Positions 1-64,000 of a stretch of DNA of 64,000 nucleotides are shown here, one piece after another; the stretch's first letter is position 1, and each line of letters begins with the position of its first letter. The DNA comes from an uncultured Candidatus Cenarchaeum sp. (GTDB lineage Archaea > Thermoproteota > Nitrososphaeria > Nitrososphaerales > Nitrosopumilaceae). Where the stretch lies: NCBI GenBank assembly GCA_958295735.1, contig OY282369.1, forward strand, positions 2,394,983 to 2,458,982, written 5' to 3'. Under the pieces are notes generated by a model. It ran no database searches. It was not told the DNA's origin and worked only from the letters and a program-made list of their open reading frames with translations. The position numbers were made by a program, and so were the translations under genes.

Positions 1-1
1 G

Positions 2-277
2 GCCCGCGTCTCGTACGGGGATCTCCTGGAGGTGTTCTGGGGCAACCACGACCCGACCACCCCGAACCGCCAGGGGCCCGACGTGGGATCGCAGTACCGC
101 TCCGCCGTGTTCTTCCACGGCCCGGGGCAGGAGAGGGAGGCCAGGGAGGCCCGGGACAGGCTGGCCAGGTCCGGCCGCTTCGCGGCGCCGCTGGTCACCG
201 AGATAGTCCCCGCCGGGCGGTTCTACAGGGCCGAGGAGTACCACCAGGGGTACTTTGGGAAGCGCGGCGCGCGCTGA
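2..277 (+). CDS. msrA: Peptide methionine-S-sulfoxide reductase MsrA, C-terminal part
   Basis: The 5' end lies outside the window; the frame is open from base 2 and stops at TGA 275-277. The 91 visible residues hold the MsrA core: a VSYGDLLEVFW stretch, then HDPTTPNRQGPDVGSQYRS, which carries the conserved substrate-pocket and structural residues of the family. The catalytic GCFWC motif would lie upstream and is not seen. The enzyme reduces methionine-S-sulfoxide in damaged cytoplasmic proteins using thioredoxin. It converges with the universal stress protein gene 8 bases downstream, so two stress-related genes meet tail to tail. The match to the family is unambiguous. Confidence 0.93.
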   Translation, partial: ARVSYGDLLEVFWGNHDPTTPNRQGPDVGSQYRSAVFFHGPGQEREAREARDRLARSGRFAAPLVTEIVPAGRFYRAEEYHQGYFGKRGAR

Positions 278-285
278 CGCCCCCC

Positions 286-714
286 TCACTTGGCGATGAG
301 GACGGGTATCTTGCAGTAGTGCAGGACGCGGTTGGACGTGCTGCCGAAGAATACCGACTTTACGAGGCCGCGCCCCCGGGTGCCGATGACCAGCATGTCG
401 TACTTTGTCTTGCCCGAGTGCGCGTGCTTTACTATGGTGTAGCCGATGTTGCCGTGCGCCAGCCTCGGCCGGAACTTGACGCCCTCCTCCCCCGCGGCCT
501 CCTCGGCCCTGCGCAGCAGCTCCCCCGCCTCGGCCTCGGCCTTCCTGTCGATGTCCGGCGAGCCCTTCATCTCCGTCCCCGAGCCGGTCTCCACCACGAC
601 GAGGCCGGTGACCGCGGCGCCCGAGTGCTTGGCGATGGACAGCGCCAGGTCGAGGCTCTTGTCGGAGCCCCTGCCGTTCAGCGCGACCAGTATGTTCTTC
701 ATCCTCGCCCGCAT
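286..714 (-). CDS. Universal stress protein (UspA family)
   Basis: 142 residues, the normal length for a single-domain Usp. It begins with a hydrophobic beta strand (KNILVALNGRGSDKSL) and ends with the ATP-binding signature GTRGRGLVKSVFFGSTSN (G-2x-G-9x-G-S/T), so it is probably a nucleotide-binding Usp. I place the start at 714 (MRARMKNIL) because a TATA-like run (reverse complement of 738-748) sits about 27 bases upstream; a second Met five codons in is the alternative. Family members are cytoplasmic dimers induced under stress; the specific role here cannot be told. Confidence 0.9.
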   Translation of the reverse strand: MRARMKNILVALNGRGSDKSLDLALSIAKHSGAAVTGLVVVETGSGTEMKGSPDIDRKAEAEAGELLRRAEEAAGEEGVKFRPRLAHGNIGYTIVKHAHSGKTKYDMLVIGTRGRGLVKSVFFGSTSNRVLHYCKIPVLIAK

Positions 715-759
715 TACGGGGCGCGGCGGGGCTGGCAGTTAAAAAAGTATTCGGCGGGC

Positions 760-845
760 CCGGGCCCGGGCCGGGACCGCGCCCGGCGGCGGCGGGCCGC
801 CCCCCGATCCGGCGCCCGGCGGACGCGGGCCCGCCCGCCCCGGCG
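760..845 (+). repeat. M1 MITE relic, GC-shifted
   Basis: The stretch (ACCGCGCCCGGCGGCGGCGG, then CCCCCCGATCC) lines up with the interior of the M1 elements (for example 25845-25937) if most A and T positions have become G and C. More degraded than the copy at 34491; boundaries approximate. Confidence 0.45.
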
Positions 846-904
846 TTCGGCGCGGACGGCCGCACCGGGCCCGGCCGCGGGACCGCGCGGTACGGGGCCG
901 GCAG

Positions 905-975
905 CCCCCGCCCCGCAGGCGCGAACCCAGATCAGCGAAGGCGTTTTCGCGCCTGTGACTGGCGGGCACGTGGCC
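905..975 (-). repeat. R1 dispersed repeat, reverse orientation
   Basis: Read on the minus strand this matches the R1 elements at 7909, 8481 and 24641, with the shared core GTCACAGGCG-n-GAAAACGCCT then TCGCTGATC. The core can fold into a short hairpin (AGGCG/CGCCT). It lies just upstream of the hydrolase promoter. Confidence 0.6.
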
Positions 976-996
976 CCATGCCCCCGCGCGCAACCG

Positions 997-1006
997 AAAA
1001 TTTAAC
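997..1006 (+). promoter_or_regulatory. TATA box of the alpha/beta hydrolase gene
   Basis: AAAATTTAAC stands alone in GC-rich DNA about 27 bases before the GTG at 1030, fitting a leaderless transcript. Confidence 0.65.
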
Positions 1007-1029
1007 TACTTTTCCGCGCAACTGGCTGC

Positions 1030-1815
1030 GTGAGGGAACGCTTCGTCACGGTGGGGGGGCACGAGGTGCGCTACCTGGAGTCGGGCGGGCGCGGGCGGGA
1101 CATGGTACTGATCCACGGCCTCGGGGCGTCCGCGGAGAGGTGGCAGTTCGTGGCGCCGCTCCTGGTGGGCGAGTACCGGCTGGTGATACCGGACCTGCCC
1201 GGCTTCGGGTACAGCGACAAGCCCGCGGCCGACTACACCCAGGAGTTCTTTTCGGACTTCGTGGGGGGCCTGCTCGACGAGCTCGGGATACGCAGGGCGC
1301 ACCTGGTCGGCTCGTCGCTCGGCGGGCAGGTCGCGGCCTGGTTCGCGGCCGGCAACCCCGGGGCGGTGGACCGCCTGGTGCTCGTCTCCTCGTCGGGCGC
1401 GATGAAGCTGGTGACCCCGGCACTCCAGTCGTACATAATGGCGGGGCTGTACCCGAGCATCGAGGCGGCGACGCGGGCCTTCTTCGACATGTCCGCCTCC
1501 AGGGAGGTCGACCCCCGCATCGCCGAGTCGTTCGTGCGGAGGATGCACATGCCCAACGCGAAGATGGCGTTCATGTCCACGCTGCTGGGCCTCAAGAACT
1601 CGGGGGGCATGGCCGAGCGGCTGAGGAAGATAACGGCGCCGACGCTGGTGGTGTGGGGATCGCTGGATCCCGTGATCCCGGTGAAGTTCGCCGAGGCGTT
1701 CCATTCCGCCATAGGGGACTGCAGCTTTTACCGGATGGAGGGCTCGGGGCACACCCCGTTCGTCGACAGCCCGGAAAAGTTCAGCCGCGCCGTGCTCTCG
1801 TTCCTTGCGGGATAG
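1030..1815 (+). CDS. Alpha/beta-hydrolase fold enzyme
   Basis: 261 residues, typical of a compact alpha/beta hydrolase. The oxyanion-hole strand VLIHGLGASAERW is followed by the nucleophile elbow GSSLGG (Ser), an acid in VWGSLDPVIP (Asp) and a histidine in GSGHTPF, so the triad is complete and correctly ordered. GTG start at 1030, 27 bases after a TATA box. The small lid region (about residues 135-190) varies between esterases, C-C hydrolases and lipases, so the substrate cannot be named. It stands alone, followed by a promoter now pointing into the IS element. Confidence 0.88.
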   Translation: MRERFVTVGGHEVRYLESGGRGRDMVLIHGLGASAERWQFVAPLLVGEYRLVIPDLPGFGYSDKPAADYTQEFFSDFVGGLLDELGIRRAHLVGSSLGGQVAAWFAAGNPGAVDRLVLVSSSGAMKLVTPALQSYIMAGLYPSIEAATRAFFDMSASREVDPRIAESFVRRMHMPNAKMAFMSTLLGLKNSGGMAERLRKITAPTLVVWGSLDPVIPVKFAEAFHSAIGDCSFYRMEGSGHTPFVDSPEKFSRAVLSFLAG

Positions 1816-1892
1816 CGGGCCCCGGCCCGGGGGCGCCCCCCGCCGCGGGCGCGAAAGCGCCCCGGTGCGTCCGGGCCCGCGCCGATCGAGAA

Positions 1893-1910
1893 AACAAATA
1901 CTTATATTAA
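1893..1910 (+). promoter_or_regulatory. Orphaned promoter of the deaminase gene
   Basis: AACAAATACTTATATTAA is the strongest TATA-like stretch here, with its centre about 25 bases before base 1931. If the IS and one copy of its 8-bp duplication are removed, base 1931 becomes the GTG start codon now at 4183. This is therefore the original leaderless promoter of that gene, now cut off by the insertion. Confidence 0.75.
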
Positions 1911-1930
1911 TAGAATTGCACGTCAATGTC

Positions 1931-4174
1931 GTACACACTTACCTCCCCCCCCTCCCGGCGCCCCCCGCGCGCCCGGGCTGCCCCGATCGGCGCGCGCCGC
2001 GCGATCGCGGCCGGAGCGGGGATCCTTCGGCGGGCGGGCGCCGCCCCCCGCGCGCCCGGGCTGCCCCGATCGGCGCGCGCCGCGCGATCGCGGCAGGGTT
2101 CGGGGCATTTTCGGCGCGCGGCCGCCCCGGTACGGCGCTCCGTCCCGATGCCTGACGCGGGCTGACGCCGCCCGCGCGCGCCCGGCAGATCCGCTGGGGC
2201 CGGTCAGGCGGACGCCGCTGCCGGAGCCGGCGCCCGCCCCGCCGCGGAGCCGGGCGGGCGCACCAGCCCGGATGCGGGGTCATCGAAGACGCACCAGTCG
2301 GGCCCGGCCCACGGGCCGGGGTCGAACATTTTCCAGTCGCGATTGCGGGCGATCTCGGTGAAGGCCCTGCCCGGGAACATGCCGTTCATGCGGGCGGTGC
2401 CCCCGATCGTGACCAGCTCGGAGAACGCCTTGCGCCCCTCCGGCGTGGAGATCTTGTGGTGCGCGTTGCGCTGCGTCACTATGAGGTCGCGTATGGCGAG
2501 CTCGGCGGGGTTGTTGTGGGGCGGCATGCCGCGGAATCCCATGAACGTGAGCACGTGCGGCTCGGCGTTGGCGAGGTGCGTCTTCAGCTTGCCGTCGGGG
2601 TACGCCGACACGGCGTCGTGGAACTCCCTGGCCAGGTACGTCACGGTGAACGGCGCCAGCGTCTTGATGCCGCGTATCTTGTGGTAGTACCCCTGCATCC
2701 AGTCGTGCCTCGCCTCGTCCCCCGGGTCGCCGTCCACGGCGACGGCCTCGCCCTTGGCGAGCAGGTGCCTGCAGCATCTCTGCAGATGCTGGAACCACGC
2801 GCGGTACGCCGGCAGCCCGTCGGCCACCACCGCCCTGCGGGACAGCCAGCCGAAGTGCTCCCTCAGGACCGCCGCCCCCCGGGTGGGCGCGAAGTGCACC
2901 CACACGGCGTTGCCCACGACGGCCACCCAGACGTAGCCGGTCTTGCCCAGCACGCCGATCTTGAACCCGGTCTCGTCCATGTGCACGAACATGCTCTCGC
3001 TGAACGCCCACTTGATCTCCTCCAGCTGCTTCTTCGACGCGCCCGCCATGGCCCTCCGGGCCTTCGCCACGGCCGCCTCCGAGATGCGGAAGTAGAACGT
3101 GGACTCGATAAAGCCGGCGATCCTCGCGTCCGTGCAGCCCATCTCGAACAGCGCCATTATGAGGCCGAGCGCCCTCGGGCCGCACGAGGTGCCCTTCGGA
3201 AACGGCGCCTGGGCCTCGTAGTACTTCTCGCACCTGCCGCACCAGCCCTTCTCCACCTCGATCATCGCGGTGACCACGCGCCAGAACTGATCGAAGTCGT
3301 TGACCAGCTTTCGCCACCTGTCGAACTTCTCCAGGGGGCCGCAGCACACGGGGCACGTCAGGATCCCGCACTTCATGGTGAACTCGGGCTTGTTGCAGTG
3401 CGAGACGCCCTTGTGCCCTTGGGGCGGGCCCATCTTGCGCGGGGCGCCGCCGTCCGGAGCGGGCTTGCCGTCGCTCCCGGCCCCGTCGCTCCCCTTGTAG
3501 CCCCGCTCCTTGCGCCAGGCGTTCCGCCGGGGGCCGTACGTGGTGAGGGACGACGAGGGCGCGTTCGGGCCGTCGCACACGGCAAGCCTGACCGCCTGCT
3601 CGGCGGCCTTGGCCTTCAGCCCGGAGTTCTCGGCTTCCAGCCCGGCGATCTTTTCCAACGCGGCCGCCAGTTCCTTGCGCAGCAGCGCCTGCTCCGTGGA
3701 CTTGGCCTTCAGCATCGCGATCTCGGCCGCCCGCTCCGCGGCCTCGGCTTCCAGCCCGGCGATCTTTTCCAACGCGGCCGCCAGTTCCTTGCGCAGCAGC
3801 GCCTGCTCCGTGGACTTGGCCTTCAGCATCGCGATCTCGGCCGCCCGCTCCGCGGCCTCGGCTTCCAGCCCGGCGATCTTTTCGAGCGAGGCCGCAAGTT
3901 CCTTGCGCAGCAGCGCCTGCTCCGTGGACTTGGCCTTCAGCATCGCGATCTCGGCCGCCCGCTCCGCGGCCTCGGCTTCCAGCCCGGCGATCTTTTCCAA
4001 CGCGGCCGCCAGTTCCTTGCGCAGCAGCGCCACCCCGGATTCCGCCATGCCGGCAGGCCCAAACTCGCCACAATTATACAAATCGACCCTTAGGCCAGCC
4101 TAAGCTTGCGCGGCGCGCGGGCCCGCCCGGGCGGCCAAGTCGCGGCGGGAGGGGGGGGGGAGGTAAGTGTGTAC
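1931..4174. mobile_element. IS66-like insertion sequence, copy 1 (2244 bp)
   Basis: The ends are inverted repeats: GTACACACTTACCTCCCCCC on the left and its reverse complement at 4154-4174. The element is flanked by a perfect 8-bp direct repeat, TCAATGTC, at 1923-1930 and 4175-4182. Eight-base duplications are characteristic of IS66-type transposition. The left part holds a direct repeat (about 1958-2015 and 2040-2093). There is one gene, the transposase on the minus strand; no TnpA/TnpB accessory genes are seen. Confidence 0.93.
2204..4048 (-). CDS. IS66-family transposase (copy 1)
   Basis: 614 residues from the ATG at 4048, chosen because a TATA-like TTTGTATAATTG lies about 30 bases before it; an upstream TTG would add 11 residues. 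The N-terminus is a coiled coil of four near-identical 38-residue repeats (LLRKELAAALEKIAGLEAEA...). A zinc-ribbon follows (CGILTCPVCCGPL ... CGRCEKYYE), then a DDE catalytic domain with Asp in HMDETGFK, Asp in VVADGLPAYR and Glu in PPHNNPAELAIRD. The open frame and intact ends suggest an active element. Copy 2 at 17858 is nearly identical but has one fewer coiled-coil repeat. Confidence 0.95.
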   Translation of the reverse strand: MAESGVALLRKELAAALEKIAGLEAEAAERAAEIAMLKAKSTEQALLRKELAASLEKIAGLEAEAAERAAEIAMLKAKSTEQALLRKELAAALEKIAGLEAEAAERAAEIAMLKAKSTEQALLRKELAAALEKIAGLEAENSGLKAKAAEQAVRLAVCDGPNAPSSSLTTYGPRRNAWRKERGYKGSDGAGSDGKPAPDGGAPRKMGPPQGHKGVSHCNKPEFTMKCGILTCPVCCGPLEKFDRWRKLVNDFDQFWRVVTAMIEVEKGWCGRCEKYYEAQAPFPKGTSCGPRALGLIMALFEMGCTDARIAGFIESTFYFRISEAAVAKARRAMAGASKKQLEEIKWAFSESMFVHMDETGFKIGVLGKTGYVWVAVVGNAVWVHFAPTRGAAVLREHFGWLSRRAVVADGLPAYRAWFQHLQRCCRHLLAKGEAVAVDGDPGDEARHDWMQGYYHKIRGIKTLAPFTVTYLAREFHDAVSAYPDGKLKTHLANAEPHVLTFMGFRGMPPHNNPAELAIRDLIVTQRNAHHKISTPEGRKAFSELVTIGGTARMNGMFPGRAFTEIARNRDWKMFDPGPWAGPDWCVFDDPASGLVRPPGSAAGRAPAPAAASA

Positions 4175-4182
4175 TCAATGTC

Positions 4183-5649
4183 GTGGCTAGCAGGCCCCGG
4201 CCGGAACTGGTAATCGCGCTGATCGCCCCCTTGGGAGTGGACCTGGATCGGATCTACGACCTCATCGCGGAAGCCTTGGCGTCTGTGGGATACAGCGCGG
4301 AAAAATTGAACCTCCGCGAGGAGCTCTCGGGGTTAGAGGGACTGGAGAGCGCCGAGCGGAACGGCACCGCGCACGGCAGGATAGGGTCTTGGATAGATCG
4401 CGCCGCCGAGCTGCGCGCGACGGGGGGCGGCGGCGCCATGTCCGTCTTGGCCGAGGGCATGATACAGAGATCCAGGAAGGCCAAAACGGGCTCGTCCGAA
4501 AAGCCGCGCCACGACCACGCGTACGTCGTGCTGTCGCTGAAGCACCCAAAGGAGATAGAAAATCTCAAGAGGCTCTACGGGAAGAGCCTCTGGCTCATCT
4601 CCGCGCACCTGTCCCTGGAGGGGCAGATCGCGAGGCTCGCGAAAAGCCTCGGATCGCGTGCGGAAGGCCTGATCAGGCGGGACTACCACGACAACGAAAG
4701 GGCCTGGGGGCAGGACGTGCGCGGGACTTTCCAGCTGGCCGACTTTACAGTCAATGCCTCCGACTGGGCCGTGGCGCGGAAGCAGATCTTCCGGTACATT
4801 GAGATCATGTTCGGGAACACGTACCACACGCCGTACGCGGGCGAGTTCGGCATGTTCCACGCGGCGGCAGGCGCCCGGAGATCGTCCTCCCTGTCGAGGC
4901 AAGTGGGGGCCGTCATATTGGACGCGACCGGCGCCGTGGTATCCGTAGGCACCAACGACGTCCCAAAGGCGGGGGGCGGCCTGTACGCCGAAGGCGGCGG
5001 GGCCGACCACAGGGAACACGCGCGCGGCTACGACTCCAACCACGTGCAAAAGCTGGGCATGCTCCAGGACACGCTGGTCCGGCTCAGGGGAGAAGACTGG
5101 CTCGCCGCAAAGTACGGGGAAATGGACGCCGAGGGCCTGCTGGACGCCGCGCTGCGATCCGACAGGATAAGGAGCATGCGGTTCATGGGCCTCATAGAAT
5201 ACGGCAGGGAGGTCCACGCCGAGATGGACGCGCTGGTGGGCGCGGCGAGGAGGGGCGTGCCGGTGTGCGGATGCACCATGTACTGCACCACGTTCCCGTG
5301 CCACATGTGCGCGAAGCACATAGTCGTGGCGGGGATAAGCGCCCTCATCTACCACGTCCCGTATCCCAAGAGCTACGCGGCCGACCTGTTCGTCGACTCG
5401 ATCAGCGTGGGCGACTACGAGGAGGGCAAGGTCCACTTCAGGCCGCACTTCGACATATCGCCCGACCGCTACATGGACCTGTTTTCCATGCTGGACCGCA
5501 AGGACGAGTCGACCGGCAGGGCGATCCCGTGGGACGGCACGGAGTCCATGCCGCGGCTGTGGGAGCCGAAGGAGTTCTACGCGGAGGAGGATGCCAACAT
5601 AGAAAACCTGATCAGGGCGCTGGAGCGGAAGAACGTGCGCTGGCGGTAG
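4183..5649 (+). CDS. Anti-phage dCTP/dCMP deaminase, AvcD/DcdV-like
   Basis: 488 residues in two parts. The N-terminal domain (about 1-200) begins ELVIALIAPLGVDLDRIYDL, the kinase-like region typical of the long deaminases of the AvcD/DcdV family. The C-terminal half is a zinc-dependent deaminase: HAE in REVHAEMDAL binds zinc and supplies the catalytic Glu, and TTFPCHMCAKH provides PCxxC. Known relatives deplete dCTP during phage infection and are held inactive by a small RNA encoded upstream. The classical Walker A lysine is not evident. GTG start at 4183, directly after the IS target duplication; the native promoter is 2.2 kb away on the far side of the IS. Base composition is less GC-rich than its neighbours, suggesting acquisition. 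A plain nucleotide-metabolism deaminase is the alternative, but the length argues against it. Confidence 0.85.
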   Translation: MASRPRPELVIALIAPLGVDLDRIYDLIAEALASVGYSAEKLNLREELSGLEGLESAERNGTAHGRIGSWIDRAAELRATGGGGAMSVLAEGMIQRSRKAKTGSSEKPRHDHAYVVLSLKHPKEIENLKRLYGKSLWLISAHLSLEGQIARLAKSLGSRAEGLIRRDYHDNERAWGQDVRGTFQLADFTVNASDWAVARKQIFRYIEIMFGNTYHTPYAGEFGMFHAAAGARRSSSLSRQVGAVILDATGAVVSVGTNDVPKAGGGLYAEGGGADHREHARGYDSNHVQKLGMLQDTLVRLRGEDWLAAKYGEMDAEGLLDAALRSDRIRSMRFMGLIEYGREVHAEMDALVGAARRGVPVCGCTMYCTTFPCHMCAKHIVVAGISALIYHVPYPKSYAADLFVDSISVGDYEEGKVHFRPHFDISPDRYMDLFSMLDRKDESTGRAIPWDGTESMPRLWEPKEFYAEEDANIENLIRALERKNVRWR

Positions 5650-6249
5650 CCGTGAGCGCGGGCCGGCTCCTGCCTCGGTGCAGCGAGCCCCGTGGCCGGC
5701 GCGGGCGTCGGCAGGTGGGCTGGACGGCCGGTTGCGCGCCTGCTTCCTTCCCCCCGCCCCCCGCCGGCCGCGTCCCGCGCCTGCCTCGACGGCCGGCGCC
5801 GCGGCTTGGCCGCGTTCCCCCTACTCGGCCCCCCGCCGGCCGCGTCCCGCGCCTGCCTCGACGGGCTTGCGCCGCGCAGTCACGTCAGGACGGCGGGTTC
5901 CTAAGTCGCCGCGTCTGGATCGTGGAGTTTTTGACTGCCGCTGCAACGTAATGTGATGCCGTTGCGCGGGCGAATGGCCGCCTCGCGCAGAAAACGCGGG
6001 CCTGAAAGCCGGGATCGCAACGCAGGATGCCGGGATCGCGGCGCCGGCCGCCGCGATCGCGAAACGGGGGGCCGGGCTCGCCCCGTGCAGGAATATAACC
6101 GCGCTCCTGCCGGCAGTTTCCCTGTTCCGCGCCGGGCGGAACGACTGCTGCAGACGGCGGGACGGGATCTGGCGGCAGGCCCGCGCTTTCGGACGGCGGC
6201 AGCGCTCCGCGCAAAACGGGCCCGACGGCCTGGCGCAGGGGCGTCCAGC
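5650..6249. other. Gene-free stretch after the deaminase
   Basis: No convincing gene. It holds a direct repeat (CCGCCGGCCGCGTCCCGCGC at about 5758 and 5832) and an isolated AT-rich spot near 6090-6098 (GAATATAAC). Confidence 0.4.
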
Positions 6250-7640
6250 GCCGCGGCGGGTCCCGGCTCCGCAGGCGGTACACGAACCCCGGGCGCCCCG
6301 GATGCGGCGGCCGCTTGGGGAAAAGGACCGGCGTGCAAAAGCCGGACGGCGGCTTCGATCAGGACAAGCGCATGATCGCCGCGATGATCGTGCCGCTCGG
6401 CTGGTGCACCAGATGCGAGAGGGAATCCAAGGCCCCGTTGCCGTCTCTAGGGTACCTCGCTCGGCGCCTCCGCCGTGTTGCTGGGTGATGGCGAGCTCGT
6501 TGTACGCGGCCACCATCTCTAGGGTACCTCGCTCGGCGCCTCCGCCGTGTTGCTGGGTGATGGCGAGCTCGTTGTACGCGGCCACCATCTCTAGGGTACC
6601 TCGCTCGGCGCCTCCGCCGTGTTGCTGGGTGATGGCGAGCTCGTTGTACGCGGCCACCATCTCTAGGGTACCTCGCTCGGCGCCTTCGCCGTACTGCCAT
6701 TTTCGCGCAGCTGCGCGGATGCGATGATCGCGCGCATTTTCACAGGCGCGTTCCGCTTCGACGCCCCGGCGCGGGCGATGGCATCGACCCGCAGGGCCGT
6801 GCCGGGCGCGTTGGGCGGGCAGGCAGCTTTCATCATGCGGGAGTTCACGAAGTGCAAGTACGCGCGCATGGGCGAGACATGCTTCAGTACCGGCACGGCG
6901 GGCAAGGCGGGCCACGCCGAGGCGGCGGCCGTGCCCGATGCCACGCAGGCGGTTTTCGCGCTCACCCTGTGGCGGCACTCCGACTGGCTGCTAGGTCGGG
7001 CTGCGGCGGCCAACGGGCCGCAGGTGCACCGCAACGAGTTCGTGCGGTTGCGGAGGTGAGGCGCCTGCTCGCCTCGAGCGAAGCTGCCGCCGCGGGCGGC
7101 GGTGCTGCGGCCGGGGCGAGGCACGGACGGCTACTAGATTTCCACGACTGGATGCGCCGCATGAAGGCGCCGGCGCCGCTCGCCGCCGTGCATCTGACCT
7201 GCGGGATCCGCGGCATCGTGTATGCGCATCCGGGCGGCAAGCCAGGGACGCACCTTACCAACGCTGTGCCGCGCATGCTCGCGTTCCTGGGATGCTGCGA
7301 CATGCCGCCCCACAACAATCCCGCTGAGCTTGCTGAGCGCGACAACGGCGACGTAGCGCAACATCGGCCGCCAGATCACCATGCCGAGGTGCGACACGCT
7401 CTACAAACTCTCGCACTCGCGGTCACCTCCAGCAAAAACGGCATGCTCGTGTGCATGGTAGTCGTTGGGATGTTCTGCGGCCCCGGGTGGAACGTGTACA
7501 GCCCACGTCCTTGTGCAGGGCTCGACAGGTGCGCCCTCAAGGCTCCCGCATCCCGACTGGTGCGGCCGCCTGACCGGCAGCGGCGGCCGCCTGACCGGCA
7601 GCGGCGGCCGCCTGACCGGCAGCGGCGGCCGCCTGACGGC
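6250..7640 (+). pseudogene. Decayed IS66-type transposase
   Basis: Pieces of an IS66 transposase, diverged from the two intact copies here, lie in order but in different frames. A zinc-ribbon remnant with FDQDKRMIAAMIVPLGWCTR (about 6355-6420) matches FDQFWRVVTAMIEV-GWCGR of the intact protein. RMGETCFSTGTAGKAG (about 6868-6915) matches HMDETGFKIGVLGKTG. DMPPHNNPAELAERD (about 7300-7345) matches the Glu motif, and ASRLVRPP (about 7552) the C-terminus. Stops, frameshifts and a 72-bp repeat expansion break it. It represents an older, separate IS66 lineage. Confidence 0.8.
6451..6692 (+). repeat. 72-bp tandem repeat, about 3.3 copies
   Basis: Units begin with GGTACCTCGCTCGGCGCCTC at 6451, 6523, 6595 and 6667 (last one partial). 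The unit is 24 codons long, so all frames stay in phase. It sits inside the transposase pseudogene, between the zinc-ribbon and the catalytic domain. Confidence 0.9.
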
Positions 7641-7908
7641 AGCGGTAGCCTGCTGGACGCGTTCTGGCAACGCCGGCACGTATCGGGCGCTGGAACGGCG
7701 GGTTGCGGTGGGGCGAGCGCGCGTCAAAAGATCCTCGATCCGACCACGATCGTGCATCGCTCCCGCCGGCTGTGGCTGTCCGGAGACGTAGCGGGCGGCT
7801 GGAGATGTGAGGTGGGTGTGTGCCACGGCTGCGCACAAGGTCATGTACCCATGCTACCACGTGTCGCTCAGGCCCTCCGACCAGAGGGTGTGTGCCACGG
7901 CTGCGCAC

Positions 7909-7998
7909 AAGGTCATGTACCCGTTAGTCACAGGCGTGAAAACGCCTTCGCTGATCCAGATTCGTGTCTGGGGAGCAGGAGTTGCTGACCTCGTACGC
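7909..7998 (+). repeat. R1 dispersed repeat
   Basis: Matches the copies at 8481 and 24641 over about 90 bases: AGGTCATGTACCC, then a TCACAGGCGTGAAAACGCCT hairpin core, GCTGATCCAGATTC, and GTTGCTGACCTCGTACGC. It ends about 20 bases before the TATA box of the next gene. Confidence 0.75.
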
Positions 7999-8014
7999 AC
8001 CAAGCCGAGCCACG

Positions 8015-8023
8015 CTTATATAC
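8015..8023 (+). promoter_or_regulatory. TATA box of small gene copy 1
   Basis: CTTATATAC about 20 bases before the ATG at 8039; the same box (CTTATATCC) precedes copy 2. Confidence 0.6.
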
Positions 8024-8038
8024 ATCCGGCGCGCAGGC

Positions 8039-8257
8039 ATGCTGTTGATCAGATTCAAGGAAGGCACGCTGAAAGAGACCATGAAAGAGGCCGTGAAACG
8101 CGCCGAGAAGATGCCGGTGTGGAGGAAAAACCTGATCCTTGGGCGCGACCCGGAAAGCTCCCTGCCCGAACACCTGCGGGGCATGGGGCCCTACTGGACG
8201 TGGGATTTCGACGAGGACTATTCCCCGCTCTCTCCCTCGAAGAACCGTCACGAGTAG
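8039..8257 (+). CDS. Small unknown protein, tandem copy 1
   Basis: 72 residues. Start at ATG 8039 because the TATA box at 8015-8023 is placed for a leaderless message and homology with copy 2 begins there. The sequence is charged and soluble: a basic amphipathic helix (FKEGTLKETMKEAVKRAEKM), then an aromatic-acidic segment (GPYWTWDFDEDYSP). No signal peptide, cysteine motif or known family recognised. It differs from copy 2 at a handful of positions only, and the upstream R1 element and promoter are duplicated too, so the whole 578-bp unit was copied. Confidence 0.6.
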   Translation: MLLIRFKEGTLKETMKEAVKRAEKMPVWRKNLILGRDPESSLPEHLRGMGPYWTWDFDEDYSPLSPSKNRHE

Positions 8258-8480
8258 CGCGCGGCGCAGGCTCGGGCGCCCGGCCCGCGGGTGGCAACGC
8301 GGCCTACAACTGGTGCGCCCGGCCCCGGTTGGCAGTGGCAGATGCGTGGGAGCCCACACTGGATTGGCCGATCGGCTTGGTGTGCGTCCGGTAGCCCCCG
8401 CTCCGCAGGCGCGGATCCGGATAGGCGAAACCGTATCCGGGCCCGCGCCCGGCGGGTGCGCGGCCTCGCACCAGGCCGCG

Positions 8481-8574
8481 TATGAGGTCACGTACCCGTC
8501 AGTCACAGGCGAGAAAGCGCCTTCGTTGATCTAGATTCATGCCTGAGGAGTGGGGGTTGCTGATCTCGTGCCCT
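8481..8574 (+). repeat. R1 dispersed repeat
   Basis: Second copy within the tandem duplication, with TCACAGGCGAGAAAGCGCCT at its core. A GC-shifted relic of the related flanking sequence (about 8398-8460) precedes it. Confidence 0.7.
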
Positions 8575-8616
8575 GCCGCCCGAGCCACGCTTATATCCGT
8601 CCGGCGCGCAGGCATT

Positions 8617-8832
8617 ATGATGATCAGATTCAAGGAAGGCACGCTGAAAGAGACCATGAAAGAGGCCGTGAAACGCGCCGAGAAGATGCCGGTGTGGAGG
8701 AAAAACCTGATCCTTGGGCGCGACCCGGAACGCTTTCTGCCCGAACACCTGCGGGGCAAGGGGCCCTACTGGACGTGGGATTTCGACGAGGACTATTCCC
8801 CGCTCTCTCCCTCGAAGAACCGTCACGAGTAG
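8617..8832 (+). CDS. Small unknown protein, tandem copy 2
   Basis: 71 residues, starting at ATG 8617 (a second ATG follows directly at 8620). TATA-like CTTATATCC at 8590-8598. Nearly identical to the protein at 8039 apart from its first residues and changes around residues 38-50. Keeping both frames open in a strip full of decayed genes suggests recent duplication or selection. Function unknown. Confidence 0.6.
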   Translation: MMIRFKEGTLKETMKEAVKRAEKMPVWRKNLILGRDPERFLPEHLRGKGPYWTWDFDEDYSPLSPSKNRHE

Positions 8833-9822
8833 CGCGCGGCGCAGGCTCGGGCGCCCGGCCCGCGGGCGGATAAGCGCGCACAATGCCAAGCTCCGCGCCC
8901 GGGGTCTCAGCCGGCGCGAATGAGCCCTACTTGGACGGCCCGTCCCGTGCCTGCAGGATCCCGGCAACGGCAGTTCCGTGCGGCATTCCGCGGCGCGCCC
9001 GCGGAGTTCCCTACTGCGCGGCGGCGCTTGGCGCGGGCGGGTCTTTTCCGCTGCCCCACCTGGCGGCCTTCAAGTTCACAGACTTGCGCATTCCCTCCAC
9101 GGACGGCGGGTCCTGGCGCTCCGTGGGGGCAGGAAGGCGGCCGCGGGCGCCGACACAACGGCCGCGTGGCCTGAAAGGGATAGGCAGGCAGGGGCAGCGC
9201 GGGCGGGGGGGGGGGGGCGGACGGGACGGGGCGGGAAGGGGAGATGCCGGCCGGAGGACGAGGAGGGAAAGGCGCGGGCGTGCGGAAAGGCGCGCGGCGC
9301 CGGGCCGTGCAGGCGCGGGAAGCCGGGCGGCGGGGGGAGCTGCGGGCATCCGCCAGCGGGCGCGTCCGATGCGCGGAGAGCCTGCCGCGGCGCCCGGAGC
9401 GGTGCCGGCCGTGGCATCCGCCGGCGGCGCGCCGGTTGTGATGCCGCGTCCCGGCAGCGCGCGCATGCGCGGCGGAAATGCGGGCCTGGAGGGGCGAACG
9501 CCGCGCTGTTCTGGACGGCCGGAGGATCGCCGCGCGCAAAAGGCTGCCGGCGTTGCCTGCGGCCGTGAACGCGCCGGACAGCAGGCTTGGCCCGCGCGCG
9601 CGGGCGGTTGCGGCTGCCCGAAGCGGGAACGCGCCGCGCCGCGCGGACGGCGCTCCGGGGGTTGTCTCGTGCGCCGCGCGGGACGGCCGCGGCATTCGGG
9701 CCGATGCGCGGCGGGACCGCGGGCAGAGCGGCATGCTGCGGCGGCCCGGGTACGCGGCTGCGGGCGCCCGCCACGCGCAGGGCCGCAGCGCGAGCTGCCG
9801 GAAAGGCGCCTGAGGCCCGCCC
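8833..9822. other. Gene-free GC-rich stretch
   Basis: Long open frames in all phases come from base composition; none has a promoter or a recognisable protein. There is a run of about 12 G near 9207-9218. The 3' flank of small gene copy 2 repeats that of copy 1 for about 50 bases. Confidence 0.4.
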
Positions 9823-10206
9823 GGCCCGGCGGTGCGCAAAAAGGCGGCGCCGGCCCGGCGGTGCGCAAAAAGGCGGCGCCGGCCCGGCGGTGCGCAAAAA
9901 GGCGGCGCCGGCCCGGCGGTGCGCAAAAAGGCGGCGCCGGCCCGGCGGTGCGCAAAAAGGCGGCGCCGGCCCGGCGGTGCGCAAAAAGGCGGCGCCGGCC
10001 CGGCGGTGCGCAAAAAGGCGGCGCCGGCCCGGCGGTGCGCAAAAAGGCGGCGCCGGCCCGGCGGTGCGCAAAAAGGCGGCGCCGGCCCGGCGGTGCGCAA
10101 AAAGGCGGCGCCGGCCCGGCGGTGCGCAAAAAGGCGGCGCCGGCCCGGCGGTGCGCAAAAAGGCGGCGCCGGCCCGGCGGTGCGCAAAAAGGCGGCGCCG
10201 GCCCGC
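9823..10206 (+). repeat. 29-bp tandem satellite, 13 copies
   Basis: Unit of 29 bases containing GGTGCGCAAAAAGGCGGCGCC, perfect copy to copy. I count 13 occurrences of GTGCGCAAAAA. There is no spacer, so it is not a CRISPR array. As 29 is not a multiple of three, the frames cycle through arginine/alanine-rich nonsense. Confidence 0.95.
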
Positions 10207-10366
10207 CCCGGGCCGCCGGCCGCGGTCCCATCGGCCGCGCGCCGTTCCGCAGCGCCGCCCGGGCGCCGCGATCCCGAGGCCGCGCGCCCGCCCCGGTCCC
10301 TGCCCGCGGGCCTGGCATTCTTGGGGCGCCCGCGCCGCCCCCCGCCGCGGCAGGCCGGAAGCCATG

Positions 10367-10375
10367 CTTTATAAC
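10367..10375 (+). promoter_or_regulatory. TATA box of the phasin operon
   Basis: CTTTATAAC, about 27 bases before the ATG at 10398. Confidence 0.7.
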
Positions 10376-10397
10376 CCCCTGATTCCACCCATTGGCA

Positions 10398-10841
10398 ATG
10401 AGCGGTACTCAATACCAAAACAAACCAGCGGAGATGTTCGTGGAATGGCTCCAGAAGAGCGGCAAGGCGCAGACCGAGTTCATGAGGGGCTTCGGGGCCG
10501 CCATGGCGGGCGCCCGGGAAGGCCAGGACCCCGCCGGGCCGCTGAAGGCCATGAGGGAGATGACGGGGCGGGCTGCGGAGGCGCAGACCGACATAGCCAA
10601 GAGCCTCGGCAGCCTCCAGGCCCAGGGGCTCGACAAGATGATGAACATCGGGCAGATGCTCATGATGATGCCGAACTTTCTCAACTGGGGAGCGTACAAG
10701 ACGTCGGTCGGAAGCAACGGGAGGATATCGATCCCGGAGGCCGAGAGGGACGCGCTCAGGCTGTCGGAGGGAGACCTGGTGCAGGTCGTCGTGCTTCCGA
10801 TAGCGAAGAGGTCCCAAACGAAAAAGGAGGTGAAACAATGA
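10398..10841 (+). CDS. PHA-granule-type protein with C-terminal AbrB/SpoVT domain
   Basis: 147 residues. Residues 1-95 are helical and Met/Gln-rich (FVEWLQKSGKAQTEFMRGFG ... MMNIGQMLMMMPNF), resembling phasins or PhaE. Residues 100-135 (VGSNGRISIPEAERDALRL, SEGDLVQVVVLP) form a SpoVT/AbrB swapped-hairpin domain. Start ATG 10398 by TATA spacing. The stop overlaps the next start (ATGA), and a strong ribosome site (GGAGGTG) lies inside its end, so the two genes are translationally coupled. Thaumarchaea carry such genes with polyhydroxyalkanoate synthase; no synthase is in this window. Storage-granule coating or autoregulation is inferred. Confidence 0.75.
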   Translation: MSGTQYQNKPAEMFVEWLQKSGKAQTEFMRGFGAAMAGAREGQDPAGPLKAMREMTGRAAEAQTDIAKSLGSLQAQGLDKMMNIGQMLMMMPNFLNWGAYKTSVGSNGRISIPEAERDALRLSEGDLVQVVVLPIAKRSQTKKEVKQ

Positions 10842-11266
10842 GCACAGAAGCAACAGGACACAAAACCGCGGCTGCCAAGGACGTGTACGCCGTGTGCCAG
10901 CAGAACGTCGACAAGTTCATGGAGGTAGTGAAGCAGTCGGTACCCAGGTACCACCAGTCGGTCACCAACACCCAGCAGGAGTACGTCGAGGCGTGCGAGA
11001 ACATCATCGGCACGGGCGTCACCCTGCAGAAGGAGTTCGCGTACAAGACCGGCATGACGGCCAACATACCGGACACGGCGCTGAGGGTTATCCACGAGTC
11101 GATGGACGAGGCCGTCAAGGCGATCGCCATACAGAACCAGATCGCGCTGGCCGCCATAGACGCCACCCAGCAGAACATAAAGACGTTCAACGGCAACGCG
11201 AAGGCGTTCGCCGACCTTAACAGGAACGTACTCAAGTCCTGGATATCGGCATTCACCACGGCGTAG
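10838..11266 (+). CDS. Phasin-like protein
   Basis: 142 residues, almost entirely helical, glutamine-rich, without signal peptide or membrane segment (KDVYAVCQQNVDKFMEVVKQ ... ATQQNIKTFNGNAKAFADLN). This fits phasin proteins that coat polyhydroxyalkanoate granules. ATG 10838 overlaps the upstream stop and is preceded at 10826-10832 by the best Shine-Dalgarno in the window. A long T run follows the gene. Confidence 0.75.
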   Translation: MSTEATGHKTAAAKDVYAVCQQNVDKFMEVVKQSVPRYHQSVTNTQQEYVEACENIIGTGVTLQKEFAYKTGMTANIPDTALRVIHESMDEAVKAIAIQNQIALAAIDATQQNIKTFNGNAKAFADLNRNVLKSWISAFTTA

Positions 11267-11287
11267 CCCGACGGGCTCCGCCTCCCG

Positions 11288-11310
11288 CCTTTTTCATTTT
11301 TTTTTTTTGC
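11288..11310 (+). terminator. Poly-T terminator after the phasin operon
   Basis: CCTTTTTC, A, then 11 T in an otherwise GC-rich region, about 20 bases after the stop: the usual archaeal termination signal. Confidence 0.7.
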
Positions 11311-11379
11311 GCGCCGCCCGCCCGGTCGGGCGCGGCGGCTCACCGCCCTCCCGTACGCCCCGCGGCTGCGCGCCTCCGC

Positions 11380-11530
11380 CCGCCCCGGCCCCCCGCCGCC
11401 CCGGCCCCCCGCCGCCCCGGCCCCCCGCCGCCGCGGTTGCGCGCCTCCGCCGCCCCGGCCCCCCGCCGCCGCGGTTGCGCGCCTCCGCCGCCCCGGCCCC
11501 CCGCCGCCGCGGGACGCGGCAGGGCGGGGC
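11380..11530 (+). repeat. Imperfect C-rich repeats
   Basis: Repeats of CCGCCGCCCCGGCCCC alternating with GCGGTTGCGCGCCTC, low complexity; further short direct repeats (CTCCCGCGGCCCCCCCTGCC) at about 11635-11705. Confidence 0.7.
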
Positions 11531-11705
11531 GGGGGAACTGAACCTGTCCGGCGGCCGGGCATCCTCCTCCCGCGCCCTCCCTCGCCCCGCCCCTCCGTAC
11601 TTGAAGGCGGGGCTCATCGGCGCCTCGGTCATCCTCCTCCCGCGGCCCCCCCTGCCCCGCTTCCTCCCGCGGCCCCCCCTGCCCCGCTTCCTCCCGCGGC
11701 CCCGG

Positions 11706-12306
11706 GTAGCCCCCCAGCGGCCCCCGGGTAGCCCCCCAGCGGCCCCCGGGTAGCCCCCCAGCGGCCCCCGGGTAGCCCCCCAGCGGCCCCCGGGTAGCCC
11801 CCCAGCGGCCCCCGGGTAGCCCCCCAGCGGCCCCCGGGTAGCCCCCCAGCGGCCCCCGGGTAGCCCCCCAGCGGCCCCCGGGTAGCCCCCCAGCGGCCCC
11901 CGGGTAGCCCCCCAGCGGCCCCCGGGTAGCCCCCCAGCGGCCCCCGGGTAGCCCCCTACAGCGGCCCCCGCAGCCCCCTACAGCGGCCCCCGCAGCCCCC
12001 TACAGCGGCCCCCGCAGCCCCCTACAGCGGCCCCCGCAGCCCCCTACAGCGGCCCCCGCAGCCCCCTACAGCGGCCCCCGCAGCCCCCTACAGCGGCCCC
12101 CGCAGCCCCCTACAGCGGCCCCCGCAGCCCCCTACAGCGGCCCCCGCAGCCCCCTACAGCGGCCCCCGCAGCCCCCTACAGCGGCCCCCGCAGCCCCCTA
12201 CAGCGGCCCCCGCAGCCCCCTACAGCGGCCCCCGCAGCCCCCTACAGCGGCCCCCGCAGCCCCCTACAGCGGCCCCCGCAGCCCCCTACAGCGGCCCCCG
12301 CAGCGC
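11706..12306 (+). repeat. Two abutting 22-bp satellites (12 + 16 copies)
   Basis: Array 1 (about 11706-11957) has 12 units of AGCGGCCCCCGGGTAGCCCC-CC. Array 2 (about 11957-12306) has 16 units of TACAGCGGCCCCCGCAGCCC-CC. The two 22-bp units share AGCGGCCCCCG and AGCCCCC, so one derives from the other, each then amplified perfectly. Strand asymmetry is strong: nearly all C on the plus strand. It fills the gap between the phasin operon and cdvA. Confidence 0.95.
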
Positions 12307-12378
12307 CCCGGCGCGGGCGGCAGCGCAGCTTTGTTAACTTATTCTCACCAAAACCGGAAACTTCCTGACAACGGCCGC

Positions 12379-12386
12379 GTTATACC
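12379..12386 (+). promoter_or_regulatory. TATA box of cdvA
   Basis: GTTATACC, about 24 bases before the ATG at 12406. It favours that start over a TTG at 12331. Confidence 0.6.
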
Positions 12387-12405
12387 TGGGAGGCGACTAT
12401 ACGGC

Positions 12406-13368
12406 ATGACAAACGACGACATGCGGATTGTCGGAAGGCAGGTGAAGGACATGTACGGGGCCCTGGTGGGCAAAGTCATCGGCGCAATGACCGATATAGA
12501 CGGCACCATCCAGACGGTGGGCGTGGACTGCAGCTCGCAGGGGCTCAAGCAGATACCGTTCGACCAGCTGGTCGCGCAGGGCGACATCGTCATCTTCATA
12601 CCGAAGTGGCGGCTGGAGTCTCAGAGGCTCCTTCGCGAGAAGGGGCTGACCCTGAGGCGGCTGCGCGCGCTGGTGGAGATCGTCTCCGAGAACGACGAGA
12701 TGAGGGAGGACGCCGAGATCGTGAACGAAAAGTACCGGTCCCAGCTGGCCGCTTTCGAGCGCCGCGAGCGGGACATCGGATCGACCCTGGAGGAGCGCCA
12801 GGCGGAGCTTGACGAGCAGCTGAAGGCCGTCAAGTTGCTCGTCTTCGACGCCAAGGTCCAGTTCAAGAGCGAGGAGATCCCCGACCGGACGTTCCAGGCC
12901 GTAAAGGCGCAGGCCGCCGGCCTGATGGAGCACGTGACGCACGAGGGCGCGGAGATCTCCAACGTGCAGAGGCGGATAGCCGACCTGAACATGGAGGTCA
13001 AGCAGGTGCTCGACACGGCGCCGAAGCACCTCCAGGACTCGGCCGTCACGTACCTGGGCACGCAGCCCGCCGGCGCGGCGGCGAAGCTTCCCGAGGCGCC
13101 GACGCAGGCGCCGATACCGGAGCCCCCGCGTACCGAGGCGCCGATACCGGAGCCCCCGCAGGCGCCGATACCGGAGCCCCCGCAGGCGCCGATACCGGAG
13201 CCCCCGCAGGCGCCGATACCGGAGCCCCCGCAGGCGCCGATACCGGAGCCCCCGCATACCGAGGCGCCGATACCGGAGCCCCCGCATACCGAGGCGCCGA
13301 TACCGGAGCCCCCGCAGCAGCGGCAGCAACCAAAACCTGACTGGCTGGCACGCATGGAAGCGCAGTAG
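12406..13368 (+). CDS. cdvA: CdvA, archaeal cell-division protein
   Basis: 320 residues. Residues 5-75 are a PRC-barrel (IVGRQVKDMYGALVGKVIGA ... VGVDCSSQGLKQIPFDQLV), closely resembling thaumarchaeal CdvA. A long coiled coil (about 90-215) follows. Then comes a proline-rich linker (about 230-305) of APIPEPP repeats at 13096-13318, and a conserved-looking tail, KPDWLARMEAQ. CdvA binds DNA and membrane and recruits the ESCRT-III homologue CdvB; the tail is a plausible CdvB-binding peptide (inference). The linker repeats are near-perfect at DNA level and look length-variable. Stands alone with its own promoter and a T-rich terminator. Confidence 0.9.
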   Translation: MTNDDMRIVGRQVKDMYGALVGKVIGAMTDIDGTIQTVGVDCSSQGLKQIPFDQLVAQGDIVIFIPKWRLESQRLLREKGLTLRRLRALVEIVSENDEMREDAEIVNEKYRSQLAAFERRERDIGSTLEERQAELDEQLKAVKLLVFDAKVQFKSEEIPDRTFQAVKAQAAGLMEHVTHEGAEISNVQRRIADLNMEVKQVLDTAPKHLQDSAVTYLGTQPAGAAAKLPEAPTQAPIPEPPRTEAPIPEPPQAPIPEPPQAPIPEPPQAPIPEPPQAPIPEPPHTEAPIPEPPHTEAPIPEPPQQRQQPKPDWLARMEAQ

Positions 13369-13384
13369 CATCCGCGCATCCACC

Positions 13385-13398
13385 ATCCTTTTTTCATT
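13385..13398 (+). terminator. T-rich terminator after cdvA
   Basis: CCTTTTTTCATTTC shortly after the stop. Confidence 0.55.
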
Positions 13399-13518
13399 TC
13401 GAGGGGCGGGAGCGGGCCGCCCGCGCGCGGGGCCGGCGGCCCCTCCCCCCCGGCGCGGATCCGGACCGGCGGGGGCGCCTCCCCCCCCCGCCCCGCCGGC
13501 CGGCGCCCCGCCCCGCCA

Positions 13519-13528
13519 CGTTTATGAG
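13519..13528 (+). promoter_or_regulatory. TATA box of the acyl-CoA synthetase gene
   Basis: CGTTTATGAG, about 27 bases before the GTG at 13550. Confidence 0.6.
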
Positions 13529-13549
13529 GATCCCGCCCCGCGCGGGGGC

Positions 13550-15466
13550 GTGGGGGAGCGCGCGGGGAGCGGCGGGAGGGGGGCCGAGCTGCGCCGGAGG
13601 GCCGCCGCCGACCCTGTGTCGTTCTGGGAGGAGCAGGCCGGCTCCCTGTCGTGGTTCCGCGGGTGGGACAGGGCGCTGGACTGGAACCCCCCGTTCGCGC
13701 GGTGGTTCGCCGGGGGGAGGATCAACGCGTCGCACAACGCGCTGGACGTGCACCTGGGGCGCCTGTCCGGAAAGCCGGCCATAGTGTGGGAGGGCGAGGG
13801 CGGGGAGGAGCGGACGGTCACGTACGGCGGGCTGCACGGGACGGTCTGCCGCGCGGCCAACGCGCTAAAGTCGCTGGGGGTGGGCCGCGGGGACCGGGTC
13901 GCGGTGTACATGCCCATGATCCCGGAGGCGGTGGCGGCCATGCTGGCCTGCGCCCGCATCGGGGCCGTCCACGCGGTCGTGTTTTCCGGGTTCAGCGCCG
14001 ACTCGCTGCGCCGGAGGATAGAGGACTCGGGCGCCTCGGTGGTGGTGACCGCCGACGAGGGGCGCCGCCGGGGATCCGCGGTGCGGCTGCGCGATGCGGT
14101 GGACGGGGCGCTGGCGGGGCTGCCCGGGGGGCGGGGCCCCGTCCGCCACGTGGTGGAGGTGCGGCGCGCGGGCGCGCCGCCGCCGCCGCCCCGCGCGGGC
14201 CCCGGCCCCCGCCGCTGGTCGTGGGACGAGCTGCTGGAGGCGGCGCCGGCCTGGTGCCCTGCCGAGGAGCTGGACAGCGCGCACCCGCTGTTCATACTGT
14301 ACACCTCGGGGACCACCGGCAGGCCCAAGGGGGTGCTGCACGGGACGGGGGGCTACCTGGTGCACCTGCACTCCACGTTCCGGTGGGCCTTCGACGTGCG
14401 GGACGACGACGTGTACTTTTGCACGGCCGACGTGGGGTGGGTAACCGGCCACAGCTACGTGGCGTACGGCCCCCTCCTGCACGGGGCCACGCAGGTGATG
14501 TACGAGGGCGCCCCCGACCATCCGGGCCCCGGGCGCTTGTGGGACGTGGCGGAGCGGCGCCGCGCCACCATACTGTACACGACGCCGACCGCGCTGCGGA
14601 TGTCCATGCGGCCGGGGGCCGGGGTGCCCGGCGGCCGCGACCTGTCGCGGCTGCGGCTGCTCGGCTCGGTGGGCGAGCCAATCGGCCCCGCCGTATGGGA
14701 GTGGTACCGCGACGAGGTGGGGGGCGGCCGGTGCCCCGTCATAGACACGTGGTGGCAGACCGAGACGGGGGGGATAATGGCCTCGGCGCTGCCGGGGCTG
14801 GAGGACGCGCCGCTCAAGCCCGGCTCGGCCGGCCCCCCCATACCGGGGGTGCGGATGCGGGTGGTGGACGGCGGGGGGCGCGCCGTCCCGGACGGCCGCC
14901 GCGGCCAGCTCGTGGTGGACGGCCCGTGGCCCGGCATGATGCTCACGCTGTGGGGCGACGACGAGCGGTACGAAAAGGCGTACTGGTCCAGGTATCCTGG
15001 CTCGTACCACGCGGGCGACTACGCCGTGCGGGACGGGGACGGCTACCTGCGTCTCCTGGGGCGGGCCGACGACGTGCTGAACGTGGCGGGCCACAGGCTG
15101 GGCACGGCCGAGCTGGAGGGCGCCGTGGCGGAGCATCCCGGGGTGGCCGAGGCCGCCGTCTGCGCCGTGCCGGACGCGGTGAAGGGCGAGGTCGCCGCCG
15201 CGTTCGTGGTGCCGTCGGGGGCCGCGGCGGCGGGCGACCTGCGCGCCGGGGTGGCCGAGACGGTCAGGCGCCGCATCGGCCCCGTCGCGGTGCCGGCCGC
15301 CATACACGTGGTGCCCGCCCTCCCGAAGACCCGCTCCGGCAAGACGATGAGGAGGCTGCTCAGGGCGCTGGCGGCGGGCGGGGACGCGGGGGACACGAGC
15401 ACCATGGAGGACGGCGGCGCCGAGGCCGTCGAGGCGGTGAAGAGGGCGCTGTCCGGGGGCGCCTAG
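13550..15466 (+). CDS. acs: Acetyl-CoA synthetase family acyl-CoA ligase (AMP-forming)
   Basis: 638 residues, normal for Acs. The N-terminal ACAS_N region (DPVSFWEEQAGSLSWFRGWD) is followed by the P-loop LYTSGTTGRPKG, a TWWQTETGG motif, the hinge Asp/Gly region (LLGRADDVLNVAGHRLGTAE) and the C-terminal catalytic lysine in KTRSGKTMRR. It activates acetate, or a similar short acid such as propionate or 3-hydroxypropionate, to the CoA ester in the cytoplasm. Thaumarchaea use dedicated ADP-forming ligases in their carbon cycle, so this enzyme's role is uncertain. Its 3' end has been duplicated downstream (15437-15672). Confidence 0.88.
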   Translation: MGERAGSGGRGAELRRRAAADPVSFWEEQAGSLSWFRGWDRALDWNPPFARWFAGGRINASHNALDVHLGRLSGKPAIVWEGEGGEERTVTYGGLHGTVCRAANALKSLGVGRGDRVAVYMPMIPEAVAAMLACARIGAVHAVVFSGFSADSLRRRIEDSGASVVVTADEGRRRGSAVRLRDAVDGALAGLPGGRGPVRHVVEVRRAGAPPPPPRAGPGPRRWSWDELLEAAPAWCPAEELDSAHPLFILYTSGTTGRPKGVLHGTGGYLVHLHSTFRWAFDVRDDDVYFCTADVGWVTGHSYVAYGPLLHGATQVMYEGAPDHPGPGRLWDVAERRRATILYTTPTALRMSMRPGAGVPGGRDLSRLRLLGSVGEPIGPAVWEWYRDEVGGGRCPVIDTWWQTETGGIMASALPGLEDAPLKPGSAGPPIPGVRMRVVDGGGRAVPDGRRGQLVVDGPWPGMMLTLWGDDERYEKAYWSRYPGSYHAGDYAVRDGDGYLRLLGRADDVLNVAGHRLGTAELEGAVAEHPGVAEAAVCAVPDAVKGEVAAAFVVPSGAAAAGDLRAGVAETVRRRIGPVAVPAAIHVVPALPKTRSGKTMRRLLRALAAGGDAGDTSTMEDGGAEAVEAVKRALSGGA

Positions 15467-15672
15467 CCGGGCCGGCATTGGGCGCGGATCAGGCGCGCGG
15501 CGGAGGGGTGGAGGGGGCGCTGCCCGGGGGCGCCCGGCCGGGCGAACCCGTTCGCGGTGCTGCTGACAAAGGTGGAGGGGGCGCTGTCCGGGGGCGCCTA
15601 GCCGGGCCGGCATTGGGCGCGGATCGGGCGCGCGGCGGAGGGGTGGAGGGGGCGCTGCCCGGGGGCGCCTAG
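15437..15672 (+). repeat. Duplicated 3' end of acs
   Basis: The gene's end (GGGCGCTGTCCGGGGGCGCC-TAG and the following GCCGGGCCGGCATTGGGCGC) recurs about 133 bases later, with shorter copies between (GTGGAGGGGGCGCTG). The last copy overlaps the 3' end of the convergent methyltransferase gene. Confidence 0.8.
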
Positions 15673-16517
15673 CCGGGGCCCTCGGCGAAGATGTAGGGCG
15701 TGTCGGCAGGCTGCTCGGCGGTCCACATGGTGGGGAGGGAGACCTCCCGCAGCACCCTCATGCCGTGCCCGGCGATCAGCCCGCCCCACCCCCAGCGCGG
15801 CCCCGGCGGCCCGCCCGCCGCGGGGGCGACCCCGGCCAGCGCGAACAGGGGCGGCGCCTCGAGGCCGCGGCAGCCCAGCGCCGCCCGCGCGATGCTCCCG
15901 GCCAGCAGCTCGCCGGCCCCCGGGAGGGCGCCCACGAAAAAGCACGGCCTGCGCAGGCCCAGGGACGAATAGTCGACCAGGGCGGCATCGGCCGCATCCA
16001 GCGTGCCCATGCGCACCCCCGTGGCGGCCGAGATCTCGCGCTGCAGCCGCACCAGCCCCCCGTCTATCTCCACGGAGTGGGGCCTCATGCCGGCCAGCGC
16101 GCAGCAGTACGCTATCCTGCCGTCGCCGGACCCCACGTCGACGGCCTCGGACGCCCCGAGCGCGGCCGCCTCCCGGGCCAGCGCGTGGGCGGAGACCATC
16201 CACGTCGGGTAGAACGGGGCCGCGCTGCCGTCGTGCTTGGTGCTGTCCAGCCAGTGCCCGGTGACGTCCCCCTCGTACGCGGCGCAGGCGGGCCCGCCGT
16301 CCAGCTCCACCGCGGACGGCTCGCCGTACACGGGGCTGGCCCGCGCGAACGCGTGCAGCGCGGCGAGATCCCCCGCGCCCGCCTGCAGCAGCGGCGAGGG
16401 GCGCAGCGGGACCGGCTCGTACGCGTGGGCGTTCCCGGAATACGCGCGCACGAACAGCCTCTTGAGCCGCGAGGCCCCCGACTCCCCGGGCGCCGGCCCC
16501 CCGCCGGTCACATCCAC
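15669..16517 (-). CDS. SAM-dependent methyltransferase, conserved archaeal
   Basis: 282 residues. Class I methyltransferase motif I is clear ([19 protein letters not shown]), followed by an acidic post-I strand (SVEID) and a motif II/III region ([15 protein letters not shown]). The N-terminal 90 residues are a separate, less recognisable domain. Substrate unknown. The start codon (ATG 16517) overlaps the end of fen in the string ATGGATGTGA, so the genes are co-transcribed and probably coupled; this suggests a link to DNA or RNA metabolism, but that is inference. Confidence 0.75.
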
Positions 16518-17536
16518 CGGTCCAGGTTGTGGCTCCTCTTGTCCAGCGCCCTGCGGAGCCTGTTGAGCGCCGCGCCCACCCTGTCCTCGGAAAAGCCGCG
16601 CTCGCCCACCAGGTACGACGAGACGCCCTCGTAGTCCGCCCCGCCCTGCTCCGCGCCGCCCTCGGGCAGGTCGGCCACGTCGGGCTCCAGGAATATCCTG
16701 CGTATCTGCTCGTAGTCGGTGCCGCCCAGGTCGTCCCGCACGCGCGGTATGTCCTCCAGCCGGGAGTGCTCCCTGACCAGCTTTAGGGCCGTCTTGGGGC
16801 CGATCCTCGGGAAGCCGTCCGGGTTGAAGTCCGTGCCTATGAGTATGCCCACGTCCACCAGCTGCTCCCGCGTGAGCCCGAGCGCCTCGAGGGTCCGCGC
16901 CGAGTCTATGGTCTCCGGCTCGACGCTCACGTACGCGTTACGGCCGGGCAGCTTGCGGCGGCCGCTCGTGGTGAAGTTCCTCACGAGCTTTTTCGCCCCG
17001 AACAGCACGGAGTCGTAGTCCTGGCTGGCCGCGGCGAAGGCGTGGCCGGTCGCGGTCATGTGGGCCGCGGTGGCCTCGCCCTCGGCGGGCGCGTCCACGC
17101 ACGGTATGCCCAGCAGCGAGAGGAGCCTCTTGGACTCGCCGACCATAGAGTCGCCTATGGCCGTGGTCTGCTGCGCGTACTTGCGGGCCCCCTCGGCGTC
17201 CCCCGCGGAGACCGCCCTCTCGTACCGCGCGGCCGCCGCCTTTTTCGCCCTCCTGCGCCTCTCTATCTCGGCCGACTTGAGGGACGGGGGCTTGCCGTCG
17301 AAGACGAAGACGGGCCTTATCCCGAGCGAGAGCAGGTTGACGCTCCTGTTCAGGAGGCCGGCCAGGTGGCTCGTCACCCTCCCCTGGTCGTCGGCCAGCG
17401 GCGAGCCGTCTATCCCCCGTATGGTGGTCAGGAACTGGTACAGCGCGTTGTACGCGTCGATGGCCACGGTCCTCGACGAGAACGCCTCGAGGGAGGCCCT
17501 CTCCCTGTGGACTAGCTGCTTGAGGTCCAGCCCCAT
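16508..17536 (-). CDS. fen: Flap endonuclease 1 (FEN-1)
   Basis: 342 residues, normal for archaeal FEN-1. The acidic metal ligands are present: Asp in [11 protein letters not shown], Asp in FVFDGKPP, the Glu pair in [12 protein letters not shown], the Asp pair in [11 protein letters not shown], and Asp in [20 protein letters not shown], which includes the helix-hairpin-helix. It removes 5' flaps during Okazaki-fragment maturation and repair, normally docked on PCNA. The usual C-terminal PIP box is reduced to RSHNLDRWM (no Gln, one aromatic). A TATA-like sequence (reverse complement of 17557-17566) lies 25 bases upstream; IS66 copy 2 inserted beyond it, so the promoter is intact. Confidence 0.95.
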
Positions 17537-17582
17537 GCGCGCCCCTCCCGCCGCCGCTATTCATGCATTGCGCCGCCCCGCG

Positions 17583-19713
17583 GTACACACTTACCTCCCC
17601 CCCCCCTCCCGGCGCCCCCCGCGCGCCCGGGCTGCCCCGATCGGCGCGCGCCGCGCGATCGCGGCCGGAGCGGGGATCCTTCGGCGGGCGGGCGCCGCCC
17701 CCCGCGCGCCCGGGCTGCCCCGATCGGCGCGCGCCGCGCGATCGCGGCAGGGTTCGGGGCATTTTCGGCGCGCGGCCGCCCCGGTACGGCGCTCCGTCCC
17801 GATGCCTGACGCGGGCTGACGCCGCCCGCGCGCGCCCGGCAGATCCGCTGGGGCCGGTCAGGCGGACGCCGCTGCCGGAGCCGGCGCCCGCCCCGCCGCG
17901 GAGCCGGGCGGGCGCACCAGCCCGGATGCGGGGTCATCGAAGACGCACCAGTCGGGCCCGGCCCACGGGCCGGGGTCGAACATTTTCCAGTCGCGATTGC
18001 GGGCGATCTCGGTGAAGGCCCTGCCCGGGAACATGCCGTTCATGCGGGCGGTGCCCCCGATCGTGACCAGCTCGGAGAACGTCTTGCGCCCCTCCGGCGT
18101 GGAGATCTTGTGGTGCGCGTTGCGCTGCGTCACTATGAGGTCGCGTATGGCGAGCTCGGCGGGGTTGTTGTGGGGCGGCATGCCGCGGAATCCCATGAAC
18201 GTGAGCACGTGCGGCTCGGCGTTGGCGAGGTGCGTCTTCAGCTTGCCTTCCGGGTACGCCGACACGGCGTCGTGGAACTCCTTGGCCAGGTACGTCACGG
18301 TGAACGGCGCCAGCGTCTTGATGCCGTGTATCTTGTGGTAGTACCCCTGCATCCAGTCGTGCCTCGCCTCGTCCCCCGGGTCGCCGTCCACGGCGACGGC
18401 CTCGCCCTTGGCGAGCAGGTGCCTGCAGCATCTCTGCAGATGCTGGAACCACGCGCGGTACGCCGGCAGCCCGTCGGCCACCACCGCCCTGCGGGACAGC
18501 CAGCCGAAGTGCTCCCTCAGGACCGCCGCCCCCCGGGTGGGCGCGAAGTGCACCCACACGGCGTTGCCCACGACGGCCACCCAGACGTAGCCGGTCTTGC
18601 CCAGCACGCCGATCTTGAACCCGGTCTCGTCCATGTGCACGAACATGCTCTCGCGGAACGCCCACTTGATGTCCTCCAGCTGCTTCTTCGACGCGCCCGC
18701 CATGGCCCTCCGGGCCTTCGCCACGGCCGCCTCCGAGATGCGGAAGTAGAACGTGGACTCGATAAAGCCGGCGATCCTCGCGTCCGTGCAGCCCATCTCG
18801 AACAGCGCCATTATGAGGCCGAGCGCCCTCGGGCCGCACGAGGTGCCCTTCGGAAACGGCGCCTGGGCCTCGTAGTACTTCTCGCACCTGCCGCACCAGC
18901 CCGTCTCCACCTCGATCATCGCGGTGACCACGCGCCAGAACTGATCGAAGTCGTTGACCAGCTTTCGCCACCTGTCGAACTTCTCCAGGGGGCCGCAGCA
19001 CACGGGGCACGTCAGGATCCCGCACTTCATGGTGAACTCGGGCTTGTTGCAGTGCGAGACGCCCTTGTGCCCTTGGGGCGGGCCCATCTTGCGCGGGGCG
19101 CCGCCGTCCGGAGCGGGCTTGCCGTCGGATCCGGCCCCGTCGCTCCCCTTGTAGCCCCGCTCCTTGCGCCAGGCGTTCCGCCGGGGGCCGTACGTGGTGA
19201 GGGACGACGAGGGCGCGTTCGGGCCGTCGCACACGGCAAGCCTGACCGCCTGCTCGGCGGCCTTGGCCTTCAGCCCGGAGTTCTCGGCTTCCAGCCAGGC
19301 GATCTTTTCCAACGCGGCCGCCAGTTCCTTGCGCAGCAGCGCCTGCTCCGTGGACTTGGCCTTCAGCATCGCGATCTCGGCCGCCCGCTCCGCGGCCTCG
19401 GCTTCCAGCCCGGCGATCTTTTCGAGCGAGGCCGCAAGTTCCTTGCGCAGCAGCGCCTGCTCCGTGGACTTGGCCTTCAGCATCGCGATCTCGGCCGCCC
19501 GCTCCGCGGCCTCGGCTTCCAGCCCGGCGATCTTTTCCAACGCGGCCGCCAGTTCCTTGCGCAGCAGCGCCACCCCGGATTCCGCCATGCCGGCAGGCCC
19601 AAACTCGCCACAATTATACAAATCGACCCTTAGGCCAGCCTAAGCTTGCGCGGCGCGCGGGCCCGCCCGGGCGGCCAAGTCGCGGCGGGAGGGGGGGGGA
19701 GGTAAGTGTGTAC
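17583..19713. mobile_element. IS66-like insertion sequence, copy 2 (2131 bp)
   Basis: Same ends as copy 1 (GTACACACTTACC ... GGTAAGTGTGTAC). Flanks show a 7-base direct match, CCCCGCG (17576-17582 and 19714-19720); an eighth base differs. The 113-bp length difference from copy 1 is explained by one missing 38-codon repeat plus a one-base change in a homopolymer run. Confidence 0.9.
17858..19588 (-). CDS. IS66-family transposase (copy 2)
   Basis: 576 residues, near-identical to the copy at 2204, with the same zinc-ribbon and DDE motifs (HMDETGFK, VVADGLPAYR, NNPAELAIRD). The coiled coil has three 38-residue repeats instead of four, and a few substitutions (for example EIAWLEAENSG for EIAGLEAENSG) separate the copies. 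Both look functional, so transposition is recent. Confidence 0.94.
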   Translation of the reverse strand: MAESGVALLRKELAAALEKIAGLEAEAAERAAEIAMLKAKSTEQALLRKELAASLEKIAGLEAEAAERAAEIAMLKAKSTEQALLRKELAAALEKIAWLEAENSGLKAKAAEQAVRLAVCDGPNAPSSSLTTYGPRRNAWRKERGYKGSDGAGSDGKPAPDGGAPRKMGPPQGHKGVSHCNKPEFTMKCGILTCPVCCGPLEKFDRWRKLVNDFDQFWRVVTAMIEVETGWCGRCEKYYEAQAPFPKGTSCGPRALGLIMALFEMGCTDARIAGFIESTFYFRISEAAVAKARRAMAGASKKQLEDIKWAFRESMFVHMDETGFKIGVLGKTGYVWVAVVGNAVWVHFAPTRGAAVLREHFGWLSRRAVVADGLPAYRAWFQHLQRCCRHLLAKGEAVAVDGDPGDEARHDWMQGYYHKIHGIKTLAPFTVTYLAKEFHDAVSAYPEGKLKTHLANAEPHVLTFMGFRGMPPHNNPAELAIRDLIVTQRNAHHKISTPEGRKTFSELVTIGGTARMNGMFPGRAFTEIARNRDWKMFDPGPWAGPDWCVFDDPASGLVRPPGSAAGRAPAPAAASA

Positions 19714-20010
19714 CCCCGCGCGCGTGCCTCCCCTCCTCCCGCCGCGCCAGTTCCTCGCGCGCCGCCGCCGCCTCCGATTCCGCCGCGCCGCCGCCGCAAT
19801 CCCGCCGCGCCGCGCCGCCGTCCAACGAAGACTCCGCTCTTTGGGCCCAAACTGCTACCCGCACGGCGCCACCCGTGGCGAAATTTTCGACGGTTGGCAG
19901 CATGGTGCCAACAAACCAAGGGATCCCGCCGTCCTGCCAGGATTGCGCGGCGCGCGGGCCCCCGGGGGCGGAAGCCGCGGCGGGAGGGGGGGGGGGAGGC
20001 AAGCGTGCAC
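19714..20010. mobile_element. M2 MITE derived from the IS66-like element
   Basis: Right end GCGGCGGGAGGGGGGGGG then GGCAAGCGTGCAC at 20010; degraded left end CGTGCCTCCCCTCC near 19723. The subterminal GATTGCGCGGCGCGCGGGC resembles the inside of the IS right end. No transposase. It abuts IS copy 2, and CCCCGC(G/C) recurs at 17576, 19714 and 20011. Confidence 0.7.
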
Positions 20011-20023
20011 CCCCGCCGCGGCT

Positions 20024-20222
20024 GTACGCACTTACCTCCCCCCCCCCGCCGCGCCAGTTCCTCGCGCGCCGCCACCGTCTCTGACTCCGCCGTGCCGCGG
20101 CACAAATCCGCCATACTAGTACCGCCAACCAAGGGATCCAGCCGTTGGGCTAGGATTGCGTGACGTGCAGGCCAGCCAGGGCGTCCACAAAGTGCGGCGG
20201 GAGGGGGGAGGCAACCGTGCAC
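20024..20222. mobile_element. M2 MITE (199 bp)
   Basis: Left end GTACGCACTTACCTCCCC, right end GGGGGGAGGCAACCGTGCAC. Interior ACCAAGGGATCC and AGGATTGCG are shared with the copies at 19714 and 27040. Flanks share CCGCG only, so the target duplication is blurred. Confidence 0.75.
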
Positions 20223-20240
20223 CCGCGCGCTCAAAACGCA

Positions 20241-20250
20241 TTTAAATATG
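20241..20250 (+). promoter_or_regulatory. TATA box of the Ntn-hydrolase/HEAT module
   Basis: TTTAAATATG, preceded by AAAACGCA as a possible BRE, 25 bases before the GTG at 20271. One of the clearest promoters here; it fixes the GTG as the start. Confidence 0.75.
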
Positions 20251-20270
20251 TGGTGGAGTCCTAGGGCGGC

Positions 20271-20894
20271 GTGACGCTTTTGACGTTTGCGAGGGGCAAC
20301 GACGGATTTGTGCTCGTCTCCGATCGGAAGGAGAGCGCAAGCGATGGATCGAGAAACGAGGTCGACAAATTCTACCTAGACGCAGACGGAAAGTTTTTCT
20401 TGGCGCTTGCAGGAGATGCCGCTTTCAACAAGCCGCTTTTTACCCACTTGAAGCACGGGTGTGACAGTACCGACACCGTCGTAAACAGGCTGAAATCCTA
20501 CAGGCGCGAGTATTATGCACGACGCCAGAATGCTATGCACTCGCCGGCTTATGGCGCGAAACCTTCCAACGGCTTTTTGATTCTGAAAGAAAACAAAGAA
20601 TACGCGCCGCACACCGTGAGGTTCATCGAGGACGATTTCATTATTAGCCACAACAATGCTCGATTTTATGCAGTCGGAGATTCTACGGCCAAACGGATGG
20701 TCTGGAATACCTTGAGGCACATAAATTTTTTGTACCGCATGTGCGAGATGCTGGCACGATACATTATTGCCTCCGCAGCCAATGCCGCGCAGGAGGTCGG
20801 CGCTGTGGGAGACATGGGGTATGGGTTTGATGTCTTTGCGTTTATGAAAAAAACGAGCAGATCTTGTGCCGTCACCGATATGCGAACGAGATGA
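20271..20894 (+). CDS. Proteasome-like Ntn hydrolase
   Basis: 207 residues as read, from GTG. The N-terminus looks like a proteasome beta-type Ntn hydrolase: Thr at position 2 (free after Met removal), SDRKES matching the conserved Asp17 region, and VDKFYLDADGKFFLALAGD matching the Lys33 strand-turn-strand. A VGDST motif comes later. HslV and Anbu peptidases share this fold. At 20847-20853 a run of seven A is followed by a short C-terminus; a -1 shift there would instead read NEQILCRHRYANEMTQIEVL to TGA 20972-20974, about 27 residues longer and overlapping the next start by 8 bases. Composition is far less GC-rich than the flanks, indicating transfer. Peptidase activity is inferred. Confidence 0.72.
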   Translation: MTLLTFARGNDGFVLVSDRKESASDGSRNEVDKFYLDADGKFFLALAGDAAFNKPLFTHLKHGCDSTDTVVNRLKSYRREYYARRQNAMHSPAYGAKPSNGFLILKENKEYAPHTVRFIEDDFIISHNNARFYAVGDSTAKRMVWNTLRHINFLYRMCEMLARYIIASAANAAQEVGAVGDMGYGFDVFAFMKKTSRSCAVTDMRTR

Positions 20895-20966
20895 CACAGA
20901 TTGAGGTCTTGTTCAAGCATGACCCCGAAGCCATCCTTTCGGAGTGTAAGCCCGGTGGCATTAGAG

Positions 20967-23225
20967 ATGAATGAGACACAGGCCAAGCACATTGAGGAGA
21001 AGATCAGGGAAACCATTTGGAATCAAGAGGGCGCGCAGGAGCCCGCCTACTGGAAACCGGAGAGGCTGGTTGCCCTGCATGGCGGCCAGGCGCTAAACTC
21101 CGAGAACCTGCACGATCTCGTCGTATTTCTTGTCGAATACGACGTCTTTGATTTCCTTCCCGCCATAGCTGGCCTGCTTGCGGATGCCGCATCGGACAGC
21201 GATGCGTTTGCCAAGACGCTGGATAGCATATATGACAAAATTGGGGACGATATGGCATCAGGACCTGTCGCGGAATCAATCCGATCCCTCGGATCCTCGG
21301 ATCCAGAGACGGCCTTGCGGATAGCCGAAAGGCTGTTGGGGTATGATGATCCCGGGTATGCGTACCTGCTGATAGGCGGCGCGGCCGCCAAGCTGCCGAG
21401 CAGGTGCGAGGACCTGACGAATAAACTGCTTGGCTCTGACGATGCGCGGCTTTGGCCGGTCGCAATAAACGCGCTGGTTGTCACTTATGTCGACTCCGGC
21501 AGGCGCGCGGGCGAAGACGTGCTTAAGGCGCTAGGGCGCGCATCCGAATCAAACGACATAGACGTGATGATGGCTGCCATCAACGCGTTTATTTTATTTT
21601 ACGCCAGCGACGAGAAAAGGTCCGCTCGCGCGATAGAGGGGCTGGCCAGAAGGCACCACAAGTGCGCGTGGCTGCTGGCCCGCCGTATATGCACGAAGCC
21701 ACAATTTGACGAGGATACCGCGCTGCATCTTCTCCACACGTGTTCGGAGTTTTCCGACACCAACGTGAAGCAGGCGGTTTACCACGCACTAACAAGCTTC
21801 GTAGACGGCTACCTCGAGGACGTGCTGCGGATTGTCGTCATGTATGCCACAAGAGACGGGCGCGGCGTGGAGGGCGAAGAACGCCTGCTTGAACGGATCG
21901 GCAAGGCCCACGGGGCAAAGGCCGTAGCGGCAATGCTGGACATGCTGGGGGGACAGAAACCAACCGCCGACCTGCATCGTCACGCCCCCGGGATGGTAAT
22001 GTCCCTGCTTGCGGGCGCCGGCAGCGGCGATGCCATGGGGCCCATATTTGAGGCGATCCGCTCAAAGCGGGACCCGTACAGGATCGGAATAAAGGCGCTG
22101 CGCGAGGTGATCACGGATTCGGGCGTGGGCGGCGCGTCGCGCGGCTCCATGCTCGCCGCCGCGCGCAGCTTCCTGGAACGCCTTGCAGAATCCATGGAAA
22201 TCAACACGGATCGGATCGCCCGGGACGAGAGCGATCAGGCCATAATCTGCGGACACATCATCTATGCCATACTGCACAACGCAAAGCCGGACTATGAGCT
22301 CGTGCGCAAAAACATGGAACGCTTTCCAGAGATGCGCTCCCTGCTTGGCCGGCAGTGGATCGACAGCATGCGGCAAGACAAGCGCGCCCACCCGATCCTG
22401 GCCATGCTGGGGCAAAAACTTCCCCCGAAAGAGGAGATAGACGACCTGATCAAGCGCATTAATTCGGCACGGATGTCGCAGGAGAGAGCCAACCTGGTGC
22501 TCAAGCTGAAGCATCTGGCCGGCGCCTGCTGCTTCCTGTGCGGGCTAGATCGAAACCTGCGCACGCTCAAGCAGCACGAACTCGACACGGCCGCATACGC
22601 GGAACAGATGAAAAACGAAAAACAGTTTTGGAATGCGATAAGCGAGATCAATTTCATCGTGCGGTTCCTGGGCAAATGCGGCACAGAGATAAAGCCCAAG
22701 ATCGGCTCCAAAAAGCTGGATGCCCGGCTGGATGTCGGAGGGCGGCCGGTTTGCGTGGAAATATTCAATCCCGAGACGCTCTTAAGGTCCAAGCTGTTCT
22801 CGAGAGGGCAGGCCGTGCCCGAGAGGATCCCGGGCAAGACGTACGACAAATTCAGAAACCAGCTGCGCGGGCTTGACGGCGAGGGGCATCCCGTCCTGCT
22901 TGCGATAGACGTGGGAGAATCGGGGACAGACTATGGCTTTGTAGAGGAGTACCTGCTGGGGCCGCTGATCGCCATGGCGCATTTCGACCGAAATGGAGGG
23001 GCGGCCGGCTTGCGGTACGAACGGATGGGGGACGGATCCGCGCACGCGCGGGATCCTGGAACGGACGTTATCAGCGCCGTTGTATGCTACAAGATGCGGT
23101 GGCGGGACGATCTCGCCGAGCAGATGGAATACAAGATCTTCTACAACCTGCACGCGCGCTACAAGATCGACGCGCCCACGTTGCGGTTTCTGGAAGAGTG
23201 TCTTGGCAGCAAGCGTGCTGTCTAG
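20967..23225 (+). CDS. HEAT-repeat-like protein with PD-(D/E)xK-like C-terminus
   Basis: 752 residues from ATG 20967 (an upstream in-frame ATG at 20901 is possible). Residues 1 to about 500 are helical repeats of the HEAT/ARM sort (ETALRIAERLLGYDDPGYAY, DARLWPVAINALVVTYVDSG, and similar). Residues 540-700 resemble a restriction-endonuclease fold: SEINFIVRFLGKCG (Glu helix), LDARLDVGGRPVCVEIFNPE (Asp then Glu; the usual ExK lysine is absent) and KTYDKFRNQLRGL. Coupled to the Ntn hydrolase gene through an ATGAATGA overlap if that gene is read through. Large helical scaffold plus nuclease-like end in a low-GC, IS-flanked position suggests anti-mobile-element defence, but no named system is recognised. 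Confidence 0.75.
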   Translation: MNETQAKHIEEKIRETIWNQEGAQEPAYWKPERLVALHGGQALNSENLHDLVVFLVEYDVFDFLPAIAGLLADAASDSDAFAKTLDSIYDKIGDDMASGPVAESIRSLGSSDPETALRIAERLLGYDDPGYAYLLIGGAAAKLPSRCEDLTNKLLGSDDARLWPVAINALVVTYVDSGRRAGEDVLKALGRASESNDIDVMMAAINAFILFYASDEKRSARAIEGLARRHHKCAWLLARRICTKPQFDEDTALHLLHTCSEFSDTNVKQAVYHALTSFVDGYLEDVLRIVVMYATRDGRGVEGEERLLERIGKAHGAKAVAAMLDMLGGQKPTADLHRHAPGMVMSLLAGAGSGDAMGPIFEAIRSKRDPYRIGIKALREVITDSGVGGASRGSMLAAARSFLERLAESMEINTDRIARDESDQAIICGHIIYAILHNAKPDYELVRKNMERFPEMRSLLGRQWIDSMRQDKRAHPILAMLGQKLPPKEEIDDLIKRINSARMSQERANLVLKLKHLAGACCFLCGLDRNLRTLKQHELDTAAYAEQMKNEKQFWNAISEINFIVRFLGKCGTEIKPKIGSKKLDARLDVGGRPVCVEIFNPETLLRSKLFSRGQAVPERIPGKTYDKFRNQLRGLDGEGHPVLLAIDVGESGTDYGFVEEYLLGPLIAMAHFDRNGGAAGLRYERMGDGSAHARDPGTDVISAVVCYKMRWRDDLAEQMEYKIFYNLHARYKIDAPTLRFLEECLGSKRAV

Positions 23226-23239
23226 AAGAAAAGCGAACA

Positions 23240-23275
23240 TTGGCCGGGTTTCGCGGCGCCCAGCCGGCCAATTTT
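23240..23275 (+). terminator. Possible hairpin terminator
   Basis: TTGGCCGG and CCGGCCAA form a perfect 8-bp stem with a 16-base loop, followed by TTTT, 15 bases after the stop of the HEAT gene. Confidence 0.45.
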
Positions 23276-23639
23276 CGTTCCCATGCCGGCAATCGCGGGC
23301 AACTTCGTCCCAAATGCTGCGCCGCGGATGCGAGGACGTCGATCCTGGCGGGGCGCGCCCCGGGACCCCGCAGCGGCGGTACCGGGATCTCCCGCCGGCT
23401 CGCGGGACGCCTGCGTGATCGGCCCGCGCTTCGCCCGCTTCTGGATCCCCCCGATCGCGCTGTTCCGGCCCGGCGACCGGCGCCGCGCTCGCGCCGCGCT
23501 CCCCCCCGCAGCCGAGCACGATTGTCCCGGACCCGGCCTCCTGCGCGCGGCCCGGCACATGGGCGCATTTTCGACCTCCGGCGCCGGCCGGGTCCGCGCC
23601 GCTGAACTGCGCCCCGCGCGGGCAGATCCGGCACTCCCG

Positions 23640-24593
23640 CGAGCGGCCGGGGGGCGGCTGCTCCACGGGAGCGCCCTTGGCCTCCGCCGCTTTCCGGCTT
23701 CGCACTACCGGGCCGGCGAGCCGGAGGATCTCGTCCTTGGGAAGGCGGTACATCGCCCCCCGGCGCCCGAAGTTGCGTCGATCGATGCCGGCGCCGACCC
23801 CCTGCGGGGCGCCTGCTCGATCTTGTCCGGAGCCGGAACCGCGCGGGATCCCCCGCCGCACAGCCCGCGTGTGGGGCCGGCCGAGAGCCAGTCTCCCGAT
23901 CCCGCCGCATCCACCGCATGATGCACCGGAAACGCCCCGCCCGCCTCGACGATCCGTCCCGAGGGACTCGTCCCGTGCGCGAGGCCGCCCCCCGTGGCCT
24001 GGATCTCCGGCGGGGCGCCGGTTCCGGGCTCGATCCCGCCGGGCCCGCCGCAGCGCTTCACGACGTCGGCGATGCGCGGGCACCCGGCGAAGCCGCCGCC
24101 GTCCTTGAACTTGGGCGGCTCGAAGAACATGGCGCCCCCCACCCTTCATCCCGCGCGCCAGCGCCAGGGCGCCCTTGTCCGCCCCGTCGAAATAGAACAC
24201 GCAGGCATCGGGGATCCCGCGCAGCGCATCCCCGGCCGACTTTGGCGCACGGCATCTTGCTGGGGAGACGCTTCCCGCGCTCGCACTCGAAGCGGGACGC
24301 GTGGCCCGCCCCGCCGCGGGGGGCGATCCTTTCCATGATCCTGGGCGGCGGGGAGCCCCGCTCCCTGCCCGCGAAGTCAGTCCTCGCCCCCCACCGCTCC
24401 ACGTCCTCCATTATCCTGCCCACTCGGGATCGTCCCCCAGCCTGGCCGCGGGGTACGAGTCCCAGCCCGGGTACGACAGGATGGTCAGCACGTTGCCGCA
24501 CGAGCCCCCCGCGAAGAAGCCGGGCCCGCCGCTTTCGCCGCACGCGACGTCCAGCGTCACCGGCCCCGAGCCGCCGCGGGCGGGCTCCTCCAT
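23640..24593 (-). pseudogene. Broken PfkB-family carbohydrate kinase
   Basis: Read from 24593 downwards, kinase pieces appear in order but change frame at least three times. ACGESGGPGFFAGGSCGNVL-TILSY (24593-24415) is the N-terminal substrate/GGxxxN region. RIMEDVERWGARTDF comes next in another frame, then FYFDGADKGALALARG (about 24200). AMFFEPPKFKDGGGF and the catalytic anion-hole motif DAAGSGDWLSAG (about 23890) follow in a third frame. DEILRLAGPV lies near 23740. The remaining sequence down to 23276 has no clear gene. Such kinases phosphorylate sugars or nucleosides; this copy cannot make a full protein. Confidence 0.75.
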
Positions 24594-24640
24594 GTGGGTT
24601 CGTGGGCCGGGGGGTTTTGCGCATTCCCGGGGCCCCCGGG

Positions 24641-24730
24641 TATGAGGTCACGTGCACGTCAGCCACAGGCGTGAAAACGCCTTGCTGATCTAGATTCACT
24701 CCTGAGGGGTGGGGGTTGCCGACCTCGCAC
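24641..24730 (+). repeat. R1 dispersed repeat
   Basis: TATGAGGTCACGTGCACGTC, then the CACAGGCGTGAAAACGCCT hairpin core, GCTGATCTAGATTC, and GTTGCCGACCTCGCACGC. Its right edge is followed 10 bases later by M1 copy A. Confidence 0.75.
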
Positions 24731-24739
24731 GCCCCCGGG

Positions 24740-24830
24740 TGCAGACTTACGTCCATCGTGATCTAGGCGCGAGATCGCGGGGTGGCTTGCAGTTGCTAGG
24801 CGCGGTTTCGGCTTGGACGTAAGTCTACGC
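24740..24830. mobile_element. M1 MITE, copy A
   Basis: Inverted ends GCAGACTTACGTCCA and TGGACGTAAGTCTACGC, about 91 bp. Interior contains GATCTAGGCG and CTAGGCGCGGTTTCGG, the reverse orientation of copies B and C. No coding capacity. Confidence 0.8.
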
Positions 24831-24899
24831 CCGCGGCCCGGGGGGAGGGGCGGCCCGCCGCGGCGCGGCCCCTGCCCGGGCGCGCCCGCGCCCGCGGCG

Positions 24900-24970
24900 C
24901 GGGGCTCCCTGGGCGGCGCCGGCGGGGCTCCCTGGGCGGCGCCGGCGGGGCTCCCTGGGCGGCGCCGGCG
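24900..24970 (+). repeat. 23-bp repeat, 3 copies
   Basis: GGGGCTCCCTGGGCGGCGCC-GGC in three perfect tandem units just before the promoter of the Yip1-like gene. Confidence 0.85.
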
Positions 24971-25009
24971 GCAACACGGTACTTATCCGGCGGGCGCCCG
25001 CCGCGCCAC

Positions 25010-25696
25010 ATGCTGCGAACGGGCGCATCCGCGGCGGCGGCGGTGCTGCGCCGCCCCTCCTCCGCGCTGGGGGCGGTCCGCGCGGAGCCGCGCCGCCACG
25101 CGCTCCTCTCGGCGGCGCTGTTCGCATCCGCGTGCGCGGTGGGCCTCGCGGGGCAGGAGGGCGTGGGGGATCTTGCGCCGGCCGGGGCGGGGCCGGGCTG
25201 GGAGGCCGCGATGCGCGCGGCGGTTCTCGCGGGAGCCGCGCTGGCCAACCTGTCGGCGCTGGCCGCGGTCCACCTCGCGTGCGGGGCCTGGGCGGGCGTC
25301 CGCCGGCGCGGCGGCTTTGCCGCGACGTTCGCCGTGATGTCGCACTGCCTGCTGCCGCTCGTGGCGGGAACCGCGCTGGTCCTCCTCGCGTCTCACGCGC
25401 TGCCCGGCTGCCCCGGCGCATCGGGGGGCCCCGACTACGCCGTCGACTTTGCGGGGGGCGCCGCATTCACGTGCGCTGCGCTGCGCTGGGTAGCGTTCGC
25501 CCCCTTTGCGGCGTGGACGGCCGCGCTGATGGTCAAGGGGGCCGGAGTCCTGGGCGGGTTCGGGACGGCCAGATCGGTGGCCGCCGTGGCGCTTTCCGTG
25601 GCGGCCTGGTACGCCTCCGCCATCGCGTTCGGCATCGCCTCCGCCATCGCGTTCGACATCGCCTCCGGCGCCCCCGCGCCCCCGCGCCCGGCGTGA
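25010..25696 (+). CDS. Yip1-like multi-pass membrane protein
   Basis: 228 residues with about five hydrophobic segments (near residues 30-48, 66-88, 104-124, 148-168 and 185-215). The spacing and the repeated small-residue helices fit the Yip1/YIF1 domain often seen in archaeal membrane proteins. ATG 25010 lies about 26 bases after TACTTATCC (24980-24988). The C-terminus ends in short repeats (IAFGIASAIAFDIASG). Function unknown; Yip1 proteins elsewhere act in membrane organisation. Confidence 0.6.
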   Translation: MLRTGASAAAAVLRRPSSALGAVRAEPRRHALLSAALFASACAVGLAGQEGVGDLAPAGAGPGWEAAMRAAVLAGAALANLSALAAVHLACGAWAGVRRRGGFAATFAVMSHCLLPLVAGTALVLLASHALPGCPGASGGPDYAVDFAGGAAFTCAALRWVAFAPFAAWTAALMVKGAGVLGGFGTARSVAAVALSVAAWYASAIAFGIASAIAFDIASGAPAPPRPA

Positions 25697-25744
25697 GCCC
25701 TGTCCCCGCGCCCGGCCGCGCGCGCCCTCCCGGGGAGGCGGCCG

Positions 25745-25840
25745 CGCGCGGGCCCGGGTCCGCCGCGATCCGGGCGCGGGATCGGGGAGCGGCCGGCCGT
25801 TGCCGGGCGCGGCTTCGGCCCGGGCGGGCCCGCGCCGCGG
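25745..25840 (-). repeat. M1 MITE relic, GC-shifted
   Basis: On the minus strand CCGAAGCCGCGCCCGGCAAC and CCCCGATCCCGCGCCCGGAT follow the M1 interior with A/T positions replaced by G/C. It directly abuts the AT-richer copy B, so an old and a young copy sit side by side. Confidence 0.6.
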
Positions 25841-25941
25841 CCGCGTGTGGGCTTACGTCCAAACCGAAACCACGCCTAGCGGCAACAATCCGCTCCGCGA
25901 TCCCACGCCTAGATCACAGTGGACGTAAGTCTACACGCGGC
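25841..25941. mobile_element. M1 MITE, copy B
   Basis: Near-perfect inverted ends: CGCGTGTGGGCTTACGTCCA on the left and TGGACGTAAGTCTACACGCG on the right, two mismatches. Interior AACCGAAACCACGCCTAG and GCGATCCCACGCCTAGATCA. It ends 13 bases before the tRNA-Ser TATA box. Confidence 0.85.
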
Positions 25942-25953
25942 CGCGCCCCACTG

Positions 25954-25961
25954 ATTTATTT
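25954..25961 (+). promoter_or_regulatory. TATA box of tRNA-Ser
   Basis: ATTTATTT, about 27 bases before the tRNA 5' end. Confidence 0.65.
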
Positions 25962-25983
25962 GGGGCCCCGCTGCCCCCGCGGT

Positions 25984-26065
25984 GCCAGGTTAGCCAAGTG
26001 GTACGGCGGCCGCCTCGAAAGCGGCTGCGCGCAAGCGCTCAGGGGTTCGAATCCCTTACCTGGCG
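25984..26065 (+). tRNA. tRNA-Ser (anticodon CGA)
   Basis: The acceptor stem GCCAGGT pairs with ACCTGGC (26058-26064), discriminator G. The anticodon arm GCCGCCT-CGA-AAGCGGC gives anticodon CGA, reading UCG. A long variable arm (about 26027-26040) is typical of serine tRNAs, and the T arm GGGGTTCGAATCCC is canonical. No intron; CCA is not encoded. Confidence 0.95.
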
Positions 26066-26123
26066 CTGGTGAACGTTGCCGCGCCGCATCCCACGGCCCG
26101 CGGCCTCCCGTCCCCAGCACGTC

Positions 26124-26812
26124 CTAGGTGTGGGTTTTGAGCGCGGCCCCGGCCCGGCCCCGCTGTCATGCACGCGCCCGCCTCCCCCCCCGGCCCGCCG
26201 CCCGCCGCGTCACATGGCCGCCCCAGCCGGCCCGCGGGCCGGGAGATCCGGGCCGGACTCTTTTTTTTTTTGGCGCTCGCTCGCTCCTCCGCCGCCTCCC
26301 GCCGCCGCGATGCCGGGCGCGGGCAGGCGCCGCACCGGCGCGTCCGGCAGGTCCCGCCGCCGGCGGCCGGGCGGCCGCGGCCGCTGCGGGAGCCGGCGGC
26401 CGCCCCGTCCCGGAGCCGGGCCGTGCTTCGGATGTGCCCCGCGCGCCGCCCGCGCCGGGCCCTGGCGGGATCGGGGTTCGGGATGCGCTTCGCTTTCTCG
26501 CAGGACCCGCATTCTTTCGCGGCCGCTTCCTCCTCCCGCCGCATCATCTTCGCGGCGGACTTTGTGGCCGTGTTGTCAAGGCCCGCCTTCATCGCCACGC
26601 GCGCGAAGCCGCCCGGCCCGCGCGCCGCGCCGCGCCCCTTCCCCGGCCCGATGCCCGGCCTCGGGCGCATCCCGCGCGGGATCATCGGCGCGCGCGGATC
26701 GTCCCGCTGCCGCGGGGATCCGCCGTTCGGCCCCGCCGCCGCGGACCCGAACACCCGACCGCATAGATCTTGCGCGATGGCGCCGGGGCCGCGCCCAAAA
26801 CCCGCGCCCGGG
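26124..26812. mobile_element. E1 element relic (about 690 bp) with decayed coding content
   Basis: The ends are inverted: CCTAGGTGTGGGTTTTGAGC on the left and GCGCCCAAAACCCGCGCCCG on the right. The minus strand holds a degraded frame with DNTATKSAAKMMRREEEAAA then KECGSCEKAKRIPNPD, also found at 37930-38300 (minus) and 56020-56110 (plus). A run of 11 T lies at 26263-26274. The protein family is not recognised; a transposon gene is likely. There are no other genes between the tRNA and 26846. Confidence 0.5.
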
Positions 26813-26845
26813 ACGCGCTGGATCGGCGGATGGGCGGAAGGGCGG

Positions 26846-26992
26846 CTACACGGGGGGCACGCGCCAGCACGCGCCGCCGTAGTACTGGATGCAGGCGTAG
26901 AAGCTCAGCAAGGACCCGGCCACGGCCGCCGTGCCGAAGATTGCAAAGTAGGCGCGCGTCCCCATGCTCCGCAGCCTGCCGAACGGGTCCAC
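26846..26992 (-). CDS. Small membrane protein (48 residues)
   Basis: GTG at 26992 lies 27 bases after a TATA-like sequence (reverse complement of 27014-27023). The product starts VDPFGRLRSMGTRAYFAIFG, continues with a hydrophobic helix (TAAVAGSLLSFYACIQYYGG) and ends ACWRVPPV. The single transmembrane segment, promoter spacing and balanced composition amid decayed DNA favour a real gene. Family unknown. Confidence 0.5.
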   Translation of the reverse strand: MDPFGRLRSMGTRAYFAIFGTAAVAGSLLSFYACIQYYGGACWRVPPV

Positions 26993-27039
26993 GGGCCTCG
27001 CCCGCCCCGTACGCCTAAAAACCTAGCCGGAGCCGTCCC

Positions 27040-27241
27040 GTGCGCACTTGCCTCCCCCCTCCCGCCGCGGCTTGGCCGCCCCGGCTGGCCCGCGCGCCGC
27101 GCAATCCTGGCCGGACGGCGGGATCCCTTGGTTGGTCGGCACCCGTGTGGCGGATTTGCGCCGCCGGCACGGCGGAATCGGGGACGGCGCCGTTGCGCAA
27201 GCAACCGGCGCGGCGGGGGGATGGGGGAGGTAAGCGCGTAC
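27040..27241. mobile_element. M2 MITE with perfect 8-bp target duplication
   Basis: Left end GTGCGCACTTGCCTCCCCCC, right end GGGGGAGGTAAGCGCGTAC. GCCGTCCC occurs immediately outside both ends (27032-27039 and 27242-27249). The ends and 8-bp duplication size match the IS66-like element, so it was almost certainly moved by that transposase. Interior shares GGATCCC-TTGG and ATCCTGGCC with the other M2 copies. Confidence 0.9.
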
Positions 27242-27314
27242 GCCGTCCCGCGCGGGGGCCTCCCGCGGCCTCCCGCATCCGCCGGCGCGGCGGCCTCCCC
27301 GCCGCGCGGGGCCG

Positions 27315-27752
27315 CTACCGCCCGCGCGCGCACAGGCCGCCCTCGATGTAGCGCGCCACCTGCTCCCCCGGTATGTCGTAGGTGAGCGAGCCGTTTTCGC
27401 CGTAGCATCCCGCGCGCACCACCGTCCCGTGGTGCAGGACGCTCTTCTTCGCGAACAGCCCCATCGATCCGGGGCCGGCCGCCTGATCTTCCTTGTACAG
27501 GATCACCTTCCACCCAAGAAAGTCCCCGCCGTGGGACGTGGCGTGCTCCGGATGCCTGCCCACGAACAGGCCGACCTCGGGAATCGTCGCGGCAAAGTCC
27601 TCCTCGAACTCGGCATCCGCGGTGCTCGAGATGATGTGCGAGGCCACGGCGGATCCCGCCGCCATAAAGACGATCGGGAACACGAACAGCACCGCGAACG
27701 GCACCGCGACGACGAGGGACGCCGCCAGCAGGATCTTGTACCTGGTCCTCAC
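27315..27752 (-). CDS. Membrane-anchored protein, tandem copy 1
   Basis: 145 residues from GTG 27752. Residues 1-35 form a basic N-terminus and one membrane helix (KILLAASLVVAVPFAVLFVF). The rest is a soluble, probably extracytoplasmic domain with GLFVGRHPEHATSHGGDF, a lone Cys (RAGCYGENGSLTYD) and PGEQVARYIEGGL. No known family recognised. A TATA-like AAATTAACG (27819-27827) implies a leader of roughly 45 bases with a GGGGAGGG site before the GTG. Paralogous with 27902-28339. Confidence 0.65.
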   Translation of the reverse strand: MRTRYKILLAASLVVAVPFAVLFVFPIVFMAAGSAVASHIISSTADAEFEEDFAATIPEVGLFVGRHPEHATSHGGDFLGWKVILYKEDQAAGPGSMGLFAKKSVLHHGTVVRAGCYGENGSLTYDIPGEQVARYIEGGLCARGR

Positions 27753-27901
27753 GCCGTCCGCCCTCCCCGAGCGCGCGGCGCACCCCTCCCGCGCACGGGG
27801 CGGGAGGGCGCCGGAGGCAAATTAACGTTGCCCGCCGGCCGGGGCCGCCCGCGGCCTCCCGCATCCGCCGGCGCGGCGGCCTCCCCGCCGCGCGGGGGCC
27901 G

Positions 27902-28339
27902 CTACCGCCCGCGCGCGCACAGGCCGCCCTCGATGTAGCGCGCCACCTGCTCCCCCGGTATGTCGTAGGTGAGCGAGCCGTTTTCGCCGTAGCATCCCGC
28001 GCGCACCACCGTCCCGTGGTGCAGGACGCTCTTCTTCGCGAACAGCCCCATCGATCCGGGGCCGGCCGCCTGATCTTCCGTGTAATCGATCAACTTCCAC
28101 CCCAGAAAGTCCTCGCTGTGGGACGTGGCGTGCTCCGGATGCCTGCCCACGAACAGGCCGACCTCGGGAATCGTCGCGGCAAAGTCCTCCTCGAACTCGG
28201 CATCCGCGGTGCTCGAGATGATGTGCGAGGCCACGGCGGATCCTGCCGCCATGGCGACGACCGGGAACACGACCAGCACCGCGAACGGCGCCGCGACGAC
28301 GAGGGACGCCGCCAGCAGGATCTTGTACCTGGTCCTCAC
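27902..28339 (-). CDS. Membrane-anchored protein, tandem copy 2
   Basis: Same length and architecture as the gene at 27315; I use the equivalent GTG at 28339 (an upstream GTG at 28372 would add 11 residues). The two differ mainly in the membrane helix (VVAAPFAVLVVFPVV) and around SEDFLGWKLIDYTEDQAA. About 590 bp including promoter and flanking DNA was duplicated. The changes in coding sequence keep the frame, so both may be expressed. Confidence 0.65.
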   Translation of the reverse strand: MRTRYKILLAASLVVAAPFAVLVVFPVVAMAAGSAVASHIISSTADAEFEEDFAATIPEVGLFVGRHPEHATSHSEDFLGWKLIDYTEDQAAGPGSMGLFAKKSVLHHGTVVRAGCYGENGSLTYDIPGEQVARYIEGGLCARGR

Positions 28340-28461
28340 GCCGTCCGCCCTCCCCGAGCGCGCGGCGCGCACTCCCCGCGCACGGGGCGGGAGGGCGCCG
28401 GAGGCAAATTAACGTTGCCCGCCGGCCGGGGCCGCCCGCCCGGCGCGCCGCCCCCCGATCG

Positions 28462-28580
28462 CGGCCGCGGGGTCGTCTCCTCGGAATCCCCGGCCCGCCG
28501 CTGCTGCTCGGTCTTGGGCTTGCGGGCTTGTCGGGGGCTTGGTCGTCTCCTCGGAATCCCCGGCCCGCCGCTGCTGCGCC
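28462..28580 (+). repeat. Direct repeat of about 36 bp
   Basis: GGTCGTCTCCTCGGAATCCC followed by CGGCCCGCCGCTGCTG occurs at about 28462 and 28541. Confidence 0.75.
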
Positions 28581-28648
28581 GCCCCGCGGGCGGGGGCCGC
28601 CGGCAGTCCTGCTCTGCACGGCGCGGGACCGCATCGCGCCGCCCCGCG

Positions 28649-28905
28649 GCCGCTCCGGCGGCGGCCGCTCCGGCGGCGGCCGCTCCGGCGGCGGCCGCTC
28701 CGGCGGCGGCCGCTCCGGCGGCGGCCGCTCCGGCGGCGGCCGCTCCGGCGGCGGCCGCTCCGGCGGCGGCCGCTCCGGCGGCGGCCGCTCCGGCGGCGGC
28801 CGCTCCGGCGGCGGCCGCTCCGGCGGCGGCCGCTCCGGCGGCGGCCGCTCCGGCGGCGGCCGCTCCGGCGGCGGCCGCTCCGGCGGCGGCCGCTCCGGCG
28901 GCGGC
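28649..28905 (+). repeat. 15-bp tandem satellite, about 17 copies
   Basis: Perfect units of CGGCGGCGGCCGCTC. Being five codons long it stays open in every frame; the apparent proteins through it are artefacts. Confidence 0.95.
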
Positions 28906-28942
28906 GAACCGCCCCGCGATCCCGCGCCGGCATCTCCCTACG

Positions 28943-28950
28943 TCTATATG
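28943..28950 (+). promoter_or_regulatory. TATA box of the DM13 gene
   Basis: TCTATATG, 26 bases before the GTG at 28973; it shows the gene begins after the satellite. Confidence 0.65.
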
Positions 28951-28972
28951 CGGCGCGGGGCCGCCGCCGGGT

Positions 28973-29635
28973 GTGAGGAAGCGAACGGCCGCCGCCGCGG
29001 CCGCCGCCGCCGTTGCCGCGGCCGCCGCGGCCGCGCTGGCCAGCCCGCTGTTCTACGAGAGCGTCGTGGACGAGGCCGCGCCCGGGGGGGCGGGCATAGG
29101 CGACTGGAGCGCCGGGGACGGCGGGCGGTTCGAGTACGTGCTGGAGGGGCAAGCGGGCGAGTCCACGTTCGGCGAGTTCGCGGGGATGGGCGAGGAGAGC
29201 AGGGGCGCGCTGGCGGGGGCGATGCCGGACGGCCTGCGCGACGCCATAATGGACGAGTACGCGGCCATGCCGCCGGCCGAGGCGGCGGCCGAAGACGCGG
29301 CCATGCCGCCGGCCGAGGCGGCGCCGGCGGTGCTCAGGTCTGGCAGCTTCGCGGGGCTGGCGGGGCACTCCGCGTCGGGGACCGCCAAGGTGATCGAGGC
29401 CGGGGGATCGGAGTACCTGAGGTTCGAGGATTTCGCGGTGACCAACGGCCCCGACCTGCGCGTCTACTTGACGCGGGGCGGCGACGTGGACGGCGGCCTC
29501 CACGTGGCGAAACTGAAGGGGAGCAGGGGCGACCAGAACTACCCGCTGGACGGGATAGACCACTCGCCGTACGACACGGTGGTCGTGTACTGCCAGCCGT
29601 TCGGGGTGCACTTTGGCAGCGCGCCCCTCGCCTAG
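28973..29635 (+). CDS. Secreted or membrane-anchored DM13-domain protein
   Basis: 220 residues. A signal-like N-terminus (VRKRTAAAAAAAAVAAAAAA) is followed by an acidic, Ala/Met-rich linker (two copies of AAMPPAEAA). A C-terminal DM13 domain (about 118-220) follows: LRSGSFAGLAGHSASGTAKV, LRFEDFAVTNGPDLRVYLTR, and TVVVYCQPFGVHFGSAPL with the conserved Cys. DM13 domains are proposed to have a redox or electron-transfer role outside the cell. Start by TATA spacing. Confidence 0.8.
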   Translation: MRKRTAAAAAAAAVAAAAAAALASPLFYESVVDEAAPGGAGIGDWSAGDGGRFEYVLEGQAGESTFGEFAGMGEESRGALAGAMPDGLRDAIMDEYAAMPPAEAAAEDAAMPPAEAAPAVLRSGSFAGLAGHSASGTAKVIEAGGSEYLRFEDFAVTNGPDLRVYLTRGGDVDGGLHVAKLKGSRGDQNYPLDGIDHSPYDTVVVYCQPFGVHFGSAPLA

Positions 29636-29848
29636 CGCGCCTTGATCCGGCAGGGGACGCGATGCGGGGCATCCGGCGCCCCCGGCCCGGCGCGCCTTGA
29701 TCCGCGGCGGTCGGGGTTCGTGTACCTGGCGAACAACGAGCATCCGGCGCCCCCGGCCCGGCGAGGGGCAGGTGCCGCGCCGCCTGGGAACGGCGGCGCT
29801 GCCAGCAGGCGCGGGCCCGCGGCATCGCGGGACGCCGCGGAACCGACG

Positions 29849-29985
29849 GGGCGCGGCGTGAATCCCGCCCGCCCTCCACGGGGCGCGGCGTGAATCCCGC
29901 CCGCCCTCCACGGGGCGCGGCGTGAATCCCGCCCGCCCTCCACGGGGCGCGGCGTGAATCCCGCCCGCCCTCCACGGGGCGCGCC
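29849..29985 (+). repeat. 32-bp tandem repeat, 4 copies
   Basis: GGGCGCGGCGTGAATCCCGC then CCGCCCTCCACG. The rest of 29636-30099 holds only a longer direct repeat (GCGCCTTGATCC at about 29637 and 29692) and no gene. Confidence 0.85.
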
Positions 29986-30099
29986 CGGATCTGCCGCGCC
30001 CGGAAGGGCCCGCCCCGCCGCGGCGCCCCGCCTTCCGGCCGCCGCCGCGCCCGGGGCGCCCGCGCGCCGCCGGGAACGGCGCCGCCGCGCCCGCGGCGC

Positions 30100-30780
30100 C
30101 TACCTCTTCTTGAGCGCGCCCCGCGCCTTTTCCAGCGCCGGCCCGCACAGCTTGAGGTACCTGCAGACGGAGCTCTGGTCCACCCCGAACATGGAGGCCA
30201 GCTGCCCCTGCGTCAGGGAGGTCTTGCGGTGCACCAGGGCGAGCTGCACGGCGTGCCTGTACTCCAGCTTGCACCTGTTGCCCCGGGCCGACGCGTCGGC
30301 CGCGGAGTCCCTGAACAGCGGGGCCCCGCCCGCGCGCCCGATCTCCGCGACGACGCGGCCCAGCAGGATCTTGAACTCCTCCGGCGCCAGCCCGGTCCAG
30401 TGCCTCAGGGACGCGCGGTCCTCCAGGATGGAGTCCAAGATCTCGAGCCTGTGCATGAGCGCGGGATCGCCGCGCTCGAGCCTCTTTTCCGTGGACGGCG
30501 ACTTCCAGAGCGCCCGCTCGCGCTCTATCGTCGCCGCCTGCCGCCCCGCCAAGTACTCGGCCGAGGCGGCCTTCAGCTTCGCCCTGTTCTCGGCCGCGAC
30601 GACCTTCCGCTTCGTCCTGTTGTCTGCCGCGGCGACCTTCAGGTCCGCCTCGCTCTCGGCCGCGGCGATCCTCCGCCTCGCCTCGCTCTCGGCCGCGGCG
30701 ATCCTCCGCCTCGCCTCGCTCTCGGCCGCGGCGATCCTCCGCCTCGCCTCGCCGATCCCCCGCTTGGGCGAGTCCTGCAT
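30100..30780 (-). CDS. Truncated IS5-type transposase: repeat-rich N-terminus and HTH only
   Basis: 226 residues from ATG 30780, 25 bases after a TATA-like GACAAATAGC (reverse complement of 30800-30809). Residues 8-75 are repeats of SEARRRIAAAE; then a charged segment; then a helix-turn-helix of the DDE_Tnp_4 type (LTQGQLASMFGVDQSSVCRY-LK). It ends ARGALKKR with no catalytic DDE domain, and no such domain follows downstream. A related full-length but broken gene lies at 53550-54693. It could be a remnant or a retained DNA-binding protein. Confidence 0.6.
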   Translation of the reverse strand: MQDSPKRGIGEARRRIAAAESEARRRIAAAESEARRRIAAAESEADLKVAAADNRTKRKVVAAENRAKLKAASAEYLAGRQAATIERERALWKSPSTEKRLERGDPALMHRLEILDSILEDRASLRHWTGLAPEEFKILLGRVVAEIGRAGGAPLFRDSAADASARGNRCKLEYRHAVQLALVHRKTSLTQGQLASMFGVDQSSVCRYLKLCGPALEKARGALKKR

Positions 30781-30887
30781 GCCGTCACGTCGAGCGCGGG
30801 CTATTTGTCTTGTTGCGTGAGCTTGTTTTGACCAGTTGGTCAACATTCGGCGCATGCGCCGCGATCCGGGGGCCCGCGCGGCCTGCA

Positions 30888-31033
30888 GTGCGGGCTTGCG
30901 CCCGAACCGAAACCGCGCCCGGCGGCAGCAGGCCGCCCCTGCCCGCGGGGGCCGCGAACCGAAACCGCGCCCGGCGGCAGCAGGCCGCCCCCCGATCCCG
31001 CGCCCGGATCGCGACGGACGCGGGTCCGCGCGG
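30888..31033 (+). repeat. M1 MITE relic, GC-shifted, internally duplicated
   Basis: GTGCGGGCTTGCGCCCGAAC then CGAAACCGCGCCCGGCGGCA follows M1 copy B with A-to-G and T-to-C changes. The left half occurs twice in tandem; the right end GACGGACGCGGGTCCGCGCG corresponds to copy C. Confidence 0.65.
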
Positions 31034-31078
31034 CCGGCATCCCGCAAGCGACATATGGCCCCGCGGCCCCCGCGCGCC

Positions 31079-31828
31079 GTGGCCGGGATCGCGCTGGGCG
31101 GCGGCGAGAGGCTGCTCGTGCTGCCGGACGTCCACCACAAGTGGGGGAGGGCCGAGGCGGTGATAGCCGCGGAGCGGCCGGACGCGACGCTGTTCCTCGG
31201 GGACTATTTCGACGACCGCGGCGACGCCGCCGCGGACGCGCGGGCCACGGCCGGGTGGCTCCGGGCCTCCGTGGAGGACGGCTCGCGGACGCACCTGCTG
31301 GGCAACCACGACATACACTACATGTCCGGGAACGCCGCGCTGCGCTGCTCGGGGTACGGCGCGGACAAGCACGCGGCGGTCTCCGGGGCCGGCATAGACT
31401 GGGCCGCGCTCGGCCTGCACTGCGCCGTCGAGTCGGGCGGGCGCGAGTGGCTGTGCACCCACGCCGGCCTGTCGGGGCGGTTCCTGGGGGCGCTCGGGGC
31501 GCGCCGGACGGCCGCCGGGGTCCGGGAGGCCCTCGGGGCGATGGGGCGCGACTTGGAGGATCTGGGCGACGAGGGGCGCCGCCGCCCGTTCCTGGAGGCC
31601 GGGCGCGCGCGGGGCGGGCCGGCCCCGTGCGGCGGGCCGGTGTGGTGCGACTATGCCGAGTTCGAGGACGTGCCGGGGGTGCGGCAGATCTTCGGGCACA
31701 CGCGGGGCGCCGCGGTGCGCCACGCCTCCCCGGGGGACGGATCGGAGCACTACTGCATGGACACCGCGCTGAACCACTACGCGGTAGTCTCGGGCGGGGC
31801 GGTGCGCGTGCGGCAGGTCGCGGCGTGA
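31079..31828 (+). CDS. Calcineurin-like metallophosphoesterase
   Basis: 249 residues from GTG 31079, placed 25 bases after ACATATGG (31051-31058); ATG 31055 is the alternative. All metal-binding blocks are present in order: LPDVHHKW (DxH), LGDYFDDRG, LLGNHDIHYM, CTHAGLSG and FGHTRG. The length matches single-domain phosphoesterases of the PrpE/Ser-Thr phosphatase group. Substrate unknown (phosphoprotein, nucleotide or Ap4A). Upstream DNA is an M1 relic. Confidence 0.82.
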   Translation: MAGIALGGGERLLVLPDVHHKWGRAEAVIAAERPDATLFLGDYFDDRGDAAADARATAGWLRASVEDGSRTHLLGNHDIHYMSGNAALRCSGYGADKHAAVSGAGIDWAALGLHCAVESGGREWLCTHAGLSGRFLGALGARRTAAGVREALGAMGRDLEDLGDEGRRRPFLEAGRARGGPAPCGGPVWCDYAEFEDVPGVRQIFGHTRGAAVRHASPGDGSEHYCMDTALNHYAVVSGGAVRVRQVAA

Positions 31829-31914
31829 GGCCGCCTCCGCGGCATCTCGGACGGGACTTTGCGGGAGGCGCGCGCGCGGCAGGCCGGCGCGGGGCCGCCC
31901 GCCCCCCGCCGGGC

Positions 31915-31995
31915 GCGCGGCAGGCGGCCCCCGGGCGCGGACCGGGATCGGCGAAGGCGCTTCCGCGCCCGCGGCGGGCGGGCGCGCAGCCCCGC
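31915..31995 (-). repeat. R1 relic, GC-shifted
   Basis: GGGATCGGCGAAGGCGCTTC-CGCGCCCGCGG lines up with the reverse-oriented R1 at 905 (CAGATCAGCGAAGGCGTTTT-CGCGCCTGTGA), almost all differences being A/T to G/C. A similar relic lies near 58105-58200. Confidence 0.55.
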
Positions 31996-32011
31996 GCGGG
32001 CGCCCCCCACC

Positions 32012-32020
32012 GTTAAATAT
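32012..32020 (+). promoter_or_regulatory. TATA box of the substrate-binding protein gene
   Basis: GTTAAATAT, 25 bases before the GTG at 32041. Confidence 0.65.
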
Positions 32021-32040
32021 CCGGAACGCGCCGGGCCCGC

Positions 32041-34173
32041 GTGGCGGCGACGATCTCCCCCGCCCCGCGCGCGGCCGCGCTGGTCGCGATGGCGGCGGCG
32101 ATTGCGGCGGCGGCGGCGGCCGGCGCGCCGGAGCCGCCGTTCTCCCCCGCGCGCGCCGAGCCGGAGCTGGAGATAGGGGCGCTGGCGGTCCTCGGCGACG
32201 AGCCGTTCCACGACCGGCAGCGCCTGGAGGCGGCGAGGATAGCCGCGGAGGACTTCAACGCGGACCCCGGGGCGCCGTTCCGCGTGCGGCTGAGCGTGCA
32301 CGAGTTCGACCGCGGCGCGGCGCTCGACTCGATGCGGCGCGCGCACCTCGGGCCCGGGGGCGACCCGTCCGCGCCGTCCGGCCCCTCGCTGTACGTGGGG
32401 CCGACCACGAGCGGGCCCGTGGCCGAGATCGCGGAATACGTGAACGGGAACGGCATCGTCGTGGTGAGCCCCGCCTCTTCCGCCGTGTCCCTCGCGGTGG
32501 AGGGGGACGGCATATTCCGCACGTCGCCGGACGGCTCGCTGCAGGCCGCCGCCATCGTTGCCCTCGTGGCCGGCGCGGGGGTGGACCGCGTGGTGCTGGT
32601 GGCGCAGGACGACGCGTACGGGCGCGATCTGGACGCGACGGTGACGCGCGCGCTGCACGCGCACAACGCGCAGGTGGCCGGCCGCGTGTTCTTCGAGCGG
32701 CTCGGGGGCGACTGGGGGCCGGCCGCCGCCGAGATCAACTCGACGCTGGCCTCGCTGCGGGGCGGGAAGGCGGGCGTGCTGTTCGCCGGGGTGGACTCGG
32801 ACTTTGCGGCGCTGGCCCGCCTGGCCTCCTCGCCGGGGTACGGGCCGCTGCGCTCCGCGGAGTGGTTCGACTCGGGGGCCGTGGAGAACAGCGCCCTGCT
32901 CGCCGCCGATGCGGGGGCGTTCGGGTTCGCCGAGTCGGTCAACTTCACCACCCCCGTCCCCTCCTCGCCCCCGAACGCCCTGAGCGCTAGGCTGGACGGG
33001 ATGATACTGGAGAGGACGGGCGCCCCCCCGCGGGTGTTCTCGTACGGCGCGTACGACGCGGTCTTCCTGCTGGCGCGGGCGGCCGAGGCGGCGGGGTTCC
33101 CGGGGCCCGGCTACTCCCCCGCGGGGGTCCGGGACGCCCTGGTCGGCGCGTCCGCGGGGTACGAGGGGGCGCTCGGCCCCGTCCTGCTGGATGCCGCCGG
33201 CGACCTGGTCCGCCCCGACGACCACGCGGTGTGGGAGATCGAGGGCGGCGCCTGGGTGGGGGCCGGCACCGTGCACGCGGCCGCCGCGGCCGCCGAGGTG
33301 GACGCGATCCTGGCCGAGTCCCCGCGCGCCGTGGGGGTGGCGGCCCCCGCGGGGGGGCCAGGCGGCGGGGCGGCGGCGGAGGTCAGGTTCTCGCGGCCCG
33401 TGTTCGTGGAGGGCGGCCCGCCGTACCTGGAGGTGGGCCCGGCGGCCGCCGCGGCCCCGTACGCCTCCGGCTCGGGCACCGACACGCTCGCCTTCGCGGT
33501 CCCGCGGGAGGCGGCCGGCGGCCGGCCCGTCCATTCCGGCGAGTACGCGCTCGTCCCCAACGGCTCCTCCATCTCGGGAGCGGGGGGGCGCCCCGCCCTG
33601 CTGGCGCTGCCCGCGCCGCCCGCCGCCGCCGTTGCCGCCCCGCCGGACGCGGCCGGCGGCGGCGGCTGCCTGATCGCCACCGCGGCGTACGGGACGGAGC
33701 TCGCCCCGCAGGTCCAGCTCCTCAGGGAGTTCCGGGACGCCGTTGCCGGGACGGGGCCCGGGGCCGCGCTCGTCTCCGGAGCCAGCGCCGTATACTACGC
33801 CTTTTCGCCGGCGGTGGCGGACGCGGAGCGCCGCAGCCCGGAGTTCCGCGAGGCCGTCAGGGCCGCCGCGGCGCCCGCGCTGCGCGCGCTCGCCGCCGCC
33901 GCGGTCGCGGCGGGGGCCGCCGATCCGGGCGGGCCCACGCGCGGCCCGGCCGCGGCGCCGGACGCGCGGGCCGATCCGGGCGGGCCCACGCGCGGCCCGG
34001 CCGCGGCGCCGGACGCGCGGGCCGATCCGGGCGGGCCCACGCGCGGCCCGGCCGCGGCGCCGGACGCGCGGGCCGGGGACGCGGAGCGGGAAAGGCTCCG
34101 CCCGCCGGCCGGCGAGCCGGACGCGCGGCACGGCGCGGGGCGGCACGGGCCCGAGGCGGCCCGGACGCGCTGA
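32041..34173 (+). CDS. Extracellular ligand-binding protein (Leu/Ile/Val-type) with CFI-box C-terminus
   Basis: 710 residues. Signal peptide at 1-27 (ALVAMAAAIAAAAAAGAPEP). Residues 40-400 are a periplasmic-binding-protein type 1 fold (IGALAVLGDEPFHDRQRLEA, LYVGPTTSGPVAEIAEYV, VVLVAQDDAYGRDLDATV, SYGAYDAVFLLARAAEA), as in branched-chain amino-acid receptors. A beta-rich segment follows, then a CFI-box-type domain (GGGGCLIATAAYGTELAPQV). Three copies of ADPGGPTRGPAAAPDAR and a basic tail end the protein. The same CFI-box domain ends the giant protein at 39059, so both probably share cell-surface sorting. No transporter permease is nearby. Confidence 0.82.
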   Translation: MAATISPAPRAAALVAMAAAIAAAAAAGAPEPPFSPARAEPELEIGALAVLGDEPFHDRQRLEAARIAAEDFNADPGAPFRVRLSVHEFDRGAALDSMRRAHLGPGGDPSAPSGPSLYVGPTTSGPVAEIAEYVNGNGIVVVSPASSAVSLAVEGDGIFRTSPDGSLQAAAIVALVAGAGVDRVVLVAQDDAYGRDLDATVTRALHAHNAQVAGRVFFERLGGDWGPAAAEINSTLASLRGGKAGVLFAGVDSDFAALARLASSPGYGPLRSAEWFDSGAVENSALLAADAGAFGFAESVNFTTPVPSSPPNALSARLDGMILERTGAPPRVFSYGAYDAVFLLARAAEAAGFPGPGYSPAGVRDALVGASAGYEGALGPVLLDAAGDLVRPDDHAVWEIEGGAWVGAGTVHAAAAAAEVDAILAESPRAVGVAAPAGGPGGGAAAEVRFSRPVFVEGGPPYLEVGPAAAAAPYASGSGTDTLAFAVPREAAGGRPVHSGEYALVPNGSSISGAGGRPALLALPAPPAAAVAAPPDAAGGGGCLIATAAYGTELAPQVQLLREFRDAVAGTGPGAALVSGASAVYYAFSPAVADAERRSPEFREAVRAAAAPALRALAAAAVAAGAADPGGPTRGPAAAPDARADPGGPTRGPAAAPDARADPGGPTRGPAAAPDARAGDAERERLRPPAGEPDARHGAGRHGPEAARTR
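33908..34075 (+). repeat. 51-bp coding repeat, 3 copies
   Basis: Perfect repeats beginning GCCGATCCGGGCGGGCCCAC, encoding ADPGGPTRGPAAAPDAR at the end of the binding protein. Confidence 0.9.
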
Positions 34174-34490
34174 CCGCGCTGCCCGCGGGCGGCGGCGCGG
34201 CGGGGCGGGACTTCGCGGCCCGTCCGCGGCGCCGGGCGCGCCGCCCGGAGGCGCGGGGGGCGGCCCGCGGCCGGCCGGAAAAGGCGCCGAAGGCCGCCGC
34301 GCCCCGCGCGCCTGTCCCCCCCCCCGCCGGCCGCGCCCCGCGGGAACGGGGGCGGGCGCGCGGAGGATGCCGCGGGGCGCGGCCGCGCGCCCGCGGGAAT
34401 GCCCCGCCGCGCCGGGCCGCGTCCGGGCCGGGGCCGCGGCGGGCCGCCCCCGGGGCCGCGCCAGGATCGCGGCGGGCGCGGGGCCGGGGG

Positions 34491-34588
34491 GCGCGGACTC
34501 GCGCCCGAACCGGAACCGCGCCCGGCGGCAGCAACCCGCCCCCCGATCCCGCGCCCGGATCGCAGCGGGCGTGGGTCTGCACGCCGCG
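34491..34588 (+). repeat. M1 MITE relic, GC-shifted, full length
   Basis: Aligns without gaps to M1 copy B (25845-25937) over 93 positions. I count 24 differences, of which 22 are A-to-G or T-to-C. Its terminal repeats match each other less well than those of copies A-C. Confidence 0.75.
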
Positions 34589-34600
34589 CGCCCGTATAGG

Positions 34601-34610
34601 ATTTTATAGC
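34601..34610 (+). promoter_or_regulatory. TATA box of ahcY
   Basis: ATTTTATAGC, 25 bases before the ATG at 34630. Confidence 0.65.
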
Positions 34611-34629
34611 GACGCGCGGGGCCCGCGGC

Positions 34630-35925
34630 ATGGCCTCCCGCCGCGCCCGATCGCCGCCGGCCTCGAAGCGGCCCACCCGCCCCCCCAAGTCCAAGGTACG
34701 CGACGCCGGGCTGGCGCCGCGCGGCAGGCTCGCGTACGAGTGGGCCCGCGGGCACATGGCCATACTGGACGCCACGCTGCGCCGGCTCGGGGACTCCGCG
34801 CCGCTCCGCGGCGTCACGCTGGGGTTCTGCCTGCACATAACCAAGGAGACCTCCGTGCTGCTCATGGGCGCCAAGGAGCTCGGGGCCGAGGTCGCCGCGT
34901 GCCCGGGCAACCCGCTCACGACCCAGGACGACGTGGCCGCGTTCCTGGCCTCAGAGGGGATCCGCGTGTACGCCTGGAACGACCAGACGCCGCAGGAGTA
35001 CGAGTGGTGCATGGACCAGGTCCTGGCCTGCCGCCCCTCCATACTCACCGACGACGGGGCGGACATGAACGTAAAGGCCCACTTTGACCCGCGCTTCTCC
35101 TCGCTGCCCGTGCTGGGCGCCACGGAAGAGACCACCGCCGGCGTGAACCGCATACGGGCCATGGAGCGCAAGGGGCTGCTCCGGTATCCCGTGGTGGTGG
35201 TGAACGACGCCCGCACCAAGCGCATGTTCGACAACCGCCACGGGACCGGCCAGAGCACGGTGGACGGCCTCCTGCGGGCCGCCAACCTGCTGGTGGCCTC
35301 AAAGAAGGTCGTGGTGGCCGGGTACGGCTGGGTCGGGCGCGGGGTGGCCGCCAGGTGCCGCGGGATGGGGGCGCACGTTATAGTGACGGAGGTGGATCCC
35401 GTCAAGGCGCTCGAGGCCCACATGGACGGCTACGGGGTGGTGCCCATGTCGGCGGCGGCCCCGGCCGGCGACATATTCGTCACGTGCACCGGGATGGCGC
35501 GCGTGGTGCGGCCCGAGCACATAGACCGCATGAAGGACGGCGCCGTCCTGGCCAACGTGGGCCACTTCGACGTGGAGATAGACGTGGAGTACCTGCTCGA
35601 AAAGTCCGAGTCCGTCAGGCAGGTGAGGCCCTCGCTCGACGAGTGCGTCCTGCGGGGCGGGAAGAGGGTGTACCTGGTGGGCCGGGGCCGCCTGGCCAAC
35701 CTGGTGGCCGCCGAGGGCCACCCGCCGGAGGTGATGGCCCAGTCGTTCTCCAACCAGATCCTCTCCATCCTGCACATACTGGAGAACCACTCCTCCATGG
35801 GCAGCAGGACGCTCCCCGTCCCCGAGGAGATCGACGCGCAGGTGGCCCGGGACGCCCTCGGGGCGCTCGGCGTCCGCACGGACCGGCTCACCGCGGAGCA
35901 AAAGCGGTACGCCGACAGCTGGTAG
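34630..35925 (+). CDS. ahcY: Adenosylhomocysteinase
   Basis: 431 residues, the compact archaeal form. Substrate-domain motifs CLHITKETSVLLMGAKELGA, CPGNPLTTQDDV and TDDGADMN are present. The catalytic lysine and Asp lie in VNDARTKRMFDNRHGTGQS. The NAD-binding Rossmann loop is VVVAGYGWVGRGVAARCRGMG, and a GHFDVEIDVEYL segment follows. It hydrolyses S-adenosylhomocysteine to adenosine and homocysteine, relieving product inhibition of methyltransferases. It stands alone, strongly promoted. Confidence 0.96.
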   Translation: MASRRARSPPASKRPTRPPKSKVRDAGLAPRGRLAYEWARGHMAILDATLRRLGDSAPLRGVTLGFCLHITKETSVLLMGAKELGAEVAACPGNPLTTQDDVAAFLASEGIRVYAWNDQTPQEYEWCMDQVLACRPSILTDDGADMNVKAHFDPRFSSLPVLGATEETTAGVNRIRAMERKGLLRYPVVVVNDARTKRMFDNRHGTGQSTVDGLLRAANLLVASKKVVVAGYGWVGRGVAARCRGMGAHVIVTEVDPVKALEAHMDGYGVVPMSAAAPAGDIFVTCTGMARVVRPEHIDRMKDGAVLANVGHFDVEIDVEYLLEKSESVRQVRPSLDECVLRGGKRVYLVGRGRLANLVAAEGHPPEVMAQSFSNQILSILHILENHSSMGSRTLPVPEEIDAQVARDALGALGVRTDRLTAEQKRYADSW

Positions 35926-36531
35926 CCCGGAACCCCCGCGCCCGCGGCGATCCGCGCCTCCCCCGGGCGCCCGCGGCCGGCCGCGGCGCATCCTTCCGCC
36001 CGCCGCCGGCCCGGATCGGCGGGGGCATCCGCATTCCCGCGGCGGCCGCCGGGCGCGCCGCCGCCGCGGACCTGCCGCCGCGGCCCGCCAGCCTTCCCGG
36101 GGCGCGCCGGCACCGCGGCGCCCGCGTCCCCCCGCCTCCGGCGCCCACCCGCGGCGGCACCGGGGCCGGTTCCACGCGCGGGAGGCGGCGCCGCGCGCCG
36201 GCCGGCGGCGGGGATGCCTCCGCCGATCCCGGTTAGCGCCCGGCGGGGCGGCCGGCCTCCGGCGGCGCCCCTCCCGCCCGCGGGAGGCCCGGCCGGATCC
36301 CGCGCGCGCGGCCCGCGGCGTTCCTGGCGCGGCCGGGCGGCACGGCGGCCGCAGCGGCGACCGCCGCCGCGCTGAAGGACGGGCCGGCGCATCCCGCGCG
36401 GGGGATCTCGGCCGCGATGCGCAATAGCCGCGCCGGCCCTTCCGATCCCGCCGGGCGGCCGCCGCCGCGATGCGCAATAGCCGCGCCGGCCCTTCCGATC
36501 CCGCCGGGCGGCCGCCGCCGCCGCCGCCGCG
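35926..36531. other. Gene-free spacer with a 53-bp direct repeat
   Basis: GATGCGCAATAGCCGCGCCG then GCCCTTCCGATCCCGCC occurs twice at about 36417 and 36470. No gene recognised. Confidence 0.6.
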
Positions 36532-37716
36532 CTACCTCCCGTGGAAGGGATCGCAGCCGGGCAGGCCGCAGGTGCTCCACGCCATGGAGTATATCATCCT
36601 GTCCACGTGCCTGGGCAGGTGCTCCTCGTACCCCTCCCAGTCGGAGTACTCTTCCAGCTCGATCTCCTGCGGCATGCGCAGCAGCGCCTCAAAGTACCCG
36701 TCCACGCCGAGCTCCCTGGCTTCCAGGATCCTCCCGCGCACCTCCTCGTACAGGTCGGCCATGAACCTGGCGTTCTCCCTCAGGTCCTCCGGATCCGTGC
36801 CGGGCGAGTGGGCGTTGACCGCGTGCCGGATGTCCCACGTGGCCACCTCGCCGAGCACCCTGTGCTTGCCCACGAAGTTGACGTCCTCCTGCCACGCCCC
36901 GGGGATCAGGGCGCGCGGCAGGTACAGGTCGGCCGTCGCGACTATCCGCTCCTCGGGCAGGTAGATCACCGTGGCGGCGTGCCCGTCGGCGGGGCCCATG
37001 TAGTGGAGCTCCACGGCGATCCCGCCCACGTCGATCTCCATGAACTCGTCGAACTCCGTGTCCACCTTTTGCGGCGCCGTGCCGAAGGGATCCATCCTGA
37101 ACATGTCGATGCAGTTCTCGTGGCATATCACCTCGGCCCCCTCGAACGAGGACGTCCCGCCCGCGTGGTCGTAGTGCTCGTGCGTGAGCACTATCCTCGT
37201 CACCGGCGCGTCGGCGATCCCGGCCACGGCCTTTTTGAGCTCGGCCGCCCTCGCGTCGTGCGCGGGATCGGTCACCAGCACGCCCTCCGGCGAGACCACC
37301 ACCAGGCTGCTGTACGCGCCGTCGTAATAGTGGTACACGCCGTCCGCCAGCTCCGTCATGGTGTGCCCCCTGCCCGCCCCGTGCACGGCCGCGGCCCACG
37401 CGGCGCCCGAGTCCATGCGTACCGGGGCCGCGCGCTCCGCCGGCGCCTCCGCGCGCTCCCCCGCCTCCGGCGCCTCCGCGCGCTCCCCCGCCGCCGGCGC
37501 CGCCTGCGGGAACCACGCCTTTTTCCACCCGGCGTACCCGCCCGGCACCTCGGTGCAGAGCCTGTCGCCGCACACGACCCTCTCGGCCTCGGCGGGCGCG
37601 GCGGCCGCGAGCAGGGCGGCGGCGGCCACGGCAGCGGCCGCGAGCGGGACGCCGGCCCGGAGGCGGGCGGACGCCTGCCGCGCGGGTCCGCGCGCCGGGC
37701 GGCGGATGGATGCCAT
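36532..37716 (-). CDS. Secreted metallo-beta-lactamase-fold hydrolase
   Basis: 394 residues. The N-terminus is a signal peptide (Arg-rich, then VPLAAAAVAAAALLAAAAPA). A linker with PEAGERAEA repeats follows. From about residue 125 comes an MBL domain: LTHEHYDHAGG (HxHxDH), His in GPADGHAATV, Asp in VATADLYLP and a late His (NAHSPGTDP). A C-terminal region of about 90 residues follows. It probably hydrolyses a small molecule outside the cell. ATG 37716 lies 27 bases after TAATAAAGC (reverse strand, 37739-37747). Confidence 0.85.
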   Translation of the reverse strand: MASIRRPARGPARQASARLRAGVPLAAAAVAAAALLAAAAPAEAERVVCGDRLCTEVPGGYAGWKKAWFPQAAPAAGERAEAPEAGERAEAPAERAAPVRMDSGAAWAAAVHGAGRGHTMTELADGVYHYYDGAYSSLVVVSPEGVLVTDPAHDARAAELKKAVAGIADAPVTRIVLTHEHYDHAGGTSSFEGAEVICHENCIDMFRMDPFGTAPQKVDTEFDEFMEIDVGGIAVELHYMGPADGHAATVIYLPEERIVATADLYLPRALIPGAWQEDVNFVGKHRVLGEVATWDIRHAVNAHSPGTDPEDLRENARFMADLYEEVRGRILEARELGVDGYFEALLRMPQEIELEEYSDWEGYEEHLPRHVDRMIYSMAWSTCGLPGCDPFHGR

Positions 37717-37749
37717 GCTGCCGCGCAACGGGGGCGCGTAATAAAGCAT

Positions 37750-37836
37750 TGGAGCGCCCGCCGCGATCCGGGAGAGGGATCGGGGGCGGCCTGTCGCTGC
37801 CGGGCGCGGTTCCCGTCCGGGCCCGGGTCCGCGCGC
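37750..37836 (-). repeat. M1 MITE relic, GC-shifted
   Basis: On the minus strand GGGAACCGCGCCCGGCAGCG and AGGCCGCCCCCGATCC match the M1 interior. It lies just upstream of the MBL gene's promoter. Confidence 0.55.
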
Positions 37837-37929
37837 CCGCCGCGGTACCCGCAGTCGGCGATGTCGAGCGCGCCCTTCGCCGCGCCGGGCCCCGTCCCGG
37901 ACCGGCCGGCCGCCCGGACGGCGCTGCCC

Positions 37930-38796
37930 AGCTTTTTGCAACAGCCTCCGATCACTTTACCCCCGCCCGCGACGCGGATGGACGACCTGGTGAGATCGGG
38001 GTCCGGGATGCGCTTCGGCTTTGCGCCGGACCCGCATTCTTTCGCGGCTGCTTCCTCCGCCCGCCGCATCGATCTCGCGGCGGACTATACGGGCGAGTTC
38101 TCGAGTCCCGCCTCCTCCACCGCGCCGCACTCGGCCGGCCCGCCCGCCGCGTCGTGCAACTTCCCCGCCCCCGCGCCCAGCTCCCCGAACGACTTTCCCG
38201 TGGACTTCGCCGCGCGGCAGGCGGGTTGCTGCGCGCCCGTGTCGTTCGGCGCCGCCGTCGCCGGGATCCGAACACTTGTCCATGTAGATCTTTGCACGGC
38301 GCGGCAGTTTCAGGCGGCGCGGGCCCGCGCCCAAAAACTGCACCCGGGATCTACCGGATCGTCCTGCGGTTGCCGCCTTCCCGCGCCGCCCCCCGCGCAC
38401 GGCCCGCGGGGGACCGCCATGCCCGCCGATCCCGCGCCGGGGCGCGGCGGCGGGAACCTGCCCGCCACGCCGGCCCGCGGGGCGCGCCGCGGGGGCCCGG
38501 GATCGTCCGCAGGCGATCGCGGAAGGCGGCGCCCGGCGCGGGCGGCGCGCGGAGCGCATCCGAAGCGCCGGCTCGGCTCCGGGAAGGGGCGGCTGCCGGA
38601 CGCGCCGGGGCGGCGCCCGTCCGCGCCCGGCTACGGGACGGCGGAGGGGCAGGCGCGCGCCAAAAAAAAAAAAAAAAAAACGGCCCGGATCGCTCGGCGC
38701 GCGGGCCGGCCGCGGCCGCCAGAGGGCGCGGCGGGAGGCGGGGCGAAGCAGCGGGCGCGCGCACGGTGCCGCGGCCGCGCCCAAAACCCACACCCG
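37930..38796. mobile_element. Rearranged E1 element relic
   Basis: 37930-38350 matches the right part of the E1 element at 26124 in the same orientation, with KECGSGAKPKRIPDPDLTRS on the minus strand. 38360-38796 matches the left part inverted, including a run of about 18 A at 38664-38682 in place of the T run. Both halves therefore end in the terminal sequence CGCGCCCAAAAC. Confidence 0.5.
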
Positions 38797-38885
38797 GCAT
38801 CTGCCGGCGCGGCGGCGGCAGCGCGGGGGGCGCGCGGCGACCTGGCGATCCGCGGGCGGAAGGCCCAAGACGGGCGCGATGCGCG

Positions 38886-38903
38886 CATTAAATCCTTATT
38901 TCG
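38886..38903 (+). promoter_or_regulatory. Promoter of the giant surface-protein gene
   Basis: ATTAAATCCTTATTTC; the CTTATTT part is about 27 bases before an ATG at 38926. Confidence 0.55.
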
Positions 38904-38925
38904 GGGGGGATTCCGAGCAACCGCC

Positions 38926-38994
38926 ATGCGGGAAGAGATCGCTTCTTGCGCGCCGCGGGGGGGGGGGGCGCGCGGTAGGATCCCGCAGGAGTGA
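38926..38994 (+). CDS. Possible 22-residue leader reading frame
   Basis: MREEIASCAPRGGGARGRIP then stop. It starts where the promoter predicts a leaderless message and contains a run of 12 G (38957-38968). Its stop overlaps a GTG at 38991 that was probably the old start of the giant gene (see 39059). Confidence 0.35.
   Translation: MREEIASCAPRGGGARGRIPQE
38957..38968 (+). repeat. Homopolymer of 12 G
   Basis: Loss of one G would fuse the leader frame at 38926 with the giant gene's frame. Confidence 0.8.
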
Positions 38995-39058
38995 AGCGGG
39001 GGCGGCGCGACGCGCGGCCGCCGAGGATCCCGATCCCGGAGCCGGCCGCGCCCGCGGC

Positions 39059-42000
39059 TTGGCGCGCCCGGGGCGGCGCGACGCGCGGCCGCCGAGTATC
39101 CCGGGGCGCCGCCCGCTCGCGCTCGCCGCGATGCTGATCTCGTCCGCCGCCCTCCTTGCCGCCGCCGCGCCGCCCGCGCACGCGGACGGCCACCCGCTTA
39201 CCGTCGAGATCTCGAACGGCACGGCCTCGCCCACCAGCCTGCACGCCGTGCCGTTCGGCGTGGACTTTAGCAGATCCGTGAACGCCTCCACCTTTGACGC
39301 GTCCGACATCAACGCCTCCTCGGGAGTCGTGCATAACCTGCGCGTGGAGTTTCAGCGCGGCGGCAACTTTGGGGGCTTTGGATCCGGCAACTACACGTTC
39401 GGAGATCCGTACGGCATAGCGGTAGACGGCTCGGGCAACATATACGTGGCCGATACGGGATACAGCCGCGTCCAAATATACGACTCCTTCCGGAACTACG
39501 TGGACACCATCTCCGGCATGTTTGTTACTCCGACCGGAGTCGAAGTAGATGCCTCGGGCAACATCTACGTGGCCGACCCGCAAAGGAACAGCGTATACGT
39601 GTTCAACTCCTCCAGGAACCACACAGACACAATCTCGGACGGGTTCAACAGACCGTACGACGTGGCGATCGACGGCGCCTCGGGCAACATCTACGTGGCC
39701 GACACGAACAACCACCGCGTACGGGTGCTCAACTCCTCCGGGGGCCACATTGACGACATTGGCGGCGGGCTTTCCGGCGGTCTTTTACTTCCGTACGGCG
39801 TGGAGGTGGCCGGCTACACGGGCGACATATACGTGTCTACCGCGATCGCAGGCGTACGGGTGTACAACTCCTCCCTGGACCACATCGACACGATCGACAA
39901 CTCGTTCAACCTCCCGACCGGCGTGGCGATCGACGGCGCCTCGGGAAACATCTACGTGGCCGACTCGAACAACAACCGCGTGCACGTGTTCAACTCCACC
40001 CGGGACTTCGTCACCACGCTTCCGGGCGGGTTTGCCCACCCGCGCGGCGTGGCGGTCGACGCCGCCTCCGGCGTCGTATACGTGGTGAACAGGAATGTCT
40101 ACCGCATCCAGGCATTCAACGTGACCCACGCATTCGACGTGACGAACTCGACCGACGGGCGGACGCTCAACGTGAGCATGCCGGCCGGCCGCGTGCAGGA
40201 CGTGAACGGGACCGCGAACGAGGCGTCCAACGTGGCGAGCGTGAGGATAGACAGGACCGGCCCCACCCCCGAGATCTCGACCGCGCGGCAGAACCACACC
40301 GATGCCGGGACGATCAACTTCCTGGTCAACTTCACCGAGAAGGTCACCGGGTTCGGGTTGGACGACGTTGCGGTTTCGGGCAACGCCACGACCGGCAACG
40401 CAACCAACTTCGCGGGCAGCGACTGGGACATCATCTACGCGTTCGACGTCTCGCCGACCACGGACGGCACGGTGCTGGTGGACGTCGCCGCGGGCGCCGC
40501 CCGGGACGAGGCGGGCAACCCGAGCAACGAGGCGGCGCGGTATTCAGTCACGTACAGCATCCCGCGCCCCACCCCCGTCATCACCTCCTCCCAAACGTCC
40601 CCGACCAACGCCCCCGCCATAAACTACCAGGTGAACTTCACCGAGCAGGTCACCGGGTTCGAGGCGGCCGACGTCGTCCTTTCCGGCGCCGCCGCGCCCG
40701 CCGCCGTGTCCGGCTTCGCGGCAAGCGACGGGAACACCACCTATTCGTTTGACGTCGCGCCCGTCCGGGACGGCACCATACACGTCGACATCGCCGCGGG
40801 AGCGGCGCGTAACGGCATCGGCAGCCCCAGCCACGCGGCCGCGCGGCATTCCATAACGTACGACGGCACGCCCCCCGAGCCGGCCGTCAACTCCACGCAG
40901 ACGGGCACGACCGGCATCACCCCGATCAATTTCCAAGTGACTTTCAGCGAGAACGTCACGGAATTCGCGGCCTCGGACATTGCGGTGACTGGCACCGCCT
41001 CCCACGGCGGCGCAACTAACTTCGCGGGCAGCGGCGCCAACTACACGTTCGACGTCGCTCCGACCGCCGACGGCACGGTGCTGGTGGACGTCGCCGCGGG
41101 CGCCGCCCGGGACGAGGCGGGCAACCCGAGCAACGAGGCGGCGCGGTATTCCGTCACGTACAACGGCTCGCGCCCCACTCCCGTCATCACCTCCTCCCAA
41201 ACGTCCCCGACCAACGCCCCCGCCATAAACTACCAGGTGAACTTCACCGAGCAGGTCACCGGGTTCGAGGCGGCCGACGTCGTCCTTTCCGGCGCCGCCG
41301 CGCCCGCCGCCGTGTCCGGCTTCGCGGCAAGCGACGGGAACACCACCTATTCGTTTGATGTCGCGCCGACCAAGGACGGAACGATACACGTGGACATCGC
41401 CGCGGGAGCGGCGCGGAACGGCATCGGCAGCCCCAGCCACGCGGCCGCGCGGCATTCCATAACGTACGACGGCACGCCCCCCGAGCCGGCCGTCAACTCC
41501 ACGCAGACGGGCACGACCGGCATCACCCCGATCAATTTCCAAGTGACTTTCAGCGAGAACGTCACGGAATTCGCGGCCTCGGACATTGCGGTGACTGGCA
41601 CCGCCTCCCACGGCGGCGCAACTAACTTCGCGGGCAGCGGCGCCGACTACGCGTTCGACGTCGCTCCGACCGCCGACGGCACGGTGCTGGTGGACGTCGC
41701 CGCGGGCGCCGCCCGGGACGAGGCGGGCAACCCCAGCATCGCCGCGCCGCGGTATTCAGTCACGTACAACGGCTCGCGCCCCACCCCCGTCATCACCTCC
41801 TCCCAAACGTCCCCGACCAACGCCCCCGCCATAAACTACCAGGTGAACTTCACCGAGCAGGTCACCGGGTTCGAGGCGGCCGACGTCGTCCTTTCCGGCG
41901 CCGCCGCGCCCGCCGCCGTGTCCGGCTTCGCGGCAAGCGACGGGAACACCACCTATTCGTTCGTCGCCGCGCCGACCAAGGACGGAACGATACACGTCGA

Positions 42001-45000
42001 CATCGCCGCGGGAGCGGCGCGGAACGGCATCGGCAGCCCCAGCCACGCGGCCGCGCGGCATTCCATAACGTACGACGGCACGCCCCCCGAGCCGGCCGTC
42101 AACTCCACGCAGACGGGCACGACCGGCATCACCCCGATCAATTTCCAAGTGACTTTCAGCGAGAACGTCACGGAATTCGCGGCCTCGGACATCAACTTGA
42201 CGGGCACCGCCTCCCACGGCGGCGTGGACAACTTCGCGGGCAGCGGCGCCGACTACGCGTTCGACGTCGCTCCGACCGCCGACGGCACGGTGCTGGTGGA
42301 CGTCGCCGCGGGCGCCGCCCGGGACGAGGCGGGCAACCCCAGCATCGCCGCGCCGCGGTATTCAGTCACGTACAACGGCTCGCGCCCCACTCCCGTCATC
42401 ACCTCCTCCCAAACGTCCCCGACCAACGCCCCCGCCATAAACTACCAGGTGAACTTCACCGAGCAGGTCACCGGGTTCGAGGCGGCCGACGTCGTCCTTT
42501 CCGGCGCCGCCGCGCCCGCCGCCGTGTCCGGCTTCGCGGCAAGCGACGGGAACACCACCTATTCGTTTGATGTCGCGCCGACCAAGGACGGAACGATACA
42601 CGTGGACATCGCCGCGGGAGCGGCGCGGAACGGCATCGGCAGCCCCAGCCACGCGGCCGCGCGGCATTCCATAACGTACGACGGCACGCCCCCCGAGCCG
42701 GCCGTCAACTCCACGCAGACGGGCACGACCGGCATCACCCCGATCAATTTCCAAGTGACTTTCAGCGAGAACGTCACGGAATTCGCGGCCTCGGACATTG
42801 CGGTGACTGGCACCGCCTCCCACGGCGGCGCAACTAACTTCGCGGGCAGCGGCGCCGACTACGCGTTCGACGTCGCTCCGACCGCCGACGGCACGGTGCT
42901 GGTGGACGTCGCCGCGGGCGCCGCCCGGGACGAGGCGGGCAACCCCAGCATCGCCGCGCCGCGGTATTCAGTCACGTACAACGGCTCGCGCCCCACTCCC
43001 GTCATCACCTCCTCCCAAACGTCCCCGACCAACGCCCCCGCCATAAACTACCAGGTGAACTTCACCGAGCAGGTCACCGGGTTCGAGGCGGCCGACGTCG
43101 TCCTTTCCGGCGCCGCCGCGCCCGCCGCCGTGTCCGGCTTCGCGGCAAGCGACGGGAACACCACCTATTCGTTCGTCGCCGCGCCCGTCCGGGACGGCAC
43201 CATACACGTCGACATCGCCGCGGGAGCGGCGCGGAACGGCATCGGCAGCCCCAGCCACGCGGCCGCGCGGCATTCCATAACGTACGACGGCACGCCCCCC
43301 GAGCCGGCCGTCAACTCCACGCAGACGGGCACGACCGGCATCACCCCGATCAATTTCCAAGTGACTTTCAGCGAGAACGTCACGGAATTCGCGGCCTCGG
43401 ACATTGCGGTGACTGGCACCGCCTCCCACGGCGGCGTGGACAACTTCGCGGGCAGCGGCGCCGACTACGCGTTCGACGTCGCTCCGACCGCCGACGGCAC
43501 GGTGCTGGTGGACGTCGCCGCGGGCGCCGCCCGGGACGAGGCGGGCAACCCCAGCATCGCCGCGCCGCGGTATTCAGTCACGTACAACGGCTCGCGCCCC
43601 ACCCCCGTCATCACCTCCTCCCAAACGTCCCCGACCAACGCCCCCGCCATAAACTACCAGGTGAACTTCACCGAGCAGGTCACCGGGTTCGAGGCGGCCG
43701 ACGTCGTCCTTTCCGGCGCCGCCGCGCCCGCCGCCGTGTCCGGCTTCGCGGCAAGCGACGGGAACGCCACCTATTCGTTCGTCGCCGCGCCGACCAAAGA
43801 CGGCATCATACACGTCGACATCGCCGCGGGAGCGGCGCGGAACGGCATCGGCAGCCCCAGCCACGCGGCCGCGCGGCATTCCATAACGTACGACGGCTCT
43901 CCCCCCGAGCCGGCCGTCAACTCCACGCAGACGGGCACGACCGGCATCACCCCGATCAATTTCCAAGTGACTTTCAGCGAGAACGTCACGGAATTCGCGG
44001 CCTCGGACATTGCGGTGACTGGCACCGCCTCCCACGGCGGCGTGGACAACTTCGCGGGCAGCGGCGCCGACTACGCGTTCGACGTCGCTCCGACCGCCGA
44101 CGGCACGGTGCTGGTGGACGTCGCCGCGGGCGCCGCCCGGGACGAGGCGGGCAACCCCAGCATCGCCGCGCCGCGGTATTCAGTCACGTACAACGGCTCG
44201 CGCCCCACCCCCGTCATCACCTCCTCCCAAACGTCCCCGACCAACGCCCCCGCCATAAACTACCAGGTGAACTTCACCGAGCAGGTCACCGGGTTCGAGG
44301 CGGCCGACGTCGTCCTTTCCGGCGCCGCCGCGCCCGCCGCCGTGTCCGGCTTCGCGGCAAGCGACGGGAACGCCACCTATTCGTTCGTCGCCGCGCCGAC
44401 CAAAGACGGCATCATACACGTCGACATCGCCGCGGGAGCGGCGCGGAACGGCATCGGCAGCCCCAGCCACGCGGCCGCGCGGCATTCCATAACGTACGAC
44501 GGCTCTCCCCCGACCCCCGAAATCTCCGCGGTGCAGAACAGCCCGACCAGCGCCGCGACGATCTATTTCCGGGTGAACTTCGGGGAGCCGGTCACCGGGT
44601 TCGGGCCGGGGGACGTCGTCCTTTCGGGCACCGCCCCCCACGGCGGCGTGGACAACTTCGCGGGGGCCGGCGCCTCGTACAACTTCAGCGCCTCGCCGAC
44701 GTCGGACGGGGCGATCCTGGCGAGCATCCCCGCGGGCGCGGCCCTGGACGGGGCCGGGAACGCGAACGAGGCGTCCGCCACCGCGGGCGTCATCGTGGAC
44801 AGGAAGGCCCCGCGCGTCCTGTCCGCCGCGGTCACCGGCCCCCACCAGGTGACGATACGCTACAGCGAGCCCGTGATCGCCTCGGGCTCGCCGTACGGCG
44901 CGCCGACCATAGGCGGCGCGGCCCGGCCCGCGGGCGGCGAACTGCGGGGCAACGGCGGCCCCGAGCACGTCATCCCGTTCGCCGGCGCCGCGGCGGCGCG

Positions 45001-48000
45001 CAACGCCACGGGGTACATCGCCGTCGACCGCGCCGCGGTAGCCGACTACGCGGCCAACGCCCTCGGCACCGGGGCGGAGGGCCCGCTGGCCCTGGCGGAC
45101 GGCCAGGCCCCGGCGCTCGAGGCCGCCTCCCTCGACCTGGATGCGGGCGGCAACGGCCTGCTCACCCTCGCCTTCGACGAGGCGGCGACCGCGCCGGACG
45201 TGCGGTCGTTCGCGGGCAGCATCGAGATCCGGGGCAGCGGCGGCGCGGCGGTCGCGCTGTCGGCCGGCGACATCCCCTCGCTCGCGTCCGGCCGCACGGG
45301 GGATGCGGCCTTCGCGCTGGGCATCTCCGGCGCCAAGAGGATCCAGCTCAACGGGGCGGATCTCGGCTCGGCCGGCATCGCCCTGCCCGGCGGCCTCGTG
45401 CGCGATGCCCCCTCCGGCAACGCGTACGCGGGTGACCAGCCCGCCGCCCCGCTCGCGTACTCGCAGGATCCCTCGCCGCCGCGCCTCGTGGCGGCGGCCG
45501 CCTACCTGGCGCCGGGCGGCAGCGGCGCGGGGCGGCTCGTCCTGGCCTTCGACGAGGCGGTGACCGCGCCCCCGGCCGGGTCGTTCGCGGGCAGCATCGA
45601 GATCCGGGGCAGCGGCGGGACGGCCGCGCTGTCGGCCGGCGACGTCGAGTCGGTCGCGTCCGGCCGCACGGGGGACATGACCTTCGTGCTGCGCGTGTCG
45701 GACCCGAAGCTGGCGGCGATAAACGCGACCGTCCGCGCCGACCCGCTCTCCGCGGCAATATCGCTGCCCGACGGCTTCGTCTCGAACGGCCGCGCGGGCT
45801 ACGAGCGGGGCACCGCCCCCCTCGCCGTCGCCGGGTACGACGCCGCCGGCCCGTCGTTCGTGCACGCCTTCGTCACGGGCGGCGGCTCCCTCGCGGCCGT
45901 GTACGACGAGCCGGTGATGCCCGATCCCGCCCACTACACGGGCGTGACCGTGGACGGCGCCCCGGCGGCGGGCGGCGGCAACGCCTCGGCGGCCGCCGCG
46001 TTCGGGAAAAGCGTTCTGGTGTCGTGGAGCGCGGATGCCGGCACGACCGCCGCCGCCGGCTCCACGGTCGGGTTCGGCGTGTCCGCGGCGGTCGCCGATG
46101 CCTTCGGGAACCCGCTCGCGAACCCCGGCCCAAAGTCCGCGGCCGCGTCCGAGCGGCTCCGGCTGGGCGACGTGCTGCTCCTCGCGGGCCAGACCGTCGA
46201 CATACCCATAGTCGGCGACACCATCATCCGGAGCATAGATGCGGGGAGCTCGACGCCGGCGCTCCGGCTCGGCCCGGCCGGCGCCTTCCCGCCGCACGCC
46301 CTCGAGGTCACGAGCAGCCTCGCCGCGGCCGTCTTCCCGCCCGGCGTGGCGGCGGCCGGGCTTTCCGGGTCCGGGATCGTCGCCATATCCGAATCCGCAA
46401 AGGCGCCTTCCGCCGCCTTCCGGGCCGCGAACCCCGGCCTCAACTTTTCCGCCGCCACCGTGATCGAGTTCGGCGATCCGTCCTCGGATCTCACGTTCAG
46501 CGCGCCCGTGCGGGTGGACGTCCCGCATCTGGGCGACGTCGCGTTCTCGATAGACTCCGCCGGGACCACGCTGCGCATACCCTACTGCGGCAGCGCGATA
46601 CCCCCCGGCGACGGCAGCCACGCGGGGGCCGCGCGCGCCATCGCGGAACTGGCGGCCAACGCCACGCGGGACGGCCACGATGCCGCCGCGTGCCGCGTTC
46701 TGGGCACCGGCACGGTGTGGACGGGTCACTTTTCGGCGATAGGGGCGGCGGACGCGCTTTCCGGCGCGGAGACCCCGCCCGTGACCCCGCCCGTGACCCC
46801 GCCCGTGACCCCGCCCGTGACCCCGCCCGTGACCCCGCCCGTGACCCCGCCCGTGACCCCGCCCGTGACCCCGCCCGTGACCCCGCCCGTGACCCCGCCC
46901 GTGACCCCGCCCGTGACCCCGCCCGTGACCCCGCCCGTGACCCCGCCCGTGACCCCGCCCGTGACCCCGCCCGTGATCCTGATCCCCGCCCCCGCCTCCC
47001 TGCCCGATCCCGCAGCCGGAAGCGGCGGCGGGGGCGGCGGGGGCGGCAGGGGCGGGGGCGGGGGCGGACCGCCGCCGCTGCCTGCCAGGGACGTCCACGT
47101 GCGATCGATATCCTGGGACTGCCGGGCCGGCTCCGTCAGCATAGTGGCGGGGCCGGAATCCGCGGACGTCACCGTGATCGTGCGCACGACGGGGATCGTG
47201 CACCAGCAGGCTGTCAGGACCGGCGATGCCGATGCCGGCGGCGCGCCGGGATACGGCGTGTTCGAGTCCGCGATGGACGAGGGCGACTACCGCATCGGCG
47301 TGACCGCCGTCCTGCAGTCCGGCAGGGGCCTGGGCGCCGCCAGCGAGTCTGTCGCCGTGGACTCCTGCGTGGGCCAAAAGTCGTACGGCGCGCCGCCGCC
47401 CCTCCCGCCTCCCGCCCCTGCCGGATCCTCCCCGCTGCCGCGGGACGGGGGCGCCGCGGGCGGCGCGCCGGATCCGGCGAAACCGGGCGGTGCGCCGCCG
47501 CCGCCGCCCGCGCGGGAGCCGGCAGCGGCGCAACCCGAGGCGCGGGAGCCGGCAGCGGCGCAACCCGAGGCGCGGGAGCCGGCAGCGGCGCAACCCGAGG
47601 CGCGGGAGCCGGCAGCGGCGGAGCCGGCAGCGGCGCAACCCGAGGCGCGGGAGCCGGCAGCGGCGGAGCCGGCAGCGGCGCAACCCGAGGCGCGGGAGCC
47701 GGCAGCGGCGGAGCCGGCAGCGGCGCAACCCGAGGCGCGGGAGCCGGCAGCGGCGCAACCCGAGGCGCGGGAGCCGGCAGCGGCGCAACCCGAGGCGCGG
47801 GAGCCGGCAGCGGGCGGGGGCGGCGGCTGCCTGGTGGCCACCGCCGCGTACGGGACCGAGCTCGCCCCGCAGGTGCAGCGGCTGCGGGAGCTGAGGGACG
47901 CCGCCGTGATGTCCACCGCGCCCGGCGCCTCGTTCATGGGGGCGTTCAACGCGGCGTACTATGCGTTCTCGCCCGCCGTCGCCGATCTGGAGAGGCAGAA

Positions 48001-48307
48001 CCCCGCGTTCAGGGACCTGATCCGGGCGGCCATAACGCCGGGAGTCCTGGCGCTCGGCATCGCGATGCCGCTCGCCGAGCAGGGATCGGACGGGTCCGTG
48101 GCGGCGGCGGGCCTGCTCTCGATCGCGCTGCTGGCGGGCGCGTACGCCTGGCTTCCCGCGGCCGGAGCGCTGGCCACGGCCGGAGCGCTGGCCGCGGCGC
48201 CCCGCCGAGCCCGCGCGGCGGCGCGCCCGCCGCCCCGGGCCCCGCCGCGGCCCGCCCCGGCGGATCGAAAGGCCGCCCGAAAAAAGCCGCCCCGTAAAGG
48301 TTCTTAA
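39059..48307 (+). CDS. Giant surface protein: NHL propeller, 15 Ig-like domains, CFI-box, membrane anchor
   Basis: About 3080 residues. I give the start as TTG 39059; the frame is open from 38879, and ATG 39131 is another option. A signal peptide (RRPLALAAMLISSAALLAAA) leads into six NHL repeats (39400-40100; motif GxxIYVADxxNxRVxVF), a likely beta-propeller. Fifteen Ig-like domains of about 100 residues follow (40255-44820), 13 of them as alternating A and B types in 606-bp pairs. Other beta domains follow (44820-46770), then a TPPV linker, a glycine-rich stretch, a small domain (47090-47370), REPAAAQPEA repeats, a CFI-box domain (GGCLVATAAYGTELAPQV), a membrane helix near 48110-48190 and a basic tail. 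Adhesion or host contact is inferred. Confidence 0.85.
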   Translation: MARPGRRDARPPSIPGRRPLALAAMLISSAALLAAAAPPAHADGHPLTVEISNGTASPTSLHAVPFGVDFSRSVNASTFDASDINASSGVVHNLRVEFQRGGNFGGFGSGNYTFGDPYGIAVDGSGNIYVADTGYSRVQIYDSFRNYVDTISGMFVTPTGVEVDASGNIYVADPQRNSVYVFNSSRNHTDTISDGFNRPYDVAIDGASGNIYVADTNNHRVRVLNSSGGHIDDIGGGLSGGLLLPYGVEVAGYTGDIYVSTAIAGVRVYNSSLDHIDTIDNSFNLPTGVAIDGASGNIYVADSNNNRVHVFNSTRDFVTTLPGGFAHPRGVAVDAASGVVYVVNRNVYRIQAFNVTHAFDVTNSTDGRTLNVSMPAGRVQDVNGTANEASNVASVRIDRTGPTPEISTARQNHTDAGTINFLVNFTEKVTGFGLDDVAVSGNATTGNATNFAGSDWDIIYAFDVSPTTDGTVLVDVAAGAARDEAGNPSNEAARYSVTYSIPRPTPVITSSQTSPTNAPAINYQVNFTEQVTGFEAADVVLSGAAAPAAVSGFAASDGNTTYSFDVAPVRDGTIHVDIAAGAARNGIGSPSHAAARHSITYDGTPPEPAVNSTQTGTTGITPINFQVTFSENVTEFAASDIAVTGTASHGGATNFAGSGANYTFDVAPTADGTVLVDVAAGAARDEAGNPSNEAARYSVTYNGSRPTPVITSSQTSPTNAPAINYQVNFTEQVTGFEAADVVLSGAAAPAAVSGFAASDGNTTYSFDVAPTKDGTIHVDIAAGAARNGIGSPSHAAARHSITYDGTPPEPAVNSTQTGTTGITPINFQVTFSENVTEFAASDIAVTGTASHGGATNFAGSGADYAFDVAPTADGTVLVDVAAGAARDEAGNPSIAAPRYSVTYNGSRPTPVITSSQTSPTNAPAINYQVNFTEQVTGFEAADVVLSGAAAPAAVSGFAASDGNTTYSFVAAPTKDGTIHVDIAAGAARNGIGSPSHAAARHSITYDGTPPEPAVNSTQTGTTGITPINFQVTFSENVTEFAASDINLTGTASHGGVDNFAGSGADYAFDVAPTADGTVLVDVAAGAARDEAGNPSIAAPRYSVTYNGSRPTPVITSSQTSPTNAPAINYQVNFTEQVTGFEAADVVLSGAAAPAAVSGFAASDGNTTYSFDVAPTKDGTIHVDIAAGAARNGIGSPSHAAARHSITYDGTPPEPAVNSTQTGTTGITPINFQVTFSENVTEFAASDIAVTGTASHGGATNFAGSGADYAFDVAPTADGTVLVDVAAGAARDEAGNPSIAAPRYSVTYNGSRPTPVITSSQTSPTNAPAINYQVNFTEQVTGFEAADVVLSGAAAPAAVSGFAASDGNTTYSFVAAPVRDGTIHVDIAAGAARNGIGSPSHAAARHSITYDGTPPEPAVNSTQTGTTGITPINFQVTFSENVTEFAASDIAVTGTASHGGVDNFAGSGADYAFDVAPTADGTVLVDVAAGAARDEAGNPSIAAPRYSVTYNGSRPTPVITSSQTSPTNAPAINYQVNFTEQVTGFEAADVVLSGAAAPAAVSGFAASDGNATYSFVAAPTKDGIIHVDIAAGAARNGIGSPSHAAARHSITYDGSPPEPAVNSTQTGTTGITPINFQVTFSENVTEFAASDIAVTGTASHGGVDNFAGSGADYAFDVAPTADGTVLVDVAAGAARDEAGNPSIAAPRYSVTYNGSRPTPVITSSQTSPTNAPAINYQVNFTEQVTGFEAADVVLSGAAAPAAVSGFAASDGNATYSFVAAPTKDGIIHVDIAAGAARNGIGSPSHAAARHSITYDGSPPTPEISAVQNSPTSAATIYFRVNFGEPVTGFGPGDVVLSGTAPHGGVDNFAGAGASYNFSASPTSDGAILASIPAGAALDGAGNANEASATAGVIVDRKAPRVLSAAVTGPHQVTIRYSEPVIASGSPYGAPTIGGAARPAGGELRGNGGPEHVIPFAGAAAARNATGYIAVDRAAVADYAANALGTGAEGPLALADGQAPALEAASLDLDAGGNGLLTLAFDEAATAPDVRSFAGSIEIRGSGGAAVALSAGDIPSLASGRTGDAAFALGISGAKRIQLNGADLGSAGIALPGGLVRDAPSGNAYAGDQPAAPLAYSQDPSPPRLVAAAAYLAPGGSGAGRLVLAFDEAVTAPPAGSFAGSIEIRGSGGTAALSAGDVESVASGRTGDMTFVLRVSDPKLAAINATVRADPLSAAISLPDGFVSNGRAGYERGTAPLAVAGYDAAGPSFVHAFVTGGGSLAAVYDEPVMPDPAHYTGVTVDGAPAAGGGNASAAAAFGKSVLVSWSADAGTTAAAGSTVGFGVSAAVADAFGNPLANPGPKSAAASERLRLGDVLLLAGQTVDIPIVGDTIIRSIDAGSSTPALRLGPAGAFPPHALEVTSSLAAAVFPPGVAAAGLSGSGIVAISESAKAPSAAFRAANPGLNFSAATVIEFGDPSSDLTFSAPVRVDVPHLGDVAFSIDSAGTTLRIPYCGSAIPPGDGSHAGAARAIAELAANATRDGHDAAACRVLGTGTVWTGHFSAIGAADALSGAETPPVTPPVTPPVTPPVTPPVTPPVTPPVTPPVTPPVTPPVTPPVTPPVTPPVTPPVTPPVTPPVTPPVILIPAPASLPDPAAGSGGGGGGGGRGGGGGGPPPLPARDVHVRSISWDCRAGSVSIVAGPESADVTVIVRTTGIVHQQAVRTGDADAGGAPGYGVFESAMDEGDYRIGVTAVLQSGRGLGAASESVAVDSCVGQKSYGAPPPLPPPAPAGSSPLPRDGGAAGGAPDPAKPGGAPPPPPAREPAAAQPEAREPAAAQPEAREPAAAQPEAREPAAAEPAAAQPEAREPAAAEPAAAQPEAREPAAAEPAAAQPEAREPAAAQPEAREPAAAQPEAREPAAGGGGGCLVATAAYGTELAPQVQRLRELRDAAVMSTAPGASFMGAFNAAYYAFSPAVADLERQNPAFRDLIRAAITPGVLALGIAMPLAEQGSDGSVAAAGLLSIALLAGAYAWLPAAGALATAGALAAAPRRARAAARPPPRAPPRPAPADRKAARKKPPRKGS
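40560..44520 (+). repeat. 606-bp coding superrepeat, about 6.5 copies
   Basis: A-type units begin near 40567, 41173, 41779, 42385, 42991, 43597 and 44203, exactly 606 bases apart; B-type units lie between. Copies are near-identical at DNA level including silent sites, with a mosaic of small variants (for example DVAPTKDGTIH, VAAPVRDGTIH, VAAPTKDGIIH), a pattern of recent amplification and gene conversion. Confidence 0.93.
46772..46975 (+). repeat. 12-bp coding repeat (TPPV), about 17 copies
   Basis: Perfect ACCCCGCCCGTG units encoding a rigid Thr-Pro-Pro-Val linker. Confidence 0.95.
47514..47812 (+). repeat. REPAAAQPEA coding repeats
   Basis: 30-bp units (CGGGAGCCGGCAGCGGCGCA then ACCCGAGGCG), nine in all, some with an inserted GAGCCGGCAGCGGCG; they precede the CFI-box domain. 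Confidence 0.9.
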
Positions 48308-48308
48308 C
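48301..48308 (+). promoter_or_regulatory. TATA box of metG
   Basis: TTCTTAAC, overlapping the stop codon of the giant gene and 26 bases before the ATG at 48330. Confidence 0.6.
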
Positions 48309-48329
48309 GGACGGGGGCCCCGCCCCCGC

Positions 48330-49988
48330 ATGCGCTCTAGGGCGATCATAACGAGCGCCCTGCCGTACGCCAACGGCGAGATCCACCTGGGCCACGTGGC
48401 GTCCACGTACCTGCCGGCCGACGTCACCGCCCGCTTCCTGGGGCTGAAGGGGGTGGAGGCCTACCACGTGTGCGCCACGGACGACTTTGGGACGCCCATC
48501 CTCATACAGGCGGAGAAGGAGGGCAGGGAGCCGGAGGAGTACGTGGCGCACTGGAACAGGCGCGACAGGGAGGATTTCGAGGCGCTCGGCGTGCGGTTCG
48601 ACGCGTTCTCCAGCACGAGCTCCCCCGAGAACGTCGCCCTGGCCGGGGAGGTCTTCCTCGCCCTGCACGGGGCCGGCCACATATACGAGTCCGACGTGGT
48701 GCAGTTCTACTGCGAGGCCGACGGCAAGTTCCTGCCGGACAGGTACGTGCGGGGCCGGTGCCCCAGTTGCGGGGCCGCCGACCAGTACTCCGACCTGTGC
48801 GAGGCCTGCGGCGGGATACCGGACGAGATAGAGGACCCCCGCTGCGCCATATGCGGGAACAGGCCCGTGAAGCGCGGCTCGGCCCACTATTTCTTCCGGC
48901 TGAGCGGGTTCGCCGGGAGGCTGGAGGAGTGGCTGGAGGGCAACCGTAACCTGCAGCCGGACGTCAAAAAGTACGTGCTGAACTGGATACGGGGCGGCCT
49001 GTCCGACTGGGACATCACGCGCGACGTGCGGTGGGGCGTCCCCGTCCCGCTGGAGGGGGCCGGCGGCAAGGTCCTGTACGGCTGGTTCGACAACCACCTG
49101 GCGTACGTCTCGGCGGCCTTCGGGCTGCTGCGGTCGAGGGGCGCCGACCCGGAGGAGTTCTGGAACGGGGCCGACGTGTACCACTTCATAGGCAAGGACA
49201 TAGCGTACCACCACTACCTGCTCCTCGCGGCCGTCCGCATGGGGCTCGGGGAGAGGTACAAGCTGCCCGACTACATACCGACCAGGGGGCACCTCACGCT
49301 GCAGTCCAGGAAGATATCCAAGAGCCGCGGGTGGTACATCGGCCTGCGCGAGTTCCTGGGGTGGTACCCGGCGGACTACCTCCGGTTCTACCTGGCCCTC
49401 GTGAGCCCGTACTCGCAGGACGACCTGAACTTCGACTGGGACGACTTTGCGGCGCGGGTGAACTCGGAGCTCATCGGGAACGTGGGCAACCTGGCCAACC
49501 GCGCGCTCGGGTTCGCGAAGCGCGCCCACGGGGGGCGCGTCCCGGCGCCGGGCCCGTACGGCGAGGCGGACAGGGCCGCCCTGGGGGAGATCGGATCGCT
49601 GGCCGCCGAGGCGGGGGCGCTCATGGTGGCCAACAGGCTGGACAGGGCGCTGCGGCGCATACTGGGGTTCTCGGCATCATTCAACAGGTACTTCCAGCAC
49701 GCCGAGCCCTGGAAGGCGGGCGCCGACGCGTGCGTGCACCTCTCCGTGAACGCGGTGAGGAGCCTGGCCGTCGTCCTGCACCCGTTCGTGCCCGAGTCGG
49801 CGGCCCGCATGTGGTCGCAGCTCGGGCTGGGGGGCGGCGGCCCCTCCGGGCAGCGGTGGGAGTCCGCCTCCGAGGTGGCGCTGGGGGCGGGCCACGAGAT
49901 CGGGGAGCCGGCGCCGCTGTTCGCCAGGGTGGACGCGGAGGGCGTGCGGCGCCGCAAGGAGGCGCTCGGCGGGGGCGGGCGGCGGTGA
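48330..49988 (+). CDS. metG: Methionyl-tRNA synthetase
   Basis: 552 residues, class I. The HIGH box is in ALPYANGEIHLGH and the KMSKS box in LQSRKISKSRGW. The connective-peptide zinc knuckles are CPSCGAADQYSDLCEACGG and CAICG. Between them lies YHFIGKDIAYHHYLLLA, and a helical anticodon-binding domain follows (about 370-530). It lacks the C-terminal EMAP-like tRNA-binding domain found in some MetRS. It charges tRNA-Met in the cytoplasm. Its stop overlaps the next gene's GTG (GTGA). Confidence 0.96.
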   Translation: MRSRAIITSALPYANGEIHLGHVASTYLPADVTARFLGLKGVEAYHVCATDDFGTPILIQAEKEGREPEEYVAHWNRRDREDFEALGVRFDAFSSTSSPENVALAGEVFLALHGAGHIYESDVVQFYCEADGKFLPDRYVRGRCPSCGAADQYSDLCEACGGIPDEIEDPRCAICGNRPVKRGSAHYFFRLSGFAGRLEEWLEGNRNLQPDVKKYVLNWIRGGLSDWDITRDVRWGVPVPLEGAGGKVLYGWFDNHLAYVSAAFGLLRSRGADPEEFWNGADVYHFIGKDIAYHHYLLLAAVRMGLGERYKLPDYIPTRGHLTLQSRKISKSRGWYIGLREFLGWYPADYLRFYLALVSPYSQDDLNFDWDDFAARVNSELIGNVGNLANRALGFAKRAHGGRVPAPGPYGEADRAALGEIGSLAAEAGALMVANRLDRALRRILGFSASFNRYFQHAEPWKAGADACVHLSVNAVRSLAVVLHPFVPESAARMWSQLGLGGGGPSGQRWESASEVALGAGHEIGEPAPLFARVDAEGVRRRKEALGGGGRR

Positions 49989-50806
49989 AGGGGATCCCGG
50001 GGTCGGCCGAGGCGCGCGCGCGCGCGGCCATACCGCGCGTGTCGACCCGCGGCCGGTACGACCTGGAGACCGGCCGGCTCCTGCCGGGGGCCGCGGACTA
50101 CGATTACGCGCTGCGCTTCTCCTTGCAGTTCGCGGTGTGGCGAGCGGGCGGCGGCCGCGGGGGGCCCGAGATGGCGCTGGTGGTGCACGGGATGCGCAAC
50201 GGCAGGACGGCGGCCTCGGAAAAGTTCGCGGCGGCCGAGGCCGCGCTGCGCCGCCTGGGGTACCGGCGCATGGTGGCGGGGTACTCGTACGACTCCAACA
50301 CGAAGGGGGCCCACAGGGCCGCGACGGCGGCCCGCGCGCTCGCCGCCGCCCGGCGCATAGCGGGGCGGAACGGGGCCGCGCTGGCGCGGTTCGTCACGGA
50401 CACGGCGGAGCGGAACACCCGCAGCCGCCGCGCGTCGGTGCGGCTGCTGGGCCACTCGCTCGGATCGCACGTGATATTCTCCGCGCTGGACAGGCTGGCC
50501 CGCTCGCCGCTCGGCGGGGGCTCGGTGGAGAGCGTCCACCTGTTCGGCGCCTCCGTCCCCGCGGGCGCCCCGGCCGCGCGCGGGGACGCGCTGCGGGCGG
50601 TGGTGCGGGGCCCGGTGGTCAACTACCACGCGCCCACGGACGAGGTGCTGGCCGCGGCCGCCAGCCGCCGGCCGGAGACGGCGCCGCTCGGGCTGCGCGG
50701 CGCGGCCGGCCCCGGGAGGCCCCCCCCGAACTACGAGGACAGGCGCGTCGAGCCGGAGGACCACAGGTTCCAAAGCTACCTGGACGTCCTGGAGTCGTTC
50801 CCCTAG
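49985..50806 (+). CDS. Alpha/beta-hydrolase-like protein (DUF726-type)
   Basis: 273 residues from GTG 49985, which overlaps the metG stop. A nucleophile elbow LLGHSLGSHVIFSALD is clear, after MALVVHGMRNGRTAASEKF and a GYSYDSNTKGAH loop. An Asp (YHAPTDEVLAAA) and a His near the C-terminus (PEDHRFQSYLDVL) could complete the triad. It resembles DUF726 esterase-like proteins. No signal peptide. Substrate unknown; co-transcription with metG is likely. Confidence 0.7.
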   Translation: MKGIPGSAEARARAAIPRVSTRGRYDLETGRLLPGAADYDYALRFSLQFAVWRAGGGRGGPEMALVVHGMRNGRTAASEKFAAAEAALRRLGYRRMVAGYSYDSNTKGAHRAATAARALAAARRIAGRNGAALARFVTDTAERNTRSRRASVRLLGHSLGSHVIFSALDRLARSPLGGGSVESVHLFGASVPAGAPAARGDALRAVVRGPVVNYHAPTDEVLAAAASRRPETAPLGLRGAAGPGRPPPNYEDRRVEPEDHRFQSYLDVLESFP

Positions 50807-50856
50807 GCCCCCCGATCCCGCGCCGGGGCGGCGGCGGGCCCCCGCCCGGAAAAAAC

Positions 50857-50866
50857 ACATACATAC
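50857..50866 (+). promoter_or_regulatory. TATA-like box of the SemiSWEET-HATPase gene
   Basis: ACATACATAC, about 26 bases before the GTG at 50888. Confidence 0.5.
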
Positions 50867-50887
50867 ACCCCACCGCGCCGGCGGGCC

Positions 50888-51664
50888 GTGGAACTGGATC
50901 CCGGCACGATGGCCGTACTCGGGGTGGCGGCCGGCGTGCTCATACTGTCGGGATGGGTCCACCAGATAGTGCGCGGGTACAGGACCAAGAGCCTGCAGGA
51001 CATGTCCATGTACCTGATGGTGCTCATACTGGCGGGGGCCGCCCTGTGGGTGGTGTACGGCGCGATAGTGGCCGACCCGTACGTGATAGGCACCAACACG
51101 GCGGCGATGGCCCTCATGGCGGTGGTCATATCCATGAAGCGCAGGTACGACGAGATAGCGAAGGCCCGCGACGAGCACCGCGTCGACGAGATGCTGGCGC
51201 ACGTCAAGAACAAGCCCCCGGACGTCCGCAACGTCACGCTGGACGAGATACTGAACCGCGCGCTGAGCGCGGCCAACGTGCCGGCCACGGTCAGCCTGGT
51301 GAGGCCCCACCACCGCGTGGACCTGCGCTGCGATCCGGACAAGATACGCATGGTCTTCGTGAACCTCATATCCAACTCGTCGTACGCGATGGGCGGGGAG
51401 GGGACGGTCACCGTGTCGGCCGACCGCGACGACTACGCGACGGTGATCCGCGTGTCCGACGAGGGCCCCGGCATCCCCAAGGAGATAATCGACAGGGCGT
51501 TCGGCACCGCCTTCACCACAAAGTCGACGGGCACGGGGCTGGGGCTGCCCTACTGCAAGTTCGTGGTGGAGCAGCACGGCGGCACCATCTCGGTAAAGTC
51601 CCACCCGACGATGTTCACCATCACGCTGCCGGACGAGCCGCCCGATCCGGATGGCCGCCGGTAG
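50888..51664 (+). CDS. SemiSWEET/PQ-loop membrane domain fused to histidine-kinase ATPase domain
   Basis: 258 residues. Residues 5-85 hold three membrane helices resembling a single SemiSWEET/PQ-loop repeat: GWVHQIVRGYRTKSLQDMSM, then ALWVVYG and an Asn-containing third helix (GTNTAAMALMAVVISM). A short linker (MKRRYDEIAKARDEHRVDEM) joins to a HATPase_c domain with N box (VNLISNSSYAM), G1 (DEGPGIPKE), F box (FTTKSTG) and G2 (TGLGLPYCKF). A canonical phosphoacceptor H box is absent. It may sense a solute or the membrane state and signal through an unlinked partner. The end overlaps nadM by 14 bases. Confidence 0.8.
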   Translation: MELDPGTMAVLGVAAGVLILSGWVHQIVRGYRTKSLQDMSMYLMVLILAGAALWVVYGAIVADPYVIGTNTAAMALMAVVISMKRRYDEIAKARDEHRVDEMLAHVKNKPPDVRNVTLDEILNRALSAANVPATVSLVRPHHRVDLRCDPDKIRMVFVNLISNSSYAMGGEGTVTVSADRDDYATVIRVSDEGPGIPKEIIDRAFGTAFTTKSTGTGLGLPYCKFVVEQHGGTISVKSHPTMFTITLPDEPPDPDGRR

Positions 51665-52238
51665 CGGCGGGGCGGCCCCGCGGGGGGCGGGACCGGGCGC
51701 GGGGGGGCGCGCGCTGGCGCTGGGCCGCTTCCAGCCGTTCCACAACGGGCACCTCGGCATGCTGTCCCGGGCGCTCTCCGCGCACGGGGAGGTGGTGGTC
51801 GGGGTGGCCGCCTCGCAGTTCAGCTACACGGAGAGGGACCCGTTCACGGCCGGCGAGCGGATAGAGATGATCCGCCGGAGCCTCCGCGGGGCGGGGGAGG
51901 ACGCGTCGAGGTGCATGCAGATCCCGCTGGAGAACCAGCCGGACATGGCCGTGTGGGCCGCGTACCTGCGCTCGCGGCTGCCGCCGTTCGGGACGGTGAT
52001 CAGCGGCAACCCGTACGCGGCGATGCTGCTGGCGGACTCGGGGGTGCGGGTGGAGGCGCCCCGGATGGAGGATCGCGGCCGGCTGGCCGGGTCCCGCGTG
52101 CGCGCCATGATGGCGCGGGGGGACCCCTCGTGGCGGGCCCTGGTGCCGCCCGAGGCGGCCTCGTTCGTGGACGAGGTGGGCGGGGAGGGGAGGATCATGA
52201 CCATAGCCCGCTCGGGCGAGCGGCCTGCCGGGTACTGA
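51651..52238 (+). CDS. nadM: Nicotinamide-nucleotide adenylyltransferase, archaeal type
   Basis: 195 residues. The nucleotidyltransferase signature GRFQPFHNGHLGML (HxGH) is followed by SQFSYTERDPFTAGERIEMI, the SGNPY segment and the RLAGSRVRAMM motif (the ISSTxxR equivalent). It joins NMN and ATP to make NAD. An N-terminal extension of about 20 Gly/Ala-rich residues precedes the fold; a later start is possible. It overlaps the upstream gene by 14 bases, indicating an operon. Confidence 0.92.
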   Translation: MAAGSGGAAPRGAGPGAGGRALALGRFQPFHNGHLGMLSRALSAHGEVVVGVAASQFSYTERDPFTAGERIEMIRRSLRGAGEDASRCMQIPLENQPDMAVWAAYLRSRLPPFGTVISGNPYAAMLLADSGVRVEAPRMEDRGRLAGSRVRAMMARGDPSWRALVPPEAASFVDEVGGEGRIMTIARSGERPAGY

Positions 52239-52270
52239 GGGGGCGGGCGGCGGCGGCCCGCGCGTGCCCC

Positions 52271-52372
52271 GTGTGCCCGGGCTGCGGCTCGCGCAGGTTC
52301 GAGCGGCTGGGCGGGGGGGCCGGCGCCCCGATCCTCCGGTGCCGCGCGTGCGGGCGCGCGGGGGAGTTCTGA
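52271..52372 (+). CDS. Tiny zinc-ribbon protein (33 residues)
   Basis: GTG at 52271; VCPGCGSRRFERLGGGAGAP then ILRCRACGRAGEF. Two CxxC knuckles 22 residues apart make a minimal zinc ribbon. The frame is open further upstream in GC-rich DNA without a start codon. It follows nadM by 32 bases and could be its operon partner. Low confidence because of size. Confidence 0.4.
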   Translation: MCPGCGSRRFERLGGGAGAPILRCRACGRAGEF

Positions 52373-52470
52373 TCCCGCGGCGCCGGCGCGGCGGCAGCAA
52401 AAGCCGGGCCGCGCGCGTGGGGAGACTCCGCCGGTCCCGCAACATCCGCTATTAGTCTGGCGCATCATAA

Positions 52471-52480
52471 TTGAATATAC
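52471..52480 (+). promoter_or_regulatory. TATA box of the 52.5-kb locus
   Basis: TTGAATATAC in the only AT-rich patch nearby, about 25 bases before an ATG at 52499. Confidence 0.6.
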
Positions 52481-52500
52481 GGTACTTTGTACATCCGTAT
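52477..52500 (+). promoter_or_regulatory. Palindromic operator candidate
   Basis: ATACGG-n12-CCGTAT, with an inner GTAC-TTT-GTAC, lies between the TATA box and the expected transcription start, the usual place for an archaeal repressor. Confidence 0.4.
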
Positions 52501-52627
52501 GGGATGCAACGCGCCGGCCGGCCGCACGCGGGGGCTGATCGGGAGCACCCGCGCCGCGCCGCCGGCCGCGGGCCGCCGGCCGCGGGCCGCCGCGGACGTG
52601 CTTCGGGCAGGCGGGACGGATGGCTAG
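52499..52627 (+). CDS. Possible 42-residue leader protein
   Basis: ATG 52499 is exactly where the TATA box predicts a leaderless start. The product (MGCNAPAGRTRGLIGSTRAA, then Arg/Ala-rich) overlaps the ATG of the next gene by 8 bases, so it could couple translation. No family recognised. Confidence 0.35.
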   Translation: MGCNAPAGRTRGLIGSTRAAPPAAGRRPRAAADVLRAGGTDG

Positions 52628-53249
52628 CGGGACCGGACAGCACAAGGGCAAGACCGGCCGGGCGAGGAAACACCGGCTGTTCTTTGTGATCGTCCCGGTA
52701 TTTGCGATCATATTCGCGGCCCTCCTGGTGTGGGAATGCATGCGGAGCGGCGAATTTCTTGGCAAATGGGCCGCGGCAGTGACGGTTCTTTCGGTTGTCG
52801 GCTCACCCATTGCTTATTTTGCAAAACTGAACGAAAAGGAGAGGGATCTCAGGCGGCGGGAGGAGCGCGAGAGGAAGTCTATGTTGAACAATCTTTGCTG
52901 GGAGATGAAGGATACACTAGACGCCTTGGACACTTCGCACTATCTCATGAGGGCGAATCGTGGAACGAAAAGCGTCACATTCACCAACCAATTCCTCAAC
53001 CACGGAGTATTCGACGGACTTGTATTCTCTGGAAAGACCGGTTTTCTCAGGACCGCTCCGCAACAACAAACACAGGACATCTTTCAACGGGTCAAGTACC
53101 ACAACCAATATCTGCAACGCGTGACGGAACTCCAAAATGAGTCATCCCGGGCCCCCTTTCGGTACTACGAGATTCTGGCTACCTGCGAAAAGATGATGCG
53201 AAATGAGATGCCCCCGATCGTGCGCGAATTGGAAGCGGAGTCTGACTGA
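52620..53249 (+). CDS. Two-helix membrane protein with coiled coil, low GC
   Basis: 209 residues from ATG 52620. A basic start is followed by two membrane helices (FFVIVPVFAIIFAALLVWEC and KWAAAVTVLSVVGSPIAYFA). A charged coiled coil (LNEKERDLRRREERERKSML) leads into a soluble helical domain (about 85-209) containing LRTAPQQQTQDIFQRVKYHN. No known family. Composition is clearly AT-richer than all surrounding genes, a sign of transfer. The architecture resembles small two-helix effectors found near defence genes, but that is only a comparison. Confidence 0.65.
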   Translation: MASGTGQHKGKTGRARKHRLFFVIVPVFAIIFAALLVWECMRSGEFLGKWAAAVTVLSVVGSPIAYFAKLNEKERDLRRREERERKSMLNNLCWEMKDTLDALDTSHYLMRANRGTKSVTFTNQFLNHGVFDGLVFSGKTGFLRTAPQQQTQDIFQRVKYHNQYLQRVTELQNESSRAPFRYYEILATCEKMMRNEMPPIVRELEAESD

Positions 53250-53549
53250 GCCGCCCTGGCGGGGTGGAGTTTTGTGTTACACTGCGGAGGATTCCGCTCA
53301 TGCCGCCTATTGGACTAAGTGATCTTTAGCCGGCGCGGCGACAGGCGCGCTTCGTGCGGCGCAAATGTTGCGCCATTGGAGTGAATGCGTATTTCCAAGA
53401 GTGACTAATGACGCGCTTTGCGCGGTGCGTGTTTGCGCCGCGCGGGGAACAACTGCGCAATTTGCCGATCCGGGGCGCGCGGGCTCACGGCGCTGCGAAG
53501 CGCCCCGGGATGAAACGCGATGCTGTCCCGGCGGTGGGAATTCCCGGCG
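53250..53549. other. AT-richer tail of the imported locus
   Basis: No gene. A 7-bp stem hairpin (GGCGCAA-ATG-TTGCGCC) at about 53358-53374 may terminate the upstream transcript. Confidence 0.35.
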
Positions 53550-54693
53550 TCGGAAGTCCCGCGCCGCTCGGTTGCCGGGGACCCGCGCAGGCCGGCGCCG
53601 CCGGCGATCTCGTTGAACGCCCGGACCCGGTTGACCGAGCCCCCCACGGTGTTGAATATGTGGTGGAACTGCTCCGGGGTCCCCTTGAACGGCACGCGGA
53701 GTATCTTGTGCTTCATCTTCTCGAAGATGCGCTCGATCAGCGACCTCAACCTGCCGTGCTTCCTGTCTTACTCCTTCCGGGCCGCGGTGATCTCCTTCCC
53801 CGGCTTCCTCTTGTGCGGGGTCGCCGGGATTGTCCCGGGAAGGCGCTTCTCCAATCCACGGAACCTAGCGTCTCCGACGGCCGCTATCCTCTCCTTGTCG
53901 GGCGTGCGGGGGCCCGCCATGATCGGGAAGACCCCACCCAGCCCGCCCACCATGACGATGTCGTGCCGGTTGCCGGGGGGAGTCTCGCTGGTGTACAGCA
54001 GCATCTCCCAGGGCTGGCGCCCGCCACCGTGTTCAGGGAGTGCCTCTTGTCCTTGCCGGAATAGTGGTCCTTCTCCTCCGCGTCGGAAGGCCACGCGCGG
54101 GGCGTCCGGGTCCCGTCCTGCAGCATCTTGCCCTTGCCCTTGCCGCCGTCGGTAAGAAACTTCACGCGCTCTTCGCCCGTCTTGCACGCAGCTATCTCCT
54201 TGGAGTACTTGTCCGGCGTGGGCAGGATCTCTCCCAGGATCGGCACGCGCACCTTGATGTACCTGCAGACGGTGCTCTGATCCACTCCGAACTGGGCGGC
54301 AGTTGCCTCTGCTTCGCGCCGGTTTAGTAGCGCATGAGGGCGAGGAGTAGGGCGTGCTTGCGCTCGAGCTTGCACTTGTTGCTGGGATCCGACGCGCCCG
54401 GGCCGCCGTCCCTGAACAGCGGGGTCTTTTTCCTGCGCTCGATCTCCCCGATGAACGGGGGCAGCAGGTAGTCGAAATGCTTCCGCATCAGCCCGGTGCA
54501 GGACCTCAGGTGCTTGTCGCTGGCCAGGACGGCGTTCAGCAACGCGAGCGCGTGCATGAACAGGACAGTTCCGCGCGAGCCTGCCCGCGGTGGGACGTGA
54601 TGCCCAGAGCGCATCCTCGCCCTTCAGCTTCGCCTCCAGCCGCTTGTTCCTGTTCTGGAGTATGGCCATCTCCTGCTTGGTCGAGTTCGGCAT
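53550..54693 (-). pseudogene. Broken IS5-type (DDE_Tnp_4) transposase
   Basis: From 54693 downwards: a coiled-coil start (MAILQNRNKRLEAKLKGEDA); a middle in a different frame (LRSCTGLMRKHFDYLLPPFI); a helix-turn-helix (FGVDQSTVCRYIKVRVPIL) back in the first frame; DGTRTPRAWPSDAEEKDHYS-GKDKRHSLNT with the first catalytic-domain motif; DIVMVGGLGGVFPIMAG; and a C-terminal SLIERIFEKMKHKILRVPFK in yet another frame. At least three frameshifts. Related to the HTH-only gene at 30100. Confidence 0.8.
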
Positions 54694-54727
54694 GCCATGG
54701 TATGGCGGGCGGGGGATTTACCCTGTC

Positions 54728-54969
54728 GTGTGCGCTTGTGTCGACAAGATGGTAAATTATGCATTACCCCCAAAGGATCCTGCCGTCCGGCCGGGATTGT
54801 GCAGATTGCAGGCGGCACGACGGGCGCTCGGCCAGCGGCGGGTTCCCGATCCTGCCGTCCGGCCGGGATTGTGCAGATTGCAGGCCCGTCAAAACGGCAC
54901 TAGGACACGGCGGGAGGATGGATGCGGGGCGGATGGGGGGCGGATGGGAGAGAATAGGTAAGCGCATAC
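54728..54969. mobile_element. Degraded M2-like element
   Basis: Ends GTGTGCGCTTGTG and GGTAAGCGCATAC are imperfect inverted repeats of the M2 type. Inside, GATCCTGCCGTCCGGCCGGG then ATTGTGCAGATTGCAGGC occurs twice. No matching target duplication seen. Confidence 0.45.
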
Positions 54970-54987
54970 CTGAATCTTGTGACCAGA

Positions 54988-54997
54988 GTTAAATAAC
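54988..54997 (+). promoter_or_regulatory. TATA box of the six-repeat protein gene
   Basis: GTTAAATAAC, about 26 bases before the GTG/ATG pair at 55018-55023. Confidence 0.65.
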
Positions 54998-55017
54998 GAC
55001 ACATTGCTAACAAGGGC

Positions 55018-55764
55018 GTGATGAACAAAGGCAAAAAGACGCGTGAGGATACCGGGCGTGCGCCGCCGTACGTCCGCGGTCCCGGCATACCGGCCCCGTC
55101 GATGGACGGCATTCCGGGGATCACCCGCGTGGAAGACGAGCAAAGCCTCCCCGGCGAGGGCGCCGGGCGTGCGCCGCCGTACGTCCGCGGTCCCGGCATA
55201 CCGGCCCCGTCGATGGACGGCATTCCGGGGATCACCCGCGTGGAAGACGAGCAAAGCCTCCCCGGCGAGGGCGCCGGGCGTGCGCCGCCGTACGTCCGCG
55301 GTCCCGGCATACCGGCCCCGTCGATGGACGGCATTCCGGGGATCACCCGCGTGGAAGACGAGCAAAGCCTCCCCGGCGAGGGCGCCGGGCGTGCGCCGCC
55401 GTACGTCCGCGGTCCCGGCATACCGGCCCCGTCGATGGACGGCATTCCGGGGATCACCCGCGTGGAAGACGAGCAAAGCCTCCCCGGCGAGGGCGCCGGG
55501 CGTGCGCCGCCGTACGTCCGCGGTCCCGGCATACCGGCCCCGTCGATGGACGGCATTCCGGGGATCACCCGCGTGGAAGACGAGCAAAGCCTCCCCGGCG
55601 AGGGCGCCGGGCGTGCGCCGCCGTACGTCCGCGGTCCCGGCATACCGGCCCCGTCGATGGACGGCATTCCGGGGATCACCCGCGTGGAAGACGAGCAAAG
55701 CCTCCCCGGCGAGGGCGCCGGCGCCCCGGCACTTTCCAGGCGTAGATCTTGGGCGCGGCCTTGA
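55018..55764 (+). CDS. Repetitive protein with six 37-residue repeats
   Basis: 248 residues from GTG 55018 (ATG 55021 next). After MNKGKKTREDT come six identical units of GRAPPYVRGPGIPAPSMDGI then PGITRVEDEQSLPGEGA, and a short tail ending RRRSWARP. DNA units are 111 bp and essentially identical, starting at 55054, 55165, 55276, 55387, 55498 and 55609. A good leaderless promoter and a charged, non-arginine-biased composition make this strand the coding one, although the opposite strand is open too. Proline- and glycine-rich, probably disordered. Unknown function. Confidence 0.55.
   Translation: MMNKGKKTREDTGRAPPYVRGPGIPAPSMDGIPGITRVEDEQSLPGEGAGRAPPYVRGPGIPAPSMDGIPGITRVEDEQSLPGEGAGRAPPYVRGPGIPAPSMDGIPGITRVEDEQSLPGEGAGRAPPYVRGPGIPAPSMDGIPGITRVEDEQSLPGEGAGRAPPYVRGPGIPAPSMDGIPGITRVEDEQSLPGEGAGRAPPYVRGPGIPAPSMDGIPGITRVEDEQSLPGEGAGAPALSRRRSWARP
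55054..55719 (+). repeat. 111-bp tandem repeat, 6 copies
   Basis: Perfect coding repeats within the gene at 55018. Confidence 0.95.
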
Positions 55765-56840
55765 GACGGCCCCGGTTCTATCACGCAATGATCTATGTAG
55801 TCAAGCATTCTGATTCCCGCCGTGGCGAAGCCGGACGGCCGACCCGCGCACTAGCAAGCCGATTCACACGCGCCAAAGATCCTGTGCAAGATGCACACGA
55901 AACTTGGCATCGGGGTGCAGGAGATGCACAACGCGGTGTTCCGGCCGGCCAACTACGTGCGCGTGTCTGTAAGGGCGTGGCCCGACAACCCATCCATCAA
56001 GTCTACTGCGAAAAGGACTAGGCGGCCGAGGAGTACGGGCCCGGCGGGCGGAAGGCGAGGCGCGTCTCGAACCCCGATCTCGCCAGGTCTTCCACACGCG
56101 CAGCGGATGCGGAAGAGGCGTCCAAATCCTTCGACGAGACGTTGCACCTCACCCGGCGGCTTGCGCTCCCGTGGGGGTTGATGCGCGGCCTGGAGACGTG
56201 CGCCTCTGGCGCCACCGGCCCCGGGTACTGCGGCGAGGGTTTGAGGGAATGCACGCAGAAGGCCCGCCTCGTGCGCGGGGGCGCCCGCGCCCGCCTCGTG
56301 CGCGGCGCCCCGCGGGATCGGCGACGGCGCCAACATCGCGCCCGCGGCAAAGCGGTTCCCCGGCAACCGCAAGCTTGCCGATCTTGCGTCTGATGTGCTG
56401 GAATCCGCCGCCAGATCCGGGGCGCCGCCGAAGCGCCTGTTGCCGGGCCGCGGGTTCGTCGGCGCGGCTTGAATGCCGGCGGACGTACGGGTGGGGCGCA
56501 TCCGGACCATGCCGGCGCCCAAAAGCGCGAGGATCAGGCGCCTCGTGCGATTGCGCGGCGAGGGCGAGATGCCGCGGGCCCCTGAATGCGCGATGCGCGG
56601 CGCCCGCCCCGCCCGTGGCGAAAAAAGGCGGGAGCGGGAACGGGGATGGCGGCGGTGGTGGTGGCGCGGCATCGAAACACGCCGCGTTCGCCACCAACGG
56701 GCGGATCGAGTAGGCCGAGGGCGCGATCTAGTCGATCCCCGAGGAATACCGCGAGCGGCGTGGGATGGAGGCGGGGTTCGGGGCGATCAAGGGCGCTGTG
56801 GTAAAGGCGAGCAGCGACTCGATCGTCACGCGGGGGCCCG
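55735..56840 (+). pseudogene. E1-type relic and transposase remnant
   Basis: Begins with GTAGATCTTGGGCGCGGCC, shared with the E1 relics at 26770 and 38284. Plus-strand fragments include KMHTKLGIGVQEMHNAVFRP, then KARRVSNPDLARSSTRAAD (matching KPKRIPDPDLTRSS elsewhere). Near 56735-56800 lies IPEEYRERRGMEAGFGAIKG, resembling the end of a DDE transposase. Stops and frame changes throughout. E1 is thus probably a transposon of its own family. Confidence 0.5.
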
Positions 56841-56940
56841 CCCGCGGCCCCGCTCTTGGCCGCCCCCTCTCCGGGGCCGCCCGCGCCGATCCCGCGCCCC
56901 CCGCCGAAGCGCGCCCCCCGCCGCTCCCGCCCCGGCGCCC

Positions 56941-57037
56941 GCGTGTAGACTTACGTCCAAACCGGCACCACGCCTAGCAACGGCAAGCCACCTCATGATC
57001 TCACGCCCAGATCACGATGGACGTAAGCCTACACGCG
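56941..57037. mobile_element. M1 MITE, copy C
   Basis: Inverted ends GCGTGTAGACTTACGTCCA and TGGACGTAAGCCTACACGC, one mismatch. Interior AACCGGCACCACGCCTAGC. It ends 14 bases before the ilvC TATA box, the same placement as copy B before tRNA-Ser. Confidence 0.85.
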
Positions 57038-57050
57038 CCCGCCCGCCATT

Positions 57051-57060
57051 GGTTAATATT
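57051..57060 (+). promoter_or_regulatory. TATA box of ilvC
   Basis: GGTTAATATT, about 27 bases before the GTG at 57082. Confidence 0.7.
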
Positions 57061-57081
57061 TGCGCCGCGCGGCGCGCCGCC

Positions 57082-58083
57082 GTGCCCGCCCAGACGTGGA
57101 AGGACGAGGACGTCAGCTTGGATCCCCTGAAGGGGCAGCGCGTGGCCGTGGTGGGGTACGGCATACAGGGGGACGCCCAGGCCAACAACATGAAGGACTC
57201 GGGCCTCGACGTGGTGGTGGGCCTCAGGAAGGGCGGCGCCTCGTGGGAAAAGGCCACCTCGGACGGGCACGAGGTGCTCCCGGTGGCCGAGGCCTGCGCC
57301 GGCGCGGACGTTATCCACGTGCTGATACCCGACATGATCCAGGCGCGGGCGTACCGCGACGACATCGCGCCCGGCCTCTCGGAGGGGAACGCACTCTCGT
57401 TCTCGCACGCCGCCGCCATCCACTGGGGGTGGATACGGGCGCCGGACGGCGTGGACGTGATAATGGTGGCCCCCAAGGGCCCCGGCTCCAAGGTGAGGGA
57501 GACGTACCTGGAGGGGTTCGGCACGCCGTCTATAGTGGCCGTCGAGCGCGACAGCACGGGGGGCGCGTGGGGCCGCGCGCTGGGGATCGGCAAGGCGATA
57601 GGCAGCGCCCGCGCCGGCCTGATCAGGACCACCTTCAAGGAGGAGGTCGAGACCGACTGGTTCGGCGAGCAGGCGGACCTGTGCGGCGGCTCGGCCAGCA
57701 TGGTGATGAACGCTTTCGAGACCCTCGTCGAGGCGGGGTACCAGCCGGAGATAGCCTACTTTGAGGTGCTCCACGAGCTGAAGCTCATAGTGGACATGAT
57801 CCAGCGGTACGGGATAAACGGCATGTGGAGCCGCGTCAGCGAGACCGCCAGGTACGGCGGGCTGACGCGGGGCCCCGCGGTGATGGATGCGGGATCCAAG
57901 GAGCGCATGAAGGAGGTGCTAGGCATGATCCAGGACGGCACGTTCAACGAGGAGTGGGTCGCGGCGTACGGCAGGGACGGCAGGGACGCGTTCGCCCGCC
58001 GCATGAGGGAGATCGACTCGCACCAGATAGAGCAGGTGGGCCGGCGCATGCGGCGCATGATGTGGCCCGGCTCCACCGAGTGA
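57082..58083 (+). CDS. ilvC: Ketol-acid reductoisomerase
   Basis: 333 residues, class I. The NADPH-binding Rossmann motif is VAVVGYGIQGDAQANNMKDS. HAAAIHWGWI and VAPKGPGSKVRETYLEGFG follow. The C-terminal helical domain carries the Mg-binding acidic residues: EEVETDWFGEQADLCGG (Asp and Glu) and AYFEVLHELKLIVDMI (two Glu). It catalyses the second common step of valine, leucine and isoleucine synthesis. GTG start fixed by the TATA box. Other ilv genes are not in the window. Confidence 0.96.
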   Translation: MPAQTWKDEDVSLDPLKGQRVAVVGYGIQGDAQANNMKDSGLDVVVGLRKGGASWEKATSDGHEVLPVAEACAGADVIHVLIPDMIQARAYRDDIAPGLSEGNALSFSHAAAIHWGWIRAPDGVDVIMVAPKGPGSKVRETYLEGFGTPSIVAVERDSTGGAWGRALGIGKAIGSARAGLIRTTFKEEVETDWFGEQADLCGGSASMVMNAFETLVEAGYQPEIAYFEVLHELKLIVDMIQRYGINGMWSRVSETARYGGLTRGPAVMDAGSKERMKEVLGMIQDGTFNEEWVAAYGRDGRDAFARRMREIDSHQIEQVGRRMRRMMWPGSTE

Positions 58084-58412
58084 GGGCCCCGCCCGCGGGG
58101 GCTCCCCCGCGCGATGCCGCCGCCCGCGGGCGCGGATCCGGATCGAAGCCGCTTCCGCGCCGGCGCCAGGCGGGCGCGCGGCCCCGCGCGGCCCGGCCCG
58201 CGCCGTTCCCGCGGGGGCGCCCGCGCCGATCCGGATCCGCCCCGGGTAAAGGCGCGGCGCGCGATGCTGCCCGGAACTACCACTCTTCCAGCCCTCGACG
58301 GGCTTTACTCTGACCGGGTAAAGGCGCGGCGCGCGATGCTGCCCGGAACGGCTCCCGCGGGGGCGCGGCGCGCGATGCTGCCCGGAACGGCTCCCGCGGG
58401 GGCGCCCCCCCG
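58084..58412. other. Gene-free spacer with repeats
   Basis: GTAAAGGCGCGGCGCGCGAT then GCTGCCCGGAAC occurs at about 58247 and 58318, with a partial third copy at 58361. An R1 GC-shifted relic lies near 58105-58200. Confidence 0.6.
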
Positions 58413-58841
58413 CTACCTCCCCCTCAGCCTTCCGACCCCGTCCTCGACGTGGCCTATGACCTCGGCCAGCCGCGTGCCCGGCCCGAACACGCCGCTTATG
58501 CCGGCCTTTTCCAGGTCCCCCCTGTCCTCGTCGGGTATGACGCCGCCGCCGACCACCAGCACGTCGTCCATGCCCTTCTTCCTGAGGGCGCCGACCACCC
58601 TCGGGAACAGCGTGCCGTGGGCGCCGTTGAGCAGGCTCAGGGCCACCGCATCGACGTCCTCGTCCTCGGCTATCTGGGCCACCCTGTCCGGGGTGGCGAA
58701 CAGGCCGGAATAGACGACCTCCATCCCGGCATCCCTGAACGCCCTGCAGAGCACCAGCGCGCCGCGGTCGTGGCCGTCCAGGCCGAGCTTTGCCACCAGG
58801 ATCTTCAGCCTCCCGGCCGGCGCGGCGGTCCCCCTGCCCAT
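58413..58841 (-). CDS. Methylmalonyl-CoA mutase, cobalamin-binding subunit
   Basis: 142 residues. The B12-binding signature DGHDRGA (axial His) lies in KILVAKLGLDGHDRGALVLC, with the later LSLLNGAHGTLFP and VVGGGVIPDEDRGDLEKAG loops. It pairs with a catalytic subunit encoded elsewhere to convert methylmalonyl-CoA and succinyl-CoA, a step of the thaumarchaeal carbon-fixation cycle. I use ATG 58841 because a TATA-like sequence (reverse complement of 58863-58875) lies 26 bases upstream; the ATG at 58880 falls inside or above that box. Confidence 0.92.
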   Translation of the reverse strand: MGRGTAAPAGRLKILVAKLGLDGHDRGALVLCRAFRDAGMEVVYSGLFATPDRVAQIAEDEDVDAVALSLLNGAHGTLFPRVVGALRKKGMDDVLVVGGGVIPDEDRGDLEKAGISGVFGPGTRLAEVIGHVEDGVGRLRGR

Positions 58842-58862
58842 GCCGCGCGGGGGCAGGCGCGG

Positions 58863-58875
58863 GTTTATTTCATTT
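58863..58875 (-). promoter_or_regulatory. TATA region of the mutase subunit gene
   Basis: Minus strand AAATGAAATAAAC; it decides the start at 58841 rather than 58880. Confidence 0.6.
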
Positions 58876-58980
58876 TCCATGGGGCCGCCGCGGCGGGGCC
58901 GCGCCCGGGAGGGGCCGCGGCGGGGCCGCTTTCCGCGCCGGGATGCGTGGCCGCGGGGCCCGGCGCGCCCGCCCGCCTAG

Positions 58981-58990
58981 GCATTTATGG
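58981..58990 (+). promoter_or_regulatory. TATA box of elp3
   Basis: GCATTTATGG, 26 bases before the ATG at 59011; the in-frame upstream codon at 58987 lies inside it and is unlikely. Confidence 0.65.
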
Positions 58991-59010
58991 CCGGCGCGGG
59001 GCCGCCGGCC

Positions 59011-60627
59011 ATGCGGGACCGGGCCGCCGCGCGCGAGGCGGCGTGCGGGGAGATCGCGCGGGCGCTCCTGCGCGGCGGGGGCCGGCCCACGCGGGACCGC
59101 GCCAGGGCCGAGGCGGCGGCGGCCTGCTCGCGGCACGGCCTGGACAGCATCCCGACCAACGCGCAGATACTGGCCGCGGCCGCCGGCGCCCCGCCCGAAG
59201 GACTCGCCGCGCTCAGGGGCGCCCTGGCCAAGAGGCCCGTGAAGACCGCCTCGGGCGTGGCCGTGGTGGCCGTCATGCCGATGCCGTACGCCTGCCCGCA
59301 CGGCAGGTGCACGTACTGCCCCGGGGGGGAGGCGCAGAACACCCCGAACAGCTACACGGGGGGCGAGCCGGCGGCCGCCGCGGCCGCCAGGAACGGCTTC
59401 GACGCGCGGCTGCAGGTGGAGGAGCGGCTGGCCGCGCTCTCGGCGTGCGGCCACGACACGACGAAGGCCGAGATCGTCGTGGTGGGCGGGACGTTCCTGT
59501 TCATGCCGCCCGCGTACAGGGAGCTGTTCGTGAAGTCGTGCTACGAGGCGCTCAACGGGCGCCGCTCCGGGACGCTGCGGGAGGCGCAGGAGGCCAACGA
59601 GTCGGCCCCGCGCCGGTGCGTCGGGCTCACGATAGAGACCAAGCCGGACTACTGCCGCCGCGGGCACGTGGACGCGATGCTCCTGTACGGGGCCACGCGG
59701 GTCGAGATAGGCGTGCAGAGCCTGCGCGAGGAGGTGTACGCGAGGGTGAACAGGGGCCACACGTACGCGGACGTGGCCGAGTCGTTCCGCGTGTCCAGGG
59801 ACGCGGGGTACAAGGTGGCCGCGCACATGATGCCGGGCCTCCCCGGCTCCACGCCGGAAGGGGACGCCGCGGACTTTGACCGGCTGTGGTCGGATCCCGG
59901 CCTGCGGCCGGACATGCTCAAGGTGTACCCCGCGCTGGTCGTGCGGGGGACGCCGCTGCACCGCATGCACGAGAAGGGCGAGTACGAGCCGTACGGGGAG
60001 GAGGAGGCGGTGCGCCTCCTGTGCCGGGTGAAGAGCCGCGTCCCGCGCTGGGTCAGGATAATGCGCGTGCAGAGGGAGATAGCGCCGTCCGAGATCGCGG
60101 CCGGCCCCTCGTCGGGGAACCTGCGCCAGCTGGTGCTGGAGCGGATGGCCTCCGAGGGCCTCTCGTGCTCGTGCATACGGTGCCGCGAGGCGGGGCTCCG
60201 CGGCGGCGGCCGGCCCCCCGCCCCGCCCGGCAGCCTGCGGCTGGACAGGGCCGACTACGCGGCCTCGGGGGGCCGCGAGGCCTTCATCTCGCTGGTGGAC
60301 GGGGACGGATCGGTGCACGGGTTCGCGAGGCTGCGGCGCCCCGGCGCGGGGGCGCACAGGCCGGAGGTGGCCCGCGGCCGGCCGTGCTGCATAATAAGGG
60401 AGCTGCACGTGTACGGCAGGGCGGCCGGGATCGGGGGCGGGGGGGGCGAGATACAGCACCGCGGCCTGGGAAGGAGGCTGGTGGCCGAGGCCGAGGCCGC
60501 GGCGGCCGGCGAGATGGGGGCGCGCCGCATGCTGGTGATAAGCGCGGTGGGGACCAGGGGGTACTACGCGCGGCTCGGGTACCGCAGGGACGGGCCCTAC
60601 ATGGCGAGGGACCTCCCGGGGCGGTGA
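59011..60627 (+). CDS. elp3: Elp3, tRNA uridine(34) acetyltransferase
   Basis: 538 residues. An N-terminal helical region is followed by a radical-SAM domain with CPHGRCTYCPGG, preceded by VAVMPMPYAC (4Fe-4S cysteines), and GLTIETKPDYC and TRVEIGVQSL. A zinc-binding segment (SCSCIRCREAG) links to a C-terminal GNAT acetyltransferase (CCIIRELHVYG, HRGLGRRLVAEAE, GYYARLGYRRDGPYM). It adds the carboxymethyl precursor to wobble uridine in tRNA. Divergent from the mutase-subunit gene, with the two promoters about 105 bases apart. Confidence 0.95.
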   Translation: MRDRAAAREAACGEIARALLRGGGRPTRDRARAEAAAACSRHGLDSIPTNAQILAAAAGAPPEGLAALRGALAKRPVKTASGVAVVAVMPMPYACPHGRCTYCPGGEAQNTPNSYTGGEPAAAAAARNGFDARLQVEERLAALSACGHDTTKAEIVVVGGTFLFMPPAYRELFVKSCYEALNGRRSGTLREAQEANESAPRRCVGLTIETKPDYCRRGHVDAMLLYGATRVEIGVQSLREEVYARVNRGHTYADVAESFRVSRDAGYKVAAHMMPGLPGSTPEGDAADFDRLWSDPGLRPDMLKVYPALVVRGTPLHRMHEKGEYEPYGEEEAVRLLCRVKSRVPRWVRIMRVQREIAPSEIAAGPSSGNLRQLVLERMASEGLSCSCIRCREAGLRGGGRPPAPPGSLRLDRADYAASGGREAFISLVDGDGSVHGFARLRRPGAGAHRPEVARGRPCCIIRELHVYGRAAGIGGGGGEIQHRGLGRRLVAEAEAAAAGEMGARRMLVISAVGTRGYYARLGYRRDGPYMARDLPGR

Positions 60628-61979
60628 CCCGCCGCGCGGGGCCGCCCGCGGCCGCTCCCCCCGCCCGGCGGGGATCGGCCGGCCCGCGCGGCCGGGAGCC
60701 TCCCCGTACTCCGGGCGCGCCCGCGCGGGCCGGCGCGCCGCCCGCGCCTCTTGCCGGCCGAACCGGGCCGGCGCCCCCTCCCTGCCCGCGGCGGCGCGCG
60801 CGGCGATCGCCCCCCGCGCGCGGGCCGGCCCGGCCGCCGCGCCCGGCACCGCGGCTTTCGGGCGCGCGGTCCCGGAGCCGCCCCGCGCGCCGGCCCGCGG
60901 GCGCCCCGCGCGGAAACCGCGCCGCCGCGGCTCCGGGCGGGCGGTTTTTCCAAGCCGCGCCGGCCGCGAAAGCGCCCGGCGGGCTTCCCGGCCGGCAGGC
61001 GGATCAAACGCGCGATCGGGGAGCGCGGGAAGGGGCGCAAGGCGCCCGGGACGGCCGAGGGAACGGGGCGGCCCGGGGGCCGCCCGCGGGATGCGGGCGG
61101 GCCGCCCGCGCTCCGGCGCCGCGGCGGGCCCCCGCGCGGATCGCCGGGCGGGATGCCGATCCGGCTGCGCGGGGCGGGGCGCCGGGGGCCGGCCGCGCCG
61201 CGACCCGCGGGATCGTGGGGGATGCGGGCCGGCGGCGGCGCCTCCGCCAAGCCGGGGCGCCGGGGGCCGGCCCGTTTCGGGAGGCGGCGCTCCGGCGCGC
61301 GGGCCGGCGCGAAATGAAGGATTCGCGCCCCGCAAGCTCCGGCCCGCGTTGCCGGCCGTCGAAGATTTCGCCGCGGGCGGCGCCGTGCGGGCAGCGGTCT
61401 TGCACAAGGGCGAAGTTTCTGGCGGGCGGCGGCGCGGTCGCGCGCCTCGACGGCCCGTCCCGATGCGCGGCGGGCGCCGCGTGCCCTGGGAGGCGGCCCC
61501 GGGGAGTGCGGCGGCCGCGCTTCGGGCTACGAAGCGGTCCGGCGCGCCCCCTGCGATGCCGTCCGGCGGCGGCCGCGCTTCGCGGGCGGGGGAGGCCGCG
61601 GGAGGGACGCGGGAAGGCGCCGAGTGGATCGCGGCGGCCGGCCGCGCCCGGGGGCGGGCTGCCGGCCGGCGGCATTGATCCGGCAGGCGGCCGCTGCCGC
61701 CGCCCGCAGGCCGGCGGCAAGCCGGGGGGGAGGGTTCTCCGGAACCCCGGGGCGGAGATCGCGCGCCGCGGCGGCCCGCCGGAATTCGTCGCGTTCCGCA
61801 ACGAGCGGAGGCTCCGCTGTCCGCCGGACGCCGCCAATTTGGAGGCCCCGCCAGGGGCATTCTCGGCCGGGAAGGCCGCGAGGGCGATCAAGAAGGGCAA
61901 CACTCGCTGGTGGGGGAGGACGCGAGCGAACAAGTGACGTGATTTCCGTACAGCACAACAAACTACGGGCTAACCGCCG
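60628..61979. other. 1.3-kb gene-free desert
   Basis: All six frames are open by composition only. On the minus strand at about 61345-61420, CCGCACGGCGCCGCCCGCGG then CGAAATCTTCGACGGC matches the interior of the M2 element at about 19858-19900, so a decayed M2-like element lies here. The last 100 bases hold a short frame (FRNERRLRCPPDAANLEAPP) of unknown meaning. Confidence 0.45.
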
Positions 61980-61989
61980 TTTAAATACC
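61980..61989 (+). promoter_or_regulatory. TATA box of the gene at 62010
   Basis: TTTAAATACC, 25 bases before the ATG. Confidence 0.7.
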
Positions 61990-62009
61990 GCCGCGGCGCA
62001 CCGCTGGGC

Positions 62010-62429
62010 ATGGGCGCGGCAAAGCTGGACGAGAGCGACACCGTTCGCCTGATCTGGAAGCTCGAGGAACTCGTGGAGGAGGACGCGGCGAGGTGCGGCA
62101 TGACGCATGCCGAGATGATACCGGCCGTGGAATACACCTTCGCGAAGTGGCGCGATATCCCGCGGGAGACCACGCGCGCCGTCTTGGAGGACTACCTGAA
62201 GAACCCGGAAAAGTACGAGGGCGCGCTGAAAAGGCGCGAGAGCTCTAGGCCCCCCTCCTACTGGGGCGAGCCGCACGACCCGGTCACCCCGGCCGATCTC
62301 GACGCCGCCGCGGATGAGCTGATAGCCGCACACAGAGCCGTGAGCGAAGCGCGCGAGGCTGAGAGGAAGCAGAGTCTCGCCGCGTCCCCCCCGCCCCCCG
62401 CGGTTGCGCGCGCGGACGCTGCACGCTAG
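62010..62429 (+). CDS. Unknown small soluble protein
   Basis: 139 residues from ATG 62010, supported by a strong TATA box. It is predicted helical and acidic (LDESDTVRLIWKLEELVEED, AEMIPAVEYTFAKWRDIP), then PEKYEGALKRRESSRPPSYW and a C-terminal helix with an Ala/Pro tail. No signal peptide or known family. The balanced composition and TATA spacing indicate a real gene. It precedes lysS by about 210 bases in the same direction. Confidence 0.6.
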   Translation: MGAAKLDESDTVRLIWKLEELVEEDAARCGMTHAEMIPAVEYTFAKWRDIPRETTRAVLEDYLKNPEKYEGALKRRESSRPPSYWGEPHDPVTPADLDAAADELIAAHRAVSEAREAERKQSLAASPPPPAVARADAAR

Positions 62430-62606
62430 GCCGGCCGGCGCGGCGCCGGCCGGGCCGCGGGCATCCGGCCGCTGCAACCGGAGCCCGGGAGGGCGGGACG
62501 CGCGCCCCGGCCGCCCCCGCCGATCCCGCCGCGGAAGCGCCGGCGCGCGCGCCGGGCCGGAGGGGAGCGGGCGGGGCCGCGCGCCCCGGCCGCCCGCGCC
62601 GATCAG

Positions 62607-62614
62607 AAAAAATA
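62607..62614 (+). promoter_or_regulatory. TATA-like box of lysS
   Basis: AAAAAATA, about 32 bases before the ATG at 62643. Confidence 0.5.
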
Positions 62615-62642
62615 GCCCCGGGCGGGGGGTGCGGCTGCGGGG

Positions 62643-64000
62643 ATGGGAGGGACGGGCGGCGGTTCTCGGGGAGGGGCGGGAGCGGGCGGGGCCCCGCGGC
62701 CGGCCGGGAAGGGGCGGGAGATCATCGGGCGCGGCACCTGGATAGACAAGCTGGCCCGCGAGATGCTGGACCGCGAGGTGTCGCTGGGCCGGAGCCTCGG
62801 CATGGTGCGGGTCGAGAGCGGCCTGGGCGCCTCCGGCGTGCCGCATCTGGGCAGCCTGGGGGACGCCGCGAGGGCCTACGCGGTCTGCCTGGCCGTGAGG
62901 GACGCGGGGCACGCCTCGGAGCTCCTGGCGTACTCGGACGACATGGACGGGCTGCGCAGGGTCCCCGAGGGCCTCCCGGCGTGGCTGGGGGAGCACCTGG
63001 CCAAGCCGGTCTCGGCGGTGCCCGACCCGCGCGGGTGCCACGACTCGTACGGCTCCCACATGAGCAGCCTGCTGCTGGAGGGACTGGACGCCCTCGGGAT
63101 ACGGTACGCCTTCCGCAGCGCGCGCGACGCGTACGGCCGGGGGCTGCTGGCGGGGCAGGCGAGGGCGATACTCTCCGAGGCCTCCCGTATAGGCGAGCAG
63201 ATAGAGCGGATGGTGGGGCAGGACAAGTTCAGGCGCGTCCTCCCGTACTACCCCGTCTGCGAGCGGTGCGGCCGCCTGTACACGACCGAGGCCCTCCGGT
63301 ACCACGCGGGCGAGGGCAGGGTGGAGTACAGGTGCGCGGGGGCCGGCGTGGGGGGCGGCCGCGTGCCCGGGTGCGGCCACTCCGGGGAGGCCGACGTGGC
63401 GAGGGATCCGGGCAAGCTGGCCTGGAAGGTCGAGTTCGCCGCGCGGTGGCAGGCCTTCGACGTGCGGTTCGAGGCGTACGGCAAGGACATCATGGACTCG
63501 GTGCGCGTGAACGACTGGGTCTGCAGCGAGGTGCTCGGCACCCCGCCCCCGCACCACGCCAGGTACGAGATGTTCCTGGACAAGGGCGGGAGGAAGATCT
63601 CAAAGTCGGTAGGCGGCGCCGTGACGGCGCAGCAGTGGCTGCGGTACGGCACGCCCCAGTCCCTGCTGCTGCTCATGTACAAGAGGATGCGGGGCGCGCG
63701 CGGTATAGGGCTGGAGGACGTGCCGGCCCTGATGGACGAGTGCATGGATCTCGAGGAAGCCTACCGCGCGGGAGGCGGGAGGGGCGCGGGGATGGAGGCC
63801 AAGGAGCGCGGGCTGCTAGAGTACGTGCACTTGCTGGAGCCGCCCGAGGGCCCGCCGCTCCGAGCAAGCTACAGGATCCTGCTGGGGCTCGCGCGCGCCT
63901 TCCGGGAGGACAGGGAAAGGAACGTGGTGAAGCGGCTCGCATCGTACAGCGCGATCAGCGGGGACCCTGACGAAAGGGAAAAGGCCCGCATCGCGGAGCT
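62643..64000 (+). CDS. lysS: Lysyl-tRNA synthetase, class I (3' end cut by window)
   Basis: 452 residues visible, no stop before the window end. After a Gly-rich start, EIIGRGTWIDKLAREML begins the class I LysRS. The HIGH-like motif is SGLGASGVPHLGSLGD, zinc-type cysteines are YPVCERCGRLY and CGH, and the KMSKS box is GGRKISKSVGG. The helical anticodon domain follows. Archaea of this group use class I rather than class II LysRS. It charges tRNA-Lys. The ATG at 62643 is supported by the AAAAAATA box; about 25 residues of extra N-terminus precede the conserved core. Confidence 0.94.
   Translation, partial: MGGTGGGSRGGAGAGGAPRPAGKGREIIGRGTWIDKLAREMLDREVSLGRSLGMVRVESGLGASGVPHLGSLGDAARAYAVCLAVRDAGHASELLAYSDDMDGLRRVPEGLPAWLGEHLAKPVSAVPDPRGCHDSYGSHMSSLLLEGLDALGIRYAFRSARDAYGRGLLAGQARAILSEASRIGEQIERMVGQDKFRRVLPYYPVCERCGRLYTTEALRYHAGEGRVEYRCAGAGVGGGRVPGCGHSGEADVARDPGKLAWKVEFAARWQAFDVRFEAYGKDIMDSVRVNDWVCSEVLGTPPPHHARYEMFLDKGGRKISKSVGGAVTAQQWLRYGTPQSLLLLMYKRMRGARGIGLEDVPALMDECMDLEEAYRAGGGRGAGMEAKERGLLEYVHLLEPPEGPPLRASYRILLGLARAFREDRERNVVKRLASYSAISGDPDEREKARIAE

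Follow-up and report, generated by a model that had tools for sequence, protein, structure and literature searches.

A proteasome-like peptidase gene beside an OloA-like gene hints at a proteasome-like enzyme drafted into archaeal immunity

What might a proteasome-like peptidase be doing beside a long helical-repeat protein in a stretch of archaeal DNA that looks foreign to its surroundings? The question is raised by two neighbouring genes in a 64,000-nucleotide segment (hereafter the window) of a 3.17 Mb archaeal genome assembled as one contig. An initial annotation, made from the sequence alone, had described them as a self-contained module of a proteasome beta-type hydrolase and a HEAT-type protein with a nuclease-like C-terminus, had offered defence against foreign DNA as a possible role, and could name no system to which the module belonged. 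Both open reading frames were recovered where that annotation had placed them: gene 1, encoding the proteasome-like Ntn hydrolase, spans 20271..20894 on the + strand (GTG start, 207 aa as read), and gene 2, encoding an OloA-like HEAT-type protein with a nuclease-like C-terminus, spans 20967..23225 on the same strand (ATG start, 752 aa).

The composition and flanks of the module agree with what had been noticed at first reading. The GC content of gene 1 is 51% and that of gene 2 is 59%, against 72% for the window as a whole, and this low GC marks the module as foreign. Its upstream neighbour is an IS66-family transposase gene (17858..19621, - strand; Pfam DDE_Tnp_IS66, E 1.4e-16), which is followed by two MITE-like elements directly upstream of the pair: one at 19717..20005 with imperfect terminal inverted repeats (19717-19746 and 19976-20005, 80%) and one at 20017..20229 with inverted arms (20017-20052 and 20194-20229) and about 20 copies in the genome. 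Downstream lies a pseudogene of a PfkB-type kinase (approximate limits 23582..24589, - strand), an intact copy of which is present elsewhere in the genome. Between the second MITE-like element and gene 1, the TATA-box-like sequence TTTAAATAT (20241..20249, + strand) is located about 26 nt upstream of the GTG start, a spacing that would fit a leaderless archaeal mRNA; a scan for sigma-70 promoters, a method ill-suited to archaea, returned nothing useful. Further along the window, two adjacent and near-identical small ORFs with a hydrophobic segment (27315-27752 and 27902-28372, - strand) are probably a recent tandem duplication.

The proposal that gene 1 encodes a proteasome beta-type Ntn hydrolase held up. 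Counting Thr2 as residue 1, its product carries Thr1, Asp17 (in SDRKES), Lys32 (in VDKFY) and Gly47 (in LALAG), and all four gene 1 homologues compared, namely those of the window, Candidatus Nitrosotalea devanaterra and the genomes G421 and G037, retain Asp17, Lys32 and Gly47 as well as a Thr that directly follows the initiator Met. Proteasome-like homologues are marked by a Thr1-Asp17-Lys33 triad and the oxyanion Gly47 (PMC8665760); of the triad expected by the initial annotation, Thr1 and Asp17 are therefore in place, whereas the lysine of the gene 1 homologues falls in the sequence at 32, one residue off Lys33. A profile of gene 1 aligned to archaeal proteasome beta subunits over the N-terminal ~60 columns (hhalign E 7.7e-6, probability 84%), a four-sequence profile gave E 1.6e-5, and the reversed-sequence control yielded no match. 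Single-sequence and family-level searches gave no significant match: a search of the PDB with gene 1 alone retrieved a proteasome alpha subunit at a non-significant E of 0.24, neither gene product matched a Pfam or NCBIfam family above cut-off (PF00227 included, for gene 1), and no PADLOC defence model matched gene 1. An AlphaFold model built from a two-sequence alignment had a pLDDT of 48, with an order of strands and helices that fits, and the structures nearest to it were mostly proteasome subunits, all at E > 0.1. The evidence thus supports a predicted threonine peptidase that is a divergent Ntn hydrolase of the proteasome family. It has Thr1, Asp17, a lysine at 32/33 and Gly47 in common with the 20S beta subunit, HslV, Anbu, BPH, connectase and the 22 homologues described in PMC8665760, and differs from them in its length of about 230 aa with a C-terminus of its own, and in an operon partner that is a HEAT-type protein rather than an AAA+ ATPase.

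The most distant of the four homologues is the N-terminal part of a protein of 932 aa in G037 (L054:6309-9107, - strand), in which the proteasome-like part is followed by a long middle region and a cupredoxin-like C-terminal domain; it has no gene 2 relative adjoining. The genus of Ca. Nitrosotalea devanaterra also includes G303, which encodes another divergent proteasome-like protein (L055:5267-6247, + strand); its 326 aa include a long extension at the C-terminus. Weak matches to the Ntn profile elsewhere among archaea were left out of the membership; the three that were opened (G121, G151 and G200) resemble true proteasome beta subunits.

Absent from the initial annotation was a defect near the end of gene 1. 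Homology to its relatives stops near codon 193, at a run of seven A residues (20847..20853, + strand) that is the only one in the window, and a shift of one base there places the last ~40 codons in a different frame. The remainder of the C-terminal coding part (20854..20974, + strand) overlaps the start of gene 2 and translates as NEQILCRHRYANEMTQIEVLFKHDP, similar to the C-termini found in the G037 and Nitrosotalea homologues. Because homology breaks at the A7 run and a C-terminus of the expected kind is legible in the other frame, the window copy of gene 1 is either damaged or misassembled at its C-terminus, and the encoded peptidase may not be fully active.

The module is also part of a larger block (20221..24690) that is repeated near 863 kb in the same genome (L009:3864-7790), with the promoter region, gene 1, gene 2 and the PfkB-type kinase represented in both copies. 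Upstream of gene 1 in the second copy, TTAAAT, similar to TTTAAATAT, stands at an equal distance. That copy has lost 540 bp of gene 1 and carries Ala in place of Thr1, and its gene 2 is full length and 78% identical to that of the window. The two copies have decayed in a complementary manner, the kinase being broken in the window and intact near 863 kb, where it is the peptidase that is broken. Comparison of the two gene 2 copies gave an overall dN/dS of 0.50, and values of 0.57-0.73 over the final three fifths of the gene, with every segment below 1. The window locus could be a decaying remnant without a present function in this genome, a reading that would accommodate the frameshift in gene 1, the adjoining kinase pseudogene, the IS and MITE insertions and the dN/dS of the final three fifths of gene 2; it is at odds with a gene 2 whose 752 codons stay open in both copies with dN/dS below 1 throughout, and the one-base shift at the only A7 run of the window is possibly an assembly error. 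We consider this reading rather unlikely.

Gene 2 encodes a helical-repeat protein, as had been predicted, with HEAT-type repeats detected by Pfam HEAT_2 at E 1e-4, below the cut-off of that model. Its N-terminal half (20988..21824, + strand) matches the PADLOC model of OloA, a component of the Olokun defence system (PDLC03925, E 4.8e-10); about half of the model is covered, and the C-terminal domain lies outside the match. The same model matched six of the eight fuller-length gene 2 relatives scanned, including that of Nitrosotalea (E 4.7e-14) and three haloarchaeal relatives (E 6e-7 to 1.5e-11), and did not match the relatives in G382 and L062. When genomes were searched with the OloA model, the other matches reached only ~1e-5 at best; those between 1e-4 and 1e-5 were set aside as HEAT background, and the one that was opened, in G379, proved to be an aminopeptidase of the M1 type carrying a helical-repeat tail. 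On these grounds kinship between gene 2 and OloA is likely, although part of the match may come from HEAT repeats in general.

According to a 2025 description, Olokun had yet to be thoroughly characterised (PMC12592470); what gene 2 and its relatives share with it is the OloA-like N-terminal half. The partner differs: gene 2 is coupled to a proteasome-like peptidase, and OloB was found at E values up to 10 neither in gene 1 nor in the scanned Nitrosotalea neighbours, so we do not file the pair as Olokun. The earlier view that the module belongs to no nameable system needs qualifying accordingly, in that gene 2 matches a component of one, while the lack of OloB and a peptidase that matched no defence model speak for it. 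The pair is probably related to Olokun through OloA, and it may work like a two-gene defence module. Searches of PHROGs gave nothing significant, no gene 2 homologue was found in phage records or viral contigs, and no gene 1 homologue was found in viral contigs.

The C-terminal domain of gene 2 (22497..23222, + strand) had been likened to a variant PD-(D/E)xK nuclease, a description that stands for the motif and its two acids and falters at the lysine. Within the last 200 residues the LDARLDV...VCVEIF motif places Asp at codon 22719-22721 and Glu at codon 22758-22760, and the two acids (Asp or Glu, then Glu) are kept in nine gene 2 homologues, in which the motif takes the form L-D/E and V-E-I, the adjacency of the two strands being assumed. 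The catalytic lysine of PD-(D/E)xK enzymes, two residues past the second acid, is missing in the window, where a Phe occupies the position (E-I-F), and E-I-K is found only in two haloarchaeal relatives, L061 and L062. An acidic helix, an Asp strand, a Glu strand, a helix and a strand follow one another in the order seen in PD-(D/E)xK nucleases, and an AlphaFold model of the domain (two-sequence alignment, pLDDT 45) has an order of elements that fits the PD-(D/E)xK core. In contrast, known members were matched neither by profile nor by structure: a fold search with the pLDDT 45 model had no match, and a PDB sequence search and a profile comparison with Hjc resolvases returned nothing. A search for Shedu (SduA_C) is uninformative, as its controls also gave no match. 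We treat the domain as a putative PD-(D/E)xK nuclease, assigned on motifs.

Whether the two genes belong together was addressed by their recurrence. The order gene 1-gene 2, with overlapping stop and start, is also found in Ca. Nitrosotalea devanaterra, the nearest named genome to bear the pair and a member of the same family as the source genome, and in G421, which represents a third genus; three pair loci are thus known, all in one archaeal family. Gene 2 identity for the Nitrosotalea and G421 loci is 34-36%. Recurrence of the pair in other genera excludes chance adjacency. Gene 1 is intact at the Nitrosotalea locus alone, where it encodes 230 aa; its homologue in G421, on a draft contig, has a single stop codon at the position of a Gly conserved in the others. 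Counting the second copy, the peptidase gene is damaged at three of four loci, by a frameshift in the window, a deletion near 863 kb and a stop in G421. When eleven gene 2 proteins were placed in a tree, all four of those linked to gene 1 clustered together (support 90/97), and this grouping makes a single origin of the pairing probable.

Among 250 genomes of the family, gene 2 relatives turned up in 7, and those in G382, G366, G051 and on haloarchaeal plasmids have no adjoining gene 1. In two genomes of one genus, a protein of 88-89 aa, perhaps DNA-binding, is encoded directly upstream of the gene 2 relative, replacing gene 1 (L038:6666-6932, - strand; L087:5114-5383, + strand). On the haloarchaeal plasmids (L059, L060, L061 and L062) members of the gene 2 family are annotated as "hypothetical proteins", one of them beside BREX-5 and one beside HmaC/DUF499. 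With gene 2 so often alone and the peptidase gene so often damaged, the description of the pair as self-contained is weak. A strict antitoxin role for gene 1 was rejected since deletion of gene 1 has left gene 2 in place, and an essential antidote is hard to reconcile with a gene 1 so often damaged; such damage would be compatible with an effector that is costly, a regulator that can be dispensed with, or simple decay. Gene 2 might be a defence protein that acts alone, with the peptidase a dispensable regulator in the course of being lost, for instance one that limits self-damage through turnover of the HEAT-nuclease protein. The unaccompanied relatives, and the three broken peptidase genes set against a gene 2 that stays open in both genome copies, speak for such a reading. 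The overlap of the genes and the active-site residues are nevertheless kept between genera, so gene 1 was long under selection, and two of the lesions are open to doubt given the draft state of the G421 contig and the possible assembly error in the window. On balance we find a solitary role for gene 2 rather unlikely.

The neighbourhoods of the gene 2 relatives bear on what the family does. Outside the source genome, matches to defence models were found near eight of nine gene 2 relatives: an AbiV HEPN gene, with an HNH gene and an integrase, in Nitrosotalea; a type I methyltransferase in G382, a type IIG enzyme in G366, a type II methyltransferase in G051, a Fic protein in G516 and a DarG-like protein in G421; BREX-5 in Halorubrum ezzemoulense; and HmaC/DUF499 in Haloglomus. 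At the ninth locus, in Halomontanus, two neighbours were scanned and neither had a defence match. Ten control proteins from five loci gave no defence matches; as this control set is small and unmatched, and the neighbours scanned were chosen as likely defence genes, eight of nine against none of five is an indication and does not measure an enrichment. Neither the window locus nor its second copy lies among defence genes, so the repeated adjacency to defence genes that the initial annotation had named as support holds for the relatives of gene 2 and not for the window's own surroundings. Placement of the genome's two copies among ordinary genes and mobile elements would suit a housekeeping or stress function, such as protein quality control or DNA repair, for which the islands shared with defence genes elsewhere would be coincidental, and no defence role is known for homologues of the proteasome in general (PMC8665760). 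The patchy presence in 7 of 250 genomes, the low GC, the plasmid-borne relatives and the defence neighbours are instead typical of accessory genes, and we regard a housekeeping function as distinctly unlikely.

Our best explanation is that the locus is an acquired two-gene operon, in which an OloA-like defence protein came to be joined, on a single occasion and within one clade of ammonia-oxidising archaea, by a proteasome-like peptidase; we put the chance that this reading as a whole is correct at about even. Beyond the genomic evidence we infer a likely defence role of the pair, nuclease action by gene 2 and each step of the mechanism that follows. Gene 2 would form the core, its HEAT-type helical repeats serving as a scaffold for sensing or docking and its C-terminal nuclease-like domain cutting or binding nucleic acid. 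Gene 1 would have joined it in this clade as an operonic small threonine peptidase, presumably one that needs no propeptide, since Thr1 directly follows the initiator Met. Most likely, the HEAT scaffold would recruit the peptidase and both would act in one response: either the peptidase might cut the HEAT-nuclease protein and thereby switch it, or the scaffold might sense an intruder, upon which the peptidase would cut a target protein. That archaeal immunity has a proteasome-family threonine peptidase as a working part, with an OloA-like HEAT-nuclease protein directing it, is a possibility that we advance only tentatively.

A survey of 22 new proteasome homologues found no gene contexts that point to a specific function (PMC8665760). 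For one such homologue, the operon conserved with a defence-associated protein offers a testable role, and it suggests that the proteasome fold may have found use in prokaryotic immunity. Olokun, for its part, gains archaeal OloA-like relatives that have a different partner and a nuclease-like domain. If the proposed role is true, the peptidase of these archaea would be an immune protease derived from the proteasome lineage.
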